The translations under genes and the position numbers were made by a program. Shown here piece after piece: positions 1-64,000 of a DNA stretch of 64,000 nucleotides; the stretch's first letter is position 1, and each line of letters opens with the position of its first letter. The stretch is from Pyruvatibacter mobilis. Its GTDB lineage: Bacteria; Pseudomonadota; Alphaproteobacteria; CGMCC-115125. A model generated the notes under the pieces. That model was not told where the DNA came from. It searched no databases and saw only the letters and a program-made list of their open reading frames with translations. The stretch lies in assembly GCF_012848855.1 (NCBI RefSeq), contig NZ_CP051630.1, positions 2,459,501 through 2,523,500 of the forward strand, given 5' to 3'.

Positions 1-380
1 ACATTGTCATGCAGGGTGCCGCCCGCATGGATATTGAGAAGCTGCATGCCCCGACAGATGCCGAGCACAGGCTTGCCGCACTCAAGTGCGTGGTCGAGCA
101 ACGCCAGCTCGAACCTGTCGCGGCTGTGGCCTGCTTCCGGGTCGGGGCGGGCCGTCCCGGCATAGACGGCCGCCGCCACATCAAGCCCGCCGGTAATGAC
201 GAACCCGTCCAGCGCTTCCACATCGGCCACCCAGTCCGGCCGCATGGAGACGGGTACACCGCCCGTCAGGCGGACGGCGAAAGCATCCACCCAGCGCTTG
301 AAGGGCCAGCGGCGGACAGAGCCGGTGATGCCGATACGAGGCCGGGCGGGACGACGGGGGCCGGTGCGGGCGGCCGGCAT
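1..380 (-). CDS. Class I glutamine amidotransferase / gamma-glutamyl hydrolase (C26, PuuD-like), 3' end cut by window edge
   Basis: Reading leftward from an ATG at 380, the first 126 residues are visible. They show a class I amidotransferase core: a beta-strand near the N-terminus (RIGITG, residues 15-20), VITGGLD at 61-67, and the nucleophile elbow GICRGMQLLN with the catalytic cysteine at residue 109. The His/Glu of the triad would lie off the window. Proteins of this PuuD/C26 family cleave gamma-glutamyl amides or supply ammonia from glutamine. The start codon overlaps the stop of the upstream amidoligase (TGATG), so the two are translationally coupled and probably act on the same amide bond. 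The identity of the substrate cannot be read from the sequence. Confidence 0.85.
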   Translation of the reverse strand, partial: MPAARTGPRRPARPRIGITGSVRRWPFKRWVDAFAVRLTGGVPVSMRPDWVADVEALDGFVITGGLDVAAAVYAGTARPDPEAGHSRDRFELALLDHALECGKPVLGICRGMQLLNIHAGGTLHDN

Positions 381-1399
381 CAGGCACCCTCCCGGCCCGA
401 CAGGGCGGCCACCACATGGGCGGGCAGGCTGCGGGCGCTGCGCCACGCCTCTGCCGCCTCATGGCGCAGCCCGTCATCGGCGGCCAGCATCTCCACCATC
501 ACCCAGCGGTTCCACTCGGTGATGGGTGACCAGTCCGGTTCGTCCAGGCGGCAATTGGGCAGGCGGTAGTGAAAGGTGGGGCGCGCGTTGATCTTCTCGT
601 CCGGCAGGGCATCGCGCACCTGGTCCTCCCTCAGGAAGGCGAAGACCGGCAGCATGTCCAGCTCGCGGTTGCGGGTGGGGTTGTGGGCGATGTAGTCGGC
701 GATCAGGGTCTCGAGGTCCGGCGCATAATCGTCGGCGGTGACGAGCGCCGTGTACTCATCCGGGAACGGATCAATGAAGGGGCCGAGCTGACGGATCAGC
801 GGGATGCCGGTCTGCTGCCGCAGCCAGTGGGACAGCAGCAAATAGGCCGACAGGACCGATGTGAGATAGGCTGCGTCGCGCCGCGCCACTTCCGGGTTGA
901 GGTGCAGGCCGAAGCCGCCGAACACGGACCGGGATGTGCCCGTGGCCCCGGCGGAGGCCAGCGCGTCGCACAGGCCGGGCAGCATGGCCACATGGGGATG
1001 CGGCATGGGCGGGGTGATGACCTCGATGGGCAGCCAGAAATCCAGCAGGTCGCCGATCAGCGGACCGGCCGTATCCGGCAGGGCTTCAAGCTCGCGGCGG
1101 ATGTCGTCCGGCGTGTTGTCAGGCAGCAGGGCCGGCCAGTCGGGCCCGACGGCGCGGAGGAAATCAGGCTTGGCCCAGCGGGTGTCCAGCTCGACAGTGA
1201 TGTCGCCGATGCGGCTGCCCATGACCTTGCTGTGGTGGCGGTCACGGGCAGCGATGTCCCCGCCCAGATTGGCCGCGACAATGGCAGCGGCATCCGCTGC
1301 CGTGAGACCGCCGAACTCGAGCTCGATTCCGAGGCGGCGGACGGCACCCTGTTCCGTTTCCGGAAGCGGCAAATCGGCTGGGCCCTTGGGTTTGCTCAT
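380..1399 (-). CDS. Amidoligase-family protein (glutamine-synthetase-like COOH-NH2 ligase)
   Basis: A 339-residue protein whose N-terminus carries GIELEFGG (residues 24-31); its glutamates match the metal/ATP-binding strand of the Amidoligase_2 family. VELDTR follows, and a GFGLHLNPEV segment near residue 165 is typical of the family. These enzymes have a glutamine-synthetase-like fold and are predicted to join a carboxylate to an amine with ATP. The gene begins 24 bases after lrgB stops and overlaps the next gene, a class I glutamine amidotransferase, by one base. A ligase/amidase pair suggests making and removing a gamma-glutamyl or peptide-like conjugate. Family assignment is firm; substrate unknown. 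Confidence 0.8.
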   Translation of the reverse strand: MSKPKGPADLPLPETEQGAVRRLGIELEFGGLTAADAAAIVAANLGGDIAARDRHHSKVMGSRIGDITVELDTRWAKPDFLRAVGPDWPALLPDNTPDDIRRELEALPDTAGPLIGDLLDFWLPIEVITPPMPHPHVAMLPGLCDALASAGATGTSRSVFGGFGLHLNPEVARRDAAYLTSVLSAYLLLSHWLRQQTGIPLIRQLGPFIDPFPDEYTALVTADDYAPDLETLIADYIAHNPTRNRELDMLPVFAFLREDQVRDALPDEKINARPTFHYRLPNCRLDEPDWSPITEWNRWVMVEMLAADDGLRHEAAEAWRSARSLPAHVVAALSGREGA

Positions 1400-1423
1400 G
1401 GACCAACAGATAGGGCGGGAGCG

Positions 1424-2107
1424 TCAGCCAAACAACCAGAGCAGCAGCCAGGGCAGCAGCAGCGCCGTGACGATGCCGTTGAGGCCCATGGCGACGCCGG
1501 AGAAGGTGCCCGTCTCCTCGCCTTCCTGAAAGGCGCGGGCGGTGCCGATGCCATGGGCGGCAGTGCCCAGCGCCACGCCATGGGCCTCCGGGTCGCGGAT
1601 GCCGAGGCGGTTGAGCAGCCAGGGGCCGAGCACCGCGCCGACAATGCCGGTGACGATGACGATGGCAGCAGCGAGTGACGGCAGGCCTGCGGTCACCTGC
1701 GCGATGCCCATGGCGATGGGGGTGGTGACGGATTTGGGTGCCAGCGACAGGAGCGACGGGATGCTCGCCCCCAGCGCCCAGGCGGAGATCAGCGCGACAC
1801 TGACCGCCGTGACGGAGCCTGCGGCGATGCCGAGCAGCAGCGGGCCAGCGGCGGCGCGCACCTTGGGCCAGTTGCGGTAAAGCGGAATGGCCAGCGCCAC
1901 GGTGGCCGGGCCGAGAAGCAGCAGCAGCCAGATGCCGCCCTCGGCATAGGTCTCATGCGGGGTGTCGGTCGCGACCATCAGCGCGATCACCGGGAGGGAC
2001 GCAACCAGCACCGGGTTTGCGAGCGGGTGACCGTTGACGCGGCGGGCGAGCGCGCGGGCGGCTGCATAGCTCACGAGAGTGACGATGATCCAGGCAAGGG
2101 CGATCAT
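1424..2107 (-). CDS. lrgB: LrgB family membrane protein
   Basis: A 227-residue hydrophobic protein with about six to seven membrane segments. The motif PKSVTTPIA (residues ~120-128) and the later HGIGTARAF are hallmarks of LrgB/CidB/YohK proteins. LrgB works with LrgA as a holin/antiholin-like or small-metabolite export pair in the inner membrane. The ATG at 2107 was chosen because it overlaps the lrgA stop by four bases (ATGA) and gives the family's usual length; the frame stays open far upstream, but only as a shadow of lrgA and dcd. It lies in a leftward run dcd-lrgA-lrgB-amidoligase-amidotransferase. Confidence 0.88.
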   Translation of the reverse strand: MIALAWIIVTLVSYAAARALARRVNGHPLANPVLVASLPVIALMVATDTPHETYAEGGIWLLLLLGPATVALAIPLYRNWPKVRAAAGPLLLGIAAGSVTAVSVALISAWALGASIPSLLSLAPKSVTTPIAMGIAQVTAGLPSLAAAIVIVTGIVGAVLGPWLLNRLGIRDPEAHGVALGTAAHGIGTARAFQEGEETGTFSGVAMGLNGIVTALLLPWLLLWLFG

Positions 2108-2487
2108 GGTGCGTGCCCGCTGCTTTTGTTCCGTGCCCAGAGAAAGACGGCGGCGGCGACAACGAGGCCTGCCAGCGTCGACAGGATGATCGCCACCGTG
2201 AGCGCCGCCCCGTCGCGCGCCAGCAGCGCCAGATGCGCCATCAGCCCGACGCCTGCGGGCACGAAGAACAGGTTGAGGTGACGCAGCAGCAGATCGGCCA
2301 GACGCCCGAGGCCCGCCGGGATGCCGCCTGAGACAGCCAGCACGCCGAGCAGCAGCACCAGCCCCGCGACGGGGCCGGGGATCGGCAGGCCGAGGCCCTG
2401 CATCGCGGCGGTGCCGATGATCTGCGCGAGGATGAGCGCCAGCGCGGCGGCGGCAAGGCCCGTGGCCGTGGTGGCACGGCGCTTCAC
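2104..2487 (-). CDS. lrgA: LrgA/CidA family holin-like protein
   Basis: A 127-residue protein with four predicted membrane helices. The segment LGLPIPGPVAGLVLLL (residues ~32-47) is the conserved LrgA/CidA core. It is expected to partner with LrgB, encoded immediately downstream with a four-base overlap. Its own start overlaps the end of dcd by four bases, so dcd, lrgA and lrgB appear to form one translationally coupled message. In this family the pair modulates murein turnover or exports small organic acids; nothing here tells which. No specific regulatory site was seen inside the operon. Confidence 0.85.
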   Translation of the reverse strand: MKRRATTATGLAAAALALILAQIIGTAAMQGLGLPIPGPVAGLVLLLGVLAVSGGIPAGLGRLADLLLRHLNLFFVPAGVGLMAHLALLARDGAALTVAIILSTLAGLVVAAAVFLWARNKSSGHAP

Positions 2488-3632
2488 CGGGACCGGCCCG
2501 GCACCGCGAAATGCTTGGAGAGCTTGAGGCCCTGGCGCTGATAGTTGGACCCAAGCTCCTGGCCATATAGCGAGGCGGGGCGCGCGGTCATGTGCTCATA
2601 GACAAGGCGGCCGATGATCTGGCCGTGCTCGAGGATGAAGGGCACCTCGTGGCTGCGCACCTCAAGCACCGCGCGGGACCCTGCGCCATCAGCTTCCGCG
2701 GCGCCGAAGCCGGGATCAAAGAAGCCCGCATAATGCACGCGGAACTCACCTACCAGCGGGTCATAGGGCACCATCTCGGCGGCATAGTCAGCGGGGATCT
2801 GCACGGCCTCGCGGCTGGCGAGAATGTAGAATTCGTCCGGGTCCAGAATGATGCGGTTCTGGCCGCGCACATGGACCGGGTCCCAGAACTCAAGCGGGTC
2901 GCAGGCGCCGACGGCGTCCACGTCGATCAGCCCGGAATGGCGTTTGGCGCGATAGCCGACGAGCCCCTCGGGCCCCTCGCCCACAAGATCCACACTCAGG
3001 GCAATGCCGCGGGTATCGTTGATGGCGTCTGACGGCGAGCCGTCCGGCACGGTCACAAGCCCTTCATCGGCCTGCAGGCGCAGCATCTCGTCCGGCGCGA
3101 CGGCGGCCTCGCCCTGGCGCAGGCGCAGCTGGGACAGGCGCGAGCCGGTGCGCACGAGAATTGAGAAGGTGCGCGGGCTGATCTCGGCATAAAGCGGGCC
3201 TGAATAGCCGTCGGCGATCTGGTCGAATTCGACAGCGCCATCGGTGATGACGCGGGTAAAGACATCAAGCCGGCCCGTCGAGCTTTTGGGATTGGCGGCG
3301 GCGGCAAGGCCCGGCGGAAGCGTGAGGCTTTCAAGCAGCGGCACCAGATAGACGCAGCCGGTTTCCAGCACCGCACCGTCGCGCAGGTCGATCTCGTGCA
3401 GCTTCAGGCTGTCGAGCTTGCGGGCCACGGGCTCGCCGGGGCCGGGCAGGAAGCTGGCGCGCACGCGATAGGCCTTCTCGCCCAGGCGCAGGTCAAGGCT
3501 CGCTGGCTGGATCTGCCGCGGGGCCAGGGGCCGGGCCAAGGTGATGACGCCTTCGTCCACGAGCGCTGCGATCTCCTGCGCGGGCAGGATGCCGGGGGGC
3601 GTGTCGGTGAGGGGGCGCGGGGCGGCTGTCAT
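2484..3632 (-). CDS. dcd: 2'-deoxycytidine 5'-triphosphate deaminase, long alphaproteobacterial form
   Basis: A 382-residue protein, about twice the length of the E. coli enzyme, as is usual for the alphaproteobacterial form that carries two dUTPase-like folds in tandem. Visible signatures are IQPASLDLRLG near residue 45 and NPKSSTGRLDVFTRVITDG near residue 115, which holds the nucleotide-binding serine and arginine. The enzyme deaminates dCTP to dUTP on the way to dTMP. The ATG at 3632 starts the conserved region; the frame remains open to 3800 but the extra residues look non-coding. It heads the leftward operon and is divergent from the metZ riboswitch region. Confidence 0.85.
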   Translation of the reverse strand: MTAAPRPLTDTPPGILPAQEIAALVDEGVITLARPLAPRQIQPASLDLRLGEKAYRVRASFLPGPGEPVARKLDSLKLHEIDLRDGAVLETGCVYLVPLLESLTLPPGLAAAANPKSSTGRLDVFTRVITDGAVEFDQIADGYSGPLYAEISPRTFSILVRTGSRLSQLRLRQGEAAVAPDEMLRLQADEGLVTVPDGSPSDAINDTRGIALSVDLVGEGPEGLVGYRAKRHSGLIDVDAVGACDPLEFWDPVHVRGQNRIILDPDEFYILASREAVQIPADYAAEMVPYDPLVGEFRVHYAGFFDPGFGAAEADGAGSRAVLEVRSHEVPFILEHGQIIGRLVYEHMTARPASLYGQELGSNYQRQGLKLSKHFAVPGRSR

Positions 3633-3822
3633 GAGGCGGGCTTTGATGATGTGGGCGCTGATTATGAACGCTCTGGGGGCGAAATCCCCGGAAATGGCGA
3701 GAAATGGTGGGTCGATGAGGGTTCTAGCATAGACCGATTCACCTGTGCTTGACCCAATTTGCGCTGAGGCGTATGACACGCCGTCGCTTGGGCGGTCCAT
3801 CGAGACCCCTCACAAGCGTATC

Positions 3823-3885
3823 CCGTGGTGATTTGAGCCGACCGGCTTGCGGCCACGTTAAACAACCGTGCTAAAAGGTCGGACG
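3823..3885 (+). promoter_or_regulatory. SAM-II riboswitch aptamer upstream of metZ
   Basis: The stretch reads CGTGG-TGATTTGAGCCG, then ACCGGCTTGCGG, CCACGTTAAACAA and GTGCTAAAAGG. CGTGG (3824-3828) pairs with CCACG (3853-3857) as P1, and the GATTTGA loop and final GCTAAAAGG match the conserved pseudoknot-forming elements of SAM-II (metA RNA). SAM-II elements typically precede methionine genes in alphaproteobacteria and turn them off when S-adenosylmethionine is plentiful. It sits about 90 bases before metZ, with an intrinsic terminator between. Pairings were read by eye, not folded. Confidence 0.85.
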
Positions 3886-3892
3886 GGCGCCC

Positions 3893-3948
3893 CCCGGCCT
3901 TTTTATGTTGGTCCGCCAGATGGCAGGCAACAGGCCGGGTTTTCTTTT
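3893..3948 (+). terminator. Candidate riboswitch-controlled terminator in the metZ leader
   Basis: CCCGGCCT (3893-3900) is complementary to AGGCCGGG (3932-3939) and is followed at once by a T-rich run, TTTTCTTTT (3940-3948). The loop is about 31 nt. Its place between the SAM-II aptamer and the metZ ribosome-binding site suggests control by premature termination rather than by hiding the start site. A competing antiterminator pairing was not demonstrated. Confidence 0.65.
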
Positions 3949-3971
3949 GGGCGTTTGAAGGAGATGGCCCG

Positions 3972-5177
3972 ATGGGCAAGTCCAGCACCACCACTTCCTC
4001 AGACCGCAAGCTGCGCCCGCAGACCGAGATGGTTCACGGCGGCACGCTGCGCACTCCCTTCGGCGAGACCTCCGAGGCCATGTTCCTGACCTCCGGCTAT
4101 GTCTATGAGACGGCCGAGCAGGCGGAAGCGCGCTTCAAAGGCGAGGATGACGGCTTTGTCTATTCGCGCTTCGCCAACCCGACGGTGCGGATGTTCGAGG
4201 AGCGGATGATCGCGCTGGAAGGGGCGGAAGCGGCCCGCGCCACGGCCACGGGCATGGCGGCGGTGACGGCGGCGATGCTGTGCCAGCTGTCCGCCGGCGA
4301 CCATGTGGTGGCGGCGCGCGCCCTGTTCGGCTCCTGCCGCTACATCGTGGAAGACCTGCTGCCGCGGTTCGGTATCGAGAGCACGCTGGTGGATGGCTGC
4401 GACCTCGACCAGTGGCGCGCTGCCCGGAAGCCGAACACCAAAGTGTTCTTTCTCGAAACACCCACCAATCCGACGCTGGACGTGATCGACCTCAGGGCTG
4501 TTGCCGAAATCGCACATGAGGCGGGCGCGCGGCTGGTGGTGGACAATGTGTTCGCGACGCCGGTTCTGCAGAAACCCTTGGAATTCGGCGCGGATGTGGT
4601 GGTTTATTCGGCCACCAAGCACATTGACGGCCAGGGCCGCTGCCTAGGCGGCGTGGTTCTGGGATCGGATCAATTCGTGACGGACCACTTGGCAAACTTC
4701 TTGCGGCAGACCGGGCCGGCGTTGAGCCCGTTCAACGCCTGGGTCATGCTCAAGAGCCTGGAGACACTGGATTTGCGAGTCCGCCGTCACTGCGAGAATG
4801 CCATTGCGGTCGCCGATTTCCTCGGCAGCCAGGAAAAGATCGCGCGCGTGATCTATCCGGGCCGGGCGGATCACCCGCAGCACAATCTCGCCAAGGCGCA
4901 GATGGACATGCCCGGCAACATGATTGCCTTCGAGGTTCAGGGCGGCAAGGAGGCGGCATTCCGTCTCGCCAACCGGCTTGAAGTCATCAAGATCAGCAAC
5001 AATCTCGGCGATGCGAAGAGCCTGATCACGCATCCCGCCACCACAACCCACCAGCGGCTGACGCCGGAAGCGCGTGCGGAACTGGGCATCTCTGATGCCA
5101 TGCTGCGCCTTTCGGTCGGTCTTGAAGATGCCGCTGACCTGACAGAGGATCTCGGCCTGGCGCTGGATGCTGCCTGA
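3972..5177 (+). CDS. metZ: O-succinylhomoserine sulfhydrylase
   Basis: A 401-residue Cys/Met-metabolism PLP enzyme. SATKHIDGQGRCLGG (near residue 215) contains the PLP-binding lysine, and SRFANPTV and ETPTNPTLDVID are typical of MetZ. It makes homocysteine from O-succinylhomoserine and sulfide, bypassing cystathionine. The ATG at 3972 has a GAAGGAG ribosome-binding site eight bases upstream. Expression is very likely controlled by the SAM-II riboswitch and terminator in its leader. apaG follows within 60 bases, an arrangement common in alphaproteobacteria. Confidence 0.93.
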   Translation: MGKSSTTTSSDRKLRPQTEMVHGGTLRTPFGETSEAMFLTSGYVYETAEQAEARFKGEDDGFVYSRFANPTVRMFEERMIALEGAEAARATATGMAAVTAAMLCQLSAGDHVVAARALFGSCRYIVEDLLPRFGIESTLVDGCDLDQWRAARKPNTKVFFLETPTNPTLDVIDLRAVAEIAHEAGARLVVDNVFATPVLQKPLEFGADVVVYSATKHIDGQGRCLGGVVLGSDQFVTDHLANFLRQTGPALSPFNAWVMLKSLETLDLRVRRHCENAIAVADFLGSQEKIARVIYPGRADHPQHNLAKAQMDMPGNMIAFEVQGGKEAAFRLANRLEVIKISNNLGDAKSLITHPATTTHQRLTPEARAELGISDAMLRLSVGLEDAADLTEDLGLALDAA

Positions 5178-5235
5178 CCCGCACCACGTGGGGGCAGCCT
5201 GCCCGGTCCGACGGATACAAAGGACGCCTGCAGAT

Positions 5236-5697
5236 ATGGAAGACCCGATTTTCATGGAATTCGCCGATGCGGACTTCGACGGCGCGGCGGAGGACCAGGA
5301 GTTCTTCTACGATGCGCTGACGCGCGGCATCCGCGTGCGCGTGCGTCCGATCTATCTGGACGACCAGTCGGAACCCTCCGAGGACCATTATGTGTGGGCC
5401 TATGAGGTGGAGATCGAAAACGAAGGCAGCGAGACGGTGCAGCTCACCGACCGCTACTGGCGCATCACCGACGCCTTCGGCCGTGTGCAGGAAGTGCGCG
5501 GCGACGGCGTGGTGGGCGAGCAGCCGGTAATCGAGCCGGGGGAATGCTTCGAGTATTCCTCCGGTGCGCCGCTGCCGACCCCGTCGGGCATCATGTCGGG
5601 CACCTATGGCATGGTTGCGGGCAATGGCGACCGGTTCGACGTCACCATCCCGGCGTTTTCGCTGGACAGCCCGCACGATTACCGCAGCGTGAACTGA
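5236..5697 (+). CDS. apaG: ApaG family protein (Co2+/Mg2+ efflux-type)
   Basis: A 153-residue protein. From residue ~24 onward it matches ApaG: FYDALTRGIRVRVRPIYL, then WAYEVEIENEG, LTDRYWRITDAFG, and the strongly conserved GIMSGTYGMV near the C-terminus. ApaG proteins have a fibronectin-III-like beta-sandwich; a role in cobalt/magnesium resistance was proposed, but the biochemistry is not settled. The ATG at 5236 was preferred over an in-frame CTG/ATG further upstream inside the metZ tail because it gives the usual length. It lies just downstream of metZ and may share its transcript. Confidence 0.88.
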   Translation: MEDPIFMEFADADFDGAAEDQEFFYDALTRGIRVRVRPIYLDDQSEPSEDHYVWAYEVEIENEGSETVQLTDRYWRITDAFGRVQEVRGDGVVGEQPVIEPGECFEYSSGAPLPTPSGIMSGTYGMVAGNGDRFDVTIPAFSLDSPHDYRSVN

Positions 5698-5796
5698 CGG
5701 CGCGCAGCCTTCATGCGGCCTGCGCCCGGCGCAGAAGACCGGATGCGCTGCCCCCGTCCGATGATCTAGACTGGCCGCCCACATGAATCACGCGTC

Positions 5797-7287
5797 ATGA
5801 CTGCTGCCAGCAACAACAACACTCTCGGCGTCGGCCTGTTCGACATCCGCCCCATCGTGCTGGTGGTGGGTATCCTGCTCGTGACGCTGGGCATCGCGAT
5901 GCTGCTGCCGGCGCTGTATGACGCGGCGGTCTCCAACCCGGACTGGAAGGTGTTCCTTGCCTCCGCCGTGGTGACCTCGTTCTTCGGTGTCTCCATGGCG
6001 CTGATGACCTGGGGCAGCGCGGGCACCATGACGCTGAAGCAGGCCTTCGTGCTGGTGCCGGCGGTATGGGTGGCGCTGGTGACCTTCGGTGCCCTGCCCT
6101 TCCTGTTTTCCGAATTGCAGCTGTCGATCACCGACGCGTTTTTCGAGAGCATGTCGGGCATCACCACGACGGGCTCGACGGTCATCTCCGGCCTCGACAC
6201 GACGCCGCCGGGGCTGCTGCTGTGGCGGTCGCTGCTGCAATGGCTCGGGGGCATCGGTATCATCGTGATGGCGGTCTCCATCCTACCGATCCTGCAGGTG
6301 GGCGGCATGCAGATGTTCAAGGTGGAAGCCTTCGACACGCCGGAAAAGGTGCTGCCCAGCGCCGCCGCCCTAGCGGGCTCGATCACCGTTGTCTATGTGA
6401 GCTTCACCGTGCTGGCCGCAATCGCCCTGTGGGCTGCGGGGATGAGCTTCTTTGACGGCATCAACCACGCGATGACAACCATCGCCACGGGCGGTTATTC
6501 CACTCGCGACGCGTCGGTGGGCGCGTTCGACAGCGGGCTCATCCACTACATCATCACCGCCGGCATGATCTTCGGCAGCCTGCCCTTCGTGCTCTATATC
6601 CAGGCGCTGCGCGGCAAGGCATCACCCCTTTTCCGCGACACGCAGGTGCAGACCTTCATCGGCATCATCCTGGTGGCCACAGCGGCGATGGTGACCTACC
6701 AGATGCTGCAGCAGCCGGGGGTGGATGTTGAAGAGCGGCTGCGCGCGTCGATCTTCAACGTGGTGTCGATCCTGACTGGCACGGGCTACGCCACCGAGGA
6801 TTATGGTTCCTGGGGGCCGTTTGCCAGCATCGTGTTCTTTACACTGATGTTCATCGGCGGCTGCTCAGGCTCCACATCCTGCGGGCTCAAGATCTTCCGC
6901 GTGCAGGTAATCACGGCGGTGGCGCTGAGCCATCTGCGCCGGATGATCTATCCGCACGGGGTGTTCATCCCGAAATACAACCGCCGGGCAATTCCGGAGA
7001 ATGTCTCCGCCTCGGTGATGAGCTTCTTCTTCCTGTTTATCGCCTGTTTCGGCACGCTGGCCCTGCTTTTGACCTTCACCGGCCTCGACCCGGTGACGGC
7101 CCTGTCGGCGGCGGCGACGTCGATCGCCAATGTGGGGCCGGGGCTCGGCGCGGAAGTGGGCCCCTCAGGCAATTTCGCCGGACTTCCGGACGCTGCCAAA
7201 TGGCTGATGTCGCTCGGCATGCTGCTGGGGCGGCTTGAGCTGTTCACCGTGCTCATCCTGCTGTCGCCGGTGTTCTGGCGCTCCTGA
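5797..7287 (+). CDS. trkH: TrkH family potassium uptake transporter subunit
   Basis: A 496-residue membrane protein with the four-fold membrane-pore-membrane plan of Trk/Ktr channels. The four filter-like loops are visible in order: SGITTTGSTV (~res 115), TTIATGGYSTRD (~230), SILTGTGYATED (~330) and ATSIANVGPGLG (~445), each with its selectivity-filter glycine. It moves K+ across the inner membrane, normally gated by a TrkA protein, which is not encoded in this window. An exact 60-bp tandem repeat begins 17 bases after its stop. Confidence 0.92.
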   Translation: MTAASNNNTLGVGLFDIRPIVLVVGILLVTLGIAMLLPALYDAAVSNPDWKVFLASAVVTSFFGVSMALMTWGSAGTMTLKQAFVLVPAVWVALVTFGALPFLFSELQLSITDAFFESMSGITTTGSTVISGLDTTPPGLLLWRSLLQWLGGIGIIVMAVSILPILQVGGMQMFKVEAFDTPEKVLPSAAALAGSITVVYVSFTVLAAIALWAAGMSFFDGINHAMTTIATGGYSTRDASVGAFDSGLIHYIITAGMIFGSLPFVLYIQALRGKASPLFRDTQVQTFIGIILVATAAMVTYQMLQQPGVDVEERLRASIFNVVSILTGTGYATEDYGSWGPFASIVFFTLMFIGGCSGSTSCGLKIFRVQVITAVALSHLRRMIYPHGVFIPKYNRRAIPENVSASVMSFFFLFIACFGTLALLLTFTGLDPVTALSAAATSIANVGPGLGAEVGPSGNFAGLPDAAKWLMSLGMLLGRLELFTVLILLSPVFWRS

Positions 7288-7304
7288 CACACGCTCACCG
7301 AAGA

Positions 7305-7509
7305 CCGGTGGCCACTTTTCCTGCAATTGCAGTTTTTCCCTTGTCGCAATCGCGGACGGAAAACCGGTGGCCACTTTTCCTGCAATTGCGCTTTTCCCCC
7401 TTGTCGCAATCGCGGACGGAAAACCGGTGGCCACTTTTCCTGCAATTGCGCTTTTCCCCCTTGTCGCAATCGCGGACGGAAAACCGGTGGCCACTTTTCC
7501 TGCAATTGC
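7305..7509. repeat. 60-bp tandem repeat, three units plus a partial fourth, built on a palindrome
   Basis: Copies begin at 7305, 7364, 7424 and 7484; the second and third are identical 60-mers, the first is 59 bp with a few differences, and the last stops after 26 bp. Each junction carries GGAAAACCGGTGGCCACTTTTCC-type sequence, an imperfect palindrome with GGAAAA and TTTTCC ends. This resembles the GGAAAACCG...CACTTTTCC intergenic palindromes common in Rhizobiales genomes (family knowledge). There are no variable spacers, so it is not CRISPR. It fills the gap between trkH and the acyl-CoA reductase gene. Confidence 0.9.
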
Positions 7510-7590
7510 TCTAGTCTTTCAGGCAAGAACCGGGAGGTGGTGCCGTGAAGAGCCTGCCCCCAGACATATGTCCGCATCGGGGAGGCTTTG

Positions 7591-9606
7591 ATGGACAGTT
7601 TTGTAACGGGCGCGACCGGCTTTATTGGCCGACACCTGGTGGAGAAGCTCCTTGCGCGCAAGGGCAAGATCCACGTGCTGGTACGGTCCGGCTCCAAGGG
7701 CAAGCTGAAAGCACTGATTGAGGAGCTGTCGGAGAAGTATCCCGACGCCGACAAGCGCATCATCCCGGTGACCGGTGACCTCGGCAAGGCGCGGCTGGGA
7801 GTGAGCCCCAAGCAGATCACGGCCCTGTCGGGGAAGATCGGCAATGTCTTCCACCTCGCCGCCATCTACGACATCGCCAATGAGGACGCCGCCAGCCAGA
7901 TCACGGCCAATGTGGACGGCACGCGCAATGCGGTGACCTTCGCGGAGGCGGTGAAGGCCAAATGCTTCCACCACACAAGTTCCATCGCCGCGGCTGGCCT
8001 GTTCAGGGGCTATTGGCGCGAGGACATGTTTGAGGAGTGGGAAGAGGACAACCATCCCTATTTCCGCACCAAGCATGATTCCGAAAAAGTGGTGCGCGAG
8101 GAATGCACCGTCCCCTGGCGCATCTACCGGCCGGGCATCGTGGTGGGCCATTCCAAGACCGGCTTTATCGACAAGATCGACGGGCCCTATTTCTTCTTCA
8201 AGATGCTGCAGCGCCTGCGCAACGCGCTGCCGCGCTGGCTGTCGCTGGTGGGGCTTGAAGGCGGGCACATGAACATCGTGCCGGTGGATTTCGTGGCCGA
8301 CGCCATGGACCACATCGCCCACAAGGCGGGCCTCAACGGCAAGACCTTCCACCTCACCAACCCGGACAGCATGCCGGTGGGTGACGTGCTCAACACATTT
8401 GCGCGGGCGGGCCACGGGCCGGAATTCGCCATGCGGATCGACGCAGGCCTGTTCGGCTTCATTCCCAAGGCGGTGCGCGACGGGATCAAGAACCTGCCGC
8501 CGGTACGCACCATCACCGACGGGGTGCTGTCGGATCTCGGCATTCCGCGGGCCACGCTCAAATTCTTCAACTACCCCACCAAGTTCGACAGCCGCGACAC
8601 CCAGGCGGCACTGAAGGGGTCGGGCATTTCCTGTCCGCAACTGCGCGACTATGCGCCGGTGCTGTGGGATTACTGGGAGCGCAATCTCGACCCGTCCCTG
8701 TTCCAGAACCGCACCCTGTCCGGTGCCGTGAAGGGCAAGGTGGTGGTGGTGACCGGTGCCACCTCCGGCATCGGCCTGGCAATTGCCGAGAAGCTGGTGG
8801 CGGCCGGTGCCGTCACCGTGATTGCCGCCCGCACGCCGGAGAACCTAGCGGAGACAAAAGCGCTGCTGAAGAAAAAGGCGCGCGGCAATGGCGGCGAGGT
8901 CCATGCCTACCAGCTTGATGCTGCGGAGATCGACAGCTGTGATGCCTTCGTGAAGAAGGTGATCGACGATCTGGGCCGGGTGGATGTGCTGGTCAACAAT
9001 GCCGGCCGGTCAATCCGCCGCTCGGTGCACCTGTCCTATGACCGTTTCCATGATTTCGAACGCACGATGCAGCTCAACTATTTCGGCGCGCTGCGGCTGA
9101 TCATGGGCTTCCTGCCGCACATGGTGGAGCAGAACGGCGGCACCATCGTGAACATCCTGTCGATCGGCGTGCAGGCCAACCAGCCGCGCTTCTCGGCCTA
9201 TGTGGCATCGAAGGCGGCACTGGGGGCGTTCTCCTCCTGCGCGGCACCGGAGTTCCAGCACAACAACATTCACTTCTCGAATGTCTATATGCCGCTGGTC
9301 CGTACACCGATGATCGCGCCCACCAAGATGTATGACCACGTGCCCACCCTGTCGCCGGACGAGGCGGCGGGGCTGATCGCCAAGGCCATCGTCGAGAAAC
9401 CGACAAGCGTGAGCACCCGCCTGGGTACCTTTGCGCAGGTGCTGTGGGCGCTGGCGCCGAAGGCGATGAACACGGTGTTCAACACGACCTACCGGCTGTT
9501 CCCGGATTCTGCCGCCGCCAAGGGCGAGCCCGGGGAAGGCAAGCCGCATACGCCCAGCAACGAAGCCGTGGCGCTGGCCGCGCTTACCCGCGGCATTCAC
9601 TGGTAG
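7591..9606 (+). CDS. Fatty acyl-CoA/ACP reductase, two-domain (alcohol-forming, Marinobacter FAR type)
   Basis: A 671-residue fusion. The N-terminal half is an extended SDR/NAD-epimerase-like reductase: nucleotide motif VTGATGFIG (residues 5-13), HHTSSIAAAG, and the YxxxK catalytic pair in HPYFRTKHDSEK. The C-terminal half is a classical Acr1-like SDR: VTGATSGIG near residue 385, NNAGRS, and YVASK. The order and many segments agree with the bifunctional fatty acyl-CoA reductase of Marinobacter that reduces acyl-CoA through the aldehyde to the fatty alcohol for wax esters. The ATG at 7591 follows GGGGAGG by six bases. No wax synthase is encoded nearby. Confidence 0.85.
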   Translation: MDSFVTGATGFIGRHLVEKLLARKGKIHVLVRSGSKGKLKALIEELSEKYPDADKRIIPVTGDLGKARLGVSPKQITALSGKIGNVFHLAAIYDIANEDAASQITANVDGTRNAVTFAEAVKAKCFHHTSSIAAAGLFRGYWREDMFEEWEEDNHPYFRTKHDSEKVVREECTVPWRIYRPGIVVGHSKTGFIDKIDGPYFFFKMLQRLRNALPRWLSLVGLEGGHMNIVPVDFVADAMDHIAHKAGLNGKTFHLTNPDSMPVGDVLNTFARAGHGPEFAMRIDAGLFGFIPKAVRDGIKNLPPVRTITDGVLSDLGIPRATLKFFNYPTKFDSRDTQAALKGSGISCPQLRDYAPVLWDYWERNLDPSLFQNRTLSGAVKGKVVVVTGATSGIGLAIAEKLVAAGAVTVIAARTPENLAETKALLKKKARGNGGEVHAYQLDAAEIDSCDAFVKKVIDDLGRVDVLVNNAGRSIRRSVHLSYDRFHDFERTMQLNYFGALRLIMGFLPHMVEQNGGTIVNILSIGVQANQPRFSAYVASKAALGAFSSCAAPEFQHNNIHFSNVYMPLVRTPMIAPTKMYDHVPTLSPDEAAGLIAKAIVEKPTSVSTRLGTFAQVLWALAPKAMNTVFNTTYRLFPDSAAAKGEPGEGKPHTPSNEAVALAALTRGIHW

Positions 9607-9636
9607 GGCGCATACGGAATATTACTCACCAGGACA

Positions 9637-12600
9637 CTACTCACCAGGGCGGGGGATGCGGCGGATATTGCCGTTATCCCCCGTTCCGTTTTCAGCATCC
9701 TCGATGGCTTCCGCATCCACGTCGATGACGCGGGCCGAACGCTTGCGGCCGAAGCGGCGGCGCACATCCTCCTGGATACCCAGCACGGCCGGCACCACCA
9801 GCAGCACCAGGAAGGTGGCGGTGGCCAGACCCCAGGCCAGCGTGATGGCCATGGGCAGCAGGAACTGGGCCTGCAGGCTGGTTTCAAACAGGAGCGGTGC
9901 GAGGCCACCAACGGTGGTGAGCGAGGTGAGCAGCACCGCGCGCAGACGGTCCTGCACGCCGCCGATCACGGCCGCACGCACGTCGTCGCCCTCATCCATG
10001 CGGTTGTCGATCTGGTCCACGAGGATGATGGAGTCGTTGACCAGAATGCCGGCAAGGCCGAGCAGGGCCACAAAGCTCAGGAGCGTGAGGTCAAAGCCCA
10101 TGACGAGGTGGCCCAGCACCGCGCCGACAAGGCCGAAGGGAATGATCGACATCACAACGATCGGCCGCACATAGGAGGCGAAGACCCAGGCGAGGATGAT
10201 GTAGATGGCAATGAGCGCCATCTGCGCGCCGAGACCGAGATCGCCAAAGGCTTCCGCCTGCTCCTCGGCGCGTCCGGAGAAATCGAAGGCGAGATTGTAT
10301 TTCGCGGCGATCTCCGGCAGGCCGCTGGTGCGCAAGGCGGCGACGACCTGGTTGGAATTGGTGACGGTGGCGTCCACTTCGGCGGTTACCGACACGAAGC
10401 TCTTGCCGTCTTCCCGGCGCAGGCGGGAGAAGCCCTGCTGCTCACGGATGGTGACCACTTCGGTGAGCGCCACCTCCTGGCCCGTGGGCGTACGCAGATA
10501 AAGCTCCTCCAGCGCGCGGGTGCGCTCACCTTCCGGCAGCTGTACGCGGACGGTCACTTCCTCTTCCTGGCGCGCGAAGCGCTTGGCGATGGCACCTTCG
10601 AACGCGTTGCGCACCTGGCGGCCGACGCTTTCGGTGGTGAAGCCGAGGGCCGCCCCGCGCGGGCTGACTTCCAGCACCAGCTCTTGCTTGCCGTAGGGCA
10701 AGTCATCCTCGATGTCTGACACGCCCTCAAAAGTGGCCAGCAGGTCGCGCACTTCGAGGGCGGCTTCCTTGAGGGTGCGGGGATTGCCGCCGGTGAGGCG
10801 GATGTCGAGGTCGCGGCCCGGCGGCCCGCCCTGGCGCTCGGTGAGGGCAATGCGCTCAATGCCCGGCAGGTCCGGCAGCTCAGCGCGCCAGGCCTCAATC
10901 ACGTCGCGGGTGCGGACGGTGCGCAGCTCGGAAGCGAGCAGTTCCACCTGCAGATTGCCGCGATTGTCGCCGGACGTGACGCTGAAGGAGCCACCGGTCT
11001 GGCCGACGGTGCCATAGGCCATGCGGGTGAGCGCGCCGCGCTCGCCGGCGAGCTTCTCTTCGGCGCGGGCGAGCGCTTCGTCGATCTGGCCGAGGGCGTC
11101 GGCGGTCACCTCGCGCGGCGTGCCGGGGGCGAAGACAACCGACGCGGTCACCGTGTCGGCCTCCGGCGAGGGGAAGAACTGGAAGCCGACGCGGCCTGTC
11201 ACCATCAGGCCGATGCAGATGATAAAGGCGGCGATGGCGAGCGATACCGTGGTGTAGCGGTTGTCGTAGGCGCTGGCGATCAGGCGGCGGAAGGGGCCGG
11301 TGCGGAACGCATCCAGGTGGCGGTTGAACCAGATATGGAACCGGCTCTGCGTCATCGGGCCTTCCAGCGCGTGGCGCATGTGGCCGGGCAGCACCAGGAA
11401 GCATTCGATGAGGCTGGCGGCCATCACCGCCATAACCACCATGGGCATGGCGGAAAGAAGCTGGCCGATGATATCGCCGATTAGCAGCACCGGCGCGAAG
11501 GCCGCGACCGTGGTGAGAATGGCCGCGAGCACGGGGCCGAACATGCGGCGACCGCCGAGATAGGCTGCGACGGTGGGCGGGTAGCCGCGCTCTCTCAGGG
11601 TCGTGGCATGCTCGCCCACCACAATCGCGTCATCGACAATGATGCCGATGGTCATGATCAGCGCAAAGAGCGAAATCATGTTGATGGACTGGCCGGTGGC
11701 GAGCATGGCCGCCAGGGTGGCCATCATCGCCACGGGAATGCCGGCGGAGACCCAGAAGGCGACGCGGGCATTGAGAAATACGAAGAGGATGACCAGCACC
11801 AGCACGAGACCGCCGACACCGTTTTTCACCAGCAGCATGATGCGGTCCACCACCAGGTCCGCCTGCACGTCGAACATCTCGATCCGCAGGGTCGGCGGCA
11901 GGGTGGGCTTCAGCTCCTTCAGGGCCGTCTCGACACTTGCCTGCACTTCCAGCGTGTCAGCGGTCAGCGCGCGCTGGATATCGAGCTTGATGGCGAGATC
12001 GCCGTTGCGCAGGCCGGTGGGCTGATCCTCATCGAAGCCGTCGCGGATCATCGCCACGTCTTCGAGGCGCACCTTCTCGCCGGTGCCGAGGGATTTGAGC
12101 TCGATCTTGCCGAGCGCACCCGCATCAGTGGCAAGGCCGATGGAGCGCAGCTGCTTTTCCTGCGCGCCTTCCAGCGTGCCGGAAGGCAGGTCCTGGCTTA
12201 TCTGGCGGATGCGGCCTGCGACATCGGCGACGGACAGGTCCAGCCGCCGCAGGTCCGCCTCGGCGATCTCCACCACCAGCTCCGGGTCGCGCACGCCGGT
12301 CATCACCACGCGGTCGGCACCGGCATCTAGCAGCACGTCGCGGATGTCCTTGGCGTAGGCGCGCAGGGCGCTTTCAGTGAAGGGGCCGGAGATGGCGAGC
12401 GCTGCCACGGATTCATAGAAGATGGCGCGGCTGATGGTGGGGCGTTCGCTGTCTTCCGGCAGGGTGGTGATGCTGGAGACGGCCTGCTCCACATCGGCCT
12501 GGGCCTTCTGCATGTCGGTGCTGGAGGTGAATTCGATCACCACCTGAGCGACGCCCTCACGGGCATAGCTCTGCACCTTGTCCACCCCGTCGAGGAAGCG

Positions 12601-12879
12601 CACCTCCGGCTCGATGGCATCGATGATGTTGCCTTCCACGTCCTCGGCGCTGGCGCCGGGCCAGATGATGGAAAGGGAAATGGTCGGAATTTCCGTCTTC
12701 GGAAAGAACTGCGTGTTGAGCTGGGTGAGCGCGTAGAAGCCCGCCACCAGCAGCATGCCCATCAGCAGATTGGCCGCATTGCGGTGCGTGACGAAGAAGC
12801 CGAGCAGACCGCTGGGCCGGTCCGCATCGGCAATGCGGCGCGGGGCCTGGTCCGGTCCGAAGGGCTGATGGTCGCTCAT
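9637..12879 (-). CDS. RND efflux pump inner-membrane permease (AcrB/HAE1 family)
   Basis: A 1,080-residue RND transporter with the duplicated layout of one helix, a large periplasmic loop and six helices. The TM4 motif IGIIVDDAIVVGEH supplies the proton-relay aspartates, and GILVNDSIILVD is the matching segment in the second half. It exports drugs, solvents or metals using proton import. The adaptor gene ends five bases upstream, so the two form an operon; the outer-membrane factor is not in the window. Substrate cannot be told from sequence. Confidence 0.92.
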   Translation of the reverse strand: MSDHQPFGPDQAPRRIADADRPSGLLGFFVTHRNAANLLMGMLLVAGFYALTQLNTQFFPKTEIPTISLSIIWPGASAEDVEGNIIDAIEPEVRFLDGVDKVQSYAREGVAQVVIEFTSSTDMQKAQADVEQAVSSITTLPEDSERPTISRAIFYESVAALAISGPFTESALRAYAKDIRDVLLDAGADRVVMTGVRDPELVVEIAEADLRRLDLSVADVAGRIRQISQDLPSGTLEGAQEKQLRSIGLATDAGALGKIELKSLGTGEKVRLEDVAMIRDGFDEDQPTGLRNGDLAIKLDIQRALTADTLEVQASVETALKELKPTLPPTLRIEMFDVQADLVVDRIMLLVKNGVGGLVLVLVILFVFLNARVAFWVSAGIPVAMMATLAAMLATGQSINMISLFALIMTIGIIVDDAIVVGEHATTLRERGYPPTVAAYLGGRRMFGPVLAAILTTVAAFAPVLLIGDIIGQLLSAMPMVVMAVMAASLIECFLVLPGHMRHALEGPMTQSRFHIWFNRHLDAFRTGPFRRLIASAYDNRYTTVSLAIAAFIICIGLMVTGRVGFQFFPSPEADTVTASVVFAPGTPREVTADALGQIDEALARAEEKLAGERGALTRMAYGTVGQTGGSFSVTSGDNRGNLQVELLASELRTVRTRDVIEAWRAELPDLPGIERIALTERQGGPPGRDLDIRLTGGNPRTLKEAALEVRDLLATFEGVSDIEDDLPYGKQELVLEVSPRGAALGFTTESVGRQVRNAFEGAIAKRFARQEEEVTVRVQLPEGERTRALEELYLRTPTGQEVALTEVVTIREQQGFSRLRREDGKSFVSVTAEVDATVTNSNQVVAALRTSGLPEIAAKYNLAFDFSGRAEEQAEAFGDLGLGAQMALIAIYIILAWVFASYVRPIVVMSIIPFGLVGAVLGHLVMGFDLTLLSFVALLGLAGILVNDSIILVDQIDNRMDEGDDVRAAVIGGVQDRLRAVLLTSLTTVGGLAPLLFETSLQAQFLLPMAITLAWGLATATFLVLLVVPAVLGIQEDVRRRFGRKRSARVIDVDAEAIEDAENGTGDNGNIRRIPRPGE

Positions 12880-12884
12880 GGCGC

Positions 12885-14252
12885 TCAGGCTCCGCCGGAC
12901 TGGATATCGACACGGACGCCGGGGCCGGCCTCGTTGAAGCGGGTGACCAGCACCTGGTCGCCCTCGGCCAGGTTGCCGGACACCAGGATGCCCTCCGGCG
13001 TGCGGGTGGCGACCTCTACCTTGCGCGGCTCGAGGCGCCCGTCGACGATGGCGTAGATGGTGTCGCCGTCAAACAGCGCGGTCTCCGGCAGCAAGGCCAC
13101 CTGGGTGTAGCGGGTGTCGGGAAGGCGCACTTCAACGAAGGCACCCGGGCGCAGCGGGGTTTCGGTTCCCTTGGTCTCGAGGCGGGCAAAGGCTTCAACG
13201 CCGCCGGAGGCTGCGGAGATTTCCGCCCCCACGCGCTCGATGGTGGCGGTGTATTCCAGCGTGCGCCCGCCGACGCGCCACAGCACGGTGGCCGGGCGGC
13301 CGGTGACCCGGCCCTCGGCGGCGATGATGCGGCCATATTGGGCATCGGTCAGGGTAAAGCGGGCTTCCAGACGATCCGCATCCGTCAGATCTGCCAGCCG
13401 GTCGTTGAGGCCCACGCGCTTGCCCTGCTCGGCAGCGACGGAGCCGACAAAGCCCGTGAACGGCGCGACAATGCGCGTGTTGCCGAGATCGCGCTCGGCG
13501 CGGCGCAGGGCCACTTCGAGACGCTGGATCACGGCCTCCTGCTGCTCCACGCGGGACAGTTCCTGCGCCACATTGCTTTCGCGCTGGTCCACCTGCGCCT
13601 GCTGCTGGGCGACAGCGAGGCGGCGGTCGTCCACCGTGGCCTGGGAGATGTTGCCGGACTTCGACAGGCGGACGGCGCGGTTGAGGTCGCGCTGGCGGAT
13701 GGTGAGCTGCTGGCGGGCATTGGCCAGTGCTTCGTCCTCCAAGGCCGCGCGGGCCTTGATCTCGGCAAGGCGGGCCTTGCCCTCTGAAAGGGAAGCCACG
13801 GCGTCATCGCGGGCGGCTTCATAATCGAACGGGTCAATCAGCACCAGCGTGTCACCGGTGGAGACGATGCCGCCTTCCCGGAAGTTTTCGCCGGTCTCGA
13901 GGATTTCGCCGGCGACGAGCGCGCGCAGCTCCACCTTGCGACCGGCGACAACCTCGCCGAAGACCTGTAATTGCGGCTGGATGTCGGTGAAGGTGACGGC
14001 GGCGGCGCGCACGGTCCAGCTGCGCTCCTCCGGCGGCTCGGGGGTGAGCGTCGGCTGGGTGGCGCGCAGCACCATGAAGATGCCGATGGCGCCCGCGAGG
14101 ATGAGCAGCGGCATGAAGCGGCGCCACCACGGGCGGCGGGGGGCGTCTTCCGGTGTCAGCGCCTCATCGGGATAGCCGGGGCGCCGGCGCTCCACCGCGC
14201 GGGCATCGCCGCGGGGGCTGCGGTCGTCATCCTCATACCGGCCCAAACTCAT
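12885..14252 (-). CDS. RND efflux periplasmic adaptor (membrane fusion protein)
   Basis: A 455-residue adaptor. It has a short charged cytoplasmic N-terminus, one anchor helix (FMPLLILAGAIGIFMVL, residues ~46-62), a lipoyl/barrel-sandwich half around FGEVVAGRKVELRALVAGEI, a long alpha-hairpin coiled coil (~165-260), then the second lipoyl half (RIVAPFTGFVG) and beta-barrel domains. The ATG at 14252 was chosen over 14387 because it is preceded by GGAAGGAAG and the extra residues look non-coding. It bridges the RND permease encoded next to it with an outer-membrane channel. Confidence 0.9.
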   Translation of the reverse strand: MSLGRYEDDDRSPRGDARAVERRRPGYPDEALTPEDAPRRPWWRRFMPLLILAGAIGIFMVLRATQPTLTPEPPEERSWTVRAAAVTFTDIQPQLQVFGEVVAGRKVELRALVAGEILETGENFREGGIVSTGDTLVLIDPFDYEAARDDAVASLSEGKARLAEIKARAALEDEALANARQQLTIRQRDLNRAVRLSKSGNISQATVDDRRLAVAQQQAQVDQRESNVAQELSRVEQQEAVIQRLEVALRRAERDLGNTRIVAPFTGFVGSVAAEQGKRVGLNDRLADLTDADRLEARFTLTDAQYGRIIAAEGRVTGRPATVLWRVGGRTLEYTATIERVGAEISAASGGVEAFARLETKGTETPLRPGAFVEVRLPDTRYTQVALLPETALFDGDTIYAIVDGRLEPRKVEVATRTPEGILVSGNLAEGDQVLVTRFNEAGPGVRVDIQSGGA

Positions 14253-14576
14253 CCGTCTTCCTTCCCAAAGGCGTCTTCTGCTGCCATTCCGGCGGCCGCA
14301 TGGCGGCGGATCGCACGCATTATGCGGCGGCAAAGATGAACCGTAAGCCGCCAGAAAGCCGCATCCCGGCCCAAATGCACCCGGCATTCACGCCATCAGA
14401 CATGGTATACGACCCAAAGCCCACCAATGGTTTCAGCAAATTCACGGGTTTTTCCGGGAATTTGGGGGCTTTCAGACGTATTGAACGCCGCGATCCGGCA
14501 TGATCCGTCGCCTTTCCCTTGCTGAAGGGGCGATGAGGCCGGATCCGGCTTTTTTGACGGCAAACGGGGTTGTTTC
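14253..14576. other. Intergenic region between the efflux adaptor and argE, with a GC palindrome plus T-run
   Basis: This 324-base divergent spacer should carry promoters for both sides. The clear element is GCCGGATCCGGC at 14538-14549, a 12-bp perfect palindrome, followed by six T at 14550-14555. It resembles a short intrinsic terminator 22 bases ahead of argE, but the stem is only four to five pairs around GATC. No recognised operator was found. Confidence 0.5.
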
Positions 14577-15752
14577 ATGACCGGGTCCGACATTTCCATG
14601 ACCGCGCCGGCACTGCTGCGCCAGCTCATCGCTTTCGACACGACGAGCCATCTGAGCAATCTGGCGCTGGTGGACTTCGTGACCGGGCTGATGGACCGCT
14701 ACGGCATGCGCTACGAGCTGATCCCCAATGAGGACGGCACAAAGGCCAATCTGTACGGCACCATCGGCGGCGACGGGCCGGACGGGATCGTGCTGTCCGG
14801 ACATACGGATGTGGTGCCGGTGGAAGATCAGGACTGGTCGAGCGACCCGTTCGACATGGTGGAGAAGGACGGCAAGTATTTCGGCCGCGGCACGTCGGAC
14901 ATGAAGGGCTTTATTGCCTGCGCGCTGGCGCAGTTGCCGAAACTCTCAGCGGCAAAGCTGTCGCGGCCCGTCCATTTCGCCTTTTCCTATGATGAGGAAA
15001 TCGGATGTCTGGGCGTGCGGCCGATGATCGAGCATCTGGCCGGGCACCTGCCCAAGCCGGGCCTTGTCATTGTCGGCGAGCCGACGGACATGGCTGTCGT
15101 GGACGCGCACAAGGGCATCCGCTCCTTCCGGGTGGAAGTGACAGGCCTCGAATATCATTCAAGCCAGACCGACAAGGGCGTGAACGCCATTATGGCGGCA
15201 GCCCGGATGATCGCGTTCCTGGGTGAGATCGCCGAAGAGATGAAAGCGCGGGGGGATGCCTCAGGCCGCTTTCAGCCGCCCTACACCACCCTGTCGGTGG
15301 GCCGCATCGGCGGTGGCACCGCCACCAATATCGTGCCGCGCCATTGCTGGTTTACTTTCGAGCACCGCACCCTGCCCGACCAGGACGTGGACGAGATCAG
15401 CACGCGCCTGCGCCGCTTCGCCGACGAAACGCTGCTGCCGGACATGCGGGCTGTTTATCCGCAGGCGGACATTCGCATCGAGACGCTGGCGCAGGCACCG
15501 GGCCTAAAGCCCAGCGACGACGCGTCGCCGCTGGAAACGGCGGTGATGATGCTGGCGGGACGCAATGACCGGGAGGCTGTGTCCTATGCCACGGAGGCCG
15601 GGCTGTTCCAGGAAGTCGGTATTCCCACGCTGGTATGCGGGCCCGGCAGCATCCTGCAGGCGCACAAGCCGGATGAATGGGTCGAGACGAAACAGCTTGA
15701 GGCCTGTGACGACTTCCTGAGCCGCCTGGTGGACCACATCAGCGCCGGATGA
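14577..15752 (+). CDS. argE: Acetylornithine deacetylase
   Basis: A 391-residue M20 metallopeptidase-family protein. VLSGHTDVVPVED (near residue 73) gives the first metal-binding His/Asp, GRGTSDMKGF the bridging Asp, SYDEEIGC the catalytic Glu pair, and VGEPTDM and GPGSILQAHKPDEW the remaining ligands. It hydrolyses N-acetylornithine to ornithine. Neighbouring argF and argD support an arginine role, although they lie on the other strand. The start at 14577 lacks a strong ribosome-binding site; a second in-frame ATG at 14598 is possible. Confidence 0.88.
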   Translation: MTGSDISMTAPALLRQLIAFDTTSHLSNLALVDFVTGLMDRYGMRYELIPNEDGTKANLYGTIGGDGPDGIVLSGHTDVVPVEDQDWSSDPFDMVEKDGKYFGRGTSDMKGFIACALAQLPKLSAAKLSRPVHFAFSYDEEIGCLGVRPMIEHLAGHLPKPGLVIVGEPTDMAVVDAHKGIRSFRVEVTGLEYHSSQTDKGVNAIMAAARMIAFLGEIAEEMKARGDASGRFQPPYTTLSVGRIGGGTATNIVPRHCWFTFEHRTLPDQDVDEISTRLRRFADETLLPDMRAVYPQADIRIETLAQAPGLKPSDDASPLETAVMMLAGRNDREAVSYATEAGLFQEVGIPTLVCGPGSILQAHKPDEWVETKQLEACDDFLSRLVDHISAG

Positions 15753-16398
15753 TGTAGCCCAACTCGGCGCGGATGCCGTTTTCAAGCTCCTGATTGAGCG
15801 AGGTGGCAATCTCCTCCATCAGCGCAAAACGGATGCGGTCGCGCTCATTGAGGCTGGCGCTTTCAAGGATGTCGCGCTTGCCTTCCACCTTCACGCTGAT
15901 GCCGCCGATACGGCCTGTGACCGGGTCGATGAGATCAACCGCCACTTCACAGACGGCTTCGATGCGCGTGTCCGCCTGATCCTTGAAGAAGCCTTCAACA
16001 CCCTTTTCCACCGGCAAGGGCTTTTCCGTCACCGAGCCATCGAGCAGGGTGACGCGCAGCAGGCTGCCATCGGCGGCGCCGGGACCGCCGGGCACGGCCC
16101 GCAGGCGGTCACGCGTCCAGGTGCGGATGATGCGCACCGGGTTGTTGGGCACGAGATGGCCGATATGGGGCGGCTGGCCGGGCTGCTGCCAGGCTTCCGC
16201 GAGGTCGATCTCGGCGACGTCCAGCGCCATCACCTCGGTGTGGCCGAAGGTGAGCGTGGCGTTGACGGGGCCCTGCGGCGGGGCCGTGGTCGCCAGGCAG
16301 CCCGCCAGCAGCAGGCTTGCCGCCAGCATCACCACCAGCCGTTCAAGCGCCGGATACTTCCTCCGGCTTGAAGGTGTAGTTGCTGCTGCAGAACTCAC
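15739..16398 (-). CDS. Putative lipoprotein of unknown function
   Basis: A roughly 200-residue conserved-looking protein with a signal peptide ending in the lipobox LLAGC, so it should be lipid-anchored after export. The mature part has no domain I recognise; the region around LIDPVTGRIGGISVKVEG and the C-terminal EIATSLNQELENGIRAEL look structured. The start is uncertain: a GTG at 16398 lies inside hslO and gives a basic n-region (SSRRK), whereas GTG 16335/16332 or ATG 16329 avoid the overlap but leave a short signal. It overlaps the argE end by 14 bases on the other strand. Confidence 0.65.
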   Translation of the reverse strand: MSSAAATTPSSRRKYPALERLVVMLAASLLLAGCLATTAPPQGPVNATLTFGHTEVMALDVAEIDLAEAWQQPGQPPHIGHLVPNNPVRIIRTWTRDRLRAVPGGPGAADGSLLRVTLLDGSVTEKPLPVEKGVEGFFKDQADTRIEAVCEVAVDLIDPVTGRIGGISVKVEGKRDILESASLNERDRIRFALMEEIATSLNQELENGIRAELGYIIRR

Positions 16399-17371
16399 AT
16401 CGCACCTCGATCAGACCGTCTTCCGTGTACATGTCGGCGAGCTCATCTTCGCCGAATCCCTTGAGGACACCGGCAATGTACTCCTGCGAGCAGCGGCATG
16501 AGAAGCTCAAGGGGTGCTCGGAGAACACCCGCACGCCGTCTTCGTGATAGAGGCGGTAGAGCAGGGTTTCAGCGGCAAGGCCGGGATCGACAAGCTCATG
16601 GTCCTCGACCGTCTCCATGAGGATGCGGGCGCGGTTCCAGTTGTCGTCCTCTTCGGCATCGTCCTGCGCGGGCTCAGAGCCGTCCGGCGCGTCGCCGGGA
16701 TGGGCATCGCGCACATAGCCGCCATCGGCGGGCATATGCTGGATCATGATGCCGCCGGCACGCCAGCCGCCGCCCGCATGGCCGTCGGCATCACGCTGCA
16801 TGGTCTCGGCGACGACAAGGCGGATCAGGGTGGGCAATTGCTCGGAGCGGCGGAAATAGGCTTCCCCGCAGGCGGACAGGCTGTCGCCCTCGAGCGGCAC
16901 CACGCCCTGATAGGAATTGCGGCCGGGGCCCTGATCAACGGTGAGCGCCAGGCTGCCGGTGCCGACAAGGTCAGCCAGCTTCGGGGCCGCGCTGCCGAGT
17001 GCCTCGACCTTGTCACGGTCAAAATGGGCGTAGCCGCGCAGGCCCCCATCCTTGGTCATGTCGGCGACCAGCATGTCCACCGGGCCGTTGCTCGACATCT
17101 GCACCGTGAAGCGGCCATCGAGCTTCAGCGCCGTGCCGAGCATGGAGGCAAGCAGCAGGGCCTCGCCCAGCAGGCGGGACACGGCGGCCGGATAATCGTG
17201 GCGGCCGAGAATATCGCTGATCACCGGGCCGATGCGGGCCAGGCGGCCGCGCACATCCATGCCTTCAATGGCGAAGGGCAGCACGAGGTCGTCGCCCGGA
17301 GCCGTCAGGTCACGGGGGGCCGGTTCGTTGGGGGTCACGTCCACGGGGCTTTGTCCGAAATGGGTATCCAA
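16343..17371 (-). CDS. hslO: Hsp33 redox-regulated chaperone
   Basis: A 342-residue Hsp33. The zinc-binding redox switch is visible at the C-terminus as CRC, about 30 residues, then CEFC. The N-terminal domain contains VQMSSNGPVDMLVADMT. Oxidation releases zinc and turns on holdase activity in the cytoplasm. A acidic insertion (GDAPDGSEPAQDDAEEDD, ~res 220-245) makes it longer than the E. coli protein. It lies 70 bases downstream of argF in the same direction, a linkage often seen in alphaproteobacteria. Confidence 0.93.
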   Translation of the reverse strand: MDTHFGQSPVDVTPNEPAPRDLTAPGDDLVLPFAIEGMDVRGRLARIGPVISDILGRHDYPAAVSRLLGEALLLASMLGTALKLDGRFTVQMSSNGPVDMLVADMTKDGGLRGYAHFDRDKVEALGSAAPKLADLVGTGSLALTVDQGPGRNSYQGVVPLEGDSLSACGEAYFRRSEQLPTLIRLVVAETMQRDADGHAGGGWRAGGIMIQHMPADGGYVRDAHPGDAPDGSEPAQDDAEEDDNWNRARILMETVEDHELVDPGLAAETLLYRLYHEDGVRVFSEHPLSFSCRCSQEYIAGVLKGFGEDELADMYTEDGLIEVRCEFCSSNYTFKPEEVSGA

Positions 17372-17441
17372 AAGGGGATCGGTTACGAGGTCCGCGCCAT
17401 GGCTGCCCGGGGCAGCAGCAGCGCGGGCCCCCTAGATGTGG

Positions 17442-18365
17442 TCAGTCGAGGCACCAGGCAAGGATGCCTTTCTGGGCATGGAGGCGGTTTTCCGCCTCGT
17501 CGAACACCACCGATTGCGGGCCGTCGATCACGCCCGCCGTCATTTCCTCGCCGCGATGGGCGGGCAGGCAGTGCAGGAAGATCGCGTCCTTGTTGGCGCG
17601 GGCCATGAGTTTTTCGGTCACCTGATAGGGCATCAACAGATTGTGACGGCGCTCGGCCTCCTCGTCGCCCATGGAAACCCAGGTGTCGGCCACCACCGCG
17701 TCCACCCCCTCGACACCTGCTTCGGCGTCATGCACGAGGCGCACCTTGCCGCCTGCGGCAATCGCTTCCTCGATGCACTGGCTGGGGGGCGACAGTTCCG
17801 GCGGGCAGGCCAGCATCAGCTCGAAGTCGAAGCGATGGGTGGCTTCGATCCAGGAGCGGGCCATGTTGTTGCCGTCGCCCACCCAGGCAACCCGCTTGCC
17901 GGCGATGGGGCCGCGATGCTCTTCGAAGGTGAGGATGTCGGCCATGAGCTGGCAGGGGTGGCCGGCATCTGACAGGCCGTTGATGACGGGCACGGTGGCG
18001 TGCTCGGCAAGCTCGACCATCTTGGCGTGGTCGTCGGTGCGCAGCATGATGATGTCGACATAGCGCGACAGGACGCGGGCGGTGTCGGCCACCGTCTCGC
18101 CGCGGCCCAGCTGCATTTCCCCGCCATTGAGCAGCAGGGTTTCGCCGCCCAGCTGGCGCATCGCCACGTCGAAGGAGACGCGGGTGCGGGTGGAGGGCTG
18201 CTCGAAGATCATCGCCAGCAGGTAGCCATCCAGCGGTTTATCCGCATCCGGACGGCCTTTCGGCCAGCCGGTGCGCGCCGTCTTGGCATCGCGCGAGCGG
18301 TCAAGGATCGAGCGCAGGGCGGCCTTGTCGATGGTGTTGAGGTCGATGAAATTCTTGTGGGCCAT
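17442..18365 (-). CDS. argF: Ornithine carbamoyltransferase
   Basis: A 307-residue transcarbamylase. The carbamoyl-phosphate loop STRTRVSF (residues ~58-65), LLRTDDHA, the ornithine-loop region and the catalytic cysteine motif [10 protein letters not shown] near residue 265 are all present. It converts ornithine and carbamoyl phosphate to citrulline. The gene starts 13 bases after argD ends, on the same strand, so the pair forms an argDF operon continuing toward hslO. Confidence 0.94.
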
Positions 18366-18378
18366 GTTTCAGGGCACC

Positions 18379-19611
18379 TCAGGTTGCGGCTGCGCCGGAT
18401 GCGTCCCCCTCCCGGGATTGCGACAGCGCTGCACAGACGGACTCGATACGCGACACGGCATCGGCCGCTTCGTCCTCGGAAATGATGAGCGGCGGGAGCA
18501 GGCGGACCACATTGTCGCCAGCCGCCACGGTGAGCAGGCCCTTCGCCATGAGGGCCTTCTGGATATCGGTGTTGGGGGCCTTGCACTTAAGGCCGAGGAA
18601 CAGCCCGCGGCCGCGCACGGTCTCGATCACGTCGGGATATTCGTCGGCCAGCATGGACAGCCCCTGGGTGAGCCGGCCCGCAACGCGGCGCACATGCTCA
18701 AGGAATTCAGGCTGTGCGACTTCATCGATCACCGCGTTGCCCACGGCCATGGCCAGCGGGTTGCCGCCATAGGTGGAGCCATGGGTGCCGGGCGTCATGC
18801 CCTTGGCGGCTTCAGCCGTTGCGAGGCAGGCACCCAGCGGGAAGCCGCCGCCAATGCCCTTGGCGGACGCCATGATGTCGGGCACGACGCCCAGATCCAT
18901 ATAGGCAAACAGATGGCCCGTGCGGCCGACGCCGGACTGCACCTCGTCGAAGACCAAAAGAAGGCCGTGCTCATCGGCCAGCTTGCGCAGGGCCTTGATG
19001 AAGTCCTTGGAGGCCTCGCGGATGCCGCCCTCGCCCTGGATGGGTTCGATGAGGAAGCCTGCGGTATTGTCGCCGATGGCGGCCTTCACGGCCTCGATGT
19101 CGTTGAGCGGCACCTGCACGAAGCCCGGCATCCGGGGGCCGAAGCCATCAAGATATTTTTCCTGGCCGCCGGCGGCGATGGTCGCCAGGGTCCGGCCGTG
19201 GAAGGCACCCTCAAAGGTGATCAGCTCGTAGCGCTCAGGGTTGCCGGAGGCTGCATGATATTTCCGCGCCATCTTGATTGAGGCTTCCAGCGCCTCGGCA
19301 CCGGAATTGGTGAAGAACACCGTGTCGGCGAAGGTGAGGGAAATCAGTTTTTCGGCGAGCTTGGTCTGGCCTTCCACCTGGTAGAGGTTGGAAACGTGCC
19401 AGACCTTCTGGGCCTGCCCGGTCAGTGCCTCGATGAGTTTCGGGTGGGCATGGCCGAGCGCGTTGACGGCGACGCCGGCACCGAAATCAAGATACCGGTC
19501 GCCATTACTGGCGATCAGCCACGCGCCCTCGCCGCGCTCGAACGAGATGTCGGCGCGCGCATAGGTGGGCAGGACAGGGCTGATGGGCGTCTTGGCGGCG
19601 GTACTCACCAC
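18379..19611 (-). CDS. argD: Acetylornithine aminotransferase
   Basis: A 410-residue class III PLP aminotransferase. [42 protein letters not shown] and the lysine in [13 protein letters not shown] are the expected landmarks. It transaminates N-acetylglutamate semialdehyde to N-acetylornithine and may also serve in lysine synthesis. It is first in a leftward argD-argF-hslO run, and a strong terminator for the gene upstream (19685-19712) isolates it, so its promoter should lie in 19612-19684. Confidence 0.93.
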
Positions 19612-19684
19612 GGGGTCTCCGAGAATGCCCGGCGCTTCACGCGGGCGGGCCTGGACAGGAATGCTCCCGATAAATCAGGCCCAG

Positions 19685-19712
19685 AAACACAAAACGCCGC
19701 CGGCGGGCGGCG
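19685..19712 (-). terminator. Intrinsic terminator after the ABC-2 permease
   Basis: Read leftward, CGCCGCC-CGCC-GGCGGCG is a perfect seven-pair stem with a four-base loop, followed by TTTTGTGTTT. It lies about 165 bases beyond the permease stop and before argD. Confidence 0.85.
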
Positions 19713-19877
19713 GCGGGGCCAGATCAGGAAAGCGCGGATTGTTTCTTTTCAGCACGGCCATGTCAATATGCCGCTTGGGACGGAAAAAGGGGCGGAAAAT
19801 CGCAGTTTTCTGCGCTGCTTTTCCGGGCAGTCAGGGGCGCGGGGACCGGGTCCCGGCGCGCCCCCGGATGCTATGCC

Positions 19878-20684
19878 CTAGGCCTTGAGCCGGTAGCCCT
19901 TCTTGAAGACGTAATGGCACAGGCCCCACAACACCGCGTTGAGGGCCACCAGCACGATGACACCGGTGGTGATGGAGCCGTCCGCATGGCCGGTGAAGCC
20001 GTAGCGGAAACCGTCGATCATATAGAAGAACGGGTTGTAGCTGCTGATGCCGCGAGCCACTTCCGGCAGGCGCTCTACCGAGTAGAAGGTGCCTGACAGG
20101 AAGGCCAGCGGGGTGATGATGAAATTGGTCACCGCCTGCATGTGGTCGAATTTCTCTGCCCAGACGCCCGCCAGCACGCCCATCAGGGCCAGCGCCAGAG
20201 AGGCGGCCAGCACGAAGAAAAGGACGGCCCACCAGTGAGCGACGCCCATGGGGGCAAAGAAGGAAATGACGATGGCCGAGGCCAGCGCCACCACCACGCC
20301 GCGGGTGACGCCGCCAAAGGCAAAGGCGGCATTGAGCTCGCCGGGGGACAGCGGCGGCATCAGCATGTCCACCACATTGCCCTGCACCTTGGAAACCAGG
20401 ATCGAGGACGACGTATTGGCGAAGGCGTTCTGGATCACCGTCATCATGATGAGGCCCGGGCCGAGAAAGGCCAGGTAGGGCACGCCCGCGACGACAGTGT
20501 CGGCCCGGCCCATGGCCACGGCGAAGACGGCGAAGAACAGGAGTGCCGTCACCACGGGGCCCGCCACCGTCTGGGTGAACACCTTCATGAAGCGGCGCAC
20601 TTCCTTGAGGTAGAGGGTCCACAGGCCCAGCCAGTTGACGGAGCCAAACCGGCGCTCGCCGGGCTCAAATTGCACATCGCTCAT
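19878..20684 (-). CDS. ABC-2 type transporter permease
   Basis: A 268-residue membrane protein with six predicted helices and the ABC-2 family layout: an N-terminal amphipathic stretch (LWTLYLKEVRRFMKVFTQT), FLGPGLIMMTVIQNAF, and the late PLAFLSGTFYSVERLPE motif seen in drug/polysaccharide exporters of the DrrB/NodJ kind. A cognate ATPase is not encoded in this window on this strand, so its partner is elsewhere or this is an orphan permease. The ATG at 20684 starts the conserved part; the frame is open further upstream through likely non-coding sequence. Confidence 0.85.
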   Translation of the reverse strand: MSDVQFEPGERRFGSVNWLGLWTLYLKEVRRFMKVFTQTVAGPVVTALLFFAVFAVAMGRADTVVAGVPYLAFLGPGLIMMTVIQNAFANTSSSILVSKVQGNVVDMLMPPLSPGELNAAFAFGGVTRGVVVALASAIVISFFAPMGVAHWWAVLFFVLAASLALALMGVLAGVWAEKFDHMQAVTNFIITPLAFLSGTFYSVERLPEVARGISSYNPFFYMIDGFRYGFTGHADGSITTGVIVLVALNAVLWGLCHYVFKKGYRLKA

Positions 20685-20926
20685 GATGATCACCCGCCGA
20701 ACGGGCCCCCAAACGCGGTCCCGGCATGCCTGGCCGGCCCGATGATTTCCCAGACCGCCGATGCCCTGCCCCGCTCTGCGGCGGGTACGGAGGTGGCGGT
20801 GTGGTCGGGCTGGCCCGGACGGGGTGAGCCGCACGCCCAAGCGGGCTGCGGCTCTGGCCGGGAGGAAAGACAAAAACGGTCCCGCCGGAAGTAAGCCTGC
20901 GGACGCCGTCATGCAAGGGCGCCGCT

Positions 20927-20979
20927 TTATCCACAGAGGAAGGCGGCGCGACGCACGAAAATCAATATATTGTGGATAA
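20927..20979. promoter_or_regulatory. Two consensus DnaA boxes in inverted orientation upstream of gcrA
   Basis: TTATCCACA at 20927-20935 and its reverse, TGTGGATAA, at 20971-20979 are both perfect nine-base DnaA boxes. They flank an AT-rich stretch and lie about 135-190 bases before gcrA. In Caulobacter DnaA activates gcrA transcription, so these are most likely transcriptional DnaA sites. Confidence 0.75.
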
Positions 20980-20989
20980 CCCCCTATAA

Positions 20990-21063
20990 AACCACAACAT
21001 CTCTTGCCGCCGGCTCAAGCGATATTGTAGGTTAACGACACGTTAACACGAGATGTTGTGGTT
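20990..21063. promoter_or_regulatory. gcrA promoter: CtrA box enclosed by a 14-bp inverted repeat
   Basis: TTAA at 21032-21035 and TTAA at 21043-21046 are separated by seven bases, the full CtrA consensus TTAA-N7-TTAA. It is enclosed by a perfect inverted repeat: AACCACAACATCTC (20990-21003) and GAGATGTTGTGGTT (21050-21063), 46 bases apart. CtrA repressing gcrA is established in Caulobacter; the flanking repeat is an additional element whose function I cannot name. The rest of 20685-21113 shows no gene. Confidence 0.75.
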
Positions 21064-21113
21064 GCCACCCGCTGGACACCACAAATTCCGGAATGGTTTA
21101 GGGGGAGCCGGCG

Positions 21114-21638
21114 ATGTCCTGGACAGATGAACGCGTTGAGCAGCTGAAGCAGATGTGGATGGACGGGCTTTCCGCCAGCCAGATCGCGGCCCGGCTGGGT
21201 GGCGTCACCCGCAACGCAGTGATCGGCAAGGTGCATCGCCTGGGCCTGTCCGGCCGCGGCGCGCCGACCCGCGTGACCCGCCGCCGCCCGGCGAGCCCGC
21301 GCACGGCGCGCGCCACAACAGCCAGCACAACGACGGCCACACCACGCCGGGAAGCCGCCAAGAAGCCGGCACCTGTCCCTGCGCCGGAACCGGAAGAAGC
21401 CGAGCTCCTCAGCGATCCCGCCACCCAGGCCAATCTGCTGGAACTCAACGAGCAGACCTGCAAGTGGCCGATCGGCGACCCGGGCGATGAGAACTTCCAT
21501 TTCTGCGGCCGCCGTTCGGCCCCTGGCCTGCCCTATTGCGCAGCCCACGCCAAGATGGCCTACCAGCCGCTGCCGTCGCGCCGTGAGCGCAAGGACAAGG
21601 CACCGCAGCGCCAGTTCCCGAACCGTATGATCGGCTAA
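21114..21638 (+). CDS. gcrA: GcrA cell-cycle regulator
   Basis: A 174-residue GcrA. The N-terminal SWTDERVEQLKQMW helix-turn-helix with GLSASQIAARLGGVTRNAVIGKVHRLGL binds DNA at methylated GANTC sites. A low-complexity Ala/Thr/Pro linker follows (~residues 50-95), then a C-terminal Cys-containing domain (CKWPIGDPG...FCGRRS...YCAAHAKMAYQP) that contacts RNA polymerase sigma region 2. It is a master S-phase regulator in alphaproteobacteria. The start is preceded by GGGGGAG. Upstream DnaA and CtrA sites match the known circuit. Confidence 0.95.
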   Translation: MSWTDERVEQLKQMWMDGLSASQIAARLGGVTRNAVIGKVHRLGLSGRGAPTRVTRRRPASPRTARATTASTTTATPRREAAKKPAPVPAPEPEEAELLSDPATQANLLELNEQTCKWPIGDPGDENFHFCGRRSAPGLPYCAAHAKMAYQPLPSRRERKDKAPQRQFPNRMIG

Positions 21639-21688
21639 GGGGCACCGGTTTCCGGGCCTTCACATTCAAAACCCGATATGCCACATGC

Positions 21689-21720
21689 AAAAGGCGGATC
21701 CTCCCAAGGGTCCGCCTTTT
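21689..21720. terminator. Bidirectional terminator between gcrA and phoB
   Basis: AAAAGGCGGA (21689-21698) and TCCGCCTTTT (21711-21720) form a perfect ten-pair stem around a 12-base loop, with an A-run on one side and T-run on the other. It can end both the rightward gcrA and leftward phoB transcripts. Confidence 0.9.
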
Positions 21721-21766
21721 CATTTGGGGTCTTTCCGGAAGCCCCCCGCGGTCTGCTGAGGCGTGG

Positions 21767-22468
21767 TCAGTCGCGGAAGTGCTCATCCAGCGCGTAGCCC
21801 GCGGAGCGGACGGTGCGGATCGGGTCCTGCTCGCCGGGATTGTTGAGCGCCTTGCGGAGGCGGCCGATATGCACGTCCACCGTGCGGGCCTCCACATAGA
21901 CATCCGAACCCCAGACAGCATCCAGAAGCTGCTCGCGGCTGAACACGCGGCCGGGATGCTGGATCAGGTGATCAAGCAGGCGGAACTCGGTGGGGCCGAG
22001 ATGGATTTCCCGGTCGCCGCGGCGCACCCGGTGGGCAGCCCGGTCAACGGCTACGTCGCCGAAGGTAACGATGTCCTCGGTAAGGGCCGGGCGGATGCGG
22101 CGCAGCACCGCGCGGACGCGCGCCAGAAGCTCGGTCATCGAGAAGGGCTTGGTGATGTAGTCATCCGCGCCGGTATCAAGCCCGCGCACCCGGTCGGCTT
22201 CCTCGCCGCGCGCCGTGAGCATGATGATGGGGATGTTGCGCGTTTCACTGCGGCCGCGCAGGCGGCGGCACAGCTCGATGCCGGAGACCTGCGGCAGCAT
22301 CCAGTCCAGCAGCACCAGATCCGGCTGCTGCTCGTCGACGATCATCATCGCCTCTTCGCCATCCGCCGTCGTGGTGACGCGGTAGCCTTCCTTCTCCAGA
22401 TTGTACTGGAGCAGCGTCGTCAGCGCGGCCTCGTCCTCGACGACAAGCACTTGCGGTTGTGTCTTCAT
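21767..22468 (-). CDS. phoB: Phosphate regulon response regulator
   Basis: A 233-residue OmpR/PhoB-type regulator. The receiver domain has the acidic pocket VVEDE, phospho-acceptor aspartate in LVLLDWMLP (~res 54), and KPFS lysine. The C-terminal winged helix (~res 130-230) ends in TVDVHIGRLRKAL and RTVRSAGYAL. ATG 22468 gives the family N-terminus; 21 further in-frame residues upstream are not conserved. It is last in the leftward phoR-pst-phoU-phoB cluster, 59 bases after phoU. Confidence 0.94.
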   Translation of the reverse strand: MKTQPQVLVVEDEAALTTLLQYNLEKEGYRVTTTADGEEAMMIVDEQQPDLVLLDWMLPQVSGIELCRRLRGRSETRNIPIIMLTARGEEADRVRGLDTGADDYITKPFSMTELLARVRAVLRRIRPALTEDIVTFGDVAVDRAAHRVRRGDREIHLGPTEFRLLDHLIQHPGRVFSREQLLDAVWGSDVYVEARTVDVHIGRLRKALNNPGEQDPIRTVRSAGYALDEHFRD

Positions 22469-22527
22469 GGGTCGTGTACCGGTTGAGCTGGAGCCGGGTG
22501 CGCCGGACATGGATGCTGAGGCGAGGT

Positions 22528-23271
22528 TCATTCAGCTGTTCCTGCGTCCTTGGAGGGCATGTCCTTGGGATATTCGAGCGTGGTGACGCTCGTCGTGTCG
22601 CCCTTGGGCCGGTTCTGGCCGATATTCTCGCCCTTCACCAGGAACTGGATGGTCTCGGCGATATTGGTGGAGTGATCCCCGATGCGCTCGAGGTTCTTGG
22701 CCACGAAGAGAAGATGCGTACACAGAGAAATGGTGCGCGGGTCTTCCATCATGTAGGTAAGCAATTCGCGGAACAGCGAATTGTACATCTCGTCGATTTC
22801 CTCGTCGCGGCGCCACACCACCATGGCACGCTCGTGATCGCGCTGGGCATAGGCATCCAGCACTTCCTTGAGCTGGGTCAGCACCTGGCGGCCCATGCGG
22901 CCGAGGCCCTGCATGGCGCGGCCGGGGCTGGCCTGGTCCACGGCCTGGGCGCGCTTGGCGATGTTCTTGGCAAGGTCGCCGATGCGCTCGAGGTCAGACG
23001 AGATCTTGATGGCGGAGATGGTTTCGCGCAGGTCGATCGCCATGGGCTGGCGCAGGGCGATCAGGCGCAGGGCCTGAGCCTCGATGTCCACTTCCAGCTC
23101 ATCGATCTGCTTGTCAGAGGCAATGGTCTGTTCGGCGAGGGTGCGGTCGCGGCGGGTGATGGCGTCGATGGAATCGGCAAGCTGCCGTTCCGCAAGGCCA
23201 CCCATGCGCGCGAGGCTCTCATTGATCCGGTCAAGGGCCTCTTCGAAGGATGAAACGATATGTCCCTGCAC
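22528..23271 (-). CDS. phoU: Phosphate signalling complex protein
   Basis: A 247-residue PhoU built from two three-helix repeats. The metal-binding E/DxxxD motifs are seen in the first (ISSDLERIGDLAKNIA) and second (VAKNLERIGDHSTNIAE) halves. It links Pst transporter state to PhoR and dampens the response when phosphate is plentiful. The start is a GTG at 23271 with GGGAGAA about nine bases upstream; the ATG at 23325 would add 18 non-conserved residues. Confidence 0.92.
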   Translation of the reverse strand: MQGHIVSSFEEALDRINESLARMGGLAERQLADSIDAITRRDRTLAEQTIASDKQIDELEVDIEAQALRLIALRQPMAIDLRETISAIKISSDLERIGDLAKNIAKRAQAVDQASPGRAMQGLGRMGRQVLTQLKEVLDAYAQRDHERAMVVWRRDEEIDEMYNSLFRELLTYMMEDPRTISLCTHLLFVAKNLERIGDHSTNIAETIQFLVKGENIGQNRPKGDTTSVTTLEYPKDMPSKDAGTAE

Positions 23272-23443
23272 GTGGGTTTCTCCCGAAACGCAATGGGGCG
23301 GAGCGGCATGGATGTCATGCCGCACAGGCCCCGCCGCACCTGTTGTTGCCTTGCCGGTGGCGTGGTTGCCAGCGGGCGGAAAGTGCCAGTCTATGCCAAT
23401 TCACTGCAAAGCCAATCGGCAGATCCGCCCCGGCTGACGCGGC

Positions 23444-24259
23444 TTACCCGAAGCGGCCGGTGATGTAATCCTGCGTCCGCTCGTCGGTGGGGTTGGTGAA
23501 GATCTGCTCGGTGTCGCCCTCTTCCACCAGGATGCCAAGGTGGAAGAACGCGGTGCGCTGCGACACGCGGGCGGCCTGCTGCATGGAGTGGGTGACGATG
23601 GCGATGGTGTAGTTTTCCTTCAGCTCGTCGATCAGTTCCTCGATGCGCGCGGTGGCGATCGGGTCAAGCGCCGAGCAGGGCTCGTCCATCAGGATCACTT
23701 CCGGCGACACGGCGATGGCGCGGGCGATGCACAGGCGCTGCTGCTGACCGCCGGAGAGGCCGGTGCCCGGTTCGCCGAGACGGTCCTTCACCTCGTCCCA
23801 CAGGCCTGCACGCTGAAGGGATGTCTCGACGATCTCGTCCATCTCCTTCTTGTTGTTGGCGATGCCGTGGATGCGCGGGCCGTAGGCGATGTTGTCGTAG
23901 ATCGACTTCGGGAACGGGTTCGGCTTCTGGAACACCATGCCGATGCGGGCGCGGATTTCCACGACGTCCACATTGGGGTCGTAGATGTCGTCGCCATCGA
24001 GCTTGATGGAGCCTGACACGCGGGCAATATCCACCACATCGTTCATGCGGTTGAGGCAGCGCAGATAGGTGGACTTGCCGCAGCCCGACGGGCCGATGAG
24101 CGCGGTCACCTGGTTCTGGCGGATGTCGAGATTGACGTCGAACAGCGCCTGCTTCTCGCCGTAGAACACGTTGACGTTGCGGGTTTCCATCTTCACCTGC
24201 GCATCGGCGGGTGAGGCCTGACCGCGGGCGTGCTGTGCGATGTCTTCAGCTACTGACAT
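23444..24259 (-). CDS. pstB: Phosphate ABC transporter ATP-binding protein
   Basis: A 271-residue ABC ATPase: Walker [10 protein letters not shown], signature LSGGQQQR, Walker [14 protein letters not shown] and the switch histidine in IVTHSMQQA. The N-terminal 25 residues are a variable extension before [14 protein letters not shown]. It powers high-affinity phosphate uptake with PstC and PstA, whose genes lie just upstream in the same direction (21-base gap from pstA). Confidence 0.95.
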
Positions 24260-24280
24260 GGGTCTATCCCCTTTTGAAAA

Positions 24281-26092
24281 CTACCAGCGGCGCTCGAAGC
24301 GGCGGCGCAGGAGAACGGCAAGCGCGTTCATCAGAACAAGGAAGGTGAGCAGCACCATGATGGCGGCGCTGGTCTTGGCGACGAAGGCCCGTTCGGGGCT
24401 GTCGGCCCAGATGTAGATCTGCACCGGCAGCACGGTGGCCGGATCGGTAAAGCCGCCGGGCACGTCCACGATGAAGGCGACCATGCCGATCATCAGGAGC
24501 GGTGCTGTTTCGCCCAGCGCCTGCGCCATGCCGATGATGGTGCCGGTGAGAATACCCGGCATCGCCAGCGGCAGCACGTGGTGGGTGATGACCTGCACCT
24601 TGGAGGCACCGACGCCGAGGGCTGCTTCGCGGATCGACGGGGGCACCGCCTTGAGCGCTGCGCGGGTGGCGATGATGATCGTCGGAAGCGTCATCAGCGC
24701 CAGCACCATGCCGCCGACCAGCGGGGCGGAGCGCGGCAGGCCGAAGAAATTGAGGAACATGGCAAGACCGAGCAGACCGAACACGATGGAAGGCACGGCG
24801 GCCAGGTTGTTGATGTTCACCTCAATCAGATCGGTGATGCGGTTCTGCGGCGCGAATTCCTCAAGATAGATGGCGGCCAGAACGGCAATCGGGAAGGACA
24901 GGAGCAGGGTGATCGTCAGGGTCAGGAAGGACCCGACGACGGCGCCCCAGATGCCTGCCTGCTCAGGGGCGCGGCTGTCGCCCTTGGAGAACAGCACATC
25001 GGCGAAGGTGCTCTCGATGGAGCCGTCCTTCTGAAGCTCAAGCAGCCAGGTGGCGGTGCGGTCCTTGATCTGGCGGCCGGTTTCCGGCGTCACCAGCTTC
25101 ACCACGGTCCACTCGCCGGCCTGGGCCGGTGTGTCGCTGTCGAGCGGCACGAAGGCTTCGCCCTCGATGGTCTCGTTGCTGACGCGCAGCGCCTTCACGA
25201 TGCCGCCATTGATCTCGATGAGGATCGACGGCATGGCCTCGGTGAGGTCCAGCGTGCCGCCGCCGGAGCGGGCGGCATCGAACAGCGCCGCTGCTTCCTT
25301 GTCGAGATTGGCCGCCTTGCGGATGCGGCTGTTGATGGAGCTTTCAAGGCTCTTAATGCGGCCTTCGAGGTTCTCCCGCTCGGCACCCACCGCGTTGGCG
25401 GCGCGGGCGCGCAGGGCCTTCACGTCGTTTTCCAGCACCGTGATGCCGCGGCGTTCGCGGTTGGCGGTCTGGCCGATCTTGTCGGACTGCGCTTCCAGCG
25501 TCTGCTTCACGTCGGCGAGGATGTCGGCAAAGACATTGCCGGATGCAAGCAGGCTGAGCTCGCCCTCGGCGCCGGTGGGCGACAGTTCCGCCTTCGGCTG
25601 GTACTCGTCGATGTCGGTCATCTGGCCCTTGAGGAAGGTGTCCATGCTGTCGGAGACGGACACGGTCACCTGCTGGCGGGTGCCGATGACGGAGGGGTCA
25701 GCTTCGACGAATTCCTTCAAGGTCACGTCGGCGCCGCCTGAAAGAATGTCGGCCAGCTCACGCTTGTCGCGGCGGGCGGTGACGCTCGGGAAGCGCTCAT
25801 AGAGCGCGCGGCGGGCCATTGCCTGGAAGTTGGCGGCGCGGAGATTGTCCGGGTCGATCTCATCTGCCGGAAATTCCACCTCGATCGTCACCTTGTGCTG
25901 GGTGAACGCCGGCAGGCCCTGGGACACGATGGACCCGATAAGCGAGGCCAGCACCGCCACCGCGATGAAGATGGCGATCAGGCCATAGGCCTGAAAACGC
26001 GCCTCGGCTGCATAGCGCCGCCGCACCCGCTTGGCGGAGAGGTCGGGCTTCCGGTTGACGACGGAGCCGGTATCGGAGGTGGCGTCAGTCAT
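24281..26092 (-). CDS. pstA: Phosphate ABC transporter permease, long form
   Basis: A 603-residue permease. After one N-terminal helix (~res 35-60), about 310 residues of periplasmic, partly coiled-coil sequence (AQSDKIGQTANRERRGI... region) precede the six-helix MetI-like permease domain starting near residue 385 (GAVVGSFLTLTITLLLSFPIAV). The EAALGVGASKVQVITHHVLPLA loop is the EAA motif that docks PstB. E. coli PstA is about half this length; the long version is usual in alphaproteobacteria. It overlaps pstC by eight bases. Confidence 0.92.
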   Translation of the reverse strand: MTDATSDTGSVVNRKPDLSAKRVRRRYAAEARFQAYGLIAIFIAVAVLASLIGSIVSQGLPAFTQHKVTIEVEFPADEIDPDNLRAANFQAMARRALYERFPSVTARRDKRELADILSGGADVTLKEFVEADPSVIGTRQQVTVSVSDSMDTFLKGQMTDIDEYQPKAELSPTGAEGELSLLASGNVFADILADVKQTLEAQSDKIGQTANRERRGITVLENDVKALRARAANAVGAERENLEGRIKSLESSINSRIRKAANLDKEAAALFDAARSGGGTLDLTEAMPSILIEINGGIVKALRVSNETIEGEAFVPLDSDTPAQAGEWTVVKLVTPETGRQIKDRTATWLLELQKDGSIESTFADVLFSKGDSRAPEQAGIWGAVVGSFLTLTITLLLSFPIAVLAAIYLEEFAPQNRITDLIEVNINNLAAVPSIVFGLLGLAMFLNFFGLPRSAPLVGGMVLALMTLPTIIIATRAALKAVPPSIREAALGVGASKVQVITHHVLPLAMPGILTGTIIGMAQALGETAPLLMIGMVAFIVDVPGGFTDPATVLPVQIYIWADSPERAFVAKTSAAIMVLLTFLVLMNALAVLLRRRFERRW

Positions 26093-27470
26093 ACTTCTCT
26101 CGGTACTTGCGGACGATGCCGAGCGCGAAGACGTTCAGGCAGAGCGTGATGAAGAAGAGAACAAGGCCCAGCGCAAAGGCGGCGAGCGTCTTGGCGCTGT
26201 CGAATTCCTGGTCACCGACCAGCAGGGTCACGATCTGCACCGTCACCGTGGTCACCGCTTCCAGCGGGTTGGCGGTGAGGTTGGCGGCAAGGCCTGCGGC
26301 CATCACCACGATCATGGTTTCACCGATGGCGCGGGAGACCGCCAGCAGCACCGCGCCGACAATGCCCGGCAGGGCTGCGGGCAGGATGACCTGCTTGATG
26401 GTTTCAGACCTGGTGGCGCCCAGCGCGTAGGAGCCGTCGCGCAGGGTCTGGGGCACGGCGTTCATCACGTCATCCGACAGGGACGAAACGAAGGGGATGA
26501 TCATCACGCCCATGACCATACCGGCGGCCAGGGCGCTTTCGGACGATACGTCGAGGCCGATCGATTCCCCCAGGCCGCGGAACAGCGGGGCGACGGTCAG
26601 GGCGGCGAAGAAGCCGTAGACCACCGTCGGCACGCCGGCGAGGATTTCGAGGATCGGCTTGGCGAAGCCGCGGAAGCGGGGGCTGGCATATTCGGACATG
26701 TAGATGGCCGAGAAGAGGCCCACCGGCACCGCCACGCACATGGCGATGATGGTGATGAGGAAGGTACCGGCGAAGATCGGCACCGCACCGAAGGCACCGG
26801 AGGAGCCCACCTGCTCGGCGCGGATGGCGGTCTGCGGGCTCCACTGAAGACCAAACAGGAACTCGTACCAGGAGACGCGGGCAAAGAAGCGGGCGGCCTC
26901 GAAGATGAGCGAGGCGACAATGCCGATGGTGGTGAAGATCGCGATGGTGGAGGCGACCACCATGATGACCCGGACCACGCGCTCGACCCGGTTACGGGCG
27001 CGCAGGTCCGGCGCGATCCTGGCGCGGGCATAGCCGATGCCGAGAATGGCGAGCGTCAGGGTAACGACGATCAGCGCCATGTTGGAGATGGTGAGCGCGC
27101 CCCGGTAGCCGTCGGCGGCTGCCTGCAGGGCGGGATCGACCTCGCGGCTGACGATATTGCCGGTGGCGAGGTTCTTGATGTCGGTGATGAGCAGGTTGAG
27201 CTCAGCGGTGGACAGGCTTGCCACCGTGGCTTCAGGCAGGTTGGCGCGCAGGATCATGTCGGCGATCTGCGGCTCCAGCGACAGCCAGAGCGCCAGCAGC
27301 ACCAGCGCCGGCAGGCCGCACCACACGGCCACATAGGCCCCGTGATAGCTGGGCAGGGAATGGAGGGAGGCAAGCTTGCCGCCGGAGACAGCGCCGGCCC
27401 GGCTGCGGCCCATCAGATAGCCGATATAGCTCAGGACCAGAATGATGAGGATCAGGGTCGTCGCGCTCAT
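26085..27470 (-). CDS. pstC: Phosphate ABC transporter permease
   Basis: A 461-residue permease with an N-terminal extension (two to three helices and a periplasmic segment ~res 60-140) before the conserved six-helix core. LFGLQWSPQTAI, PTVVYGFFAALTVAPLF and the EAA loop SYALGATRSETIKQVILPAALPG are typical of PstC. ATG 27470 was preferred because the 28 additional in-frame residues upstream have no conserved look. It is separated from pstS by 275 bases containing a strong hairpin. Confidence 0.92.
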   Translation of the reverse strand: MSATTLILIILVLSYIGYLMGRSRAGAVSGGKLASLHSLPSYHGAYVAVWCGLPALVLLALWLSLEPQIADMILRANLPEATVASLSTAELNLLITDIKNLATGNIVSREVDPALQAAADGYRGALTISNMALIVVTLTLAILGIGYARARIAPDLRARNRVERVVRVIMVVASTIAIFTTIGIVASLIFEAARFFARVSWYEFLFGLQWSPQTAIRAEQVGSSGAFGAVPIFAGTFLITIIAMCVAVPVGLFSAIYMSEYASPRFRGFAKPILEILAGVPTVVYGFFAALTVAPLFRGLGESIGLDVSSESALAAGMVMGVMIIPFVSSLSDDVMNAVPQTLRDGSYALGATRSETIKQVILPAALPGIVGAVLLAVSRAIGETMIVVMAAGLAANLTANPLEAVTTVTVQIVTLLVGDQEFDSAKTLAAFALGLVLFFITLCLNVFALGIVRKYREKYD

Positions 27471-27701
27471 GCGTTTACTCGTGTGTCGCCGGATCTGCGG
27501 CGGGTATGGACCGGATGCCTGCACCAGCGCAAGCGGCCCCCGCGCGAGGCGCAATCAGTGCGCCCCCTGCTCCAATCCGGCTTTTCCCCGTTGCGGGCCC
27601 CAGTTACAGGCCGAGGTAACCCGGCCCCCCAATGCTCCGCGTCCTTTATGCAGGACCTGCGGGCCTCAGAAATTCAGCAAATCGAATAATCAAATGCCGA
27701 T

Positions 27702-27731
27702 GGGGCGGCGCTCCGTCCGGAACGCCGCCCC
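27702..27731. other. Long intercistronic hairpin between pstS and pstC
   Basis: GGGGCGGCG (27702-27710) pairs with CGCCGCCCC (27723-27731), and inside it TCCG pairs with CGGA after one mismatch, giving a near-continuous 13-pair stem. No U-run follows in the leftward reading, so it is more likely an attenuator or mRNA-stabilising hairpin that raises PstS relative to PstC than a full terminator. Confidence 0.7.
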
Positions 27732-27745
27732 ACTGGCGGTCGGTC

Positions 27746-28780
27746 TTACATGGACAGCGGAGCCAGGTTCAGCGCATTTTCGCGCATGGCTTCGCGGTCA
27801 GCGTCCGGAAGCGGGATCAGGCCCTTGTCGATGGCGTAGCCTTCTTCGCCAATCGCCTTCTCAGCAACGAACTCGGCAACGAATTCCTTGATGCCCGGGA
27901 CGACGCCCACGTGCTCGTTCTTCACGTAGAAGTAGAGCGAACGGGACACCGGATAGTCGCCGGAAGCGATCGAGTCGAAGGTCGGCTGGGTGCCTTCCAC
28001 GATCGAGCCCTGCACCTTGTCGCGGTTCTCTTCGAGGAAGGAGAAACCGAAGATGGCGAGAGCGGCCGGGTTGGCTTCGACCTTCTGGACCATCAGGTTG
28101 TCGTTTTCACCGGCTTCGATGAAGCGGCCGTCTTCGCGCATCGTGTCGGAGATGGCGCGGAAGGCCTTCTTGTCCTGACCGCGCAGGTCGTTCAGGAAGT
28201 CGAACTTGCGGGCGCCCTTGCGCATCACGAGCTCAACGAAGGCGTCACGGGTGCCGGAGGTCGGGGGCGGGCCGAGAACTTCGATTTCCAGGTCCGGGAG
28301 GGACGGATCGATTTCGGACCACTTGGTGTAGGGGTTCTTGACGAGAACGTTTTCCTCGTTGGGAACCTGAGCGGCCAGGGCCAGGAACAGCTGCTGACGG
28401 GTCAGCTCGAACTGGTCAGCGGACTTGGCGTTGGCGATGACGATGCCGTCGTAGCCGATCTTCACCTCGGTGATGGTGATGCCGGCAGCCGTGCACTTCT
28501 CGAACTCGCTCTTCTTGATGCGGCGGGAAGCGTTGGTGATGTCCGGGTGCTCAAGGCCGATGCCGGCGCAGAACAGCTTCATGCCGCCGCCGGAACCAGT
28601 GGACTCAACCACCGGGGTCTTGAACTCGGTCGTCTTACCGAACTGCTCGGCCACGAGGGTCGAGAACGGGAAGACCGTCGAGGAACCGACGATCTGGATC
28701 TGGTCGCGGGCCTGCGCAGCACCCGCAAACGCGATCGACGCAACCGCTGCAGCAGCGATGGTCATATTGCGAATGTTCAT
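27746..28780 (-). CDS. pstS: Periplasmic phosphate-binding protein
   Basis: A 344-residue PstS with a cleavable signal peptide (MNIRNMTIAAAAVASIAFAGAAQA). Phosphate-contacting segments are visible: VGSSTVFPF at residue ~31, STGSGGGMKLF at ~60 and PPTSGTRDAFVE at ~172. It captures phosphate and delivers it to PstCA. Pho-box-like sites lie 219 bases upstream of the start, leaving an untranslated leader of roughly 200 bases. Confidence 0.94.
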   Translation of the reverse strand: MNIRNMTIAAAAVASIAFAGAAQARDQIQIVGSSTVFPFSTLVAEQFGKTTEFKTPVVESTGSGGGMKLFCAGIGLEHPDITNASRRIKKSEFEKCTAAGITITEVKIGYDGIVIANAKSADQFELTRQQLFLALAAQVPNEENVLVKNPYTKWSEIDPSLPDLEIEVLGPPPTSGTRDAFVELVMRKGARKFDFLNDLRGQDKKAFRAISDTMREDGRFIEAGENDNLMVQKVEANPAALAIFGFSFLEENRDKVQGSIVEGTQPTFDSIASGDYPVSRSLYFYVKNEHVGVVPGIKEFVAEFVAEKAIGEEGYAIDKGLIPLPDADREAMRENALNLAPLSM

Positions 28781-28998
28781 GATTTCTCCATCCGGTTGGA
28801 AATCTTTTGAGACCGCCCCCCTGGGTCACCTCATGGCGACCTGGCAACGATCCTGAGACAAAGAACTGGGACTGCACACGCCCGAAATACGCCGAACGCG
28901 CTTGCCCCAAAATGGGTGACACCATCCCAAGCCGACCGTCTCAGTGGATCGGTTGCGCGGACCGTAGGGCTGACGCGCGACCGATTTATTACGGACAT

Positions 28999-29051
28999 AT
29001 GACGGTTCGGTGACACCCGTTATGGGGTCTGGAATGTGACTGAAATGTCAG
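28999..29051 (-). promoter_or_regulatory. Pho-box-like repeats and -10 of the pstS promoter
   Basis: Read leftward, GTGTCAC-CGAA-CCGTCAT (29016-28999) fits the two-half-site Pho box (CTGTCAT-N4-CTGTCAT) with 11-base periodicity. A weaker copy, CTGACAT-TTCA-GTCACAT, lies at 29051-29034. Seven bases downstream of the first is TAATAA (28991-28986), a good -10. PhoB bound to the boxes would replace a -35 element. The gene order (phoR ends at 29081) fits a separate pst promoter here. Confidence 0.65.
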
Positions 29052-29080
29052 GAAATCCGCCGGTTTTTGAGGCAGTTTGC

Positions 29081-30631
29081 CTATTGGGCCGCGTCCACGC
29101 GGGGGCGGCGACGGCCTGAGGGCGACTCTTTTGTGTCACCCGCCGTGACAGCGTCTGCGGCGTCCGTTGCGGGCGTTCCGGCGGGCAGGCTGCGGGTGGC
29201 CGGGTCCACCGGCAGGAAGACCTTGAAGGTTGAGCCCTGGCCGATGCGGCTGTCGATCGACAGGGACCCCATGTGGCGGCTGACGATGTGCTTGACGATG
29301 GCAAGGCCGAGGCCGGTGCCGCCACGGCGGCGGCTCTGCTCGACATCGACGCGGTAGAACCGCTCGGTCAGGCGGGGAATGTGTTCCCGCTCGATGCCGG
29401 GGCCCCAGTCGCGCACGCTCATGACAATGCTGCCGGGCAGGCTGGACGGCCTTTCGTCGTCCATCCGGTCGTTGGCCGGGTTCGGGTCTGCCGACGGCCG
29501 GTCGCGCCGCAGGGTGACCTCCACCCGCCCGCCGGTGCTGCCATACTTGATCGCATTGGCCAGCAGGTTCTGGCAGACCTGCACCAGTTCGTCCCGGTCA
29601 CCCAGGGGCCGGGGCAGGCCGTCCTCGACGGAGACCTCGATCTCGACGCCCTCGCGCTCGGCCAGCGGCGTCAGCATGTCCACCGTGTCATTGACGATGG
29701 CGCCCATGTCCACATGGCCCGCGGGCCGCACATGCTCGTTGAGCTCGATGCGGCTCAGGGACAGGAGGTCGTTGATCAGGCGGCCCATGCGCTCGGCCTG
29801 CTCCTGCATGATGGCGAGGAACTTGTCGCGCGCCTCCGGGTCATCGCGGGCGGGGCCGCGCAGGGTCTCGACGAAGCCGGACATGGAGGCCAGCGGCGTG
29901 CGCAGCTCATGGCTGGCATTGGCCACGAAGTCGGCGCGCATCTGTTCGGCGCGCTTGATGGTGGTGAGGTCGTGCAGGAGTATCAGCACGTTGCGCTGGC
30001 GGTCGCGGGAGCCGGACATGGCGCCGTCGCGCCCCGGTTCGGCTGCGGCGATGACCGGCGCGATGAAGGCGTGGTAGTGGCGCTCGATCGGCACGGGCTG
30101 GGTGTATTCCACCACCTGGGCGGCTTCCCCCGCCACCACCTGCGCCACCGCCTCCAGCACTTCCGGCACGCGCATGACGGTGGAGATGTGCCGCCGGGCT
30201 GCGGCCTCGCCGACAATGCCCGTGGCGGCACGGTTGTGCAGCACGATGCGGCCGGAACGGTCGAGCAGGATGATCGGGTCCGGCAGGCGCTCGATGATGG
30301 CGACGCCGGTCTCAGGGGTGAGCGGGAACTGGGCGCGCACGGTGGCGGGCTGGGTGAGCGGCATTTCCACCCGCCGCACGGTACGGCTGGCGCGGGGGGC
30401 ATACTTAAGCCACAGGGCAGCAAGCCCCGCGACGGCACCGGCCATGAGGATAGCGGAGCTTGCCTTGAGCGCGCCGAGAAACGCCCCCAGCCCGATGATG
30501 GCCATGCCGCCGAAGGCGACAACGCCCACATCCAGGGTGCGGGTGCGCACGTGATCTTCCGACGCGGCGGGCCGCAACCCGCGGGACAGGAAGGAGTCGT
30601 TTTCCGGGGTTCCCGGCTTGTCGTCCGCCAT
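29081..30631 (-). CDS. phoR: Phosphate regulon sensor histidine kinase
   Basis: A 516-residue kinase. Two membrane helices (~res 33-75) are followed by a PAS domain (RLPDPIILLDRSGRIVLHNRA, ~110-200). The HisKA box NASHELRTPLASMSG follows, then the ATPase N-box NLLANAIKYG, DWGPGIE and GGTGLGLAIVKH. It phosphorylates PhoB under phosphate limitation in concert with PhoU. ATG 30631 begins after GGAGTGAAG; eleven upstream in-frame residues are not needed. The C-terminal ~35 residues are a low-complexity tail. Confidence 0.92.
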   Translation of the reverse strand: MADDKPGTPENDSFLSRGLRPAASEDHVRTRTLDVGVVAFGGMAIIGLGAFLGALKASSAILMAGAVAGLAALWLKYAPRASRTVRRVEMPLTQPATVRAQFPLTPETGVAIIERLPDPIILLDRSGRIVLHNRAATGIVGEAAARRHISTVMRVPEVLEAVAQVVAGEAAQVVEYTQPVPIERHYHAFIAPVIAAAEPGRDGAMSGSRDRQRNVLILLHDLTTIKRAEQMRADFVANASHELRTPLASMSGFVETLRGPARDDPEARDKFLAIMQEQAERMGRLINDLLSLSRIELNEHVRPAGHVDMGAIVNDTVDMLTPLAEREGVEIEVSVEDGLPRPLGDRDELVQVCQNLLANAIKYGSTGGRVEVTLRRDRPSADPNPANDRMDDERPSSLPGSIVMSVRDWGPGIEREHIPRLTERFYRVDVEQSRRRGGTGLGLAIVKHIVSRHMGSLSIDSRIGQGSTFKVFLPVDPATRSLPAGTPATDAADAVTAGDTKESPSGRRRPRVDAAQ

Positions 30632-30986
30632 CTTCACTCCACACCTCAAGGCAGGATCCTGCATGCCGGGCCGGCCTCCCCCGAATCAGGGGCGAGTCCG
30701 CCCCCATCAGACCAGGGCCGGGCCCGGGCGCATATCAAGATGCGCCGCGCCGTGGCCGCCACCCCGTTTCACAGTGAGGACAGCGACAGGCGCTTTAACG
30801 TGCAGGAGCACGAAGGACCACCGCATACGCGTCTTTCGTGACACTTCAGTAGCACCGGTCAGTAACACCGAAACAGCACCTGAAGATCACCGGCCCCTGC
30901 CGCGCGCATGGCGCTCAGGGTCTGTGCCGGTGGCATGTCACGTCATCCAGAACGGAGTCGCGGTGCGCAGTGTACCGCGCCTTGGG
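30632..30986. other. Intergenic region upstream of phoR
   Basis: A 355-base spacer between the phoR start and the end of the acyl-CoA dehydrogenase gene. It must hold the phoR promoter. The only clear structure is a palindrome, GGCGCAT-ATCAAG-ATGCGCC, at 30727-30746. I saw no convincing Pho box here and no ORF with coding character. Confidence 0.5.
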
Positions 30987-32207
30987 TCAGGTCCCAAAAT
31001 CCCAACTGCCGCCGGAGTGATAATGCTTGAGCACATTCTTGGCGATGAGGATGCGGTGCACTTCGTCCGGGCCGTCGGCGAGCCTGAGCGTGCGGGCGCC
31101 GGTATACATGCCTGCCAGCGGCGTATCGCCTGAGACGCCCAGCGCGCCGTGCACCTGGATCGCCCTGTCCACCACGCGCTCGAAGGCTGCGGGCACGAAG
31201 ACCTTGATGGCCGAGATATCGGTGCGGGCGTCGCCGCCTTCATCCATCACGCGGGCGCAGTTGATGGTCATCAGGCGGGCGGCCTGGATGTCCATGTAGC
31301 TGTCGGCGATGAAGCCCTGGACGAACTGCTTGGTTTCCAGCTTGCCGCCATGGACGTCGCGGTCCATGGAGCGGCGCACCATCATGTCGAAGGCACGCCA
31401 CATGGCGCCGATGGAATTCATGCAGTGAAAAACACGCCCCGCGCCCAGACGGTCCTGGGCGGCCTGGTGGCCGGAGCCGACGCGGCCGAGCGCGTTGTCC
31501 ACCGGCACGCGCACATCTTTATAGGTGATCTCGCAATGATCGCCGTTGGTGTGGCCCCAGACGGGGACCGAGCGGACGATCTCGAGGCCGGGCGTGTCCA
31601 TGGGCACGATGATCTGCACCATGGTGTCGTCCGGCTTGCCTGCCTCCGGCGTTTCGCGCGCCGTGCGGCACATGACTATGGCGAAGTCGGCGCGGCGGGC
31701 ATTTGAGGTGAACCATTTGTGGCCGTTGATGACCCACTCATCCCCGTCGCGCACGGCGCGGGTCTGGATCGAGCGGGGGTCGGAGCCCGCATTGCCCGGC
31801 TCGGTCATGGAGAAGCAGCTTTCCATCTCGCCGGAGATGAGCGGCTCGAGCCATTGTTTCTTCTGCTCTTCGGTGCCGTATTTGAGCAGCACTTTCTGGT
31901 TGCCGGAATTGGGCGCGACGACGCCGAACAGACGCGCGGAGAAGGGCGACCAGGCCAGCACTTCGTTCATGTAGGCATGGGCGAGAAAGCCGATGCCCAT
32001 GCCGCCATATTCCGTCGGCAGATGCGGCGCCCAGAGGCCGCGCTCCTTTACCAGCTCGCGGATATGGGCGCGGACGGGTTCCGCCTCCTTGCCGCCCTTG
32101 AAGAGCACGGGTTCTGCGGGAATGATTTCGGCATTGACGATGTCAGCCGTCCTCAGCCGGATGTCGTTGACGTCATCCGACAGGCCGGGAATCGGCGCGA
32201 TTTCCAT
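30987..32207 (-). CDS. Acyl-CoA dehydrogenase family protein
   Basis: A 406-residue flavoprotein dehydrogenase with the full domain order. The N-terminal helical domain has LPTEYGGMGIG, the FAD-contacting beta domain has FSMTEPGNAGSDP and NGHKWFTSNARRADF, and the C-terminal helical bundle has QVHGALGVSGDTPLAGMY. It resembles the ACAD10/11-like subgroup of bacterial enzymes, but chain-length preference cannot be judged. It lies 22 bases downstream of the hypothetical gene starting at 33222, same strand. Confidence 0.88.
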   Translation of the reverse strand: MEIAPIPGLSDDVNDIRLRTADIVNAEIIPAEPVLFKGGKEAEPVRAHIRELVKERGLWAPHLPTEYGGMGIGFLAHAYMNEVLAWSPFSARLFGVVAPNSGNQKVLLKYGTEEQKKQWLEPLISGEMESCFSMTEPGNAGSDPRSIQTRAVRDGDEWVINGHKWFTSNARRADFAIVMCRTARETPEAGKPDDTMVQIIVPMDTPGLEIVRSVPVWGHTNGDHCEITYKDVRVPVDNALGRVGSGHQAAQDRLGAGRVFHCMNSIGAMWRAFDMMVRRSMDRDVHGGKLETKQFVQGFIADSYMDIQAARLMTINCARVMDEGGDARTDISAIKVFVPAAFERVVDRAIQVHGALGVSGDTPLAGMYTGARTLRLADGPDEVHRILIAKNVLKHYHSGGSWDFGT

Positions 32208-32229
32208 GGGGTCCTCACCTGACTTTTCT

Positions 32230-33222
32230 TTAAGCGATTATGTTTATCGCCCCAAGACTAGCCGATGTGGGTGAGGAGATGGCAAGCAGCGCCTGATCGA
32301 CATCCTCAAGCGCGCGCAGGGCGCGGCGGTTTTCCTCGCCGTTCCGGGGAGCGCCGGCCTCATCCTCCTGCGTGTCCTGACCACGCTTGATGAGGCTTTC
32401 CAGCTCGGCCTTGAGCTGGCGGATGGTATTGACAAACTCATCCTCCGACTTGGCGGCGTCGAGGGATTTCTGCTGTTCCGCTGCCAGGGACTGATAGGCC
32501 TCGGCGCGGGCCCGGTCGGGGTGGGTGTCTTCCGTGCCGGGGGTTTCGTCGGACGTTTCACCGGATGTCCCGGCGGCTTCGCCCTGTTGCTCCGTACCCG
32601 GAGCCTCGGGGGTGTCATTGCCGGTGGTCTGATCTGCCGCGGCAGTGTCCGGTGTTGCTGCAGGCGCATCTGTCGCAGTAGTTGTTTCGGTGGCTGTCTC
32701 GGTTGCCGTCCTGGTTGCTTGCGCGTCCGCAGGAGCCGTTGCGCCTGCATCATCGATGCTCGGAGCTTCGGTGCCGGTGAGGGATGAGGTGTCGCCGCCG
32801 GCACTGGCATATTCCTTCACGGCGGTCGCCAGTTCGCGGCTGAGCCGGGCAGCCTGACGGGCGGCGGCTTCCGGATTGACGGCGGCGAGCACGCGCAGGG
32901 CTTCAAGCTGCTTCTTGATTTCCTCGATCTTCTGCTTGGCTCGGGCCTTGCGGGCTTCGGACGGGTCGGCCTGCTTCCGCAAGGCATCAAGCCCGGCCTT
33001 GGTCTCCTTGTCCTCGGCCAGTTTCTTTTCCAGCGCTTCGGTGTTGGTGGCACCGGCCTTCTTGAGCGCGCCGAGCAGGGCATCCGCCGGGTCCCGGCGG
33101 CCAGCGGATTCGGCTCCCGTCAGGGCGCCTGAGGGTGTTGCCGCCCGCTGCTTGAGCAGATCGGCCACCGAGGGCTGGCGCTGCAGCGGACCTGCCGCAC
33201 CTGAGAAGAGTGCCTTGACCAT
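32230..33222 (-). CDS. Hypothetical coiled-coil protein with Thr/Ala-rich linker
   Basis: A 330-residue protein I do not recognise. Residues ~55-125 are highly charged and heptad-like (ALEKKLAEDKETKAGLDAL, ARAKQKIEEIKKQLEALRVL), suggesting a coiled coil. Residues ~150-235 are a Thr/Ala/Glu/Gly-rich, probably disordered linker with DNA micro-repeats such as repeated ACxGAxACx codons for TETATETTT. A second helical segment (~235-310) ends in the hydrophobic tail ASLGAINIIA. No signal peptide. ATG 33222 avoids a non-conserved 17-residue extension. Codon use is like its neighbours. Confidence 0.7.
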   Translation of the reverse strand: MVKALFSGAAGPLQRQPSVADLLKQRAATPSGALTGAESAGRRDPADALLGALKKAGATNTEALEKKLAEDKETKAGLDALRKQADPSEARKARAKQKIEEIKKQLEALRVLAAVNPEAAARQAARLSRELATAVKEYASAGGDTSSLTGTEAPSIDDAGATAPADAQATRTATETATETTTATDAPAATPDTAAADQTTGNDTPEAPGTEQQGEAAGTSGETSDETPGTEDTHPDRARAEAYQSLAAEQQKSLDAAKSEDEFVNTIRQLKAELESLIKRGQDTQEDEAGAPRNGEENRRALRALEDVDQALLAISSPTSASLGAINIIA

Positions 33223-33464
33223 GGGGCGCCCATGTCCTTCGCGTCCTGCCGTGCACACCCGCGATACAGCCACGGGTTTCAGAGTTCGGGATGACTATCC
33301 GCCCGCAGGGTTAATGATGTGTGGCCGAGCGGAGGAATGTGATGACAGGCAGCAGGCAGGCCCCAAGCAGGCCTCGTGCGGTTGTTGCGCCGGGTCCGTA
33401 AGGTGTGCTTATCTTCCGCACCAATACTGACAAAAAGTCATATCAAGGTTCAGGGACGCGCATC

Positions 33465-34301
33465 ATGACCCAGATTTCAGGCTCCACCATTTTCATCACC
33501 GGCTGTGCCTCGGGCATCGGTCGGGCCCTGGTGAAGCATGCCATCCAGCACGGCGCCGCGCGGGTGATCGCAACTGATGTGGACATGAAGGGGCTCGAGG
33601 AAACCGCTGCGCAGGCGCGGGGCCTGGGGTCCGGCGCGGTCGAGACGCATATGCTGGACGTGGCCAGCAAGGACGCGGTCTATGACCTGGCCGCGCAGGT
33701 GACGGCTGATTACGGCACGCCGGACATCATTATCAACAATGCGGGCGTTGCCCTGTTCGCCCAGGTCTCGGAAATGGCCTATGAGGATTTCGAGTGGGTG
33801 ATGGACATCGATTTCTGGGGCATGGTCTATGGCACCAAGGCCTTCCTCAACCAGATGATCGAGCGCAAGCGCGGGCACATCGTGAATGTGTCGTCGATCT
33901 TCGGGATGATCGCGGTGCCGGGGAATTCCGCCTATCACGCGGCCAAGTTCGGCATCCGCGGCTTTACCGAAAGCCTGCGCGCGGAAATGACGGCGGACGC
34001 GACCAATGTGAAGATCTCCTGCGTGCATCCCGGCGGCATCAAGACCAATGTGGCGCGCAATGCCCGGCTGGCGCAGAACGAGGAGCTGCTGGCGCGCAAG
34101 GAAGAGATCACGCAAGGTTTTGACGATTTCGCCCGCACGACGCCCGAAGAGGCAGCACGGGTGATCTTCACCGGGATCGAGAAGGATAACCCGCGTATCC
34201 TGATCGGCGGCGACGCCCGCTTCATGGACCGCATCCAGCGGCTGATGCCGGTGAAGTACCAGAACATCCTCGGCCGGCTGTTCCGCCGCAACGAGGACTG
34301 A
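33465..34301 (+). CDS. SDR family NAD(P)-dependent oxidoreductase
   Basis: A 278-residue classical short-chain dehydrogenase: cofactor motif TGCASGIG (residues 13-20), NNAGV, catalytic serine in VSSIFG and YHAAK. The C-terminal part (DARFMDRIQRLMPVKYQNIL) matches the alphaproteobacterial SDRs annotated as acetoin/diacetyl-reductase-like, but the real substrate is unknown. The start at 33465 begins the conserved fold; 20 in-frame residues upstream look non-coding. It is divergent from the coiled-coil gene and followed by palindromic repeats. Confidence 0.85.
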   Translation: MTQISGSTIFITGCASGIGRALVKHAIQHGAARVIATDVDMKGLEETAAQARGLGSGAVETHMLDVASKDAVYDLAAQVTADYGTPDIIINNAGVALFAQVSEMAYEDFEWVMDIDFWGMVYGTKAFLNQMIERKRGHIVNVSSIFGMIAVPGNSAYHAAKFGIRGFTESLRAEMTADATNVKISCVHPGGIKTNVARNARLAQNEELLARKEEITQGFDDFARTTPEEAARVIFTGIEKDNPRILIGGDARFMDRIQRLMPVKYQNILGRLFRRNED

Positions 34302-34340
34302 GCGGCAGCGCGGGGGGCTCTGCGTGCCCTCAGCCTGAGA

Positions 34341-34471
34341 CCCTCCGGTCAAGCCGGAGGGATGGCGGCTATTGGTTATTCGTGAAAGGCCTGCGCTCCT
34401 GCCCCTCTCCCTCGAGGGGAGAGGTGACTTTGTTTCGCCCTCCCCGGCATCCCTTTGGCTTGACCGGAGGG
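34341..34471. repeat. Cluster of short palindromic repeats after the SDR gene
   Basis: CCCTCCGG-TCAAG-CCGGAGGG (34341-34361) is a perfect hairpin. A 21-base near copy in the opposite orientation, CCCTTTGGCTTGACCGGAGG, lies at 34451-34471. Between them CCTCTCCCTCGAGGGGAGAG (34404-34424) forms another hairpin. No T-runs follow, so these look like dispersed REP-like elements rather than ordinary terminators. Confidence 0.6.
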
Positions 34472-34572
34472 CCTACTCACAGCGCCGCTCGCCGCAGCAG
34501 ACGCGTGCCCCGCAAGTGGTTGGCGCGGCTTGGGTTTTTCTCTATAACGCGGGCCCTTGAGGATGAAGGGCC

Positions 34573-35307
34573 ATGACGCACAAGACCAACAGGAAGAAAG
34601 AGATCGAGCCGCTGGTGCTGCCGGCGGGCGACAAGCTGCTGCTGCATTCGTGCTGCGCGCCGTGCTCGGGCGACGTGATGAACGAGCTTGCGCGGTCAGG
34701 CATCGACTACACGATCCTGTTCTACAACCCGAATATTCATCCGCGTAAGGAATATGACCTCCGCAAGGAGGAGAACATGCGCTACGCGGAGAAGCTGGGC
34801 GTGCCCTTCGTTGACCTCGATTACGACAAGGACAACTGGTTTACGCGCATCAAGGGCTTCGAAGACGAGCCGGAGCGCGGGCACCGCTGCACGCTGTGCT
34901 TCGACATGCGGTTCGAGCGGACGGCGCTTTACGGGCATGAGCACGGGTTTTCCACCATCTGCTCGACGCTGGGCACCTCGCGCTGGAAGGACTTCAACCA
35001 GATCAACGGCTCCGGCGAGCGGGCCGCTGCGCGCTATCCGGACATGGTTTACTGGACCCATAACTGGCGCAAGGGCGGCGGCAGCCAGCGGATGCTGGAT
35101 GTGTCCAAGGAAGAAGAGTTCTATCAGCAGGAATATTGCGGCTGCGTCTATTCCCTGCGCGACACCAACAAGCACCGCATGGACCAGGGCCGCCCGCCGA
35201 TCCGCCACGGCGTGAAGTATTACGGCAAGCCGGAAACGGATTACGAAGCCCAGGCGATGGCTGAGAAAGCGCAGCAGGCCGGGGATACCGGCCAGCAGGA
35301 CCGCTAG
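34573..35307 (+). CDS. queH: Epoxyqueuosine reductase QueH
   Basis: A 244-residue QueH (DUF208). The cysteine pairs that hold the iron-sulfur cluster and metal are present: SCCAPCSG near residue 26, RCTLCFDMR near 110, and EEYCGCVYS near 185. It performs the last step of queuosine synthesis in tRNA, replacing the cobalamin-dependent QueG. The end overlaps the convergent TetR gene by four bases. No other queuosine genes are in the window. Confidence 0.92.
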
Positions 35308-35969
35308 GCTACCGCCTCCTCGCGGGTGAGTTCCCTCACAAGCAGCTTGCGGGCGGCCTGCTCGAAGGCGGGGTCGAGCCAGGGGGCGAAGACGTCGAAG
35401 ATCTGAAGCGCGCCGCGGGCCATGTCGCCGCGCACCAGGGCGCCTTCGGGTTTCTCCACTTTCAGGAAACTGATCCAGCCGCTCCAGGTGAGCCAGGTGT
35501 TGAGCGCGATGGAGGCCCGCAGGCGGGCTGCCTCAGCGCGCCCCCGGGGCAGCTTTGCCGTGCCCTGTTTCGCCAGCATGGAGACGATGTCCTCAAGCGC
35601 CTCGAGGCTCCACATCTGGAAGGCCCGGTGGCGGCGTGCCAGCGCGGGGTCGGCGGCCAGCAGGTCGGTCTGGCCGGCAAAGAAGAAGCGGTAGGTCCAG
35701 GCGAAATCGACGGCATTGATATAGAAGGCGGCGAAGCGGTCCGGCGTGATGCCGCGATCAAGCCCCGCAATCAGGCTTTCGCGGAAGCCCGTCTCGAAGC
35801 GGGCATAGATCTCGGCGACGATCTGTTCGCGGCTCTTGAAGTGATAGTAGAGATTCCCCGGGCTCACCCCCAGCGCCTCGGCGATGCGCGTGGTGCCGGT
35901 GGCGGACACGCCCTCGCGGTTCATCAGCTGCCGCGCGCCTTCGATGATTTTTTCCCGGTTTCCTGCCAT
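35304..35969 (-). CDS. TetR family transcriptional regulator
   Basis: A 221-residue repressor. The helix-turn-helix spans residues ~5-50 ([16 protein letters not shown] ... [25 protein letters not shown]). The ligand domain has [18 protein letters not shown], the TetR_C-like region of the Alphaproteobacterial fatty-acid/xenobiotic group. ATG 35969 is preferred; ATG 35981 is possible. It is divergent from a metal-dependent hydrolase gene over 99 bases that contain two adjoining dyads, so it very likely represses both itself and that operon. Confidence 0.9.
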
Positions 35970-36011
35970 GCGCCCGACCATACACGGGCCATTGCTTGAC
36001 GCCCACCGGAA

Positions 36012-36050
36012 ATTAGAGGAAAACATCTAAACTAGATTATTTCCTCTAAT
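36012..36050. promoter_or_regulatory. Double TetR-type operator, fully symmetric over 39 bp
   Basis: ATTAGAGGAAA (36012-36022) and TTTCCTCTAAT (36040-36050) are perfect inverted arms around an inner dyad ATCTA-AAC-TAGAT (36025-36037), all centred on 36031. It can be read as two adjacent 18-bp sites, TTAGAGGAAAACATCTAA (36013-36030) and the inverted TTAGAGGAAATAATCTAG (36049-36032). It lies between the TetR gene and its divergent target. Confidence 0.85.
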
Positions 36051-36068
36051 CGCCGCGGGAGGCACGGG

Positions 36069-37034
36069 ATGACGCAGGACGCGACAAGCGGGCGCACCGG
36101 GACGCAGATTGGGACGCGGATCGGAGACGGGCGCATCAAGGCGATCCGCAAGATGCTGTTCCGCTTTCCGCGCGGCGCCCGCGCCCGGGCCCCGGCCCGA
36201 CCGCGCGCAGCGCACTGGAATGCGGCGCGGCCGGAGTTCAGCCACATCGTCAATGCGGCGTCGCTGGCCATGCCCTATCTCGAGCCCTATCTGATCCGCA
36301 CCATGGCGAAGGCCCGGCCGATGGTCAGCGATGACCCCGCGTTGGTGCATGAGCTCAACGCCTATGTGGCGCAGGAGACGACGCATCACCGGCAGCACCG
36401 GGTCTTCAATGACGAGCTGGCGGCCTGCGGCTATGCGAGCGTGCCGCGCATCGAGGCGGTGCTGGCGGAAGACTATGGGCGCTTCGGCAAGACGAAATCG
36501 CTGATGTTCAACCTCGCTTATGCGGAGGGGTTTGAATCCATGGCGCTGGCGATCGGCCACATGCTGGTGGAGGACCGGGTGCATCTGTTCGGCGGTTCCG
36601 ACCGCGCCGTTGCCTCGCTGGTGCTGTGGCACTTCGTTGAAGAGATCGAGCACAAGGAAGCAGCTTTCGATGTGTTCCACGCCGCCGGCGGCACCTATGG
36701 GTGGCGGCTTTACGGGCTGGCCTTTGCGACGGCGCATATCTTCCTGCGCACGGGCCAGGGCTACCGGGCGCTATTGAGGGAAGACGGGCTGTGGGGGGAC
36801 TGGCGCCTGCGGCTGCGGCTGGCGGTGCTGCTCCTGCGCATCTTCAGCAAGCTGACGCCGAAGCTGCTGCGCATCCTGTCGCCCACCTACCATCCCCGCA
36901 AGGTGCCCGACCCGGACTGGGTGACGGCCTGGTGGGCGGCCTATGGGGCGCACCCCATGGAGATGGGAGAGGCACTGGGTGATCTCGACACCACGCAGCT
37001 TCACAAGCCGGAACCGGCGCTGCGCGCAGCCTGA
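36069..37034 (+). CDS. Predicted metal-dependent hydrolase (COG3687, diiron-like helical family)
   Basis: A 321-residue protein of the PF10118/COG3687 family. Its mostly helical core carries likely metal ligands in YVAQETTHHRQHRVFN (residues ~98-113), YAEGFESMALAIGH (~152-165) and WHFVEEIEHKEAAFDVFH (~187-204), an ExxH-type pattern like that of diiron carboxylate proteins. The reaction is not known despite the family name. It lies downstream of a double TetR operator and is followed 28 bases later by a styrene-oxide-isomerase-like membrane protein, suggesting a small catabolic or detoxifying operon. Confidence 0.82.
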   Translation: MTQDATSGRTGTQIGTRIGDGRIKAIRKMLFRFPRGARARAPARPRAAHWNAARPEFSHIVNAASLAMPYLEPYLIRTMAKARPMVSDDPALVHELNAYVAQETTHHRQHRVFNDELAACGYASVPRIEAVLAEDYGRFGKTKSLMFNLAYAEGFESMALAIGHMLVEDRVHLFGGSDRAVASLVLWHFVEEIEHKEAAFDVFHAAGGTYGWRLYGLAFATAHIFLRTGQGYRALLREDGLWGDWRLRLRLAVLLLRIFSKLTPKLLRILSPTYHPRKVPDPDWVTAWWAAYGAHPMEMGEALGDLDTTQLHKPEPALRAA

Positions 37035-37061
37035 CAAAAAATTAAGACCAAAGGGAGGGGA

Positions 37062-37598
37062 ATGATGACGGATACAACGTATACGGATGGTACAATGAAG
37101 AGCGCCCTGGGTGACCGGACGGCGGCGCTTTTGGTGTTCAACGGCTTCGGGCTGATTGCGGCGGCCTGCCTGTTCGGCTGGGTGTGGATGTTTCACCTGC
37201 TGGGAGAAATCGTGTTGTGGCCGCTGCCCATCCAGATTGATGTGAACATTCCCGGTGACGCGCGCGCCTTCCGCATGGGGCACATGGAAGGCATCACCCA
37301 GGGGTTGATGCTGATCGGGCTGGCTTATGGCGGGCGCTACCTGCTGCTGACGCCCGCCCTGCAGCGGGTTCTGTTCTGGTCGGCGATCATCACCGCGTGG
37401 CTGTTCACCCTGCCTGCCATGGCGCACACATTTTTCGGCACACGCGGGCTTGCCTTTGGCGGCGGGCCGTTCAAGCCGGGACTTGCCAATGACGTGCTCT
37501 ACCTCATGGGCTGGCCGCCGGTGATCGGCGTGCATGTGATGCTGGTGCTGATCCTGCTGGGGGCGCTGGCGTGGCTTCGGCAGGGACGCACGGCCTAG
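37062..37598 (+). CDS. Membrane protein resembling styrene oxide isomerase
   Basis: A 178-residue membrane protein with four predicted helices. It shares the layout of bacterial styrene oxide isomerase (StyC). An INIPGDARAFRMGHMEGITQ-type segment (~res 60-80) resembles the StyC stretch IPG...RAHSGPALNG that supplies the haem-ligand histidine. A later RGLAFGGG (~128-135) parallels RGLTFG. StyC-family enzymes rearrange epoxides to aldehydes (Meinwald rearrangement). The comparison is from memory of the family, so the assignment is an inference; no styrene monooxygenase lies nearby. It shares a TetR-regulated transcript with the gene upstream. Confidence 0.55.
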   Translation: MMTDTTYTDGTMKSALGDRTAALLVFNGFGLIAAACLFGWVWMFHLLGEIVLWPLPIQIDVNIPGDARAFRMGHMEGITQGLMLIGLAYGGRYLLLTPALQRVLFWSAIITAWLFTLPAMAHTFFGTRGLAFGGGPFKPGLANDVLYLMGWPPVIGVHVMLVLILLGALAWLRQGRTA

Positions 37599-38452
37599 GC
37601 CGCCGTTGCCGCCTTGAGGAAGGCTTCGGTGGCTTCATCCGCGGGCAGGAAGGTCTCGACCGCGAGTTCAGCGAGGCCGATATCCGCCGGGGTGCCGAGG
37701 CTGCCGATGATGGAGGCAAAGCGCAGGTCCACAAGCGTGCCATCCGCACCCGGCAGGCGGAGATGGAGCGGGATCACCAGCGGCACATCGGTGGTGTCGC
37801 GGCGCGGAGGCTTCCAGCCCTTAGGCAGCAGGGCGAGCATGCGATTGAGCACGGTTTCATCGCCCGCGTGGTCCGCCTCACGGCGCACGCGCTTGAGCAG
37901 GTCGTTCACCACCTCGTCCCAGTTGACGATCAGGTCGCGCATGGGGCCGGGGGCGAGGATGACATCGACCATGTTGAGGCCCCCCGCCTTGCCGGCCCCA
38001 GTTTCGCCGGCCCCTTTCTCGCCGCCTGCAGCCGACAGCATCAGCGCGCCGCCCGCATTGGTCATCAGCACGTTCCAGTGCCGGTCCACCACTAGGGCGG
38101 GGAACGGCTCGGCGCCTTTCAGCACCATGTCGAGCAGATGACGGATGTGGCGGGCATCGGGTTCATCCAGCGAGGTCTCGCGATAGACAGGCGCAAAACC
38201 CGCCGCCATCAGGATGGGGTTGCGGGCGCGCAGGGGGATGTCCAGGGCATCGGCCAGGGTGTCCACCATCGGGCGGCTGGGCTTTGAGCGGCCGGATTCG
38301 AGAAAGGACACATGGCGCGAGGAAACATCCGCCCGGACGCTGAGCTGCAGCTGGCTCAGCCCGCGAATGCGCCGCCACAGGCGCATATGGTCGCCGAAGG
38401 TCTCCGGCTCGGTGCCGGACAGGGCCCGCGGATCGGTGCTCAGCTCGTTCAT
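37595..38452 (-). CDS. XRE family regulator with MmyB-like ligand-binding domain
   Basis: A 285-residue regulator. The N-terminal helix-turn-helix (GDHMRLWRRIRGLSQLQLSVRADVSSRHVSFLESG, residues ~20-55) is followed by the MLTR/MmyB-type domain seen after it in many actinobacterial and proteobacterial XRE proteins: ERGRSKPS, FPALVVDRHWNVLMTN (~res 120-135) and VDLRFASIIGSLGTPADI. That domain is proposed to bind a fatty-acid-like ligand. A CTTACC-N5-GGTAAG dyad lies 94 bases upstream of its start. It overlaps the convergent membrane protein gene by four bases. Confidence 0.88.
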   Translation of the reverse strand: MNELSTDPRALSGTEPETFGDHMRLWRRIRGLSQLQLSVRADVSSRHVSFLESGRSKPSRPMVDTLADALDIPLRARNPILMAAGFAPVYRETSLDEPDARHIRHLLDMVLKGAEPFPALVVDRHWNVLMTNAGGALMLSAAGGEKGAGETGAGKAGGLNMVDVILAPGPMRDLIVNWDEVVNDLLKRVRREADHAGDETVLNRMLALLPKGWKPPRRDTTDVPLVIPLHLRLPGADGTLVDLRFASIIGSLGTPADIGLAELAVETFLPADEATEAFLKAATAA

Positions 38453-38545
38453 GGCAAAGTCTCCTGATGTCCGTCGCGAGCACAGGGGTACCGCCCCGGC
38501 GCTGCGTGGCTCTGGAGGAAGATAAGCATAGATGAGCGCCGGACA

Positions 38546-38562
38546 CTTACCCCCGAGGTAAG
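38546..38562. promoter_or_regulatory. CTTACC-N5-GGTAAG palindrome upstream of the XRE/MmyB gene
   Basis: A perfect six-base inverted repeat with a five-base spacer in the divergent region between the XRE regulator (start 38452) and the pirin gene (start 38712). Position and symmetry suggest an operator for the XRE protein, probably autoregulatory; binding is inferred. Confidence 0.55.
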
Positions 38563-38711
38563 AGATGAGAGGTGCAGAGACAGAATGAACGGCGGTTCAG
38601 CTAGACGGGAAGTGTGGGCTTCGGGGCCCTTTTCCTTTCCAAATCGTCCGTCTCCGGCCAATATGCGGCAAATCACCTGAAGCGACGCCGCAGCCCGGCA
38701 GGGAGCCCTGA

Positions 38712-39644
38712 ATGAGCTGGCAACCATCGCAGGAGGCCGATTGCACGACCGAGAGCGGGTGTGCGCCGGTTTCTGCCGTCATCGTGCCCAAGGCAAAGGA
38801 TCTGGGTGGCTTCGAGGTAAGGCGGGTGCTGCCGGCCATTGAGGCGCGGTCTGTGGGGCCGTTCATCTTCTTCGATCACATGGGTCCGGCGACCTTCCCG
38901 GAGGGCGACGGCATCGATGTGCGGCCGCATCCGCATATCGGGCTGTCCACCCTTACCTGGCTGTTTGACGGGGCGCTGATGCATCGCGACAGCCTGGGCT
39001 CGGTGCAGGAGATCCGTCCCGGCGAGGTCAACTGGATGACCGCAGGCTCGGGCATCGTCCATTCGGAGCGCTCTCCGGACTGGTTCCGCGAAGGCGAGGC
39101 GCGGATCGAGGGTATCCAGACCTGGCATGCCCTGCCCACCGAGATGGAAGAGATCGACGCGGACTTCCAGCATTATTCAGCCGACGACATTCCCGTGGTG
39201 ACGCATGAGAGCGCGGACGGGGGGCGTGTGCGCGTGGCACTGATCGCGGGCGGAGCGTTCGGCATGGTGTCGCCGGTGAAGGTCCATTCGGACACGCTTT
39301 ACGCCGATGTGCGCCTGTCGGCGGGGGCGCAATTCGGTGTGCCGACCGGGCCGCAGGAGCGGGCGCTTTACGTTGTCTCCGGCACGATGGAGATCGCCGG
39401 ACAGACCTTCGGCGCGCGGCAGATGCTGCTGATCGACGAGGGCGCGACGCCGAGCGTGACCTCGGCCGAGGGCGCGCATCTGATGCTGATCGGCGGGGCA
39501 CCTATCGGTCCGCGCAAGCTGTGGTGGAACCTTGTCTCTACCCGGCCCGAGCGCATCGAGCAGGCAAAGGATGACTGGCGCGAGGGCCGCTTTGCCAAGG
39601 TGCCCGGCGATGAAGACGAGTTTATTCCGCTTCCGGAGGATTGA
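38712..39644 (+). CDS. Pirin family protein
   Basis: A 310-residue bicupin. The N-terminal cupin has the iron ligands in VRPHPHIGLSTLTWLFDG (~residues 73-90) and the later E/H in SGIVHSERS. The C-terminal pirin domain has GPQERALYVVSGTMEIAGQ and LIGGAPIGPRKLWWN. Pirins bind iron; some have quercetinase activity and others are regulators, and the sequence cannot decide. It is followed three bases later by an IalB-like gene on the same strand, so the two may be co-transcribed. Confidence 0.9.
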   Translation: MSWQPSQEADCTTESGCAPVSAVIVPKAKDLGGFEVRRVLPAIEARSVGPFIFFDHMGPATFPEGDGIDVRPHPHIGLSTLTWLFDGALMHRDSLGSVQEIRPGEVNWMTAGSGIVHSERSPDWFREGEARIEGIQTWHALPTEMEEIDADFQHYSADDIPVVTHESADGGRVRVALIAGGAFGMVSPVKVHSDTLYADVRLSAGAQFGVPTGPQERALYVVSGTMEIAGQTFGARQMLLIDEGATPSVTSAEGAHLMLIGGAPIGPRKLWWNLVSTRPERIEQAKDDWREGRFAKVPGDEDEFIPLPED

Positions 39645-39647
39645 GCG

Positions 39648-40277
39648 ATGACGACCGCCTGCCGCCTGACACGCGCCGTTCGCGGCATGTCCCCCGCCTT
39701 TCTCCTCGCGGCCATGATCACCGCGCTTGTGGCCGCAATCCTCACGGCGTCGGTGCCTGCACGGGCGCAGGATTATCTCTCCGCGCCGGTGCCGGACAGC
39801 ATCACCACCAAATATGGCGAGACGCGCGCCTATTTCTCCGACTGGCTGGCCATCTGCACGCCGGGCGAAGATGCCTGCCGCACGGTTACCTATGCGGGGG
39901 ATGTCGGCCATGTGGGAGACTTCCAGCTGTTCCTGCATTCGGGCTATCCGGGCATGGACTATCAGCTGATGTTCGTGCCGGTGAAGGTGATGGCGGATGT
40001 CAGCCAGCCGATCACCCTGTCCGTGGACGGAGAAATGCTGGGCGAATTCAGCTACGGGGCGGATGACGGCTATTACCAGGATGGCAATGTCGTCAACGAG
40101 TTCACCTTCGGCCAGTCGCGCGCCAATCTCGACGTGATCCCGGCCATGGCGGCGGGGCAGCAGCTGGAGCTTGCCTTCACCGATGAGACGGGCAAAGCGC
40201 AGACCATTCCCTTCTCCCTGATCGGCCTGACCAAGGCGATGATGTGGATGGACGCCTTCCGCGCGCCGGGGGAATGA
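39648..40277 (+). CDS. IalB-like periplasmic protein
   Basis: A 209-residue exported protein. It has a signal peptide with a long hydrophobic core (FLLAAMITALVAAILTASVPARA, cleavage near residue 41). The mature sequence starts with YFSDWLAICTPGEDACRT, a W plus C...C pattern typical of invasion-associated locus B proteins. It ends in AMAAGQQLELAFTDETGKAQ...PFSLIGLTKAM, also IalB-like. IalB proteins are periplasmic, widespread in alphaproteobacteria and of uncertain biochemical role. The fit is partial, so the family call is tentative. Confidence 0.65.
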   Translation: MTTACRLTRAVRGMSPAFLLAAMITALVAAILTASVPARAQDYLSAPVPDSITTKYGETRAYFSDWLAICTPGEDACRTVTYAGDVGHVGDFQLFLHSGYPGMDYQLMFVPVKVMADVSQPITLSVDGEMLGEFSYGADDGYYQDGNVVNEFTFGQSRANLDVIPAMAAGQQLELAFTDETGKAQTIPFSLIGLTKAMMWMDAFRAPGE

Positions 40278-40311
40278 GCCCCCTCCCCTGCCCGTGCGTG
40301 CCCTGAATGCT

Positions 40312-40911
40312 TCAGACAGGCCGGTACTCGAAATGGAAGGTGGAGAGGATGTGGCAGATGCCGTCCTCGCCATTGTGGAAGGGCAGCATCAGCACCCAGT
40401 AATCCACATAGGAGCGTGACTGCCAGGCCAGGGACTTGGAGATGAAGCGCGGGCGGCGGGAGGCCTGCACTTCCTTCAGCCAGCGTGTGACATCGGTCAG
40501 GTTCGGCTCGCCCATCACCTCGTCAAGCATGCGGCCATTGCCCTGGAACTGCATGATGTCGGCCACGTGCTCGCCCATTACCTTGATGAGGAAGCGCCGC
40601 CCGCCGGGCTGGCAGCGATAGAGCATCACCTGCTGCAGGACGCTGCGCAGGCGCAGGGGATTGAAGTCGCCCCAGAAGGGCAGATCACCAGCACCGGCCA
40701 GCTTGCACCAATAGGCATGGGCGCGGTTTATCTCCGCGCTTATGGCCGGTATGTCGGTCAGCGGCAGTTCGACCGCGCCGGTGACCCAGCCGGGCGACAC
40801 CCGGCCGATCGCATCTTCCCGCGGCGGAATGACCGCCTGCTGCCTGTCCGGGTCCGCGTCCCACATACCCATCGCCATTTCCTCCTCGCGCACCCCGGTT
40901 GCCATAGCCAT
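40312..40911 (-). CDS. PAS_5 domain protein
   Basis: A 199-residue protein dominated by a single PAS_5 (formerly DUF1388) domain. The pattern HAYWCKLAGAGDLPFWGDFNPLRLRSVLQQVMLYRC opens it, with FLIKVMGEHVADIMQFQGNGRMLDEVMG and YVDYWVLMLPFHNGEDGICHILS after it. These stand-alone PAS proteins are frequent in Rhodospirillales and Rhodobiaceae-like genomes; ligand and partner are unknown. The first ~14 residues (repeated MAMAT/EEEMAMG) may not be translated; an ATG at 40875 or 40869 would remove them. Confidence 0.8.
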   Translation of the reverse strand: MAMATGVREEEMAMGMWDADPDRQQAVIPPREDAIGRVSPGWVTGAVELPLTDIPAISAEINRAHAYWCKLAGAGDLPFWGDFNPLRLRSVLQQVMLYRCQPGGRRFLIKVMGEHVADIMQFQGNGRMLDEVMGEPNLTDVTRWLKEVQASRRPRFISKSLAWQSRSYVDYWVLMLPFHNGEDGICHILSTFHFEYRPV

Positions 40912-41102
40912 GCGCCGGGGAAACTATCGGGAGAGGTTTCCTAACGGGACGTTGCGCTGACGGCTTTGTGATGGGCCGTGTACGGAGCTCTTTTCCGGAC
41001 GCTCTGCACAAAATCTGAACGACAGACGCGGCGCACCCCGTGGGGGATGCACCGCGCCGTGGCAGTGGATGCGGGACCCTTAGGGGGCCCGATGCGGGCT
41101 GC

Positions 41103-42188
41103 TCAGTCGGCCACGTATTGCGGCCAGTTGCCCTTGATATAGGTGGCGAAGGTATCGGAGATGCCTTCATCCAGGAGCTGCGCCCGGGTCATCGGTGTCG
41201 GGGTGGGCTCGAAGCGGGCATTGCCGGCGTAGAGCGCCGGGAAATCATGGTTCCACATGCCCGCGCGTCCCAGCAGCACATAGTCATATCCGGCGGCGAT
41301 GACCTTCTCGGCGTCTTCCGGCGTGCGGATATTGCCGGCAGCGCCGAGGCGCGTGGTGCCGCGCTTAAGTTCGGCGAAATGCGCCATCAGGGACTTGCCC
41401 TTGTGCTCGTCTTCCTCCGGCTCCTTGAAGCTGTCCCACAGGGACATGTCGAGGAAGTCGACCCGGTCATCGGTCAGCAGGCGGCCGGCGATCTCCTTCA
41501 CCTCCGCCAGCTTCATGCCGAAACGCTCCGGCGACAGGCGGACGCCGAGGATGAAATCCTTGCGGCAGCGGGCACGGACACCGTCGATGATCTCGAACAG
41601 GATGCGGAAGCGCCCGTCGAGGTCGCCGCCATATTCATCGTCGCGGTGATTGATTTTGTCGGAGAAGTACTGGCACAGGATGTAGCCGTGGGCGCCGTGG
41701 ATCTCGACGCCGTCGAAGCCCGCTTCCTGCGCGCGTTCGGCACCGCGGATGAAATCCTCGATCAGCTGCTTGGTTTCAGCATTTGTGAGGCCGCGCGCGC
41801 CGTCGCGCTCATTGTCGGAGGGGCAGACCGGCTGGCCGTCGAGCAGGTCCTTCACCAGGGTCGAGCGCATGCCCGCATGGTGAAGCTGCACCAGGGCGAT
41901 GCTGTCGTTCTTCCTGATGCCCTCGGCCAGGCGGGTGAGGCCCTCGATGTGCTTGTCATCCCAGATGCCGAGCTGGCCGGGGAAGCCCTGGCCGATGGCC
42001 TGCACATGGGCAGCGCAGGTCATGGTGAGGCCGAAGCCGCCCTCGGCGCGCATGGTGAGCCAGCGGTATTCGTCGTCGGACAGGGTGCCGTCCGCATGGC
42101 TCTGGCAATTGGTCAGCGGCGCAAGCATGAAGCGGTTCTTCATCGTAGCCCCGCTGGCAAAGGCCAGCGGCTGCGTGAGGTCAGTCAT
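41103..42188 (-). CDS. Old Yellow Enzyme family NADH:flavin oxidoreductase
   Basis: A 361-residue TIM-barrel FMN enzyme. It shows MLAPLTNCQSHADG at residue ~21, ALVQLHHAGMRS at ~98, the substrate/FMN His pair with Tyr in GVEIHGAHGYILCQYF at ~162, and the FMN phosphate region GNIRTPEDAEKVIAAG near 286. Such enzymes reduce activated alkenes with NAD(P)H. A GC hairpin near 41031-41060 follows its stop and may end the transcript. Substrate unknown. Confidence 0.9.
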   Translation of the reverse strand: MTDLTQPLAFASGATMKNRFMLAPLTNCQSHADGTLSDDEYRWLTMRAEGGFGLTMTCAAHVQAIGQGFPGQLGIWDDKHIEGLTRLAEGIRKNDSIALVQLHHAGMRSTLVKDLLDGQPVCPSDNERDGARGLTNAETKQLIEDFIRGAERAQEAGFDGVEIHGAHGYILCQYFSDKINHRDDEYGGDLDGRFRILFEIIDGVRARCRKDFILGVRLSPERFGMKLAEVKEIAGRLLTDDRVDFLDMSLWDSFKEPEEDEHKGKSLMAHFAELKRGTTRLGAAGNIRTPEDAEKVIAAGYDYVLLGRAGMWNHDFPALYAGNARFEPTPTPMTRAQLLDEGISDTFATYIKGNWPQYVAD

Positions 42189-42275
42189 CGCAATGTCTCC
42201 GGATGGGGTAGGTGAAATGTCAGGACACGCCCAAGGTGGGGGCTGACCGGGCCGCCGTCAATCTATCTGCTGACT

Positions 42276-42315
42276 GCCTGCACGCAGGCGGGCCATCTGC
42301 CGATTGCGTGCAGGC
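42276..42315. promoter_or_regulatory. Inverted repeat upstream of the phosphonate genes
   Basis: GCCTGCACGCA (42276-42286) and TGCGTGCAGGC (42305-42315) are perfect 11-base inverted arms 18 bases apart, ending about 50 bases before the FAD oxidoreductase start. This is operator-like, but the binding protein is unknown; the AraC gene at 44377 is one candidate. Confidence 0.55.
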
Positions 42316-42365
42316 GGGCGGCGCGGATAGGCTGCGCGGCACTCGAAGCAGGGGGACAGATACAG

Positions 42366-43502
42366 GTGACGGCAGGCTATGACGTGGCAGTTGTCGGGGC
42401 GGGAATCGTGGGGCTGGCCCATGCGCTGGCCGCCCGGCGGCGGGGCAAATCCGTCATTGTGCTGGAGCGTGACGCCCAGCCGCTTGGCGCCTCGATCCGC
42501 AATTTCGGCTTCGTCACGGTAACCGGACAGCAGGCCGGGGCGTGCTGGCACCATGCGCGCCGCGCCCGCGACATCTGGGCGGAGGTGGCGGAGGCCGCGG
42601 GCATCGAGGTGCTGCAACGCGGCCTTGTGGTCGCCGCGCGGCGGCCGGAGGCGGAAGCCGTGGTGGATGCGTTTCTGGCAACCGACATGGGTGCGGAGTG
42701 CCGCCGCCTGACGCGGGCCGAGGCGCTGGAGATGAACCCGGCACTGACCCCCTCAGGCGTGACGGCGGCACTGTTTTCACCGCATGAACTGCGCGTTGAA
42801 TCCCGCACCGCCCTGCCCGCGCTCATTGCCTGGCTGCGGGACGGGCTGGGGGTGGATTTCCGGTTTAGCTGCGCCGTCAACCGCGTGGCGGCACCGCAGG
42901 TGGAGACCACGCTGGAGGTCATCCACGCGGAAACCGTGATCGTCTGCCCGGGTGATGACGGCACGACACTGTTTGCCGGCAGGATCGCCGCCCGCGAGGT
43001 CTCCCGCTGCAAGCTGCACATGCTGCGGCTGCGGCCGGGCGCATCGCTGCCGCTGACGACGCCGGTGATGTCCGATCTCGGACTGGCGCGCTATCACGGC
43101 TATGCAGACCTTCCCGAAGCAGCGGCGCTGAAGGCGCGGCTGGACAGGGAGCAACCCGCGCAGCGGGCCAATGGTGTGCATCTCATCTGCGTTCAATCCG
43201 CTGACGGATCACTGGTGGTGGGCGACAGCCATCATTACGGTGATGAGGTAACCCCCTTCCAGCCCGCCCATGTGGACCGGCTGATCCTTGATGAATTCGA
43301 CGCGGTGCTGGCATGCCCGGACTACCGGATCGAGGAACGCTGGCTGGGCACCTATGCGGTGTCGCCCCAGGGCTGGACCTTTACCGACGCGCCGGATGAC
43401 GCGACCCGCATCGTCATGGTAACTGCCGGATGCGGCGCCTCGACCGCCTTTTCTATCGGCGAGCAGACCCTTGCCGAGCTCTACGGGACGAAAGCAGCAT
43501 GA
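42366..43502 (+). CDS. FAD-dependent oxidoreductase, TIGR03364 (phosphonate-associated)
   Basis: A 378-residue DAO-type flavoprotein. The FAD motif VVGAGIVGLAHALAARRRG (residues ~8-26) is followed by ASIRNFGFVTVTGQQAG, the signature of the TIGR03364 family repeatedly found with phosphonate genes. Members of these recurrent FAD enzymes have been shown to oxidise 2-aminoethylphosphonate or its N-methyl derivatives to phosphonoacetaldehyde. The start is a GTG at 42366 with AGGGGG upstream. The stop overlaps phnX by four bases (ATGA), so its product is probably handed to PhnX. Confidence 0.83.
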   Translation: MTAGYDVAVVGAGIVGLAHALAARRRGKSVIVLERDAQPLGASIRNFGFVTVTGQQAGACWHHARRARDIWAEVAEAAGIEVLQRGLVVAARRPEAEAVVDAFLATDMGAECRRLTRAEALEMNPALTPSGVTAALFSPHELRVESRTALPALIAWLRDGLGVDFRFSCAVNRVAAPQVETTLEVIHAETVIVCPGDDGTTLFAGRIAAREVSRCKLHMLRLRPGASLPLTTPVMSDLGLARYHGYADLPEAAALKARLDREQPAQRANGVHLICVQSADGSLVVGDSHHYGDEVTPFQPAHVDRLILDEFDAVLACPDYRIEERWLGTYAVSPQGWTFTDAPDDATRIVMVTAGCGASTAFSIGEQTLAELYGTKAA

Positions 43503-44281
43503 CCAGGTTCAAGGCCGCCATCTTCGACTGGGCGGGGACAATGATCGATTTCGGCTCCTTCGCGCCCATGGGCGTGTTCGTGGAAGCGTTTGCGCAATTC
43601 GGCATCGAGGTCACGGTCGAGGACGCGCGCAAGCCCATGGGGCTGCCGAAATGGGACCACATCAACGCCATGCTGCAGGCGCCGAACATCGCCGCCAAAT
43701 GGTCGGTGAAGACGGGCAAGCCCGCCTCGCGCGCGGATGTGGATCGCATTTACCAGGTGTTCGTGCCGATGAATGAACGGGTGGTGGCGGATTACGCGAC
43801 ACTCGTGCTGGGCGCGGCGGAGACCGTGCGGCTGCTGCGCGAGCGGGGCATGAAGATCGGCTCCACCACGGGCTATACCCGCTCGATCATGGAACGCATT
43901 CTACCGCTGGCCGCCGAGCAGGGCTTTGCGCCGGACAATCTGGTGTGTGCGGATGATCTCTCCGAGGGTCGGCCCGGACCGCTGGGCATGTATCAGTGCT
44001 TCATCGACCTTGCGGTCTACCCGCCGGAGACGGTGATCAAGGTGGATGACACTGCTCCCGGCATTGCCGAGGGCCGGGCCGCCGGCTGCGTGACCGTGGG
44101 CGTCACCCTATCCGGCAACGAGGCGGGCCTGACGCCGGACCAGCTGGCCGGGCTGAGCGAGGACGAAAAAGACGCCATCCGCGCCCGCGCCGGGAAACTC
44201 CTGACGGAGGCCGGGGCCGACCATCTGATCGACACGGTGGCGGACCTGCCCGCGCTTGTTGAGACGCTGGAGGGCGCGTGA
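43499..44281 (+). CDS. phnX: Phosphonoacetaldehyde hydrolase
   Basis: A 260-residue HAD-superfamily enzyme. The nucleophile Asp is in FDWAGTMID (residues ~8-16), the Schiff-base lysine in KPMGLPKWDHI (~48-58), and KVDDTAPGIAEG holds the Mg2+ acids (~182). It cleaves phosphonoacetaldehyde to acetaldehyde and phosphate. The ATG at 43499 overlaps the preceding oxidoreductase stop; an upstream in-frame ATG at 43430 lies inside that gene and is rejected. No AEP transaminase (PhnW) is present, so the FAD enzyme most likely supplies the aldehyde. Confidence 0.9.
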   Translation: MTRFKAAIFDWAGTMIDFGSFAPMGVFVEAFAQFGIEVTVEDARKPMGLPKWDHINAMLQAPNIAAKWSVKTGKPASRADVDRIYQVFVPMNERVVADYATLVLGAAETVRLLRERGMKIGSTTGYTRSIMERILPLAAEQGFAPDNLVCADDLSEGRPGPLGMYQCFIDLAVYPPETVIKVDDTAPGIAEGRAAGCVTVGVTLSGNEAGLTPDQLAGLSEDEKDAIRARAGKLLTEAGADHLIDTVADLPALVETLEGA

Positions 44282-44376
44282 GGGTGGGTCCGGTAAGACT
44301 AACAACGGCGACGGATCGCGCTTCCGCCCGTTTGCGCCGATAATCCGGCCCCTTCAGATCAAGCATGTAGCGGAAC

Positions 44377-45417
44377 ATGGGACAGTTCGACCCTGATCAT
44401 TGGCAGTGGCCCGACACGGCGGCAGCCCGGCGCAGCCGGGAGGCGGCCGGCGGCGGTGCGTCGTCTGCCCGTGGCGCGACCCTGCACGCAGAACAGATCG
44501 ACGACCCGGCGCACCAGGCGCAATTGCAGCCCTGGGTGGAGATGGAGTGCTACCAGCTCGGCCATGGCCGCCATGTGGTGGAGATGCAGAGCCTCAACCT
44601 TGGCAGCCAGATCATCATGCGGGAGCACCAGGGAGCGACCATTCAGAAGCTGGGCCGTGCGCCCGCGGATTTCTGCACCCTGTCCGTATCGAGCGGCGGG
44701 CCGGGGATGCGCTTCTCCGACCGGTCGAGCGAAGACAGTGATACCGTCTTTTTCATGCCCGGCAATGTGGAGTTCGACATCCATGTGACGGCAGGCGGTG
44801 AGACGATATATGTCGGCTTCAACCAGGACGATTTCCTGCGCGGCGTCCGGGCTCTCAACCCGCCCCTGTGGGATCAGCCGCCGCAGGAGGTGGTGCCGCT
44901 GGCGACCGGCAGCCCCCGGGCATTCAGGGCACTGATCGATGTCTGGCTCGATGCCGCCCGCGACGCGCGGCACCGCGGCGAAGTGCTGGACAAGGCCGTT
45001 ATGCGCAGCCAGTTGTTGCACTCGGTTCTGCAGATCGCCGCGGACACGCGCGAGGCACCCGGCCCCTCCCATGCGGAGCGCCGGCGTGCACTGCAGATCG
45101 GGCGGGCCGCCCGCGACTTCGTGGAGAGCCATCTGACGGCGGACACGCTGCCGACCGTGGTGGATATCTGCATGGCGCTCGGCGTCTCCGAGCGGACCCT
45201 GCAATATGCCTTCCGCGAATATATCGGCCTGTCGCCGATTGCCTATCTGCGCGCCTGGCGGCTGAACCGCGTGCGGGCTGAACTGGCGGCCGCCGATCCG
45301 TTGAGCACCACCATCACCCAGGTCGCCATGCGGTTCGGCTTTGCGCATCTGGGCCGCTTTTCCGGCGACTACAAGAGGATGTTCGGCGTTGCGCCGTCAG
45401 AGACGCTCAACGCCTGA
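44377..45417 (+). CDS. AraC family transcriptional regulator
   Basis: A 346-residue regulator with an N-terminal cupin-like sensing domain (~res 55-215) and a C-terminal AraC double helix-turn-helix. The latter shows MALGVSERTLQYAFREYIGLSPIAYLRAWRLNRVRAEL and TQVAMRFGFAHLGRFSGDYKRMFG. It begins 95 bases after phnX on the same strand, so it may control that operon, although the N-terminal domain is not of a type I can link to a phosphonate. The alternative is control of the autotransporter downstream. Confidence 0.87.
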   Translation: MGQFDPDHWQWPDTAAARRSREAAGGGASSARGATLHAEQIDDPAHQAQLQPWVEMECYQLGHGRHVVEMQSLNLGSQIIMREHQGATIQKLGRAPADFCTLSVSSGGPGMRFSDRSSEDSDTVFFMPGNVEFDIHVTAGGETIYVGFNQDDFLRGVRALNPPLWDQPPQEVVPLATGSPRAFRALIDVWLDAARDARHRGEVLDKAVMRSQLLHSVLQIAADTREAPGPSHAERRRALQIGRAARDFVESHLTADTLPTVVDICMALGVSERTLQYAFREYIGLSPIAYLRAWRLNRVRAELAAADPLSTTITQVAMRFGFAHLGRFSGDYKRMFGVAPSETLNA

Positions 45418-45604
45418 GGCGGCTGCGCCCCCACTCCCCCCAATCACCCCTCGGGCCTGACCGATCACCGCACGCTCCCCCGTTTGCGGAAATCGGATAG
45501 CGGACTTGACCGCACTTCCTTACTTCCCACACGCGGCACTTGTTCCGGGTGCGTTCTTTTTTGCCCCGGAGACAAGTTGGCTCTCAAGAGCCTGAGGTTT
45601 TTCA

Positions 45605-48409
45605 GTGACGCGTGCGGGGGATGTCGTGGTGTTGGGTCGTGGTGAGGTGCTTCATGGTCGAAGCACAATGGGTTCGGGTAATGGGTTTCAAGCGCGCAGG
45701 AGCGCTTCAGGGCTCGTCAAACCATCCGGATACCGGTCCTTGCTTCTCACAACGGCGCTGGCATCCCTCGCGACAAGCATATCTATTCCGGCATTCGCCG
45801 TTGTTGGGGCGAACGGCACCGACGGGACGTCAGTCGGCCTCAATGACACTGTCGTGCGCACCAGCACGACGACCGGCATCAATGGCAGCGTGACGGACCT
45901 GACCACTCTGGCCGGGGTCAACAATGGCGACCAGTTTCAGGTCCGCGTGAACGGCACTTTCGTTGCCAATGTCTCGGTCAATACCGGCGATACACTCCAG
46001 GACCTTGCGGCAAAGCTTGCCGCGCTCAACGGTGTTCGGGCTACAGCGACGGCCACCGGCACGAATGACACGATCAGCATCACGTCGGAGGACGTCAACA
46101 CGCGCATTCAACTCGCCAATGTGACTGGTACACCGCTGTCGGCCACGGGCGTTACAATCCCCGGGTTCCCAGGGATAATTACTGCCGATACGACGCCGGG
46201 CGGGAACGCGACCGATGGCGCTGACGCCTCGACCACGGGCCTTCCCTTCAGCTTTATAGGGGCCGGCGGCAGCATCGGCGGCAATGGCGGGGCGGGCGGC
46301 ACCACGGCCTATAACCTGACCCCGACCAATGGCGGCAATGGCGGCGCGGGCGGCCATGGGTTTGTCATCAACGGGCCGGTGACGCAGGTGGAACTGTCGA
46401 GCACGGCCACTGTCATAGGCGGCGGCAATGGCGGCGCGGGCGGTGCCGGCAGCGGCGGCGGCGCCGACGGAACGGACGGCGCGGGCGGTGTCGGTATTCG
46501 CCTCAACGGCGCAGGCCTGCCGGGTATGGAAATCGTCAATCGCGGCACCATTTCCGGCGGGCTGGGCGGCGACGGCACCACCCGGAACTTTGCTATCCTC
46601 CTGGATAATTCGGGCAACACGCTGCGGATGTTCACCGGCAGCAGCCTGGTTGGTGATGTCAATCTGGGGACGTCGAACGGCACGCTTGTGCTTGATGGAA
46701 ACGGAACGGAAGACGCCAATTTCACTGGTGTCGGGACGCTCACGGCAAACGACGCTTCGAGCTGGACACTGACCGGCAACATCAACCCGAATGTGGGCGG
46801 CATCAATGTCAACACGGTGGGCAGCAGTACCTTGACCGTTGCGGGCACGCTGAGCGGCACGACACTGACCAAGTCCGGCGATGGCCTCCTTGTCGTCAAC
46901 GGCACCACCGGCACCCTCATTTTCAATGGCGGCACGCTGGGCGGCTCGGGCACCGTCGGCAACCTCACCGCCAATGCCGGCAGCACGATTGCGCCGGGCA
47001 ATTCCATCGGCACGCTGAACGTTGCGGGCAATGCCGGGTTTGCAAATGGCTCGGTATATGCCGTTGAGGTGGACAGGAACGGCAATGCCGACAGGCTGGC
47101 GGCCACGGGCACGGTGACCATCAACCCCGGTGCGACGGTGACCGTGACGGCCGAAAACGGCACGGATGACGGCTCCACCTATGCCGTTTCCACAGCCTAT
47201 ACGATCATCACCGCAGGCGGCGGTGTGACGGGTACGTTCGGGTCGGTGACCGAGAACTTCGCGTTCCTTGATGCCAGCCTCGGCTATGGCGCCAACACCG
47301 TTATCCTGACGCTCACCCGCAACTCATCGGGATTTGCCTCAGCCGCCACCACCGCCAACCAGCGCGCTGCTGCCGGCGGCGTGAGCGGCCTGGGCACAGG
47401 CAATGCCATCAGCGATGCCGTGATTGTGCTGAGCCAGGCCGATGCGCGTGCGGCGTTTGACAGCCTGTCGGGCGAGATCCATGCGTCGGCTGCGGGTCTG
47501 TTCCTCCAGAACAGTCGGTTCGCACGCACCGCAGCCGGCAACCGGGTCCGCGCTTCGTTCAATACTCCGGAAAAGCGCGCGGGCGGCGCCGGGGTCTGGA
47601 TGCACGGCTATGGCAATTGGGGCGACACCGATGGCGACGGCAATGCCGCGTCGATGGACCAGACGACCGGTGGTGTCTTTTTTGGTGCCGACGCCGAGAT
47701 CTTTGACGGGTGGCGCGGGGGCCTTATGGCGGGCTATGGCGACACAAGCTTCGATGTGGATGCCCGCACCTCTTCAGCCGATGCGGACAGCTACACGATT
47801 GGCGCCTATGCAGGCCATCAGGCCGGTGCCACGGGCCTGCATCTGGGCGCGAGCTTTGCCGTGCATGATGTGACCAGCCGCCGTACAGCAACCGCAGGGG
47901 CGCTGACAAATTCACTGACCGCGGATTATTCAGCACACACAGCGCAGCTTTTCGGTGAGCTGGGCCACGGCATCGACACAGGTATTGCGCGGTTTGAACC
48001 CTTTGCCGGTGCGTCAGTGATCCATCAGTATCGTGATGATTTCTCGGAGACGGGGGGCGCTGCGGCGCTGCGTGTCGGGTCCACGGAGCGGACACTCGGG
48101 GTCACCACCCTTGGTGTGCGGGCTGACCGGCAGGTGGCGGCGGCAGACGACATTACGACGTCGCTGAACGGGTCGCTGGGCTGGGCGCATGCCTATGGTG
48201 ACCTTGAGACCGACACCTCCATGCAGTTTGCCACCGGCGACGCGTTTACGATCTCCGGCGCGCCGCTTGACCGAGACGTGGCTCTGATCGAGGCGGGCGT
48301 GACCGTCTCCTTCGGGGACGGCATCAGCCTTGTTGCCAGCTATGATGGTGAACTGGGCGACACTGTGAAGAACCACGGCGTGACCGCGCGGCTTGCCGTA
48401 CGCTTCTAG
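45605..48409 (+). CDS. Autotransporter with flagellin-hook-like N-terminal segment and Gly/Asn-rich passenger
   Basis: A 934-residue outer-membrane autotransporter. A long signal peptide (hydrophobic core SLLLTTALASLATSI) ends at AFA (~res 64). Residues ~75-190 (NNGDQFQVRVNGTFVANVSV, NTGDTLQDLAAKLAAL) resemble a flagellin hook/insertion motif. GGNGGAGG-type repeats follow (~225-300), then a PATR-like repeat LTKSGDGLLVVNGTTGTL (~410), and a C-terminal ~280-residue beta-barrel ending in ARLAVRF with terminal Phe. The GTG at 45605 has TGAGG seven bases upstream; ATG 45668 is the alternative. It ends 11 bases from the convergent AraC gene. Confidence 0.85.
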   Translation: MTRAGDVVVLGRGEVLHGRSTMGSGNGFQARRSASGLVKPSGYRSLLLTTALASLATSISIPAFAVVGANGTDGTSVGLNDTVVRTSTTTGINGSVTDLTTLAGVNNGDQFQVRVNGTFVANVSVNTGDTLQDLAAKLAALNGVRATATATGTNDTISITSEDVNTRIQLANVTGTPLSATGVTIPGFPGIITADTTPGGNATDGADASTTGLPFSFIGAGGSIGGNGGAGGTTAYNLTPTNGGNGGAGGHGFVINGPVTQVELSSTATVIGGGNGGAGGAGSGGGADGTDGAGGVGIRLNGAGLPGMEIVNRGTISGGLGGDGTTRNFAILLDNSGNTLRMFTGSSLVGDVNLGTSNGTLVLDGNGTEDANFTGVGTLTANDASSWTLTGNINPNVGGINVNTVGSSTLTVAGTLSGTTLTKSGDGLLVVNGTTGTLIFNGGTLGGSGTVGNLTANAGSTIAPGNSIGTLNVAGNAGFANGSVYAVEVDRNGNADRLAATGTVTINPGATVTVTAENGTDDGSTYAVSTAYTIITAGGGVTGTFGSVTENFAFLDASLGYGANTVILTLTRNSSGFASAATTANQRAAAGGVSGLGTGNAISDAVIVLSQADARAAFDSLSGEIHASAAGLFLQNSRFARTAAGNRVRASFNTPEKRAGGAGVWMHGYGNWGDTDGDGNAASMDQTTGGVFFGADAEIFDGWRGGLMAGYGDTSFDVDARTSSADADSYTIGAYAGHQAGATGLHLGASFAVHDVTSRRTATAGALTNSLTADYSAHTAQLFGELGHGIDTGIARFEPFAGASVIHQYRDDFSETGGAAALRVGSTERTLGVTTLGVRADRQVAAADDITTSLNGSLGWAHAYGDLETDTSMQFATGDAFTISGAPLDRDVALIEAGVTVSFGDGISLVASYDGELGDTVKNHGVTARLAVRF

Positions 48410-48420
48410 CCGGGGCTGCC

Positions 48421-49524
48421 CTACCCGCTTGCGTGCGCGGCGCGATAAGCGCCCGGCGTCTGGGCTTCGCGGCGCTTGAAGGCGCGGGTGAAGGCGCTTT
48501 GCTCTGAAAACCCTGTGAGGAAGGCGATCTCGGCCAGCGAATAGGGTGTTTCTGACAGGAGGCGGGTGGCGAGGCTGTGGCGGGCCTCGTCCACCACGGC
48601 CTGGAAGGTGCAGTCTTCTTCCGCCAGGCGACGCTGCAGGGTACGCGGGCTCATGGCAAGGCCTGCGGCAATGTCGGCGATGCCGGGCACGCCGTCGCTG
48701 AGCACATCCGTGACCTGCTTCAGGACTGTCCGGCGTATGGCATTGTCCGCCCCCTGAGGGGATGACCCGCGGCCTGCGATGGCTGCTGCCTCCGCCGCAC
48801 CGTCATCATCCGGCGGCAGGGTTTCTTCCACCTGGGCGGTGAGGAAACGCCAGATGCTTTCATCTCCGACGCTGTTGGGCTCATCCAGCAGGGCGGCGGG
48901 CATGATGAGCGCGTCCACCTCGCGGTCATAGTCGATCGGGCAACGGAAATAGGCTTCCGCGGCGCGGGTGCTGCCGAGGTCTGAATGGTGGAACTGCAGG
49001 CGCAGGGGCGTGAACGCCTCGGACGTTGCCTCGCGGCACAGGGCCACATAGGTGGCCATCGCACCTTCATTGGAGAGGTATAGCCCGGTGCGCGGCGGCG
49101 TCTGCCGGTTATGCACCCACCAGATCTCGTCGCCCCGCTCCTCAAGGCTGAAGGCCGGGGCGGCCGTGTTGTAGAGGCGGGTGTAGCGGTTCATGCGCGA
49201 GAACGACGCGCGCAGGGTGGGCGCGGCTTTCCAGGCAAAGCCGACGGCGCCGAAATCATCGCAGCGGAAGGCCGAGGCCGTGCGCAGGTGGAAGCTCACA
49301 TCCGGTGTTTCCAGGGCGGCGATGGCGACCAGCAAGGCGTGATAACTGCTGTCGGGGATCATCAGCCAGGTCTCGGGCGTGCCCTTGTCGGGGAGGCCTT
49401 CTTCCGGCAAGCCGGCAACGCGGTAAAGATCACCGCGCGTGTGCGGCCCCAGCCGCTCCGGCGGGATGCTCGCCATGGCCTGCTCAATCATCCGCGCGAC
49501 GAAAAACGCTGATACTTGTGCCAT
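48421..49524 (-). CDS. AraC family regulator with Arabinose_bd-type N-terminal domain
   Basis: A 367-residue regulator of the OruR/ArgR-like AraC subgroup. The N-terminal ~220 residues form the Arabinose_bd-like sensing domain with conserved FGAVGFAWKAAPTLRASF and EAYFRCPIDYDREVDALIM. The C-terminal AraC domain has GLAMSPRTLQRRLAEEDCTF and IAFLTGFSEQSAFTRAFKRREAQTPGAYR. ATG 49524 was chosen over 49662 since the additional residues are low-complexity. It converges on the autotransporter gene with 11 bases between stops. Confidence 0.88.
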   Translation of the reverse strand: MAQVSAFFVARMIEQAMASIPPERLGPHTRGDLYRVAGLPEEGLPDKGTPETWLMIPDSSYHALLVAIAALETPDVSFHLRTASAFRCDDFGAVGFAWKAAPTLRASFSRMNRYTRLYNTAAPAFSLEERGDEIWWVHNRQTPPRTGLYLSNEGAMATYVALCREATSEAFTPLRLQFHHSDLGSTRAAEAYFRCPIDYDREVDALIMPAALLDEPNSVGDESIWRFLTAQVEETLPPDDDGAAEAAAIAGRGSSPQGADNAIRRTVLKQVTDVLSDGVPGIADIAAGLAMSPRTLQRRLAEEDCTFQAVVDEARHSLATRLLSETPYSLAEIAFLTGFSEQSAFTRAFKRREAQTPGAYRAAHASG

Positions 49525-49773
49525 CCCGGTCCGGCCCCCGCCCCACCCGTTGATGCCCTGATGTCTCGTGCAGTCTAGCCCCGCTGCACCGGATGGGGGA
49601 GTCCCCGCCTGACCCGCTTTGGCGTCCCCGGTCAAAAGGGTGACGCGCGGTGTCAATATCACGGGACTTGCACAGACCTAGGGTGGCATCGCGTCACGGC
49701 ACCGGGCCCTCCTCCCACCGGCTGCCTGCAAGCCGGGACGCTGTGACAAACATTTCTGCAAGAGGGGCTTTTC

Positions 49774-50613
49774 ATGCGTCCGTGCACCACATCCATCAAG
49801 GCTGCTGTCAGCCTCGTGTTTCTCACCGCCGCCGTCATCGCCCTATGCACCCTGCCCGGCAACGCCGCCAATGACGACGGCGACGGGACGGGCACTGGGA
49901 CGGGCGCTGGGACTGCCAGTGGAACAGCCAATGAGACGGCCAATGATCCGCAGACGGAAGGGAATGCTTCCGTCTGCCTGGCCCCGGCGTCTGTGCCGGG
50001 TTTCAACCTGAGCGATACCGGGGGTTTCGGGGTGTCACCGGGCGATACGGCCCTCATCATCACGGACCCTCAGAATTACTTCCTGTCGGCAGACGGCAGG
50101 ACCTGGCGCGTGGTGGGCCGGCGTACCCCGGAGACCGGGACGGTGGCCTTTCTGGAGGCCCTGTTCGCCGCCGCCGACGGGACGGACATGCCGGTCTTCG
50201 TGTCTCCGCGCTATTACTATCAGCATGACCACGGCTGGCCTGGCGGCAGTCCGGCCGCACGTGCCGACGGTACAGACGCCCACGGGACGGGTGCCGACGG
50301 GACGGGCGGCGACGCCGACTGGCTGGCGCGCTATACGCAGCGCCTCAATGACGGCCGCACGATTGTTCTCTCGCCGCATAACGGCCATGGGCCTGACAGC
50401 ACCGCCCTCGCGCGGGAGCTGCACGAGGCGGGCATCAGCAAGGTGATCCTGGCGGGACTGTCCTCTGCTCCGTGCACGGACGCCCGCATGCGCAGCTTGA
50501 CCGGTGCGGGCTTCGAGGTGATGGCGGTGACGATGGCAGACCCCGGGCCGGCCGATTTCCGCCTTGTCTCCGGCACGCGCACACCGGCTCCGGCCCTGTA
50601 TCACCCCTACTAG
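49774..50613 (+). CDS. Exported isochorismatase-like cysteine hydrolase
   Basis: A 279-residue protein with a signal peptide (core AAVSLVFLTAAVIALCTL) followed by a low-complexity GTGTGTGAGTASGTANETAN linker. The folded part from ~res 85 has the isochorismatase-family aspartate in ALIITDPQNYFL and the catalytic cysteine region VILAGLSSAPCTDARMRSL. Most family members are cytosolic; export is unusual. A second Gly/Asp/Thr-rich insertion (~res 155-175) interrupts the fold. Substrate unknown. It is followed by a hairpin terminator. Confidence 0.75.
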   Translation: MRPCTTSIKAAVSLVFLTAAVIALCTLPGNAANDDGDGTGTGTGAGTASGTANETANDPQTEGNASVCLAPASVPGFNLSDTGGFGVSPGDTALIITDPQNYFLSADGRTWRVVGRRTPETGTVAFLEALFAAADGTDMPVFVSPRYYYQHDHGWPGGSPAARADGTDAHGTGADGTGGDADWLARYTQRLNDGRTIVLSPHNGHGPDSTALARELHEAGISKVILAGLSSAPCTDARMRSLTGAGFEVMAVTMADPGPADFRLVSGTRTPAPALYHPY

Positions 50614-50783
50614 GCCTGCGCCCTCTACCACGCGCACACCCGAAGACTCCGTCTGCGCCGCACCCCGCGTAGCCGCACCCGGCAAGGCCCCTCCCTCCCC
50701 CAAGGTCCACCCCCCGGACCACTTCGGAGGATTTCTCCCGCAGGGCCTTGCGCGGATCGGCATGGGACGGACAGACGGCCCAC

Positions 50784-50858
50784 GGCGCCCGGCCGGCCAC
50801 CCCCTCTCTCCATCCCCCGACAGCCGGGGCGTGGCCGGCCGGGTGCCTCCCTTTTCTC
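50784..50858 (+). terminator. Long hairpin with pyrimidine tract after the isochorismatase-like gene
   Basis: GGCGCCCGGCCGGCCAC (50784-50800) pairs with GTGGCCGGCCGGGTGCC (50831-50847) with one mismatch over 17 positions; CTCCCTTTTCTCTC follows. It is the main element in the 336-base gap 50614-50949, which otherwise shows no gene; the gap is strikingly C-rich on this strand. Confidence 0.7.
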
Positions 50859-50949
50859 TCAGCGCATCCATCCCCCACCAACCACCCTCCGTCCGTCTGC
50901 GGATGATTCTTCTGATCCGCCTCCGGACAATCATTCAAGGAGCACGACC

Positions 50950-51435
50950 ATGAAAAACCGCCTTCCCCTTGCCGCCGCTGCCGCCGCCATCGCCCTTGTA
51001 ACGCCCACCAGCGGGCAGGCGGCCGACGAACACAATGTGACCTCCGGCATCACCACCTCCGGCGCGCCCCTGGCCCTGCACGGGGTGGACGCGGTGGCGC
51101 TGTCGCTGCTCAAGGCCATCGCGCCGGGCGACGCTAACCACAGCGTGGTGCAGGACGGGGTGGCCTATTACTTCGCATCCGCTGAAAGCGCCCGCCTGTT
51201 CATGCAGGCGCCGGCGAAATACATGCCGCAATATGGCGGCTTCTGCGCCTATGCGGTGGCGCTGGGCAAAAAGTTCGACGGCGACCCGCGCTTCGCCGAC
51301 ATCGTCGACGGCAAGCTCTATCTGTTCGTCAACGCCGAGATTTTTGCGGAGTATTTGAAGGACAAGGCGAATGTCCTCGCCAAGGCCGAGGCGACGTGGC
51401 CGGAGATCCAGCACACGCCGGTGGAGGATTTGTAG
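50950..51435 (+). CDS. Exported YHS-domain protein
   Basis: A 161-residue protein with a signal peptide ending at GQA (~res 24). The YHS-type core includes LHGVDAVALS, VVQDGVAYYFASAESARLFMQAPAKYMPQYGGFCAYAVALG and DGKLYLFVNAEIFAEYL. YHS domains are small, often metal-associated modules found in periplasmic proteins of alphaproteobacteria. Its start follows AAGGAG by seven bases. It is the last gene with the local chromosomal style; DNA to the right becomes AT-richer and fragmentary. Confidence 0.82.
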   Translation: MKNRLPLAAAAAAIALVTPTSGQAADEHNVTSGITTSGAPLALHGVDAVALSLLKAIAPGDANHSVVQDGVAYYFASAESARLFMQAPAKYMPQYGGFCAYAVALGKKFDGDPRFADIVDGKLYLFVNAEIFAEYLKDKANVLAKAEATWPEIQHTPVEDL

Positions 51436-51620
51436 GCCGGGTGGCGGGCGACTCAGTCGATTGGTGGCCAGCCCTGAAATGGCGCACCGGGGATGGAGCA
51501 CGTGAGTACTGGGACTTTGAACCTCGAGGGCAGCGCATCGCCTTACTATCGACATCTGCGAGCATACGTCGAGGTCAGCGGATCATAAACACCGTTTGCA
51601 AAACACCATGATGACATTTC

Positions 51621-52403
51621 TCAGTGCTTGCTTATGGTTTTCCACTTCTTGCGCGACGTATACGCCGTCCAATCAATTACGGGGCGTCGCCCTCGCTCGC
51701 GCATCAGAAAGTTGATCAGGTGAAGATAGAACTCCAGAAATATGCCATCAGAGTCTTCTTCCAAAAGAGATTGCCGCTTATTCGGTAGAATAATTCCGCG
51801 GTTAAGCACAATAACCCTGTCAACTACGTCTATCGCAACGCCCATTTTATCTGCGGCATTGTAAATTCGGCGGTACTCTTTGCTCGCCCAATCTTCTTCC
51901 GCAAGATTCGTTTCATAGGCAAAGACAAAGTAGGGACATCGACAACGACTAAAGGATGCGCGCCCGCCTGTCCGCGCCGCCACGAAAGCCTTTTTGAAGG
52001 GTTTAAGTCTTCTCAGTTTGGCGGCTGCCGCGGTCGATTTATCCAGCTCTTCCTGCGTAAGCTTTGTTTTGACCTCAATAACGGCATAGAGCGCCTCAGC
52101 TGGAATAAGTGCACTCTCCGAGGACGTCTGCAATGCTGCCGCGGTTGCTCGATCAAAAATGAAAAGGTCTAACTCGCCGCTCCGATCGTCCCTGAAGTCG
52201 ATTGCCTCACCATTCCCCACCTCGAAAACCCTAGGTAAGTGATTGGCGAGAAACTCTCGCAGAGCATTTGCCCGTTCGTTTCCCCTGAGCCCTCTGTGCT
52301 GAAGGTTTTCGGCGGCCCCAGCATCAAGGCGCAACCGTTCACTGGCTTGCTCAAGAACTCTTTTGAACACTTGGCTAGATGATCTAGTTGACCGTTTCGT
52401 CAT
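51621..52403 (-). CDS. DUF6602 protein with PD-(D/E)XK nuclease-like motif
   Basis: A 260-residue protein. RGLRGNERANALREFLANHLP followed by FEVGNGEAIDF, SGELDLFIFD (~res 76-85) and YAVIEVKTKL (~110-119) is the DUF6602 pattern, with D...ExK acids as in restriction-type nucleases. Base composition and codon use differ from the genes to the left, with many AT-rich codons, suggesting transfer. It stands alone on the minus strand beside a truncated HNH gene and a tRNA attachment site. DUF6602 genes commonly sit in mobile or defence regions; function undetermined. Confidence 0.75.
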   Translation of the reverse strand: MTKRSTRSSSQVFKRVLEQASERLRLDAGAAENLQHRGLRGNERANALREFLANHLPRVFEVGNGEAIDFRDDRSGELDLFIFDRATAAALQTSSESALIPAEALYAVIEVKTKLTQEELDKSTAAAAKLRRLKPFKKAFVAARTGGRASFSRCRCPYFVFAYETNLAEEDWASKEYRRIYNAADKMGVAIDVVDRVIVLNRGIILPNKRQSLLEEDSDGIFLEFYLHLINFLMRERGRRPVIDWTAYTSRKKWKTISKH

Positions 52404-52623
52404 ACGCAGCTTCCGGAAAGAACTCTCTCACCCTGTAGATCAACATATTCGGGTTTGTACCCTGCGGCACAAGGCAATTTGCATCAGCAAGCAGGTTATC
52501 TTCCAGCCTCCGAAAAAGTGTAGCGCGCCTGCGAAATTGAATTTACGGGCTGACAGCTGGCCCTCAGTCTTAGATAGGCCAAGCTGGATCTTGGGCGGCT
52601 CATCAGCTTGCCTTTATGTTGGC

Positions 52624-52944
52624 CTATAACTGCGACCATGATTTGTATGATGCTAGTGCCTCCTTTCTCGGCCAAAGGTTTTCATCGCCCGACAGACGCA
52701 CTTCTTTACCGTGTAGGTACGAATACTTGGTCGCTCGAACTTCAATCGACAAAACAACAGACATCGTTTCTGTGTCCCCAGCTATTAGGCCAATATCAAA
52801 GAGGTCATGGATGTCAGCGCGTAGCAGGAGCCCTTTCCGGACGTCATTTGCGGCTTTGCGCCGGCAAGGTGAGATGTGTGCTACATCCGGAGCCTCGGTT
52901 ACGTTGCAGCCGTTAGATGCACAACGGCCCGAATAAGCAGCCAT
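52624..52944 (-). pseudogene. Truncated HNH endonuclease (C-terminal part only)
   Basis: A 106-residue frame reading CASNGCNVTEAPDVAHISPC and then NDVRKGLLLRADIHDLFDIG, the C-terminal half of the HNH_2 type of endonuclease, including the H-N-H residues (AHI, ND, ADIH). A stop codon lies only five codons before the ATG, and the N-terminal domain these proteins usually carry is missing. It is therefore a remnant, probably of a restriction-like gene lost from the mobile region. Confidence 0.6.
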
Positions 52945-53192
52945 TCCGCCCCATGCTCAATAACTCGACGAACTCTCGATACATTACACCCGTACAACTT
53001 TAAGCAGCCCTCGAGTGCTCAGCCGAAGCGACCGGGCGCTTGGCAGCCAAGTCTATCTGACGCTGCTGCTGAGTGAGGTGGTCGGGGGCAAGGACACTGT
53101 GCACCTCAAGGGCTCGAAAGCCGTGCTCGCCCAACAGCTAGCAAGCGACAAACCGCTCGTGCCGTCAATGGTGCCCACTTTTGTAGAGGAGA
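52945..53192. other. Gene-poor scar next to the attachment site
   Basis: No complete gene. A plus-strand frame from 53015 reads GSQVYLTLLLSEVVGGKD and KGSKAVLAQQLASDK before running into the tRNA fragment; it has a protein-like tail, perhaps of a large serine recombinase, but nothing upstream to support it. Confidence 0.3.
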
Positions 53193-53237
53193 TGGCGCAC
53201 CCGATAGGATTCGAACCTATGACCTCTGCCTTCGGAG
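53193..53237 (-). repeat. 3' fragment of tRNA-Arg(CCG): island attachment site
   Basis: Read leftward from 53237, CTCCGAA is an Arg anticodon loop (CCG). GGCAG (stem 3' side), AGGTC, the T-arm ATAGG-TTCGAAT-CCTAT, acceptor CGGGTGC, discriminator G and encoded CCA follow, ending at 53193. The 5' half (expected GCACCCG... and CTGCC) is absent to the right, where the sequence changes abruptly. This is the duplicated core left by integration into a tRNA-Arg 3' end. The intact tRNA should lie at the far, right-hand end of the island, outside the window. Confidence 0.85.
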
Positions 53238-53253
53238 TTTGACCCTACCATGT

Positions 53254-53366
53254 TTGCGAGAGTCAGCGGCACCTTGCAAGTTCTTGCGAAAAAACGTTCT
53301 ACGACAAGCACTTAGCGCGGTTTATGATGACTTTTGAGGGTCGCGGTTTTGCGAGACCTTGCGAGA
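53254..53366 (+). repeat. TTGCGAG-type repeats between att and integrase gene (possible arm sites)
   Basis: TTGCGAG or close variants occur at 53254, 53274 (TTGCAAG), 53284, 53349 and 53359, with GTGCTGAC repeats nearby at 53391, 53402 and 53470. Such short direct repeats next to an att core are the usual form of integrase arm-binding or excisionase sites. The remaining bases 53238-53524 carry no gene; GGAGGA at 53515 is the integrase ribosome-binding site. Confidence 0.5.
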
Positions 53367-53524
53367 AATTGGAGCCGTTTACGGCTCGCGGTGCTGACAT
53401 GGTGCTGACTCAAATTCGGGCTCAATGGCCCGCAGTTGCTGGAGTTTTTGGATTTATTTGTCCGACTCCGTGCTGACTCAAAAGTCAGGAAACCCAGTCG
53501 CCACCGGACAAACCGGAGGATTGG

Positions 53525-54790
53525 ATGTCAAAAACAGGAAAAAAGGTCAAGATTACGAAGCGTGTCGTCGATTTGGCCGCGCCGAAAACGTCGCCCTACA
53601 TTATCTGGGACCTGGAGCTTCCCGGCTTTGGTCTCAGGGTCGCAGCGAATGGACGCAAGGCCTACATCGTGTCCTATCGGGTTGGTGTCGGGCGCGGCGC
53701 AAAACAGAGACGGGTGAGCATTGCCGCCTCCAATACGATGACGTGCGAGATGGCGCGCAAGGAGGCTCAGGTCTATCTTGCCAATGCCCGCCTCGGTGAG
53801 GATCGCCGGGAAGAGATTGACGCTGCCGCCAAGGCCAAAGCAGACATCACCGTCGCAAAAGCCATCGAGATCTGGCACGCCGAAGCGGCGCACCGCAACC
53901 GGCGAACAGGCAAAGCCAGAGACCCGCGTAACATCCGGAATGAGATGAGCCGGATGGATGCTCACCTCATCCCTGCAATCGGCAACAAGAAGCTTCGTGA
54001 ACTGACACGCCGGGATGTCGAGTTGCTGCGTGACGATATCACCGCTGGCCGGACAGCTGTGGTTCAGAAGACGAAGAAGCATGGGGTGCGCCGCGCCACG
54101 GGCGGGACCGGGACAGCGAAGCGGACAATGGTCAGCTTCAAGAGCGTCCTCGCCTATATGAAAGATATCGGCTTCGTGGATCAGAATGTTGCGGCCAATC
54201 TCAGGCTCGCGCCGGATGGCAAGAAGGAACGCTACCTCTCTGTGGCTGAGGCCCACCGTCTCGGTAAATGCCTTGATGAGTGGGAACATATGGATCGTCG
54301 TGTGACTGGCATCACAATTATCCGCCTGCTGCTGATGACGGGCGCGCGGACCAAAGAGATCGAAGAGCTGAAATGGTCTGAGATCGATTTCGACCGCTCC
54401 TTCTTCCGGTTTGAAGAGACCAAGTCAGGCCGGTCGATCCGGCCGATCTCGCCGCAAGTCCTGGATATTCTCAAGGCTTTGCCGCGACTGCACCCGACCT
54501 GGGTCTTTCTCAATAATGCGGGCACAGGTCCTTATTGCGGGACGCAGGCGGTCTGGAGACTGGTGCGCGAGGAAGCGGGCCTGCCGGATGTCCGGAAGCA
54601 CGATCTTCGGCACAGCTTTGCGAGTTTTGCTCTGGCCAACGGCCTGTCGCTTCCGATCATCGGTACACTGCTCGGGCATAGCCGTCCTGAGACCACGCAG
54701 CGCTATGCCCATTTGTCGGATCGTCATGCGATGGAGGCCGCCAAGAGCGTCGGCCTCGCCGTCATGAACGCGCTCGAAGGCCGTGAGTGA
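53525..54790 (+). CDS. Tyrosine-type site-specific integrase (P4-like, DUF4102 N-terminus)
   Basis: A 421-residue integrase. The N-terminal arm-binding domain (KITKRVVDLAAPKTSPYIIWDLELPGFGLRV) is the DUF4102 type. A SAM-like core-binding region spans ~105-215. The catalytic domain shows Arg in TGARTKEIEEL (R275), HDLRH (H359, R362), LLGHSRPETTQRYAH with the last His and the nucleophile Tyr (~393). It integrates at tRNA genes, matching the tRNA-Arg fragment 290 bases upstream. Start is supported by GGAGGA four bases before. Confidence 0.94.
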   Translation: MSKTGKKVKITKRVVDLAAPKTSPYIIWDLELPGFGLRVAANGRKAYIVSYRVGVGRGAKQRRVSIAASNTMTCEMARKEAQVYLANARLGEDRREEIDAAAKAKADITVAKAIEIWHAEAAHRNRRTGKARDPRNIRNEMSRMDAHLIPAIGNKKLRELTRRDVELLRDDITAGRTAVVQKTKKHGVRRATGGTGTAKRTMVSFKSVLAYMKDIGFVDQNVAANLRLAPDGKKERYLSVAEAHRLGKCLDEWEHMDRRVTGITIIRLLLMTGARTKEIEELKWSEIDFDRSFFRFEETKSGRSIRPISPQVLDILKALPRLHPTWVFLNNAGTGPYCGTQAVWRLVREEAGLPDVRKHDLRHSFASFALANGLSLPIIGTLLGHSRPETTQRYAHLSDRHAMEAAKSVGLAVMNALEGRE

Positions 54791-54927
54791 TGGCGGGTGT
54801 GCTGGCATGTTTGTTCGACCCGGCGTGTTTCGAGTTCAATGAATTTCGTATCCCCAAGGTATACCAAGTAAGCTGCGCTCAAAACTATCTGCTTGCCAAG
54901 TTTCGAAAATTGTCTATTTTGTATCCC

Positions 54928-55725
54928 ATGAGGCGACAAAACGAGACAAAGCTAAAATGGCTGCTGGAGACCGTCCTGCCAGGTCGGCTGGTCGATACGC
55001 AGACACTGCAGCGTCATGGCATCACGCGCATGCTCGCCCACAAATACATAGACAGCGGCTGGCTCGAACCGGTCGTGCGCGGCCTCTACCGACGCCCGAA
55101 GGCTGACGCTCGCAGCGCAGACTGGCAACTCGTCGTACGCTCGCTGCAGCACGTCATGGACTATTCATCGGTCGTCGGCGGACGGACCGCGCTGGAGCTG
55201 CAGGGGTTCGCCCATTATCTGCCGCTGCGCGGCGATCAGGATGTCCACCTCTATGGCGAAGCGCATCCGACCTGGCTCAAGCGGCTGGATGAGGCTGGCC
55301 GCTACCGGCTGCGCAGCACCAAACTGTTCGACATGCACGCTGATGAGGAAACGACGGATGTCGACTCCCCGGTTGGCCCACTGAAATGTTCAACGCCGGA
55401 ACGCGCCATCCTCGAACTGCTGGACGAGCTGCCCAAGCATGAGAGCGTTCATATCGTCGATACGGTCTTCGAAGGCCTCGCCTCCGCGCGCCCCCGCCGT
55501 CTGGAGAAGCTGCTGGCGTGCTGCACCAGCATCAAGGTCAAGCGGCTCTTCTTCGTCTTTGCCGACAAGCATGGCCATGCCTGGCGCCGACATCTCTCGC
55601 CCGAGCGGTTCGACCTCGGCTCGGGACCTCGTGCCCTCTTTGACAAGGGACAGTTTCATCCGCGTTACGCGATCTCCGTGCCGCCGGAGCTGATGCCGCA
55701 AAGTGAGGCGCGCCATGGCGCGTGA
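54928..55725 (+). CDS. AbiEi-type antitoxin of a type IV toxin-antitoxin system
   Basis: A 265-residue protein. The N-terminal winged helix (WLLETVLPGRLVDTQTLQRHGITRMLAHKYIDSGWLEPVVRGLYRRP) and a longer C-terminal domain (VGGRTALELQGFAHYL ... CSTPERAILELLDELPKHE) match AbiEi antitoxins with the AbiEi_3 arrangement. The partner overlaps its end by 11 bases. These antitoxins usually repress their own promoter. ATG 54928 begins the conserved part; it has no clear ribosome-binding site and the 47 residues read upstream look non-coding. A TGTCTATTTTGTA stretch just before it may be a promoter for a near-leaderless message. Confidence 0.85.
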   Translation: MRRQNETKLKWLLETVLPGRLVDTQTLQRHGITRMLAHKYIDSGWLEPVVRGLYRRPKADARSADWQLVVRSLQHVMDYSSVVGGRTALELQGFAHYLPLRGDQDVHLYGEAHPTWLKRLDEAGRYRLRSTKLFDMHADEETTDVDSPVGPLKCSTPERAILELLDELPKHESVHIVDTVFEGLASARPRRLEKLLACCTSIKVKRLFFVFADKHGHAWRRHLSPERFDLGSGPRALFDKGQFHPRYAISVPPELMPQSEARHGA

Positions 55726-56629
55726 GCGATATGTGGATCAGGTCCGGCTGCTGGTCGATCTTCTGCCAGCGGTGGCGACAGAGGAAGACTTCGCCCTGAA
55801 AGGCGGCACGGCGATCAACCTGTTTTATCGTGATCTGCCGCGCCTGTCGGTCGATGTCGATCTCACCTTCCTGCCGATCAAGGACCGCGTGCAGTCGCTA
55901 GCGGACATCGACGTCGCGATGGACCGCATCGCCAAGGCGGGTTCAAAGGTGCGAGGCGTGACGGCAACCCGGATCGCGGGCGGTGGCGGCGGCGCAACCC
56001 GCGTCCTGTTCCGGCGGGGGTCTGCGACCGTGAAGGTCGAAACCTCCCCTGTGACACGCGGCGTGGTCTTCGAGCCCGAAACCAAACGCGTCACACCAAC
56101 GGTCGAGGACGAATTCGGGTTCGCAGAGACAAAACTGGTCGCGTTCGAGGATCTCTATGCCGGAAAACTCCATGCCGCGCTTGACCGTCAGCACCCGCGC
56201 GATCTGTTCGACGTGAAGCTGCTTTACGAGAATGAGGGCATCACGGATGATCTTTTCAGGGCCTTCCTCGTCTATGTCGCGAGCTCCAGCCGACCGCCAC
56301 ATGAATTGTTGAATCCGAACCTCGCACCGTTAACAAACGTCTTCGAGGTTGAGTTTTCCGGCATGACCGTCGATGCGGTCAGCGTCGCTGAACTGGAACA
56401 CGAGCGGGTCAGGCTAATTGAAGACGTCCAGTCCCGTCTGACCGGCAATGCCGCGCAATTTCTGCGAACGCTGGTCGAAGGCGAACCGGACTTCGACGCC
56501 ATTGATTTAGCGTCAGCGGCAGACCTACCCGCCGTCCAGTGGAAGCTGCAGAACATCCTGAAACTGCGAGACACGAATCCGGAAAAGCACGCTGGGCAGC
56601 GGACAAGCCTGGACACTCTGCTGCGTTAA
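55715..56629 (+). CDS. AbiEii/AbiGii family nucleotidyltransferase toxin
   Basis: A 304-residue toxin. The nucleotidyltransferase motif is clear: LKGGTAINLFYRDLPRLSVDVDL, with the GG at residues 30-31 and acidic pair D47/D49; KLVAFEDLYAGKLHAALDRQHPRDLFDV supplies the second conserved block. AbiEii toxins transfer nucleotides (for MenT relatives, to tRNA) and cause growth arrest or abortive phage infection. It overlaps the antitoxin gene by 11 bases. ATG 55715 was taken over a nearby GTG at 55703. Confidence 0.9.
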   Translation: MARERYVDQVRLLVDLLPAVATEEDFALKGGTAINLFYRDLPRLSVDVDLTFLPIKDRVQSLADIDVAMDRIAKAGSKVRGVTATRIAGGGGGATRVLFRRGSATVKVETSPVTRGVVFEPETKRVTPTVEDEFGFAETKLVAFEDLYAGKLHAALDRQHPRDLFDVKLLYENEGITDDLFRAFLVYVASSSRPPHELLNPNLAPLTNVFEVEFSGMTVDAVSVAELEHERVRLIEDVQSRLTGNAAQFLRTLVEGEPDFDAIDLASAADLPAVQWKLQNILKLRDTNPEKHAGQRTSLDTLLR

Positions 56630-56667
56630 TGGATGTTCCCATACAGCTCGATAGAGCTTGAATCTGC

Positions 56668-56732
56668 ATTCCCGTTCGGGAAGATTTCTTTCGAGAACGC
56701 GTGACATTCGAACAAAATTCCCGATCGGGAAT
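56668..56732. promoter_or_regulatory. Two TTCCCG-N2-CGGGAA palindromes between abiEii and the WYL gene
   Basis: ATTCCCGTTCGGGAAG (56668-56683) and the perfect palindrome ATTCCCGATCGGGAAT (56717-56732) start 49 bases apart in the short gap between two convergent genes. Their form is that of an XRE/HipB-type operator rather than a terminator (no T-run), but no matching regulator gene is next to them. Confidence 0.55.
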
Positions 56733-56739
56733 ATTCTAG

Positions 56740-57543
56740 TCAACCTGCTTCGATTGGAAGATGCTCCGTACGCACGCGTTCCAGTCTCGCACCCGCTTCA
56801 TTCAGGCCCCAGCGCCGGTCCAGATAGAACTCGAGTGCCTTGCGCACTTCGACTTTCAGGAGATCGTCGCTGAAGCCATACTCTCTCCTGACCACAGCGG
56901 CCTGCGCAGCGCTGAGCCGCGCGCTTGGCCTGAGCCAGATGATGCTCAGCGTGTGCCATTCGGAATCCAAAGGCAAAGGCGCCTCGATCTCTCCTGCTTG
57001 GAACGCATTCTCAGGTTCGATCCTGGCGGGATGAAAGTTCCGGTACTCGCCGCGTTTATAGCTGTAGGCCCGGAAATGAATGCTCTCGCCATCGAAAATA
57101 AACCGTGTTGGCGCGACCCATTGCGGAGCCGTTTCACCAGAGCTCATCGACGTGTAGGCGATTCTGACTTTTCGATGGTTCGAGATGGCGTCGTGAAGCA
57201 CGGTCGCGACGTATGGGTCCAGCCACCGCTTTGCGCGGGGCAGCGCAGCGGGCAACTCATCATCCGAGGTCGTGTCGAGAACGCCGAATACGTCCAGCAT
57301 CGAAGAAGGCGCAATCGGCTGATGATCTCGCGCTGCAACATAGGCTTTCAGGCGGGCGTCATATTCCGGCGCGTTCTGAGTGATCAGAGCGAGGTAGGCC
57401 CGAAAATCGTTTGCGGCCTGTGCCGTCGAGATTCCGAATCGCTCAGTGAGATCACGCCGCCGCGCAACGCCGCGCCAGGTGAAGCACCGGTCGAGAAACA
57501 ATAGGCGCTGTCTCTGGGCATGTTTGAGCTCGTCGAGCGTCAT
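56740..57543 (-). CDS. WYL-domain transcriptional regulator
   Basis: A 267-residue protein with an N-terminal winged helix (MTLDELKHAQRQRLLFLDRCFTWRGVARRRDLTERFGISTAQAANDFRAYLAL). The WYL-type ligand domain has VRIAYTSMSSGE and PTRFIFDGESIHFRAYSYKRGEYRNFHPARI, and a WYL C-terminal extension follows. Proteins of this build (CapW/BrxR-like) control phage-defence operons and sense nucleic acid or nucleotides. ATG 57543 follows AGAGGA by six bases; starts at 57579/57582 are less likely. It is divergent from sbcD over 74 bases containing TATAC repeats. Confidence 0.88.
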   Translation of the reverse strand: MTLDELKHAQRQRLLFLDRCFTWRGVARRRDLTERFGISTAQAANDFRAYLALITQNAPEYDARLKAYVAARDHQPIAPSSMLDVFGVLDTTSDDELPAALPRAKRWLDPYVATVLHDAISNHRKVRIAYTSMSSGETAPQWVAPTRFIFDGESIHFRAYSYKRGEYRNFHPARIEPENAFQAGEIEAPLPLDSEWHTLSIIWLRPSARLSAAQAAVVRREYGFSDDLLKVEVRKALEFYLDRRWGLNEAGARLERVRTEHLPIEAG

Positions 57544-57572
57544 CCAATGTCCTCTCTTGACTCCTGTTAACC

Positions 57573-57607
57573 TATACATCAAAAAAGTATACGTATAAAA
57601 AATATAC
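57573..57607. promoter_or_regulatory. Three TATAC repeats at exact 15-bp spacing between the WYL gene and sbcD
   Basis: TATAC occurs at 57573, 57588 and 57603, each followed by an A-rich run, so the 15-base unit is TATAC-N2-4-AAAAA. The middle copy lies in the palindrome TATACGTATA (57588-57597). Being in the only divergent promoter region of the locus, this is the likely operator of the WYL protein. Confidence 0.7.
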
Positions 57608-57617
57608 GGAACAAGTC

Positions 57618-58760
57618 ATGAAGCTGCTGCACACCTCCGACCTGCATCTCGGTCGTCAGTTCAACGGGATCTCCCTGGAGGAGGATCACGCAGCGGTGCT
57701 CGACCAGATCGTCGAGGCGGTGAAGGCGAATGGCGTCGATGCGCTGATCATCGCCGGCGATGTCTTCGACAGGGCGTCGCCGCCGCAAAGTGCGGTGCGG
57801 CAGTTCAACGGGTTTCTCCAACGAATCAAATCCGAGACCACCGCCGCGGTCGCCATGATCGCTGGCAATCACGACTCAGGGGACCGTATCGACCTTTCCG
57901 CCATCGCGGCGGATCGCTCGCGCTGGCTCATCCGCGGTGCGATCAGTGCTGAGGAAGCACCGCTTCTGCTCTCAGACAAGCATGGCCCGGTCGCAATCTC
58001 GGCGCTGCCGTTCGCATACGAGTATGCGGCGCGCGAGTGCTTTGAGAGCGAGACCATTGATACGCCCGAGGATGTGCTGGTGGCGCAAGTCGCAGCCGCC
58101 CGCGCCCGGATTCCTGAAGGCGCGCGGTGGATCATCGTCGCGCACGCCTTCGTCACCGGGGGTTCGGTCAGCGAAAGCGAGCGGTCTCTGACGCGGGTTG
58201 GCGGCATAGAGACGGTCAGGACCTCCGCTTTTGACGGGGCGCACTATGTCGCCCTCGGGCATCTTCATCGACCCCAGTCGGTAGGCGCGGAACACATTCG
58301 TTATTCCGGCTCGCCTCTCGCCTTCGGCTTCGACGAGGCCGACTCGGAAAAATCGATGGGCCTGATCGAGATGGATGCGGCCGGTCAGGTTTCGGTCGAG
58401 GTCGTGGCGTTCAAGCCGATCAGGCGTACCCGGGTTCTGCGCGGCAAACATGCAGAACTCCTACTCTCCGATCCGTCGAGTGATTTCATCAAGGCGGAGC
58501 TGACAGATGATGTACCCGTCATCGACGGCATGAAGCGCCTGAGGGACGTGTTTCCGAACGCCTGCGAGCTGGTTTATGTTCGCAATGAGCGCCCGCTTGA
58601 GACGAAGTCCGTGGACGGCCCGGCTGTCACCGCTGCTGAGCCAGCGGACGTGGTCAGAAACTTCCTCGGCGAAGTCGGTCTCGAAAACATCACGGATGCC
58701 GAACAGGACGTTGTTGAAGCTTCCCTCACGCGCTTGCGGCAGAGGGAGGATGCGGAATGA
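57618..58760 (+). CDS. sbcD: SbcD-type exonuclease subunit (Mre11-like)
   Basis: A 380-residue calcineurin-like phosphoesterase. All five metal motifs are seen: TSDLHLGRQF (D8, H10), GDVFDRASP, GNHDSGD, VAHAFVTGG and LGHLHRPQ. The C-terminal part carries an SbcC-binding region (~res 270-375). With SbcC it forms an ATP-dependent nuclease that opens hairpins and DNA ends. The stop overlaps sbcC by four bases. Being in an integrated island beside a WYL regulator and a toxin-antitoxin pair, this copy is probably accessory rather than the housekeeping gene. Confidence 0.92.
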   Translation: MKLLHTSDLHLGRQFNGISLEEDHAAVLDQIVEAVKANGVDALIIAGDVFDRASPPQSAVRQFNGFLQRIKSETTAAVAMIAGNHDSGDRIDLSAIAADRSRWLIRGAISAEEAPLLLSDKHGPVAISALPFAYEYAARECFESETIDTPEDVLVAQVAAARARIPEGARWIIVAHAFVTGGSVSESERSLTRVGGIETVRTSAFDGAHYVALGHLHRPQSVGAEHIRYSGSPLAFGFDEADSEKSMGLIEMDAAGQVSVEVVAFKPIRRTRVLRGKHAELLLSDPSSDFIKAELTDDVPVIDGMKRLRDVFPNACELVYVRNERPLETKSVDGPAVTAAEPADVVRNFLGEVGLENITDAEQDVVEASLTRLRQREDAE

Positions 58761-61700
58761 GACCGGTCCGACTCACACTCCAGGCCTTTGGTCCCTATGC
58801 GAACAGGGAAGTCATCGATTTCCGCAACGCCGTTGAAGCAGGTCTGTTCGGCATCTACGGACAGACCGGTTCGGGCAAATCGACAATCTTCAGTGGAATG
58901 ACCTTCGCGTTGTTCGGCGAGGCGTCGAAGTCGGAACAGGATCGCACCTCCCTTCGTTCAGACCATGCCGCCGCTGACGTCGCGACCGAAGTCGAGTTCG
59001 TCTTCGACGTGGGCGAGCGGCGCTTCGTGGTGGTTCGCCAGCCGGACCAGATGCGCCCGAAACAGCGCGGCGAAGGTGAAACCAAGAGCGCGCATGAAGC
59101 CCATCTGTTCGACGCAACCGGGCTCGCCCTCGATGAGATCACAGCTAACAAACGCGGCAAAATCATTGCGGAAAAGAAGGTCCGCGATGTCGATGCTGCC
59201 GTTTCGGAGCTTCTCGGTTACGGCGCTGAACAGTTCCGGCAAATCGTGCTGCTGCCGCAAGGCCGGTTCGAGAAGTTCTTGTCCGCCAAAACCAATGAAC
59301 GCGTGACGATCCTGCGGGACCTGTTCGACGTCTCGCTCTATCAGGCCCTGATGGCTGACCTGAAGGACAAGGCCGCTGAGGCCGAACGGCAGGTGCGCGA
59401 AGAACGGGCGGTCTGCGCCGCGCGGCTCAATGCCGAAGGGTTCGAAAGCACGGACGCCCTGCTCGACGGCATAAACGTAGCCCAAACTGCGGTTGAGGAG
59501 CGATCGGTCGTCGAAGCGGGAGCAAAGCAACAGGCTCAGGCAGCGGAGACCGCGTTTCGGACTGCCGAAGCGGTTGAGGCCAAGTTCGTGGCATCGGCAC
59601 AGGCGCAGGCGAAGCTCACCATCCTGATGGGTCGCAAGGCGGAATTCGCCGCCATCGCTGACCGGATGAAACAGGCGGCGCGCGCCCGGCTGATTGTGGA
59701 TGTGGAAGAGCAACTCGTCACCGCGCGGGAAGACGTAAAGGACGCCGAAACAAAGCTCGCCGAAGCCACACAAGCGCAGAGCGAGGCCCAACAAAAAGTC
59801 AAAGACGCCATCGAGGCTGTGGCAAGAGAAGAGGCCAGAGCCCCCGAGATCGAAACCGCGCGCAAACGCAAGGATGATCTTGAGCGATTTGCCAGGGTTC
59901 TTGAGGCAGCGTCAGCCAGCGCCGAAGCCGTGCAGGCGGCGCTCGAGGCGCAGCGGATAGCCCAAGCGGCGTTCGGGAAGAGCAAAGATCGGCTCGACCA
60001 ATTGCGCAGTACTCGCGCAGAGCGCGCCACCGCACTCAAGTCAGCCCGGAGCGCTGAGAGCGCACGCGGTGAGCTTATGAAAGCGCAAACGTATCTCCTG
60101 ACCCAGAAGAAAGCCGCCGAAGACTACGGGAAAGCAGAAGCGGCGGCCCGGTCGGCGAAAGCGGCGTTTGAAAAAGAAAGCGCAGCCTCAGCCAAGGCGC
60201 TAGAACATGAAACCGAGGCGCGCGCCGCCTATGCAGCAGCGGAGCAAGCCCTGGCCGCCGCGCAAGCCCTGCATCTCGCAACCAAGCTGGAAAAAGATGC
60301 GCCCTGTCCTGTGTGCGGATCGACCGACCATCCGAAACCCGCCACGGGCGATATCGAGAATGCGGGGCGTGATCAGGCCTTCCGCGAAGCCCGCGACCGG
60401 TTTGAAACGGCTGCACGCGCTGCCCGCGAGGCCAGTGAAAAGCTAGCCGGGCTGAAAGCCACGCTCGAGGCCCGTGAGGAAACTCTCTCATCACTGGAAC
60501 AGCCGACAGACACGCTCGCGGCGATTCTCGAGAACGTCAGACAGATTGAGGCTGACCTCGGAGCACTGGGCCCCGCCGTCAATCTTGAGGAAGTCGAGGC
60601 GGCTATCGAAGCGCTCGACGAGCAGATTGAAACCCAAGAAACCGAGACCGAACGCCTCCGCAGTGAAGCGGATAAATGCCGCAACGCTGCGACCGAAGCC
60701 AGAGCCGCCCGCGATGGAAAACTCGAGGCTGTCCCCGAAGCGCTCCGCACGCAGAGCGCTGTCACGTCCGCCATGGATGAGACGTCGCGTATACTGACCG
60801 CACTGGTCGAAGCGAAAGACAAGGCCGAAGCCGTGCTCAAGGCGGCCCGCGAGGCCGTCCTCTCCGCCGATGCCGCGCGTAAGGGCGCTGAGGAATCGGT
60901 AGCCACTTGCAAACTCCGGCTCGAAAAAGCGGAAGCGACGTTCCGCACGCGTCTGTCTGAGCAAGGGCTCACGGAGGAAGTATACCAGTCTCTCAAACCC
61001 GCTATCGCGACGATCGATTCAGACAGTGAAGCTGTCAGAAGGTACGAGACTGAGTTGAACGAGGCGCAGGGTGCCGCAAACGCTGCGGCCTCGGCGATTG
61101 GCGATCTGACGCGCCCGGATCTTCCCGTGGTAAAGGAAGCTCATGAAACCGCCCTAGCCGCCCTGACCAAAGCAACGGAAGATCGGATCGCTGCCAGCAA
61201 CCGTGTCGGTCAGCTGGAGAAGCTGAGGCAAAGTCTCGAAGACACGATGCGCAAACTGGACAAGGCCGAAGCTGAATCTGGCCCCCTCCGCAAGATCGCG
61301 GCGCTCACGAATGGCGATAATCCGCTAAGCCTTAAGCTGGAAACCTATGCGATCGGGGCCATGTTCGACCGCGTGCTCGAAGCCGCCAATCTCCGGCTTG
61401 GTCCGATGACATCTTCTCGTTACCAGCTCGAACGTGACACCGAGGGTGGTCGTGGTAGCCGCGGCCTCGGCATCCAGGCCTTTGATGTGCACACGGGAAA
61501 GTCGAGAGGAACGGACACCCTATCCGGCGGCGAGACGTTCATCGCGGCGCTCGCCCTCGCGCTGGGGCTTGCTGATGTTGTCGAATCTGCAAGCGGCAAA
61601 GTCCGCCTCGATACGATCTTCATCGATGAGGGATTCGGAAGCCTCGACACCGAGAACGGTTCAGGCACCCTCGATCAGGTCCTGAACGTCCTAAACAGTC

Positions 61701-61828
61701 TGGTGAAAAACTCGCGGGCCGTCGGCCTGATTTCGCACGTCCCGCTTGTCCAGGAAGCTATTCCGAACGGATTCTATGTTCGCAAAGGTCTCACAGGCAG
61801 CGCCATTGAAGAGAGAAGCATTAGTTAA
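58757..61828 (+). CDS. sbcC: SbcC-type SMC-like ATPase (Rad50-like)
   Basis: A 1,023-residue protein with Walker A GQTGSGKST (residues 35-43), two long Ala/Glu/Lys-rich coiled coils, and the zinc hook PCPVCGSTDHP (C517, C520). The C-terminal ATPase half has signature TLSGGETF (~921) and Walker B/D-loop IDEGFGSLD (~955). It dimerises through the hook and controls SbcD nuclease access to DNA ends. It overlaps sbcD by four bases and the next small ORF by one (TAATG), so translation of the whole operon looks coupled. Confidence 0.93.
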   Translation: MRPVRLTLQAFGPYANREVIDFRNAVEAGLFGIYGQTGSGKSTIFSGMTFALFGEASKSEQDRTSLRSDHAAADVATEVEFVFDVGERRFVVVRQPDQMRPKQRGEGETKSAHEAHLFDATGLALDEITANKRGKIIAEKKVRDVDAAVSELLGYGAEQFRQIVLLPQGRFEKFLSAKTNERVTILRDLFDVSLYQALMADLKDKAAEAERQVREERAVCAARLNAEGFESTDALLDGINVAQTAVEERSVVEAGAKQQAQAAETAFRTAEAVEAKFVASAQAQAKLTILMGRKAEFAAIADRMKQAARARLIVDVEEQLVTAREDVKDAETKLAEATQAQSEAQQKVKDAIEAVAREEARAPEIETARKRKDDLERFARVLEAASASAEAVQAALEAQRIAQAAFGKSKDRLDQLRSTRAERATALKSARSAESARGELMKAQTYLLTQKKAAEDYGKAEAAARSAKAAFEKESAASAKALEHETEARAAYAAAEQALAAAQALHLATKLEKDAPCPVCGSTDHPKPATGDIENAGRDQAFREARDRFETAARAAREASEKLAGLKATLEAREETLSSLEQPTDTLAAILENVRQIEADLGALGPAVNLEEVEAAIEALDEQIETQETETERLRSEADKCRNAATEARAARDGKLEAVPEALRTQSAVTSAMDETSRILTALVEAKDKAEAVLKAAREAVLSADAARKGAEESVATCKLRLEKAEATFRTRLSEQGLTEEVYQSLKPAIATIDSDSEAVRRYETELNEAQGAANAAASAIGDLTRPDLPVVKEAHETALAALTKATEDRIAASNRVGQLEKLRQSLEDTMRKLDKAEAESGPLRKIAALTNGDNPLSLKLETYAIGAMFDRVLEAANLRLGPMTSSRYQLERDTEGGRGSRGLGIQAFDVHTGKSRGTDTLSGGETFIAALALALGLADVVESASGKVRLDTIFIDEGFGSLDTENGSGTLDQVLNVLNSLVKNSRAVGLISHVPLVQEAIPNGFYVRKGLTGSAIEERSIS

Positions 61829-61968
61829 TGACGGCGGAAATCAACTCAACCCAAAGACAGATTAAGGTCCGGGATAAGCTGAATACGATTGATATGCAGC
61901 GAATCATTCTGAACCTGAGACAGGTCGAACTTCCATATAATGTTGAAACTGCAAGGGGTAGAAATTGA
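61828..61968 (+). CDS. Small 46-residue protein between sbcC and the ATPase gene
   Basis: ATG at 61828 shares its A with the sbcC stop (TAATG) and the frame runs 46 codons to a TGA at 61966-61968. The product begins MTAEINSTQRQIKVRDKLN and has an amphipathic stretch IDMQRIILNLRQVELPYNV. I recognise no domain. Its stop overlaps the TTG start of the next gene. Being precisely stitched to both neighbours argues that it is translated, although it is short, AT-richer than sbcC, and could be a degenerate remnant. Confidence 0.5.
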   Translation: MTAEINSTQRQIKVRDKLNTIDMQRIILNLRQVELPYNVETARGRN

Positions 61969-64000
61969 AGGAGCCAATTGACGACATCGAAGCTTGGTCA
62001 CAGAAGCTGTCCCCATGGAGACAAGACGCTTTACGACGCTTGGCTATAAGTGATCAACTTACTGACAATGATTTCGCCGATCTGATGGCAATGATCAAAG
62101 ATGAAGCTGGTTTCAAGTTGGAAACGCCTGCACCTTCGGCGGTCCCCTTTAACAAATCTCATTTTGGCGGTGCAAATAGAACTCCTGTCACCCTCAAAAA
62201 AATTAGCAATGTTCAGAATGTCAATCGACTGGCAGCGAATGCTGAGCTTGAGTTTTGTCCAAACGCATTGACAGTGGTCTACGGTCGAAACGGCAGCGGC
62301 AAAAGCGGGTTCGTTCGCATATTGCGCACGGCGTGCCGCACGCGGGTGGAAAATCCCGCCAAACTCAAGGTTCTTTCTGATGTTTACGGCGGCGGCACTG
62401 ATCCGCAGTCAGCCAATATAATCATTGATACGGGCAATGGGGAAACGCCGATCCCTTGGACGACAGGGATGACGGCAGCACCCGAACTCTCGCAAATTTC
62501 TGTGTTCGACACACTTTCCGCGCAGATTTATGTCGATAGCGGCAACCAGATTCGATATCTGCCCTTCGGTCTCGCCTTACCTCATCGACTCAACGGAGCT
62601 TGCCTTAAGCTCAAAGAAAACTTCGACGCAGAGCGAGAGACAACGGTCGGAAACAAGGTCAGTCTAACGACGATCATGTTCCCCATCCAGCGAGAAACAA
62701 AGAGCCAGCTGTTTGACAAAGCACTCAATAAAGACTCATCCGACAATGCGATTGAAGTGGCGGCAACATTTTCGACTGCAGATCAAGAGCGGCTCGACGA
62801 GGTCATCGCGATCCTATCGGCAAGTGCAGCGGCGGTCGCCGACCTGACCTCTCTCATCGGCTGGGTACAGGCGGTCGCAAGCGAGTGCGAAATCGCTGCG
62901 ACTGCTTTCTCAGACTCGGCCCTGACCGGATTCACAACCTTGTGGAAAAGCGCCGTCACTGCACGCCAGACAGCGCAGCTCTCGGCAAGCGCTCTGTTTA
63001 CAGATGAACCACTTCCCGGCGTAGGAAGCGAGAGTTGGCGCGCTCTATGGGCCGCAGCGCGCGATTATTCTGTCAAAGAGGCGTATGTCGGCGCAGACTT
63101 CCCGGTCACTGAAGCGGCAAGTTGCGTGCTTTGCCAGCAGCCGCTGCTTCCCGCTGGCACCGAGCGAATGCAGAGATTTAAGAATTACATCGACGATACC
63201 CTCGATGTGGCTGCCGCAAAGGCAGAGAAGGCCGTCTCCGATGCTGCCGACACACTGCCGGCTCTGACGCATCTGAGCGCGGACGGATTTTCGGAACGGG
63301 TCGAGCAGATTCGTCAGCGCGACCCGAAACTCGCCGATGCCCTATCATGTTTTCAGGTGTCAGCGACCCAGCGGCGCGAAGAGGCCGCTGCGCGGTTGAC
63401 AGGCGACGACAGTGCGCCCGTTTCGGCGCTTGTCTCGCCGCATGCCGAGTTGAAAGAATTAGCTCGAAACCTCGGCGACGAAAAGGACAAGCGTGTCAAG
63501 GCTGGCGAGGCGCAGGAGCGCGAGAGGCTCGCCAGCGAAAAGGCCGAACTTGAAGACAAGAAGATACTTGCGGCCAACCGGGAAAAGTTGGTCACGCGGC
63601 GGGATCTCCTTGAAACTGACGCAGCTTTCGAAAAAGCGTCGGCCGAACTACAGACTACGGGGATCACGCGGCGCGCAAACGAGTTGGTCGATTCGCATCT
63701 CACAAATGCGGTGGTGACGCGTTTCGACGACGAGCGCGGGCGGTTCGACATCATGCACCTCAAAGTCGGACTTTCGCGCAAGAGCGGTCAGACCAAAGCC
63801 GAATTCGAAGTCGATCCACAGACAAAACTTACCAAGGTTACTTCGGAAATTCTCAGCGAAGGAGAGCAGCGGGCACTCGCGCTAGCTGGCTTTCTCACGG
63901 AAGTAGCTTTGACCGAGGGGTCTGGACCGATAATCGTCGACGACCCAGTATCATCGCTCGACCGCGACCGGAGCGCGCGCGTTGCAGAACGCCTCGCCGA
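61965..64000 (+). CDS. SMC/RecF-like AAA ATPase with CxxC motif, 3' end beyond window
   Basis: An open frame from TTG 61965 (AAGGGG six bases before it) to the window end, 678 codons without a stop. An N-terminal helical segment, WSQKLSPWRQDALRRL (res 11-26), precedes Walker A VVYGRNGSGKSGF (~104-116). A central region with short coiled coils carries CVLCQQP (C387, C390), a likely zinc-hook-like turn. The ABC-type signature LSEGEQRALALAGF (~630) and Walker B PIIVDDPVSSLDRD (~653) follow. Family-wise it is an AAA_13/RecF-like ATPase as in many phage-defence proteins. The C-terminal end, where an effector domain could be, is not visible. Confidence 0.82.
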   Translation, partial: MKEPIDDIEAWSQKLSPWRQDALRRLAISDQLTDNDFADLMAMIKDEAGFKLETPAPSAVPFNKSHFGGANRTPVTLKKISNVQNVNRLAANAELEFCPNALTVVYGRNGSGKSGFVRILRTACRTRVENPAKLKVLSDVYGGGTDPQSANIIIDTGNGETPIPWTTGMTAAPELSQISVFDTLSAQIYVDSGNQIRYLPFGLALPHRLNGACLKLKENFDAERETTVGNKVSLTTIMFPIQRETKSQLFDKALNKDSSDNAIEVAATFSTADQERLDEVIAILSASAAAVADLTSLIGWVQAVASECEIAATAFSDSALTGFTTLWKSAVTARQTAQLSASALFTDEPLPGVGSESWRALWAAARDYSVKEAYVGADFPVTEAASCVLCQQPLLPAGTERMQRFKNYIDDTLDVAAAKAEKAVSDAADTLPALTHLSADGFSERVEQIRQRDPKLADALSCFQVSATQRREEAAARLTGDDSAPVSALVSPHAELKELARNLGDEKDKRVKAGEAQERERLASEKAELEDKKILAANREKLVTRRDLLETDAAFEKASAELQTTGITRRANELVDSHLTNAVVTRFDDERGRFDIMHLKVGLSRKSGQTKAEFEVDPQTKLTKVTSEILSEGEQRALALAGFLTEVALTEGSGPIIVDDPVSSLDRDRSARVAERLA

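Follow-up and report, generated by a model that had tools for sequence, protein, structure and literature searches.

The gcrA promoter of Pyruvatibacter mobilis raises the question of what is served by a perfect 14-bp inverted repeat that brackets its CtrA box. The first-pass annotation had read two inverted DnaA boxes at 20927 and 20971, a TTAA-N7-TTAA at 21032-21046 and the repeat itself, and had proposed that the arms act either as an RNA stem or as the site of a regulator. We analyzed the whole 64,000-nt stretch in which the promoter lies, here called the window, from a 3.33-Mb genome on a single contig, and recovered all of these elements, correct to the base, where they had been placed. 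Together with the other parts of the promoter they are:

20927-20935, plus strand: DnaA box 1, TTATCCACA; perfect, and none of its 9 columns varies among the four genus genomes
20971-20979, minus strand: DnaA box 2, TTATCCACA as read on that strand; perfect
20990-21003, no strand: left arm of the inverted repeat, AACCACAACATCTC; makes up most of NrdR-like box 2 (see below)
21004-21009, plus strand: possible −35 element, TTGCCG; assigned by eye, invariant in the four genomes
21023-21028, plus strand: possible −10 element, TATTGT; assigned by eye
21032-21046, plus strand: CtrA box, TTAACGACACGTTAA (TTAA-N7-TTAA); at the putative transcription start
21050-21063, no strand: right arm of the inverted repeat, GAGATGTTGTGGTT; core of NrdR-like box 4
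21114-21638, plus strand: gcrA coding sequence, 174 aa; PF07750, E 7.9e-56

Of nine DnaA-box matches with at most one mismatch in the window, only these two are perfect; TTAA-N7-TTAA occurs once (shuffle mean 0.04), and exact matches to the 14-mer are the two arms only. Perfect inverted repeats with arms of at least 14 bp and a loop of 10–80 are represented by this case alone, and none of 30 dinucleotide-shuffled versions of the window contained one. The possible −35 and −10 elements would put the transcription start within the CtrA box, between the two arms. A consensus promoter scan returned 0 hits, including at these two elements. Convergent with gcrA on the minus strand, at 21767-26092, are phoB, a phoU-like gene, pstB and pstA (names by eye). 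Elsewhere in the window, at 3815-3894 on the plus strand, there is an alphaproteobacterial SAM riboswitch (RF00521, 69 bits).

Conservation was assessed by aligning four promoters, which represent all available genomes of the order and belong to one genus. Conservation of the arms had been singled out by the first-pass annotation as a check, and the arms came through it intact: 0 of the 28 arm columns vary at all, leaving no room for compensatory changes, and the same constancy holds for each of the two DnaA boxes and for the 46 bp that separate the arms. One invariant block begins at NrdR-like box 1, takes in DnaA box 2 as well as the left arm, and ends at 21012; the right arm with its 16-bp box is invariant too. 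By contrast, of the 107 columns further upstream 72 vary, as do 14 of the 23 that separate the DnaA boxes and 22 of the 37 leader columns. One relative (G003) has a CtrA box with a broken half (TTCAC). GANTC (CcrM) sites are common to many gcrA promoters; 20900-21113 of this genome has none, whereas the promoters of the three relatives carry two each, a GAATC touching box 1 and a GAGTC after the left arm. These sites fall near window positions 20959-20973 and 21011-21016, both of which are without GANTC here. The exact inverted repeat is present in 4 of 385 class genomes, every one from this genus. That the arms could be two divergent sequences that arose by chance or duplication and have no function has a negligible probability, given the shuffle result and the contrast between invariant arms and diverging flanks.

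If transcription started upstream of 20990, the repeat could instead act as an RNA leader stem, in which 14 bp of pairing would hide or present a 46-nt loop. The segment 20985-21068 does fold strongly as RNA (−30.2 kcal/mol, z −4.8), and a TATAAA at 20985-20990 could belong to an upstream promoter, though a start directed by that TATAAA would land within the left arm. Against the stem, the promoter has no Rfam match at the gathering level, and the exact repeat is missing from the 381 other class genomes, where pairs of NrdR-like boxes are common. With arms that do not vary, compensatory change speaks neither for the stem nor against it. In Sinorhizobium meliloti the CtrA motif is reported to overlap the gcrA start (PMC3616915), which points to a start between the arms in this promoter too, and a transcript from the putative start has no special fold (z 0.31). 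Since the fold would be strong if the RNA began upstream of 20990, these points only weaken the stem, which we regard as highly unlikely. Of the two roles first proposed for the arms, the RNA stem lost ground and the regulator site gained it.

Looking across Alphaproteobacteria, we saw a palindrome recurring in pairs upstream of gcrA, which we took to be the box of NrdR, a repressor responsive to DNA precursors, and this assignment was then tested. At one such locus (L067), for example, CACTATATTTAGTAG and CACTAAATGTGGTGG lie 31 bp apart in the gcrA upstream region. Pairs of the core pattern CWANATNTWG were counted in the 300 bp upstream of gcrA at 79 loci, and their spacings peaked at 31 bp (26 pairs) and 32 bp (11 pairs), compared with ∼0.5 and ∼0.3 in shuffles and 2 and 0 in 237 control segments, which are mostly coding and of which at least one, for L077, overlaps its own gcrA upstream region. 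Lesser peaks occur at 41–42, 52 and 62 bp, distances close to four, five and six turns of the helix. The upstream regions of ribonucleotide reductase (RNR) genes, from which three duplicate loci were dropped, show a 31-bp peak as at gcrA (20 pairs). The spacing also emerges with no motif specified: direct self-similarity of the gcrA upstream regions is maximal at a shift of 31 (107, against a mean of 38.3 and standard deviation of 18.4), with a shift of 20 nearly as high (101).

We then scored boxes with a weight matrix for which 11 RNR promoters supplied 22 boxes, the RNR loci of the genus itself being excluded from training. In the first set of loci, a pair spaced by 31 or 32 bp exceeded the 99% shuffle quantile in 56 of 80 gcrA upstream regions, the window included, where ∼1 would be expected; among control segments of the same mostly coding kind, with the same overlap at L077, 1 of 316 did so. 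One locus (L062) was excluded from both the 79 and the 80 because it has the same promoter as G002 and was taken to be the same record. The second set came from whole genomes and comprised 86 of the 190 class genomes that have a GcrA match, the own genus being excluded and the regions being chosen manually among the matches listed; here 50 of 86 exceeded the 99% level, again with ∼1 expected, and these covered 28 of 46 families. The two sets partly share species, and species that are related do not count as independent. The remaining 18 families are without a pair above 99% (for instance f23, 0 of 4; f40, 0 of 3; f71, 0 of 3), and the Caulobacter loci score weakly with the RNR matrix (L072, 12.4; L074, 10.5; L073, 6.2). 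On the sequence evidence, we consider gcrA a likely target of NrdR in a large part of the class.

Within the window, the same matrix picks out four boxes at the gcrA promoter, none assigned to a strand:

20960-20975: NrdR-like box 1, AATCAATATATTGTGG; 16.2 bits, the top single box in the window, invariant in the four genomes
20992-21007: NrdR-like box 2, CCACAACATCTCTTGC; 9.4 bits
21015-21030: NrdR-like box 3, TCAAGCGATATTGTAG; 5.5 bits alone; its left half is weak, and it covers the possible −10 element
21046-21061: NrdR-like box 4, ACACGAGATGTTGTGG; 15.0 bits, invariant in the four genomes

The core of box 1, CAATATATTG, is a perfect palindrome, and the box overlaps DnaA box 2. Boxes 1 and 4 hold both conserved C..G positions at the ends of the 10-bp core; boxes 2 and 3 hold one of the two each, box 2 missing the conserved G and box 3 the conserved C. 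Boxes 1 and 2 (20960/20992) lie 32 bp apart and together score 25.6 bits, the best pair at 32 bp in the 64 kb, and boxes 3 and 4 (21015/21046) lie 31 bp apart and score 20.4 bits, the best at 31 bp. Among the top six pairs listed per spacing, the others reach at most 5.8 bits, apart from frames that overlap the boxes and an 11.2-bit frame consisting of box 1 and a weak partner at 20928.

Genome-wide, core pairs with up to two mismatches number three at 31 bp and one, that of gcrA, at 32 bp, against 0 and 0 for the reversed pattern. One of the three 31-bp pairs is upstream of an RNR-like gene, with one mismatch. The other two were set aside: the pair at 2927379, which in this genome is inside the rsmG coding sequence, upstream of parA (names by eye), has near-identical counterparts in the three relatives and may reflect protein conservation, and the pair at 1225382 looks like chance. 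The exact 14-mer does not define a regulon, since with up to three mismatches it occurs at 92 + 159 places in the genome versus 141 + 186 for the reversed control.

Other genes of the genus carry related arrangements. A 31-bp NrdR-like pair with three mismatches lies upstream of nrdA in three genomes of the genus. Also upstream of nrdA in the genus (L176, L177, L178) are strong boxes 21 bp apart, which corresponds to two helical turns and not three; in this genome they are between nrdA and a divergent gene. The coding sequence at 285-3119 on the plus strand of L325 (G000 C1:1722684-1725518) encodes a protein of 944 aa, a degenerate relative of class II ribonucleotide reductases, and has a good NrdR-like pair upstream. 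This protein scores 247 bits against an NCBIfam cut-off of 1737, with similarly weak matches in all four genus genomes, and by its sequence it looks like an RNR paralogue whose catalysis has possibly been lost. Upstream of ccrM in G003 (L204, 1501-1541), a 31-bp NrdR-like pair with one mismatch holds both a GAGTC and a GACTC. This pair is found in two more genus genomes (L214, L215) and is absent from the hits in the own genome; its presence in three of four genomes hints that more of the circuit may be wired to NrdR.

The regulator itself is encoded at G000 C1:1241188-1241613, after the end of a glyA-like coding sequence (name by eye). The protein is a canonical NrdR (TIGR00244, 174.5 bits) with a Zn ribbon and an ATP cone, and has D15, R17 and RRRR at 26–29, the residues that contact DNA in Streptomyces coelicolor NrdR as described in PMC9110341. 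According to the same account, the conserved C..G pairs of the S. coelicolor operator fall at 9/18 and 40/49, 31 bp apart, and inverting one GC pair per box lowers binding close to 60-fold. NrdR is reported to bind with spacers of 14–17 and 24–27 bp and about two orders of magnitude worse with others (PMC12051234), and its binding is described as requiring dATP plus ATP, or ADP in Escherichia coli (PMC12176259).

The joint presence of NrdR and the boxes across genomes is less tidy. Among six gcrA-bearing genomes in which NrdR was not detected, three have no pair (G092, G097, G206) and three keep a pair above the 95% level (G314, G111, G049), so that loss of the regulator and loss of the boxes are not cleanly matched; of the latter three, G049 is 75% complete, G111 is rated 100% and G314 has family members with NrdR. 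At L316 and L323, from two NrdR-less genomes of one family, gcrA is seemingly close behind another coding sequence, with no boxes upstream (by eye). The three retained pairs could mean that the boxes belong to another regulator that shares the NrdR motif and spacing. The arms point the same way, as their identity over 14 bp goes beyond what the NrdR consensus needs and is left without explanation by the NrdR reading. However, RNR promoters supplied the training set of the matrix, and motif and 31-bp spacing together are those of NrdR, which makes a different owner of the boxes unlikely. The regulator-site proposal of the first-pass annotation can be given a name, NrdR, by motif, spacing, RNR-trained matrix and the presence of the regulator.

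NtrX offers a second candidate, having been reported to bind gcrA promoter DNA in S. meliloti (PMC9223101), and its motif, CAAN2-5TTG, is matched in box 1 by CAATATATTG, which reads as CAAN4TTG. Boxes 2–4 in the window do not fit this motif, and it occurs in only 8 of the 100 boxes from the 50 above-threshold gcrA upstream regions of the second set, so we consider NtrX sites very improbable as an account of the four boxes. The S. meliloti case is a parallel of another kind, in that a metabolic regulator is bound directly at gcrA (PMC9223101).

Returning to NrdR, the gcrA promoter shares much with its operators on RNR promoters, as described for S. coelicolor nrdRJ and nrdAB and E. coli nrdHIEF, nrdDG and nrdAB (PMC9110341, PMC12176259): palindromic boxes with a conserved C..G ending the 10-bp core, paired over the promoter at a distance of about three helical turns. 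DnaA takes part at E. coli nrdAB too (PMC9110341, PMC12176259). What differs at gcrA is that the target is a cell-cycle regulator, that there are four boxes in two pairs, and that a CtrA box lies between them. The DnaA boxes and CtrA box recall the Caulobacter gcrA promoter, which is repressed by CtrA and for which DnaA is reported as a direct activator (PMC3193534), and the Caulobacter locus L072 carries AGAATCAATATGTTG, which resembles box 1 of the genus. NrdR is not part of the Caulobacter circuit as published in the sources cited here, and the missing GANTC sites of the present promoter are a further difference. We found no report of NrdR control of gcrA in the open-access literature searched, though a RegPrecise prediction may exist; two papers there name both NrdR and gcrA but, by title and abstract, deal with other matters. 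A paper on the NrdR regulon in Proteobacteria (PMC5343134) was not among the hits for gcrA, and its main text lacks ctrA, dnaA and cell cycle.

The computed boxes with their spacing, the resemblance to RNR promoters, the class-wide recurrence upstream of gcrA and a canonical NrdR gene all lead to one reading, to which we assign a probability of roughly 0.77: that the inverted repeat supplies the downstream box of each of two predicted NrdR operator pairs, and that gcrA is an NrdR target, repressed at high dATP, in a layer added to the DnaA/CtrA circuit. The regulator is already known; what would be new is the target and the arrangement. In such a promoter, the two operator pairs would face one another across the promoter core. 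With the −35 and −10 elements as assigned, box 3 would cover the −10 and the CtrA box the start site, with box 4 a short way downstream. When dATP is plentiful, NrdR loaded with dATP and ATP would bind and repress gcrA along with the RNR genes, and as replication draws dATP down, gcrA would be released; we infer this physiological direction, as we do the binding and repression. DnaA would activate, and CtrA would repress at the start site, alongside NrdR.

In its widest form, which we judge as apt to be wrong as right, the proposal adds NrdR to the alphaproteobacterial cell-cycle circuit as an input so far missed: in a large part of the class, this dATP/ATP sensor would repress gcrA along with RNR, making precursor consumption the licence for S-phase transcription, and in this genus it would compete with DnaA at box 1 and use a symmetric four-box operator flanking the CtrA site. 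Work in Caulobacter touches on the same coupling. There, deletion of a dNTPase is reported to raise dNTPs and to delay S phase independently of CtrA, and a double deletion of nrdR and the dNTPase gene fssC to have a stronger, synergistic soft-agar phenotype and not a suppressed one (PMC12186491). Because that phenotype is synergistic, NrdR, even if it controls gcrA in Caulobacter, would not be the simple cause of the S-phase delay. The main text of that paper has 0 occurrences of gcrA, and it describes how elevated dNTPs delay replication initiation as undefined (PMC12186491). If the proposal is true, a dNTP sensor would act directly on a master regulator of the cell cycle, and bacteria would have a checkpoint-like link between the supply of precursors and cell-cycle transcription.
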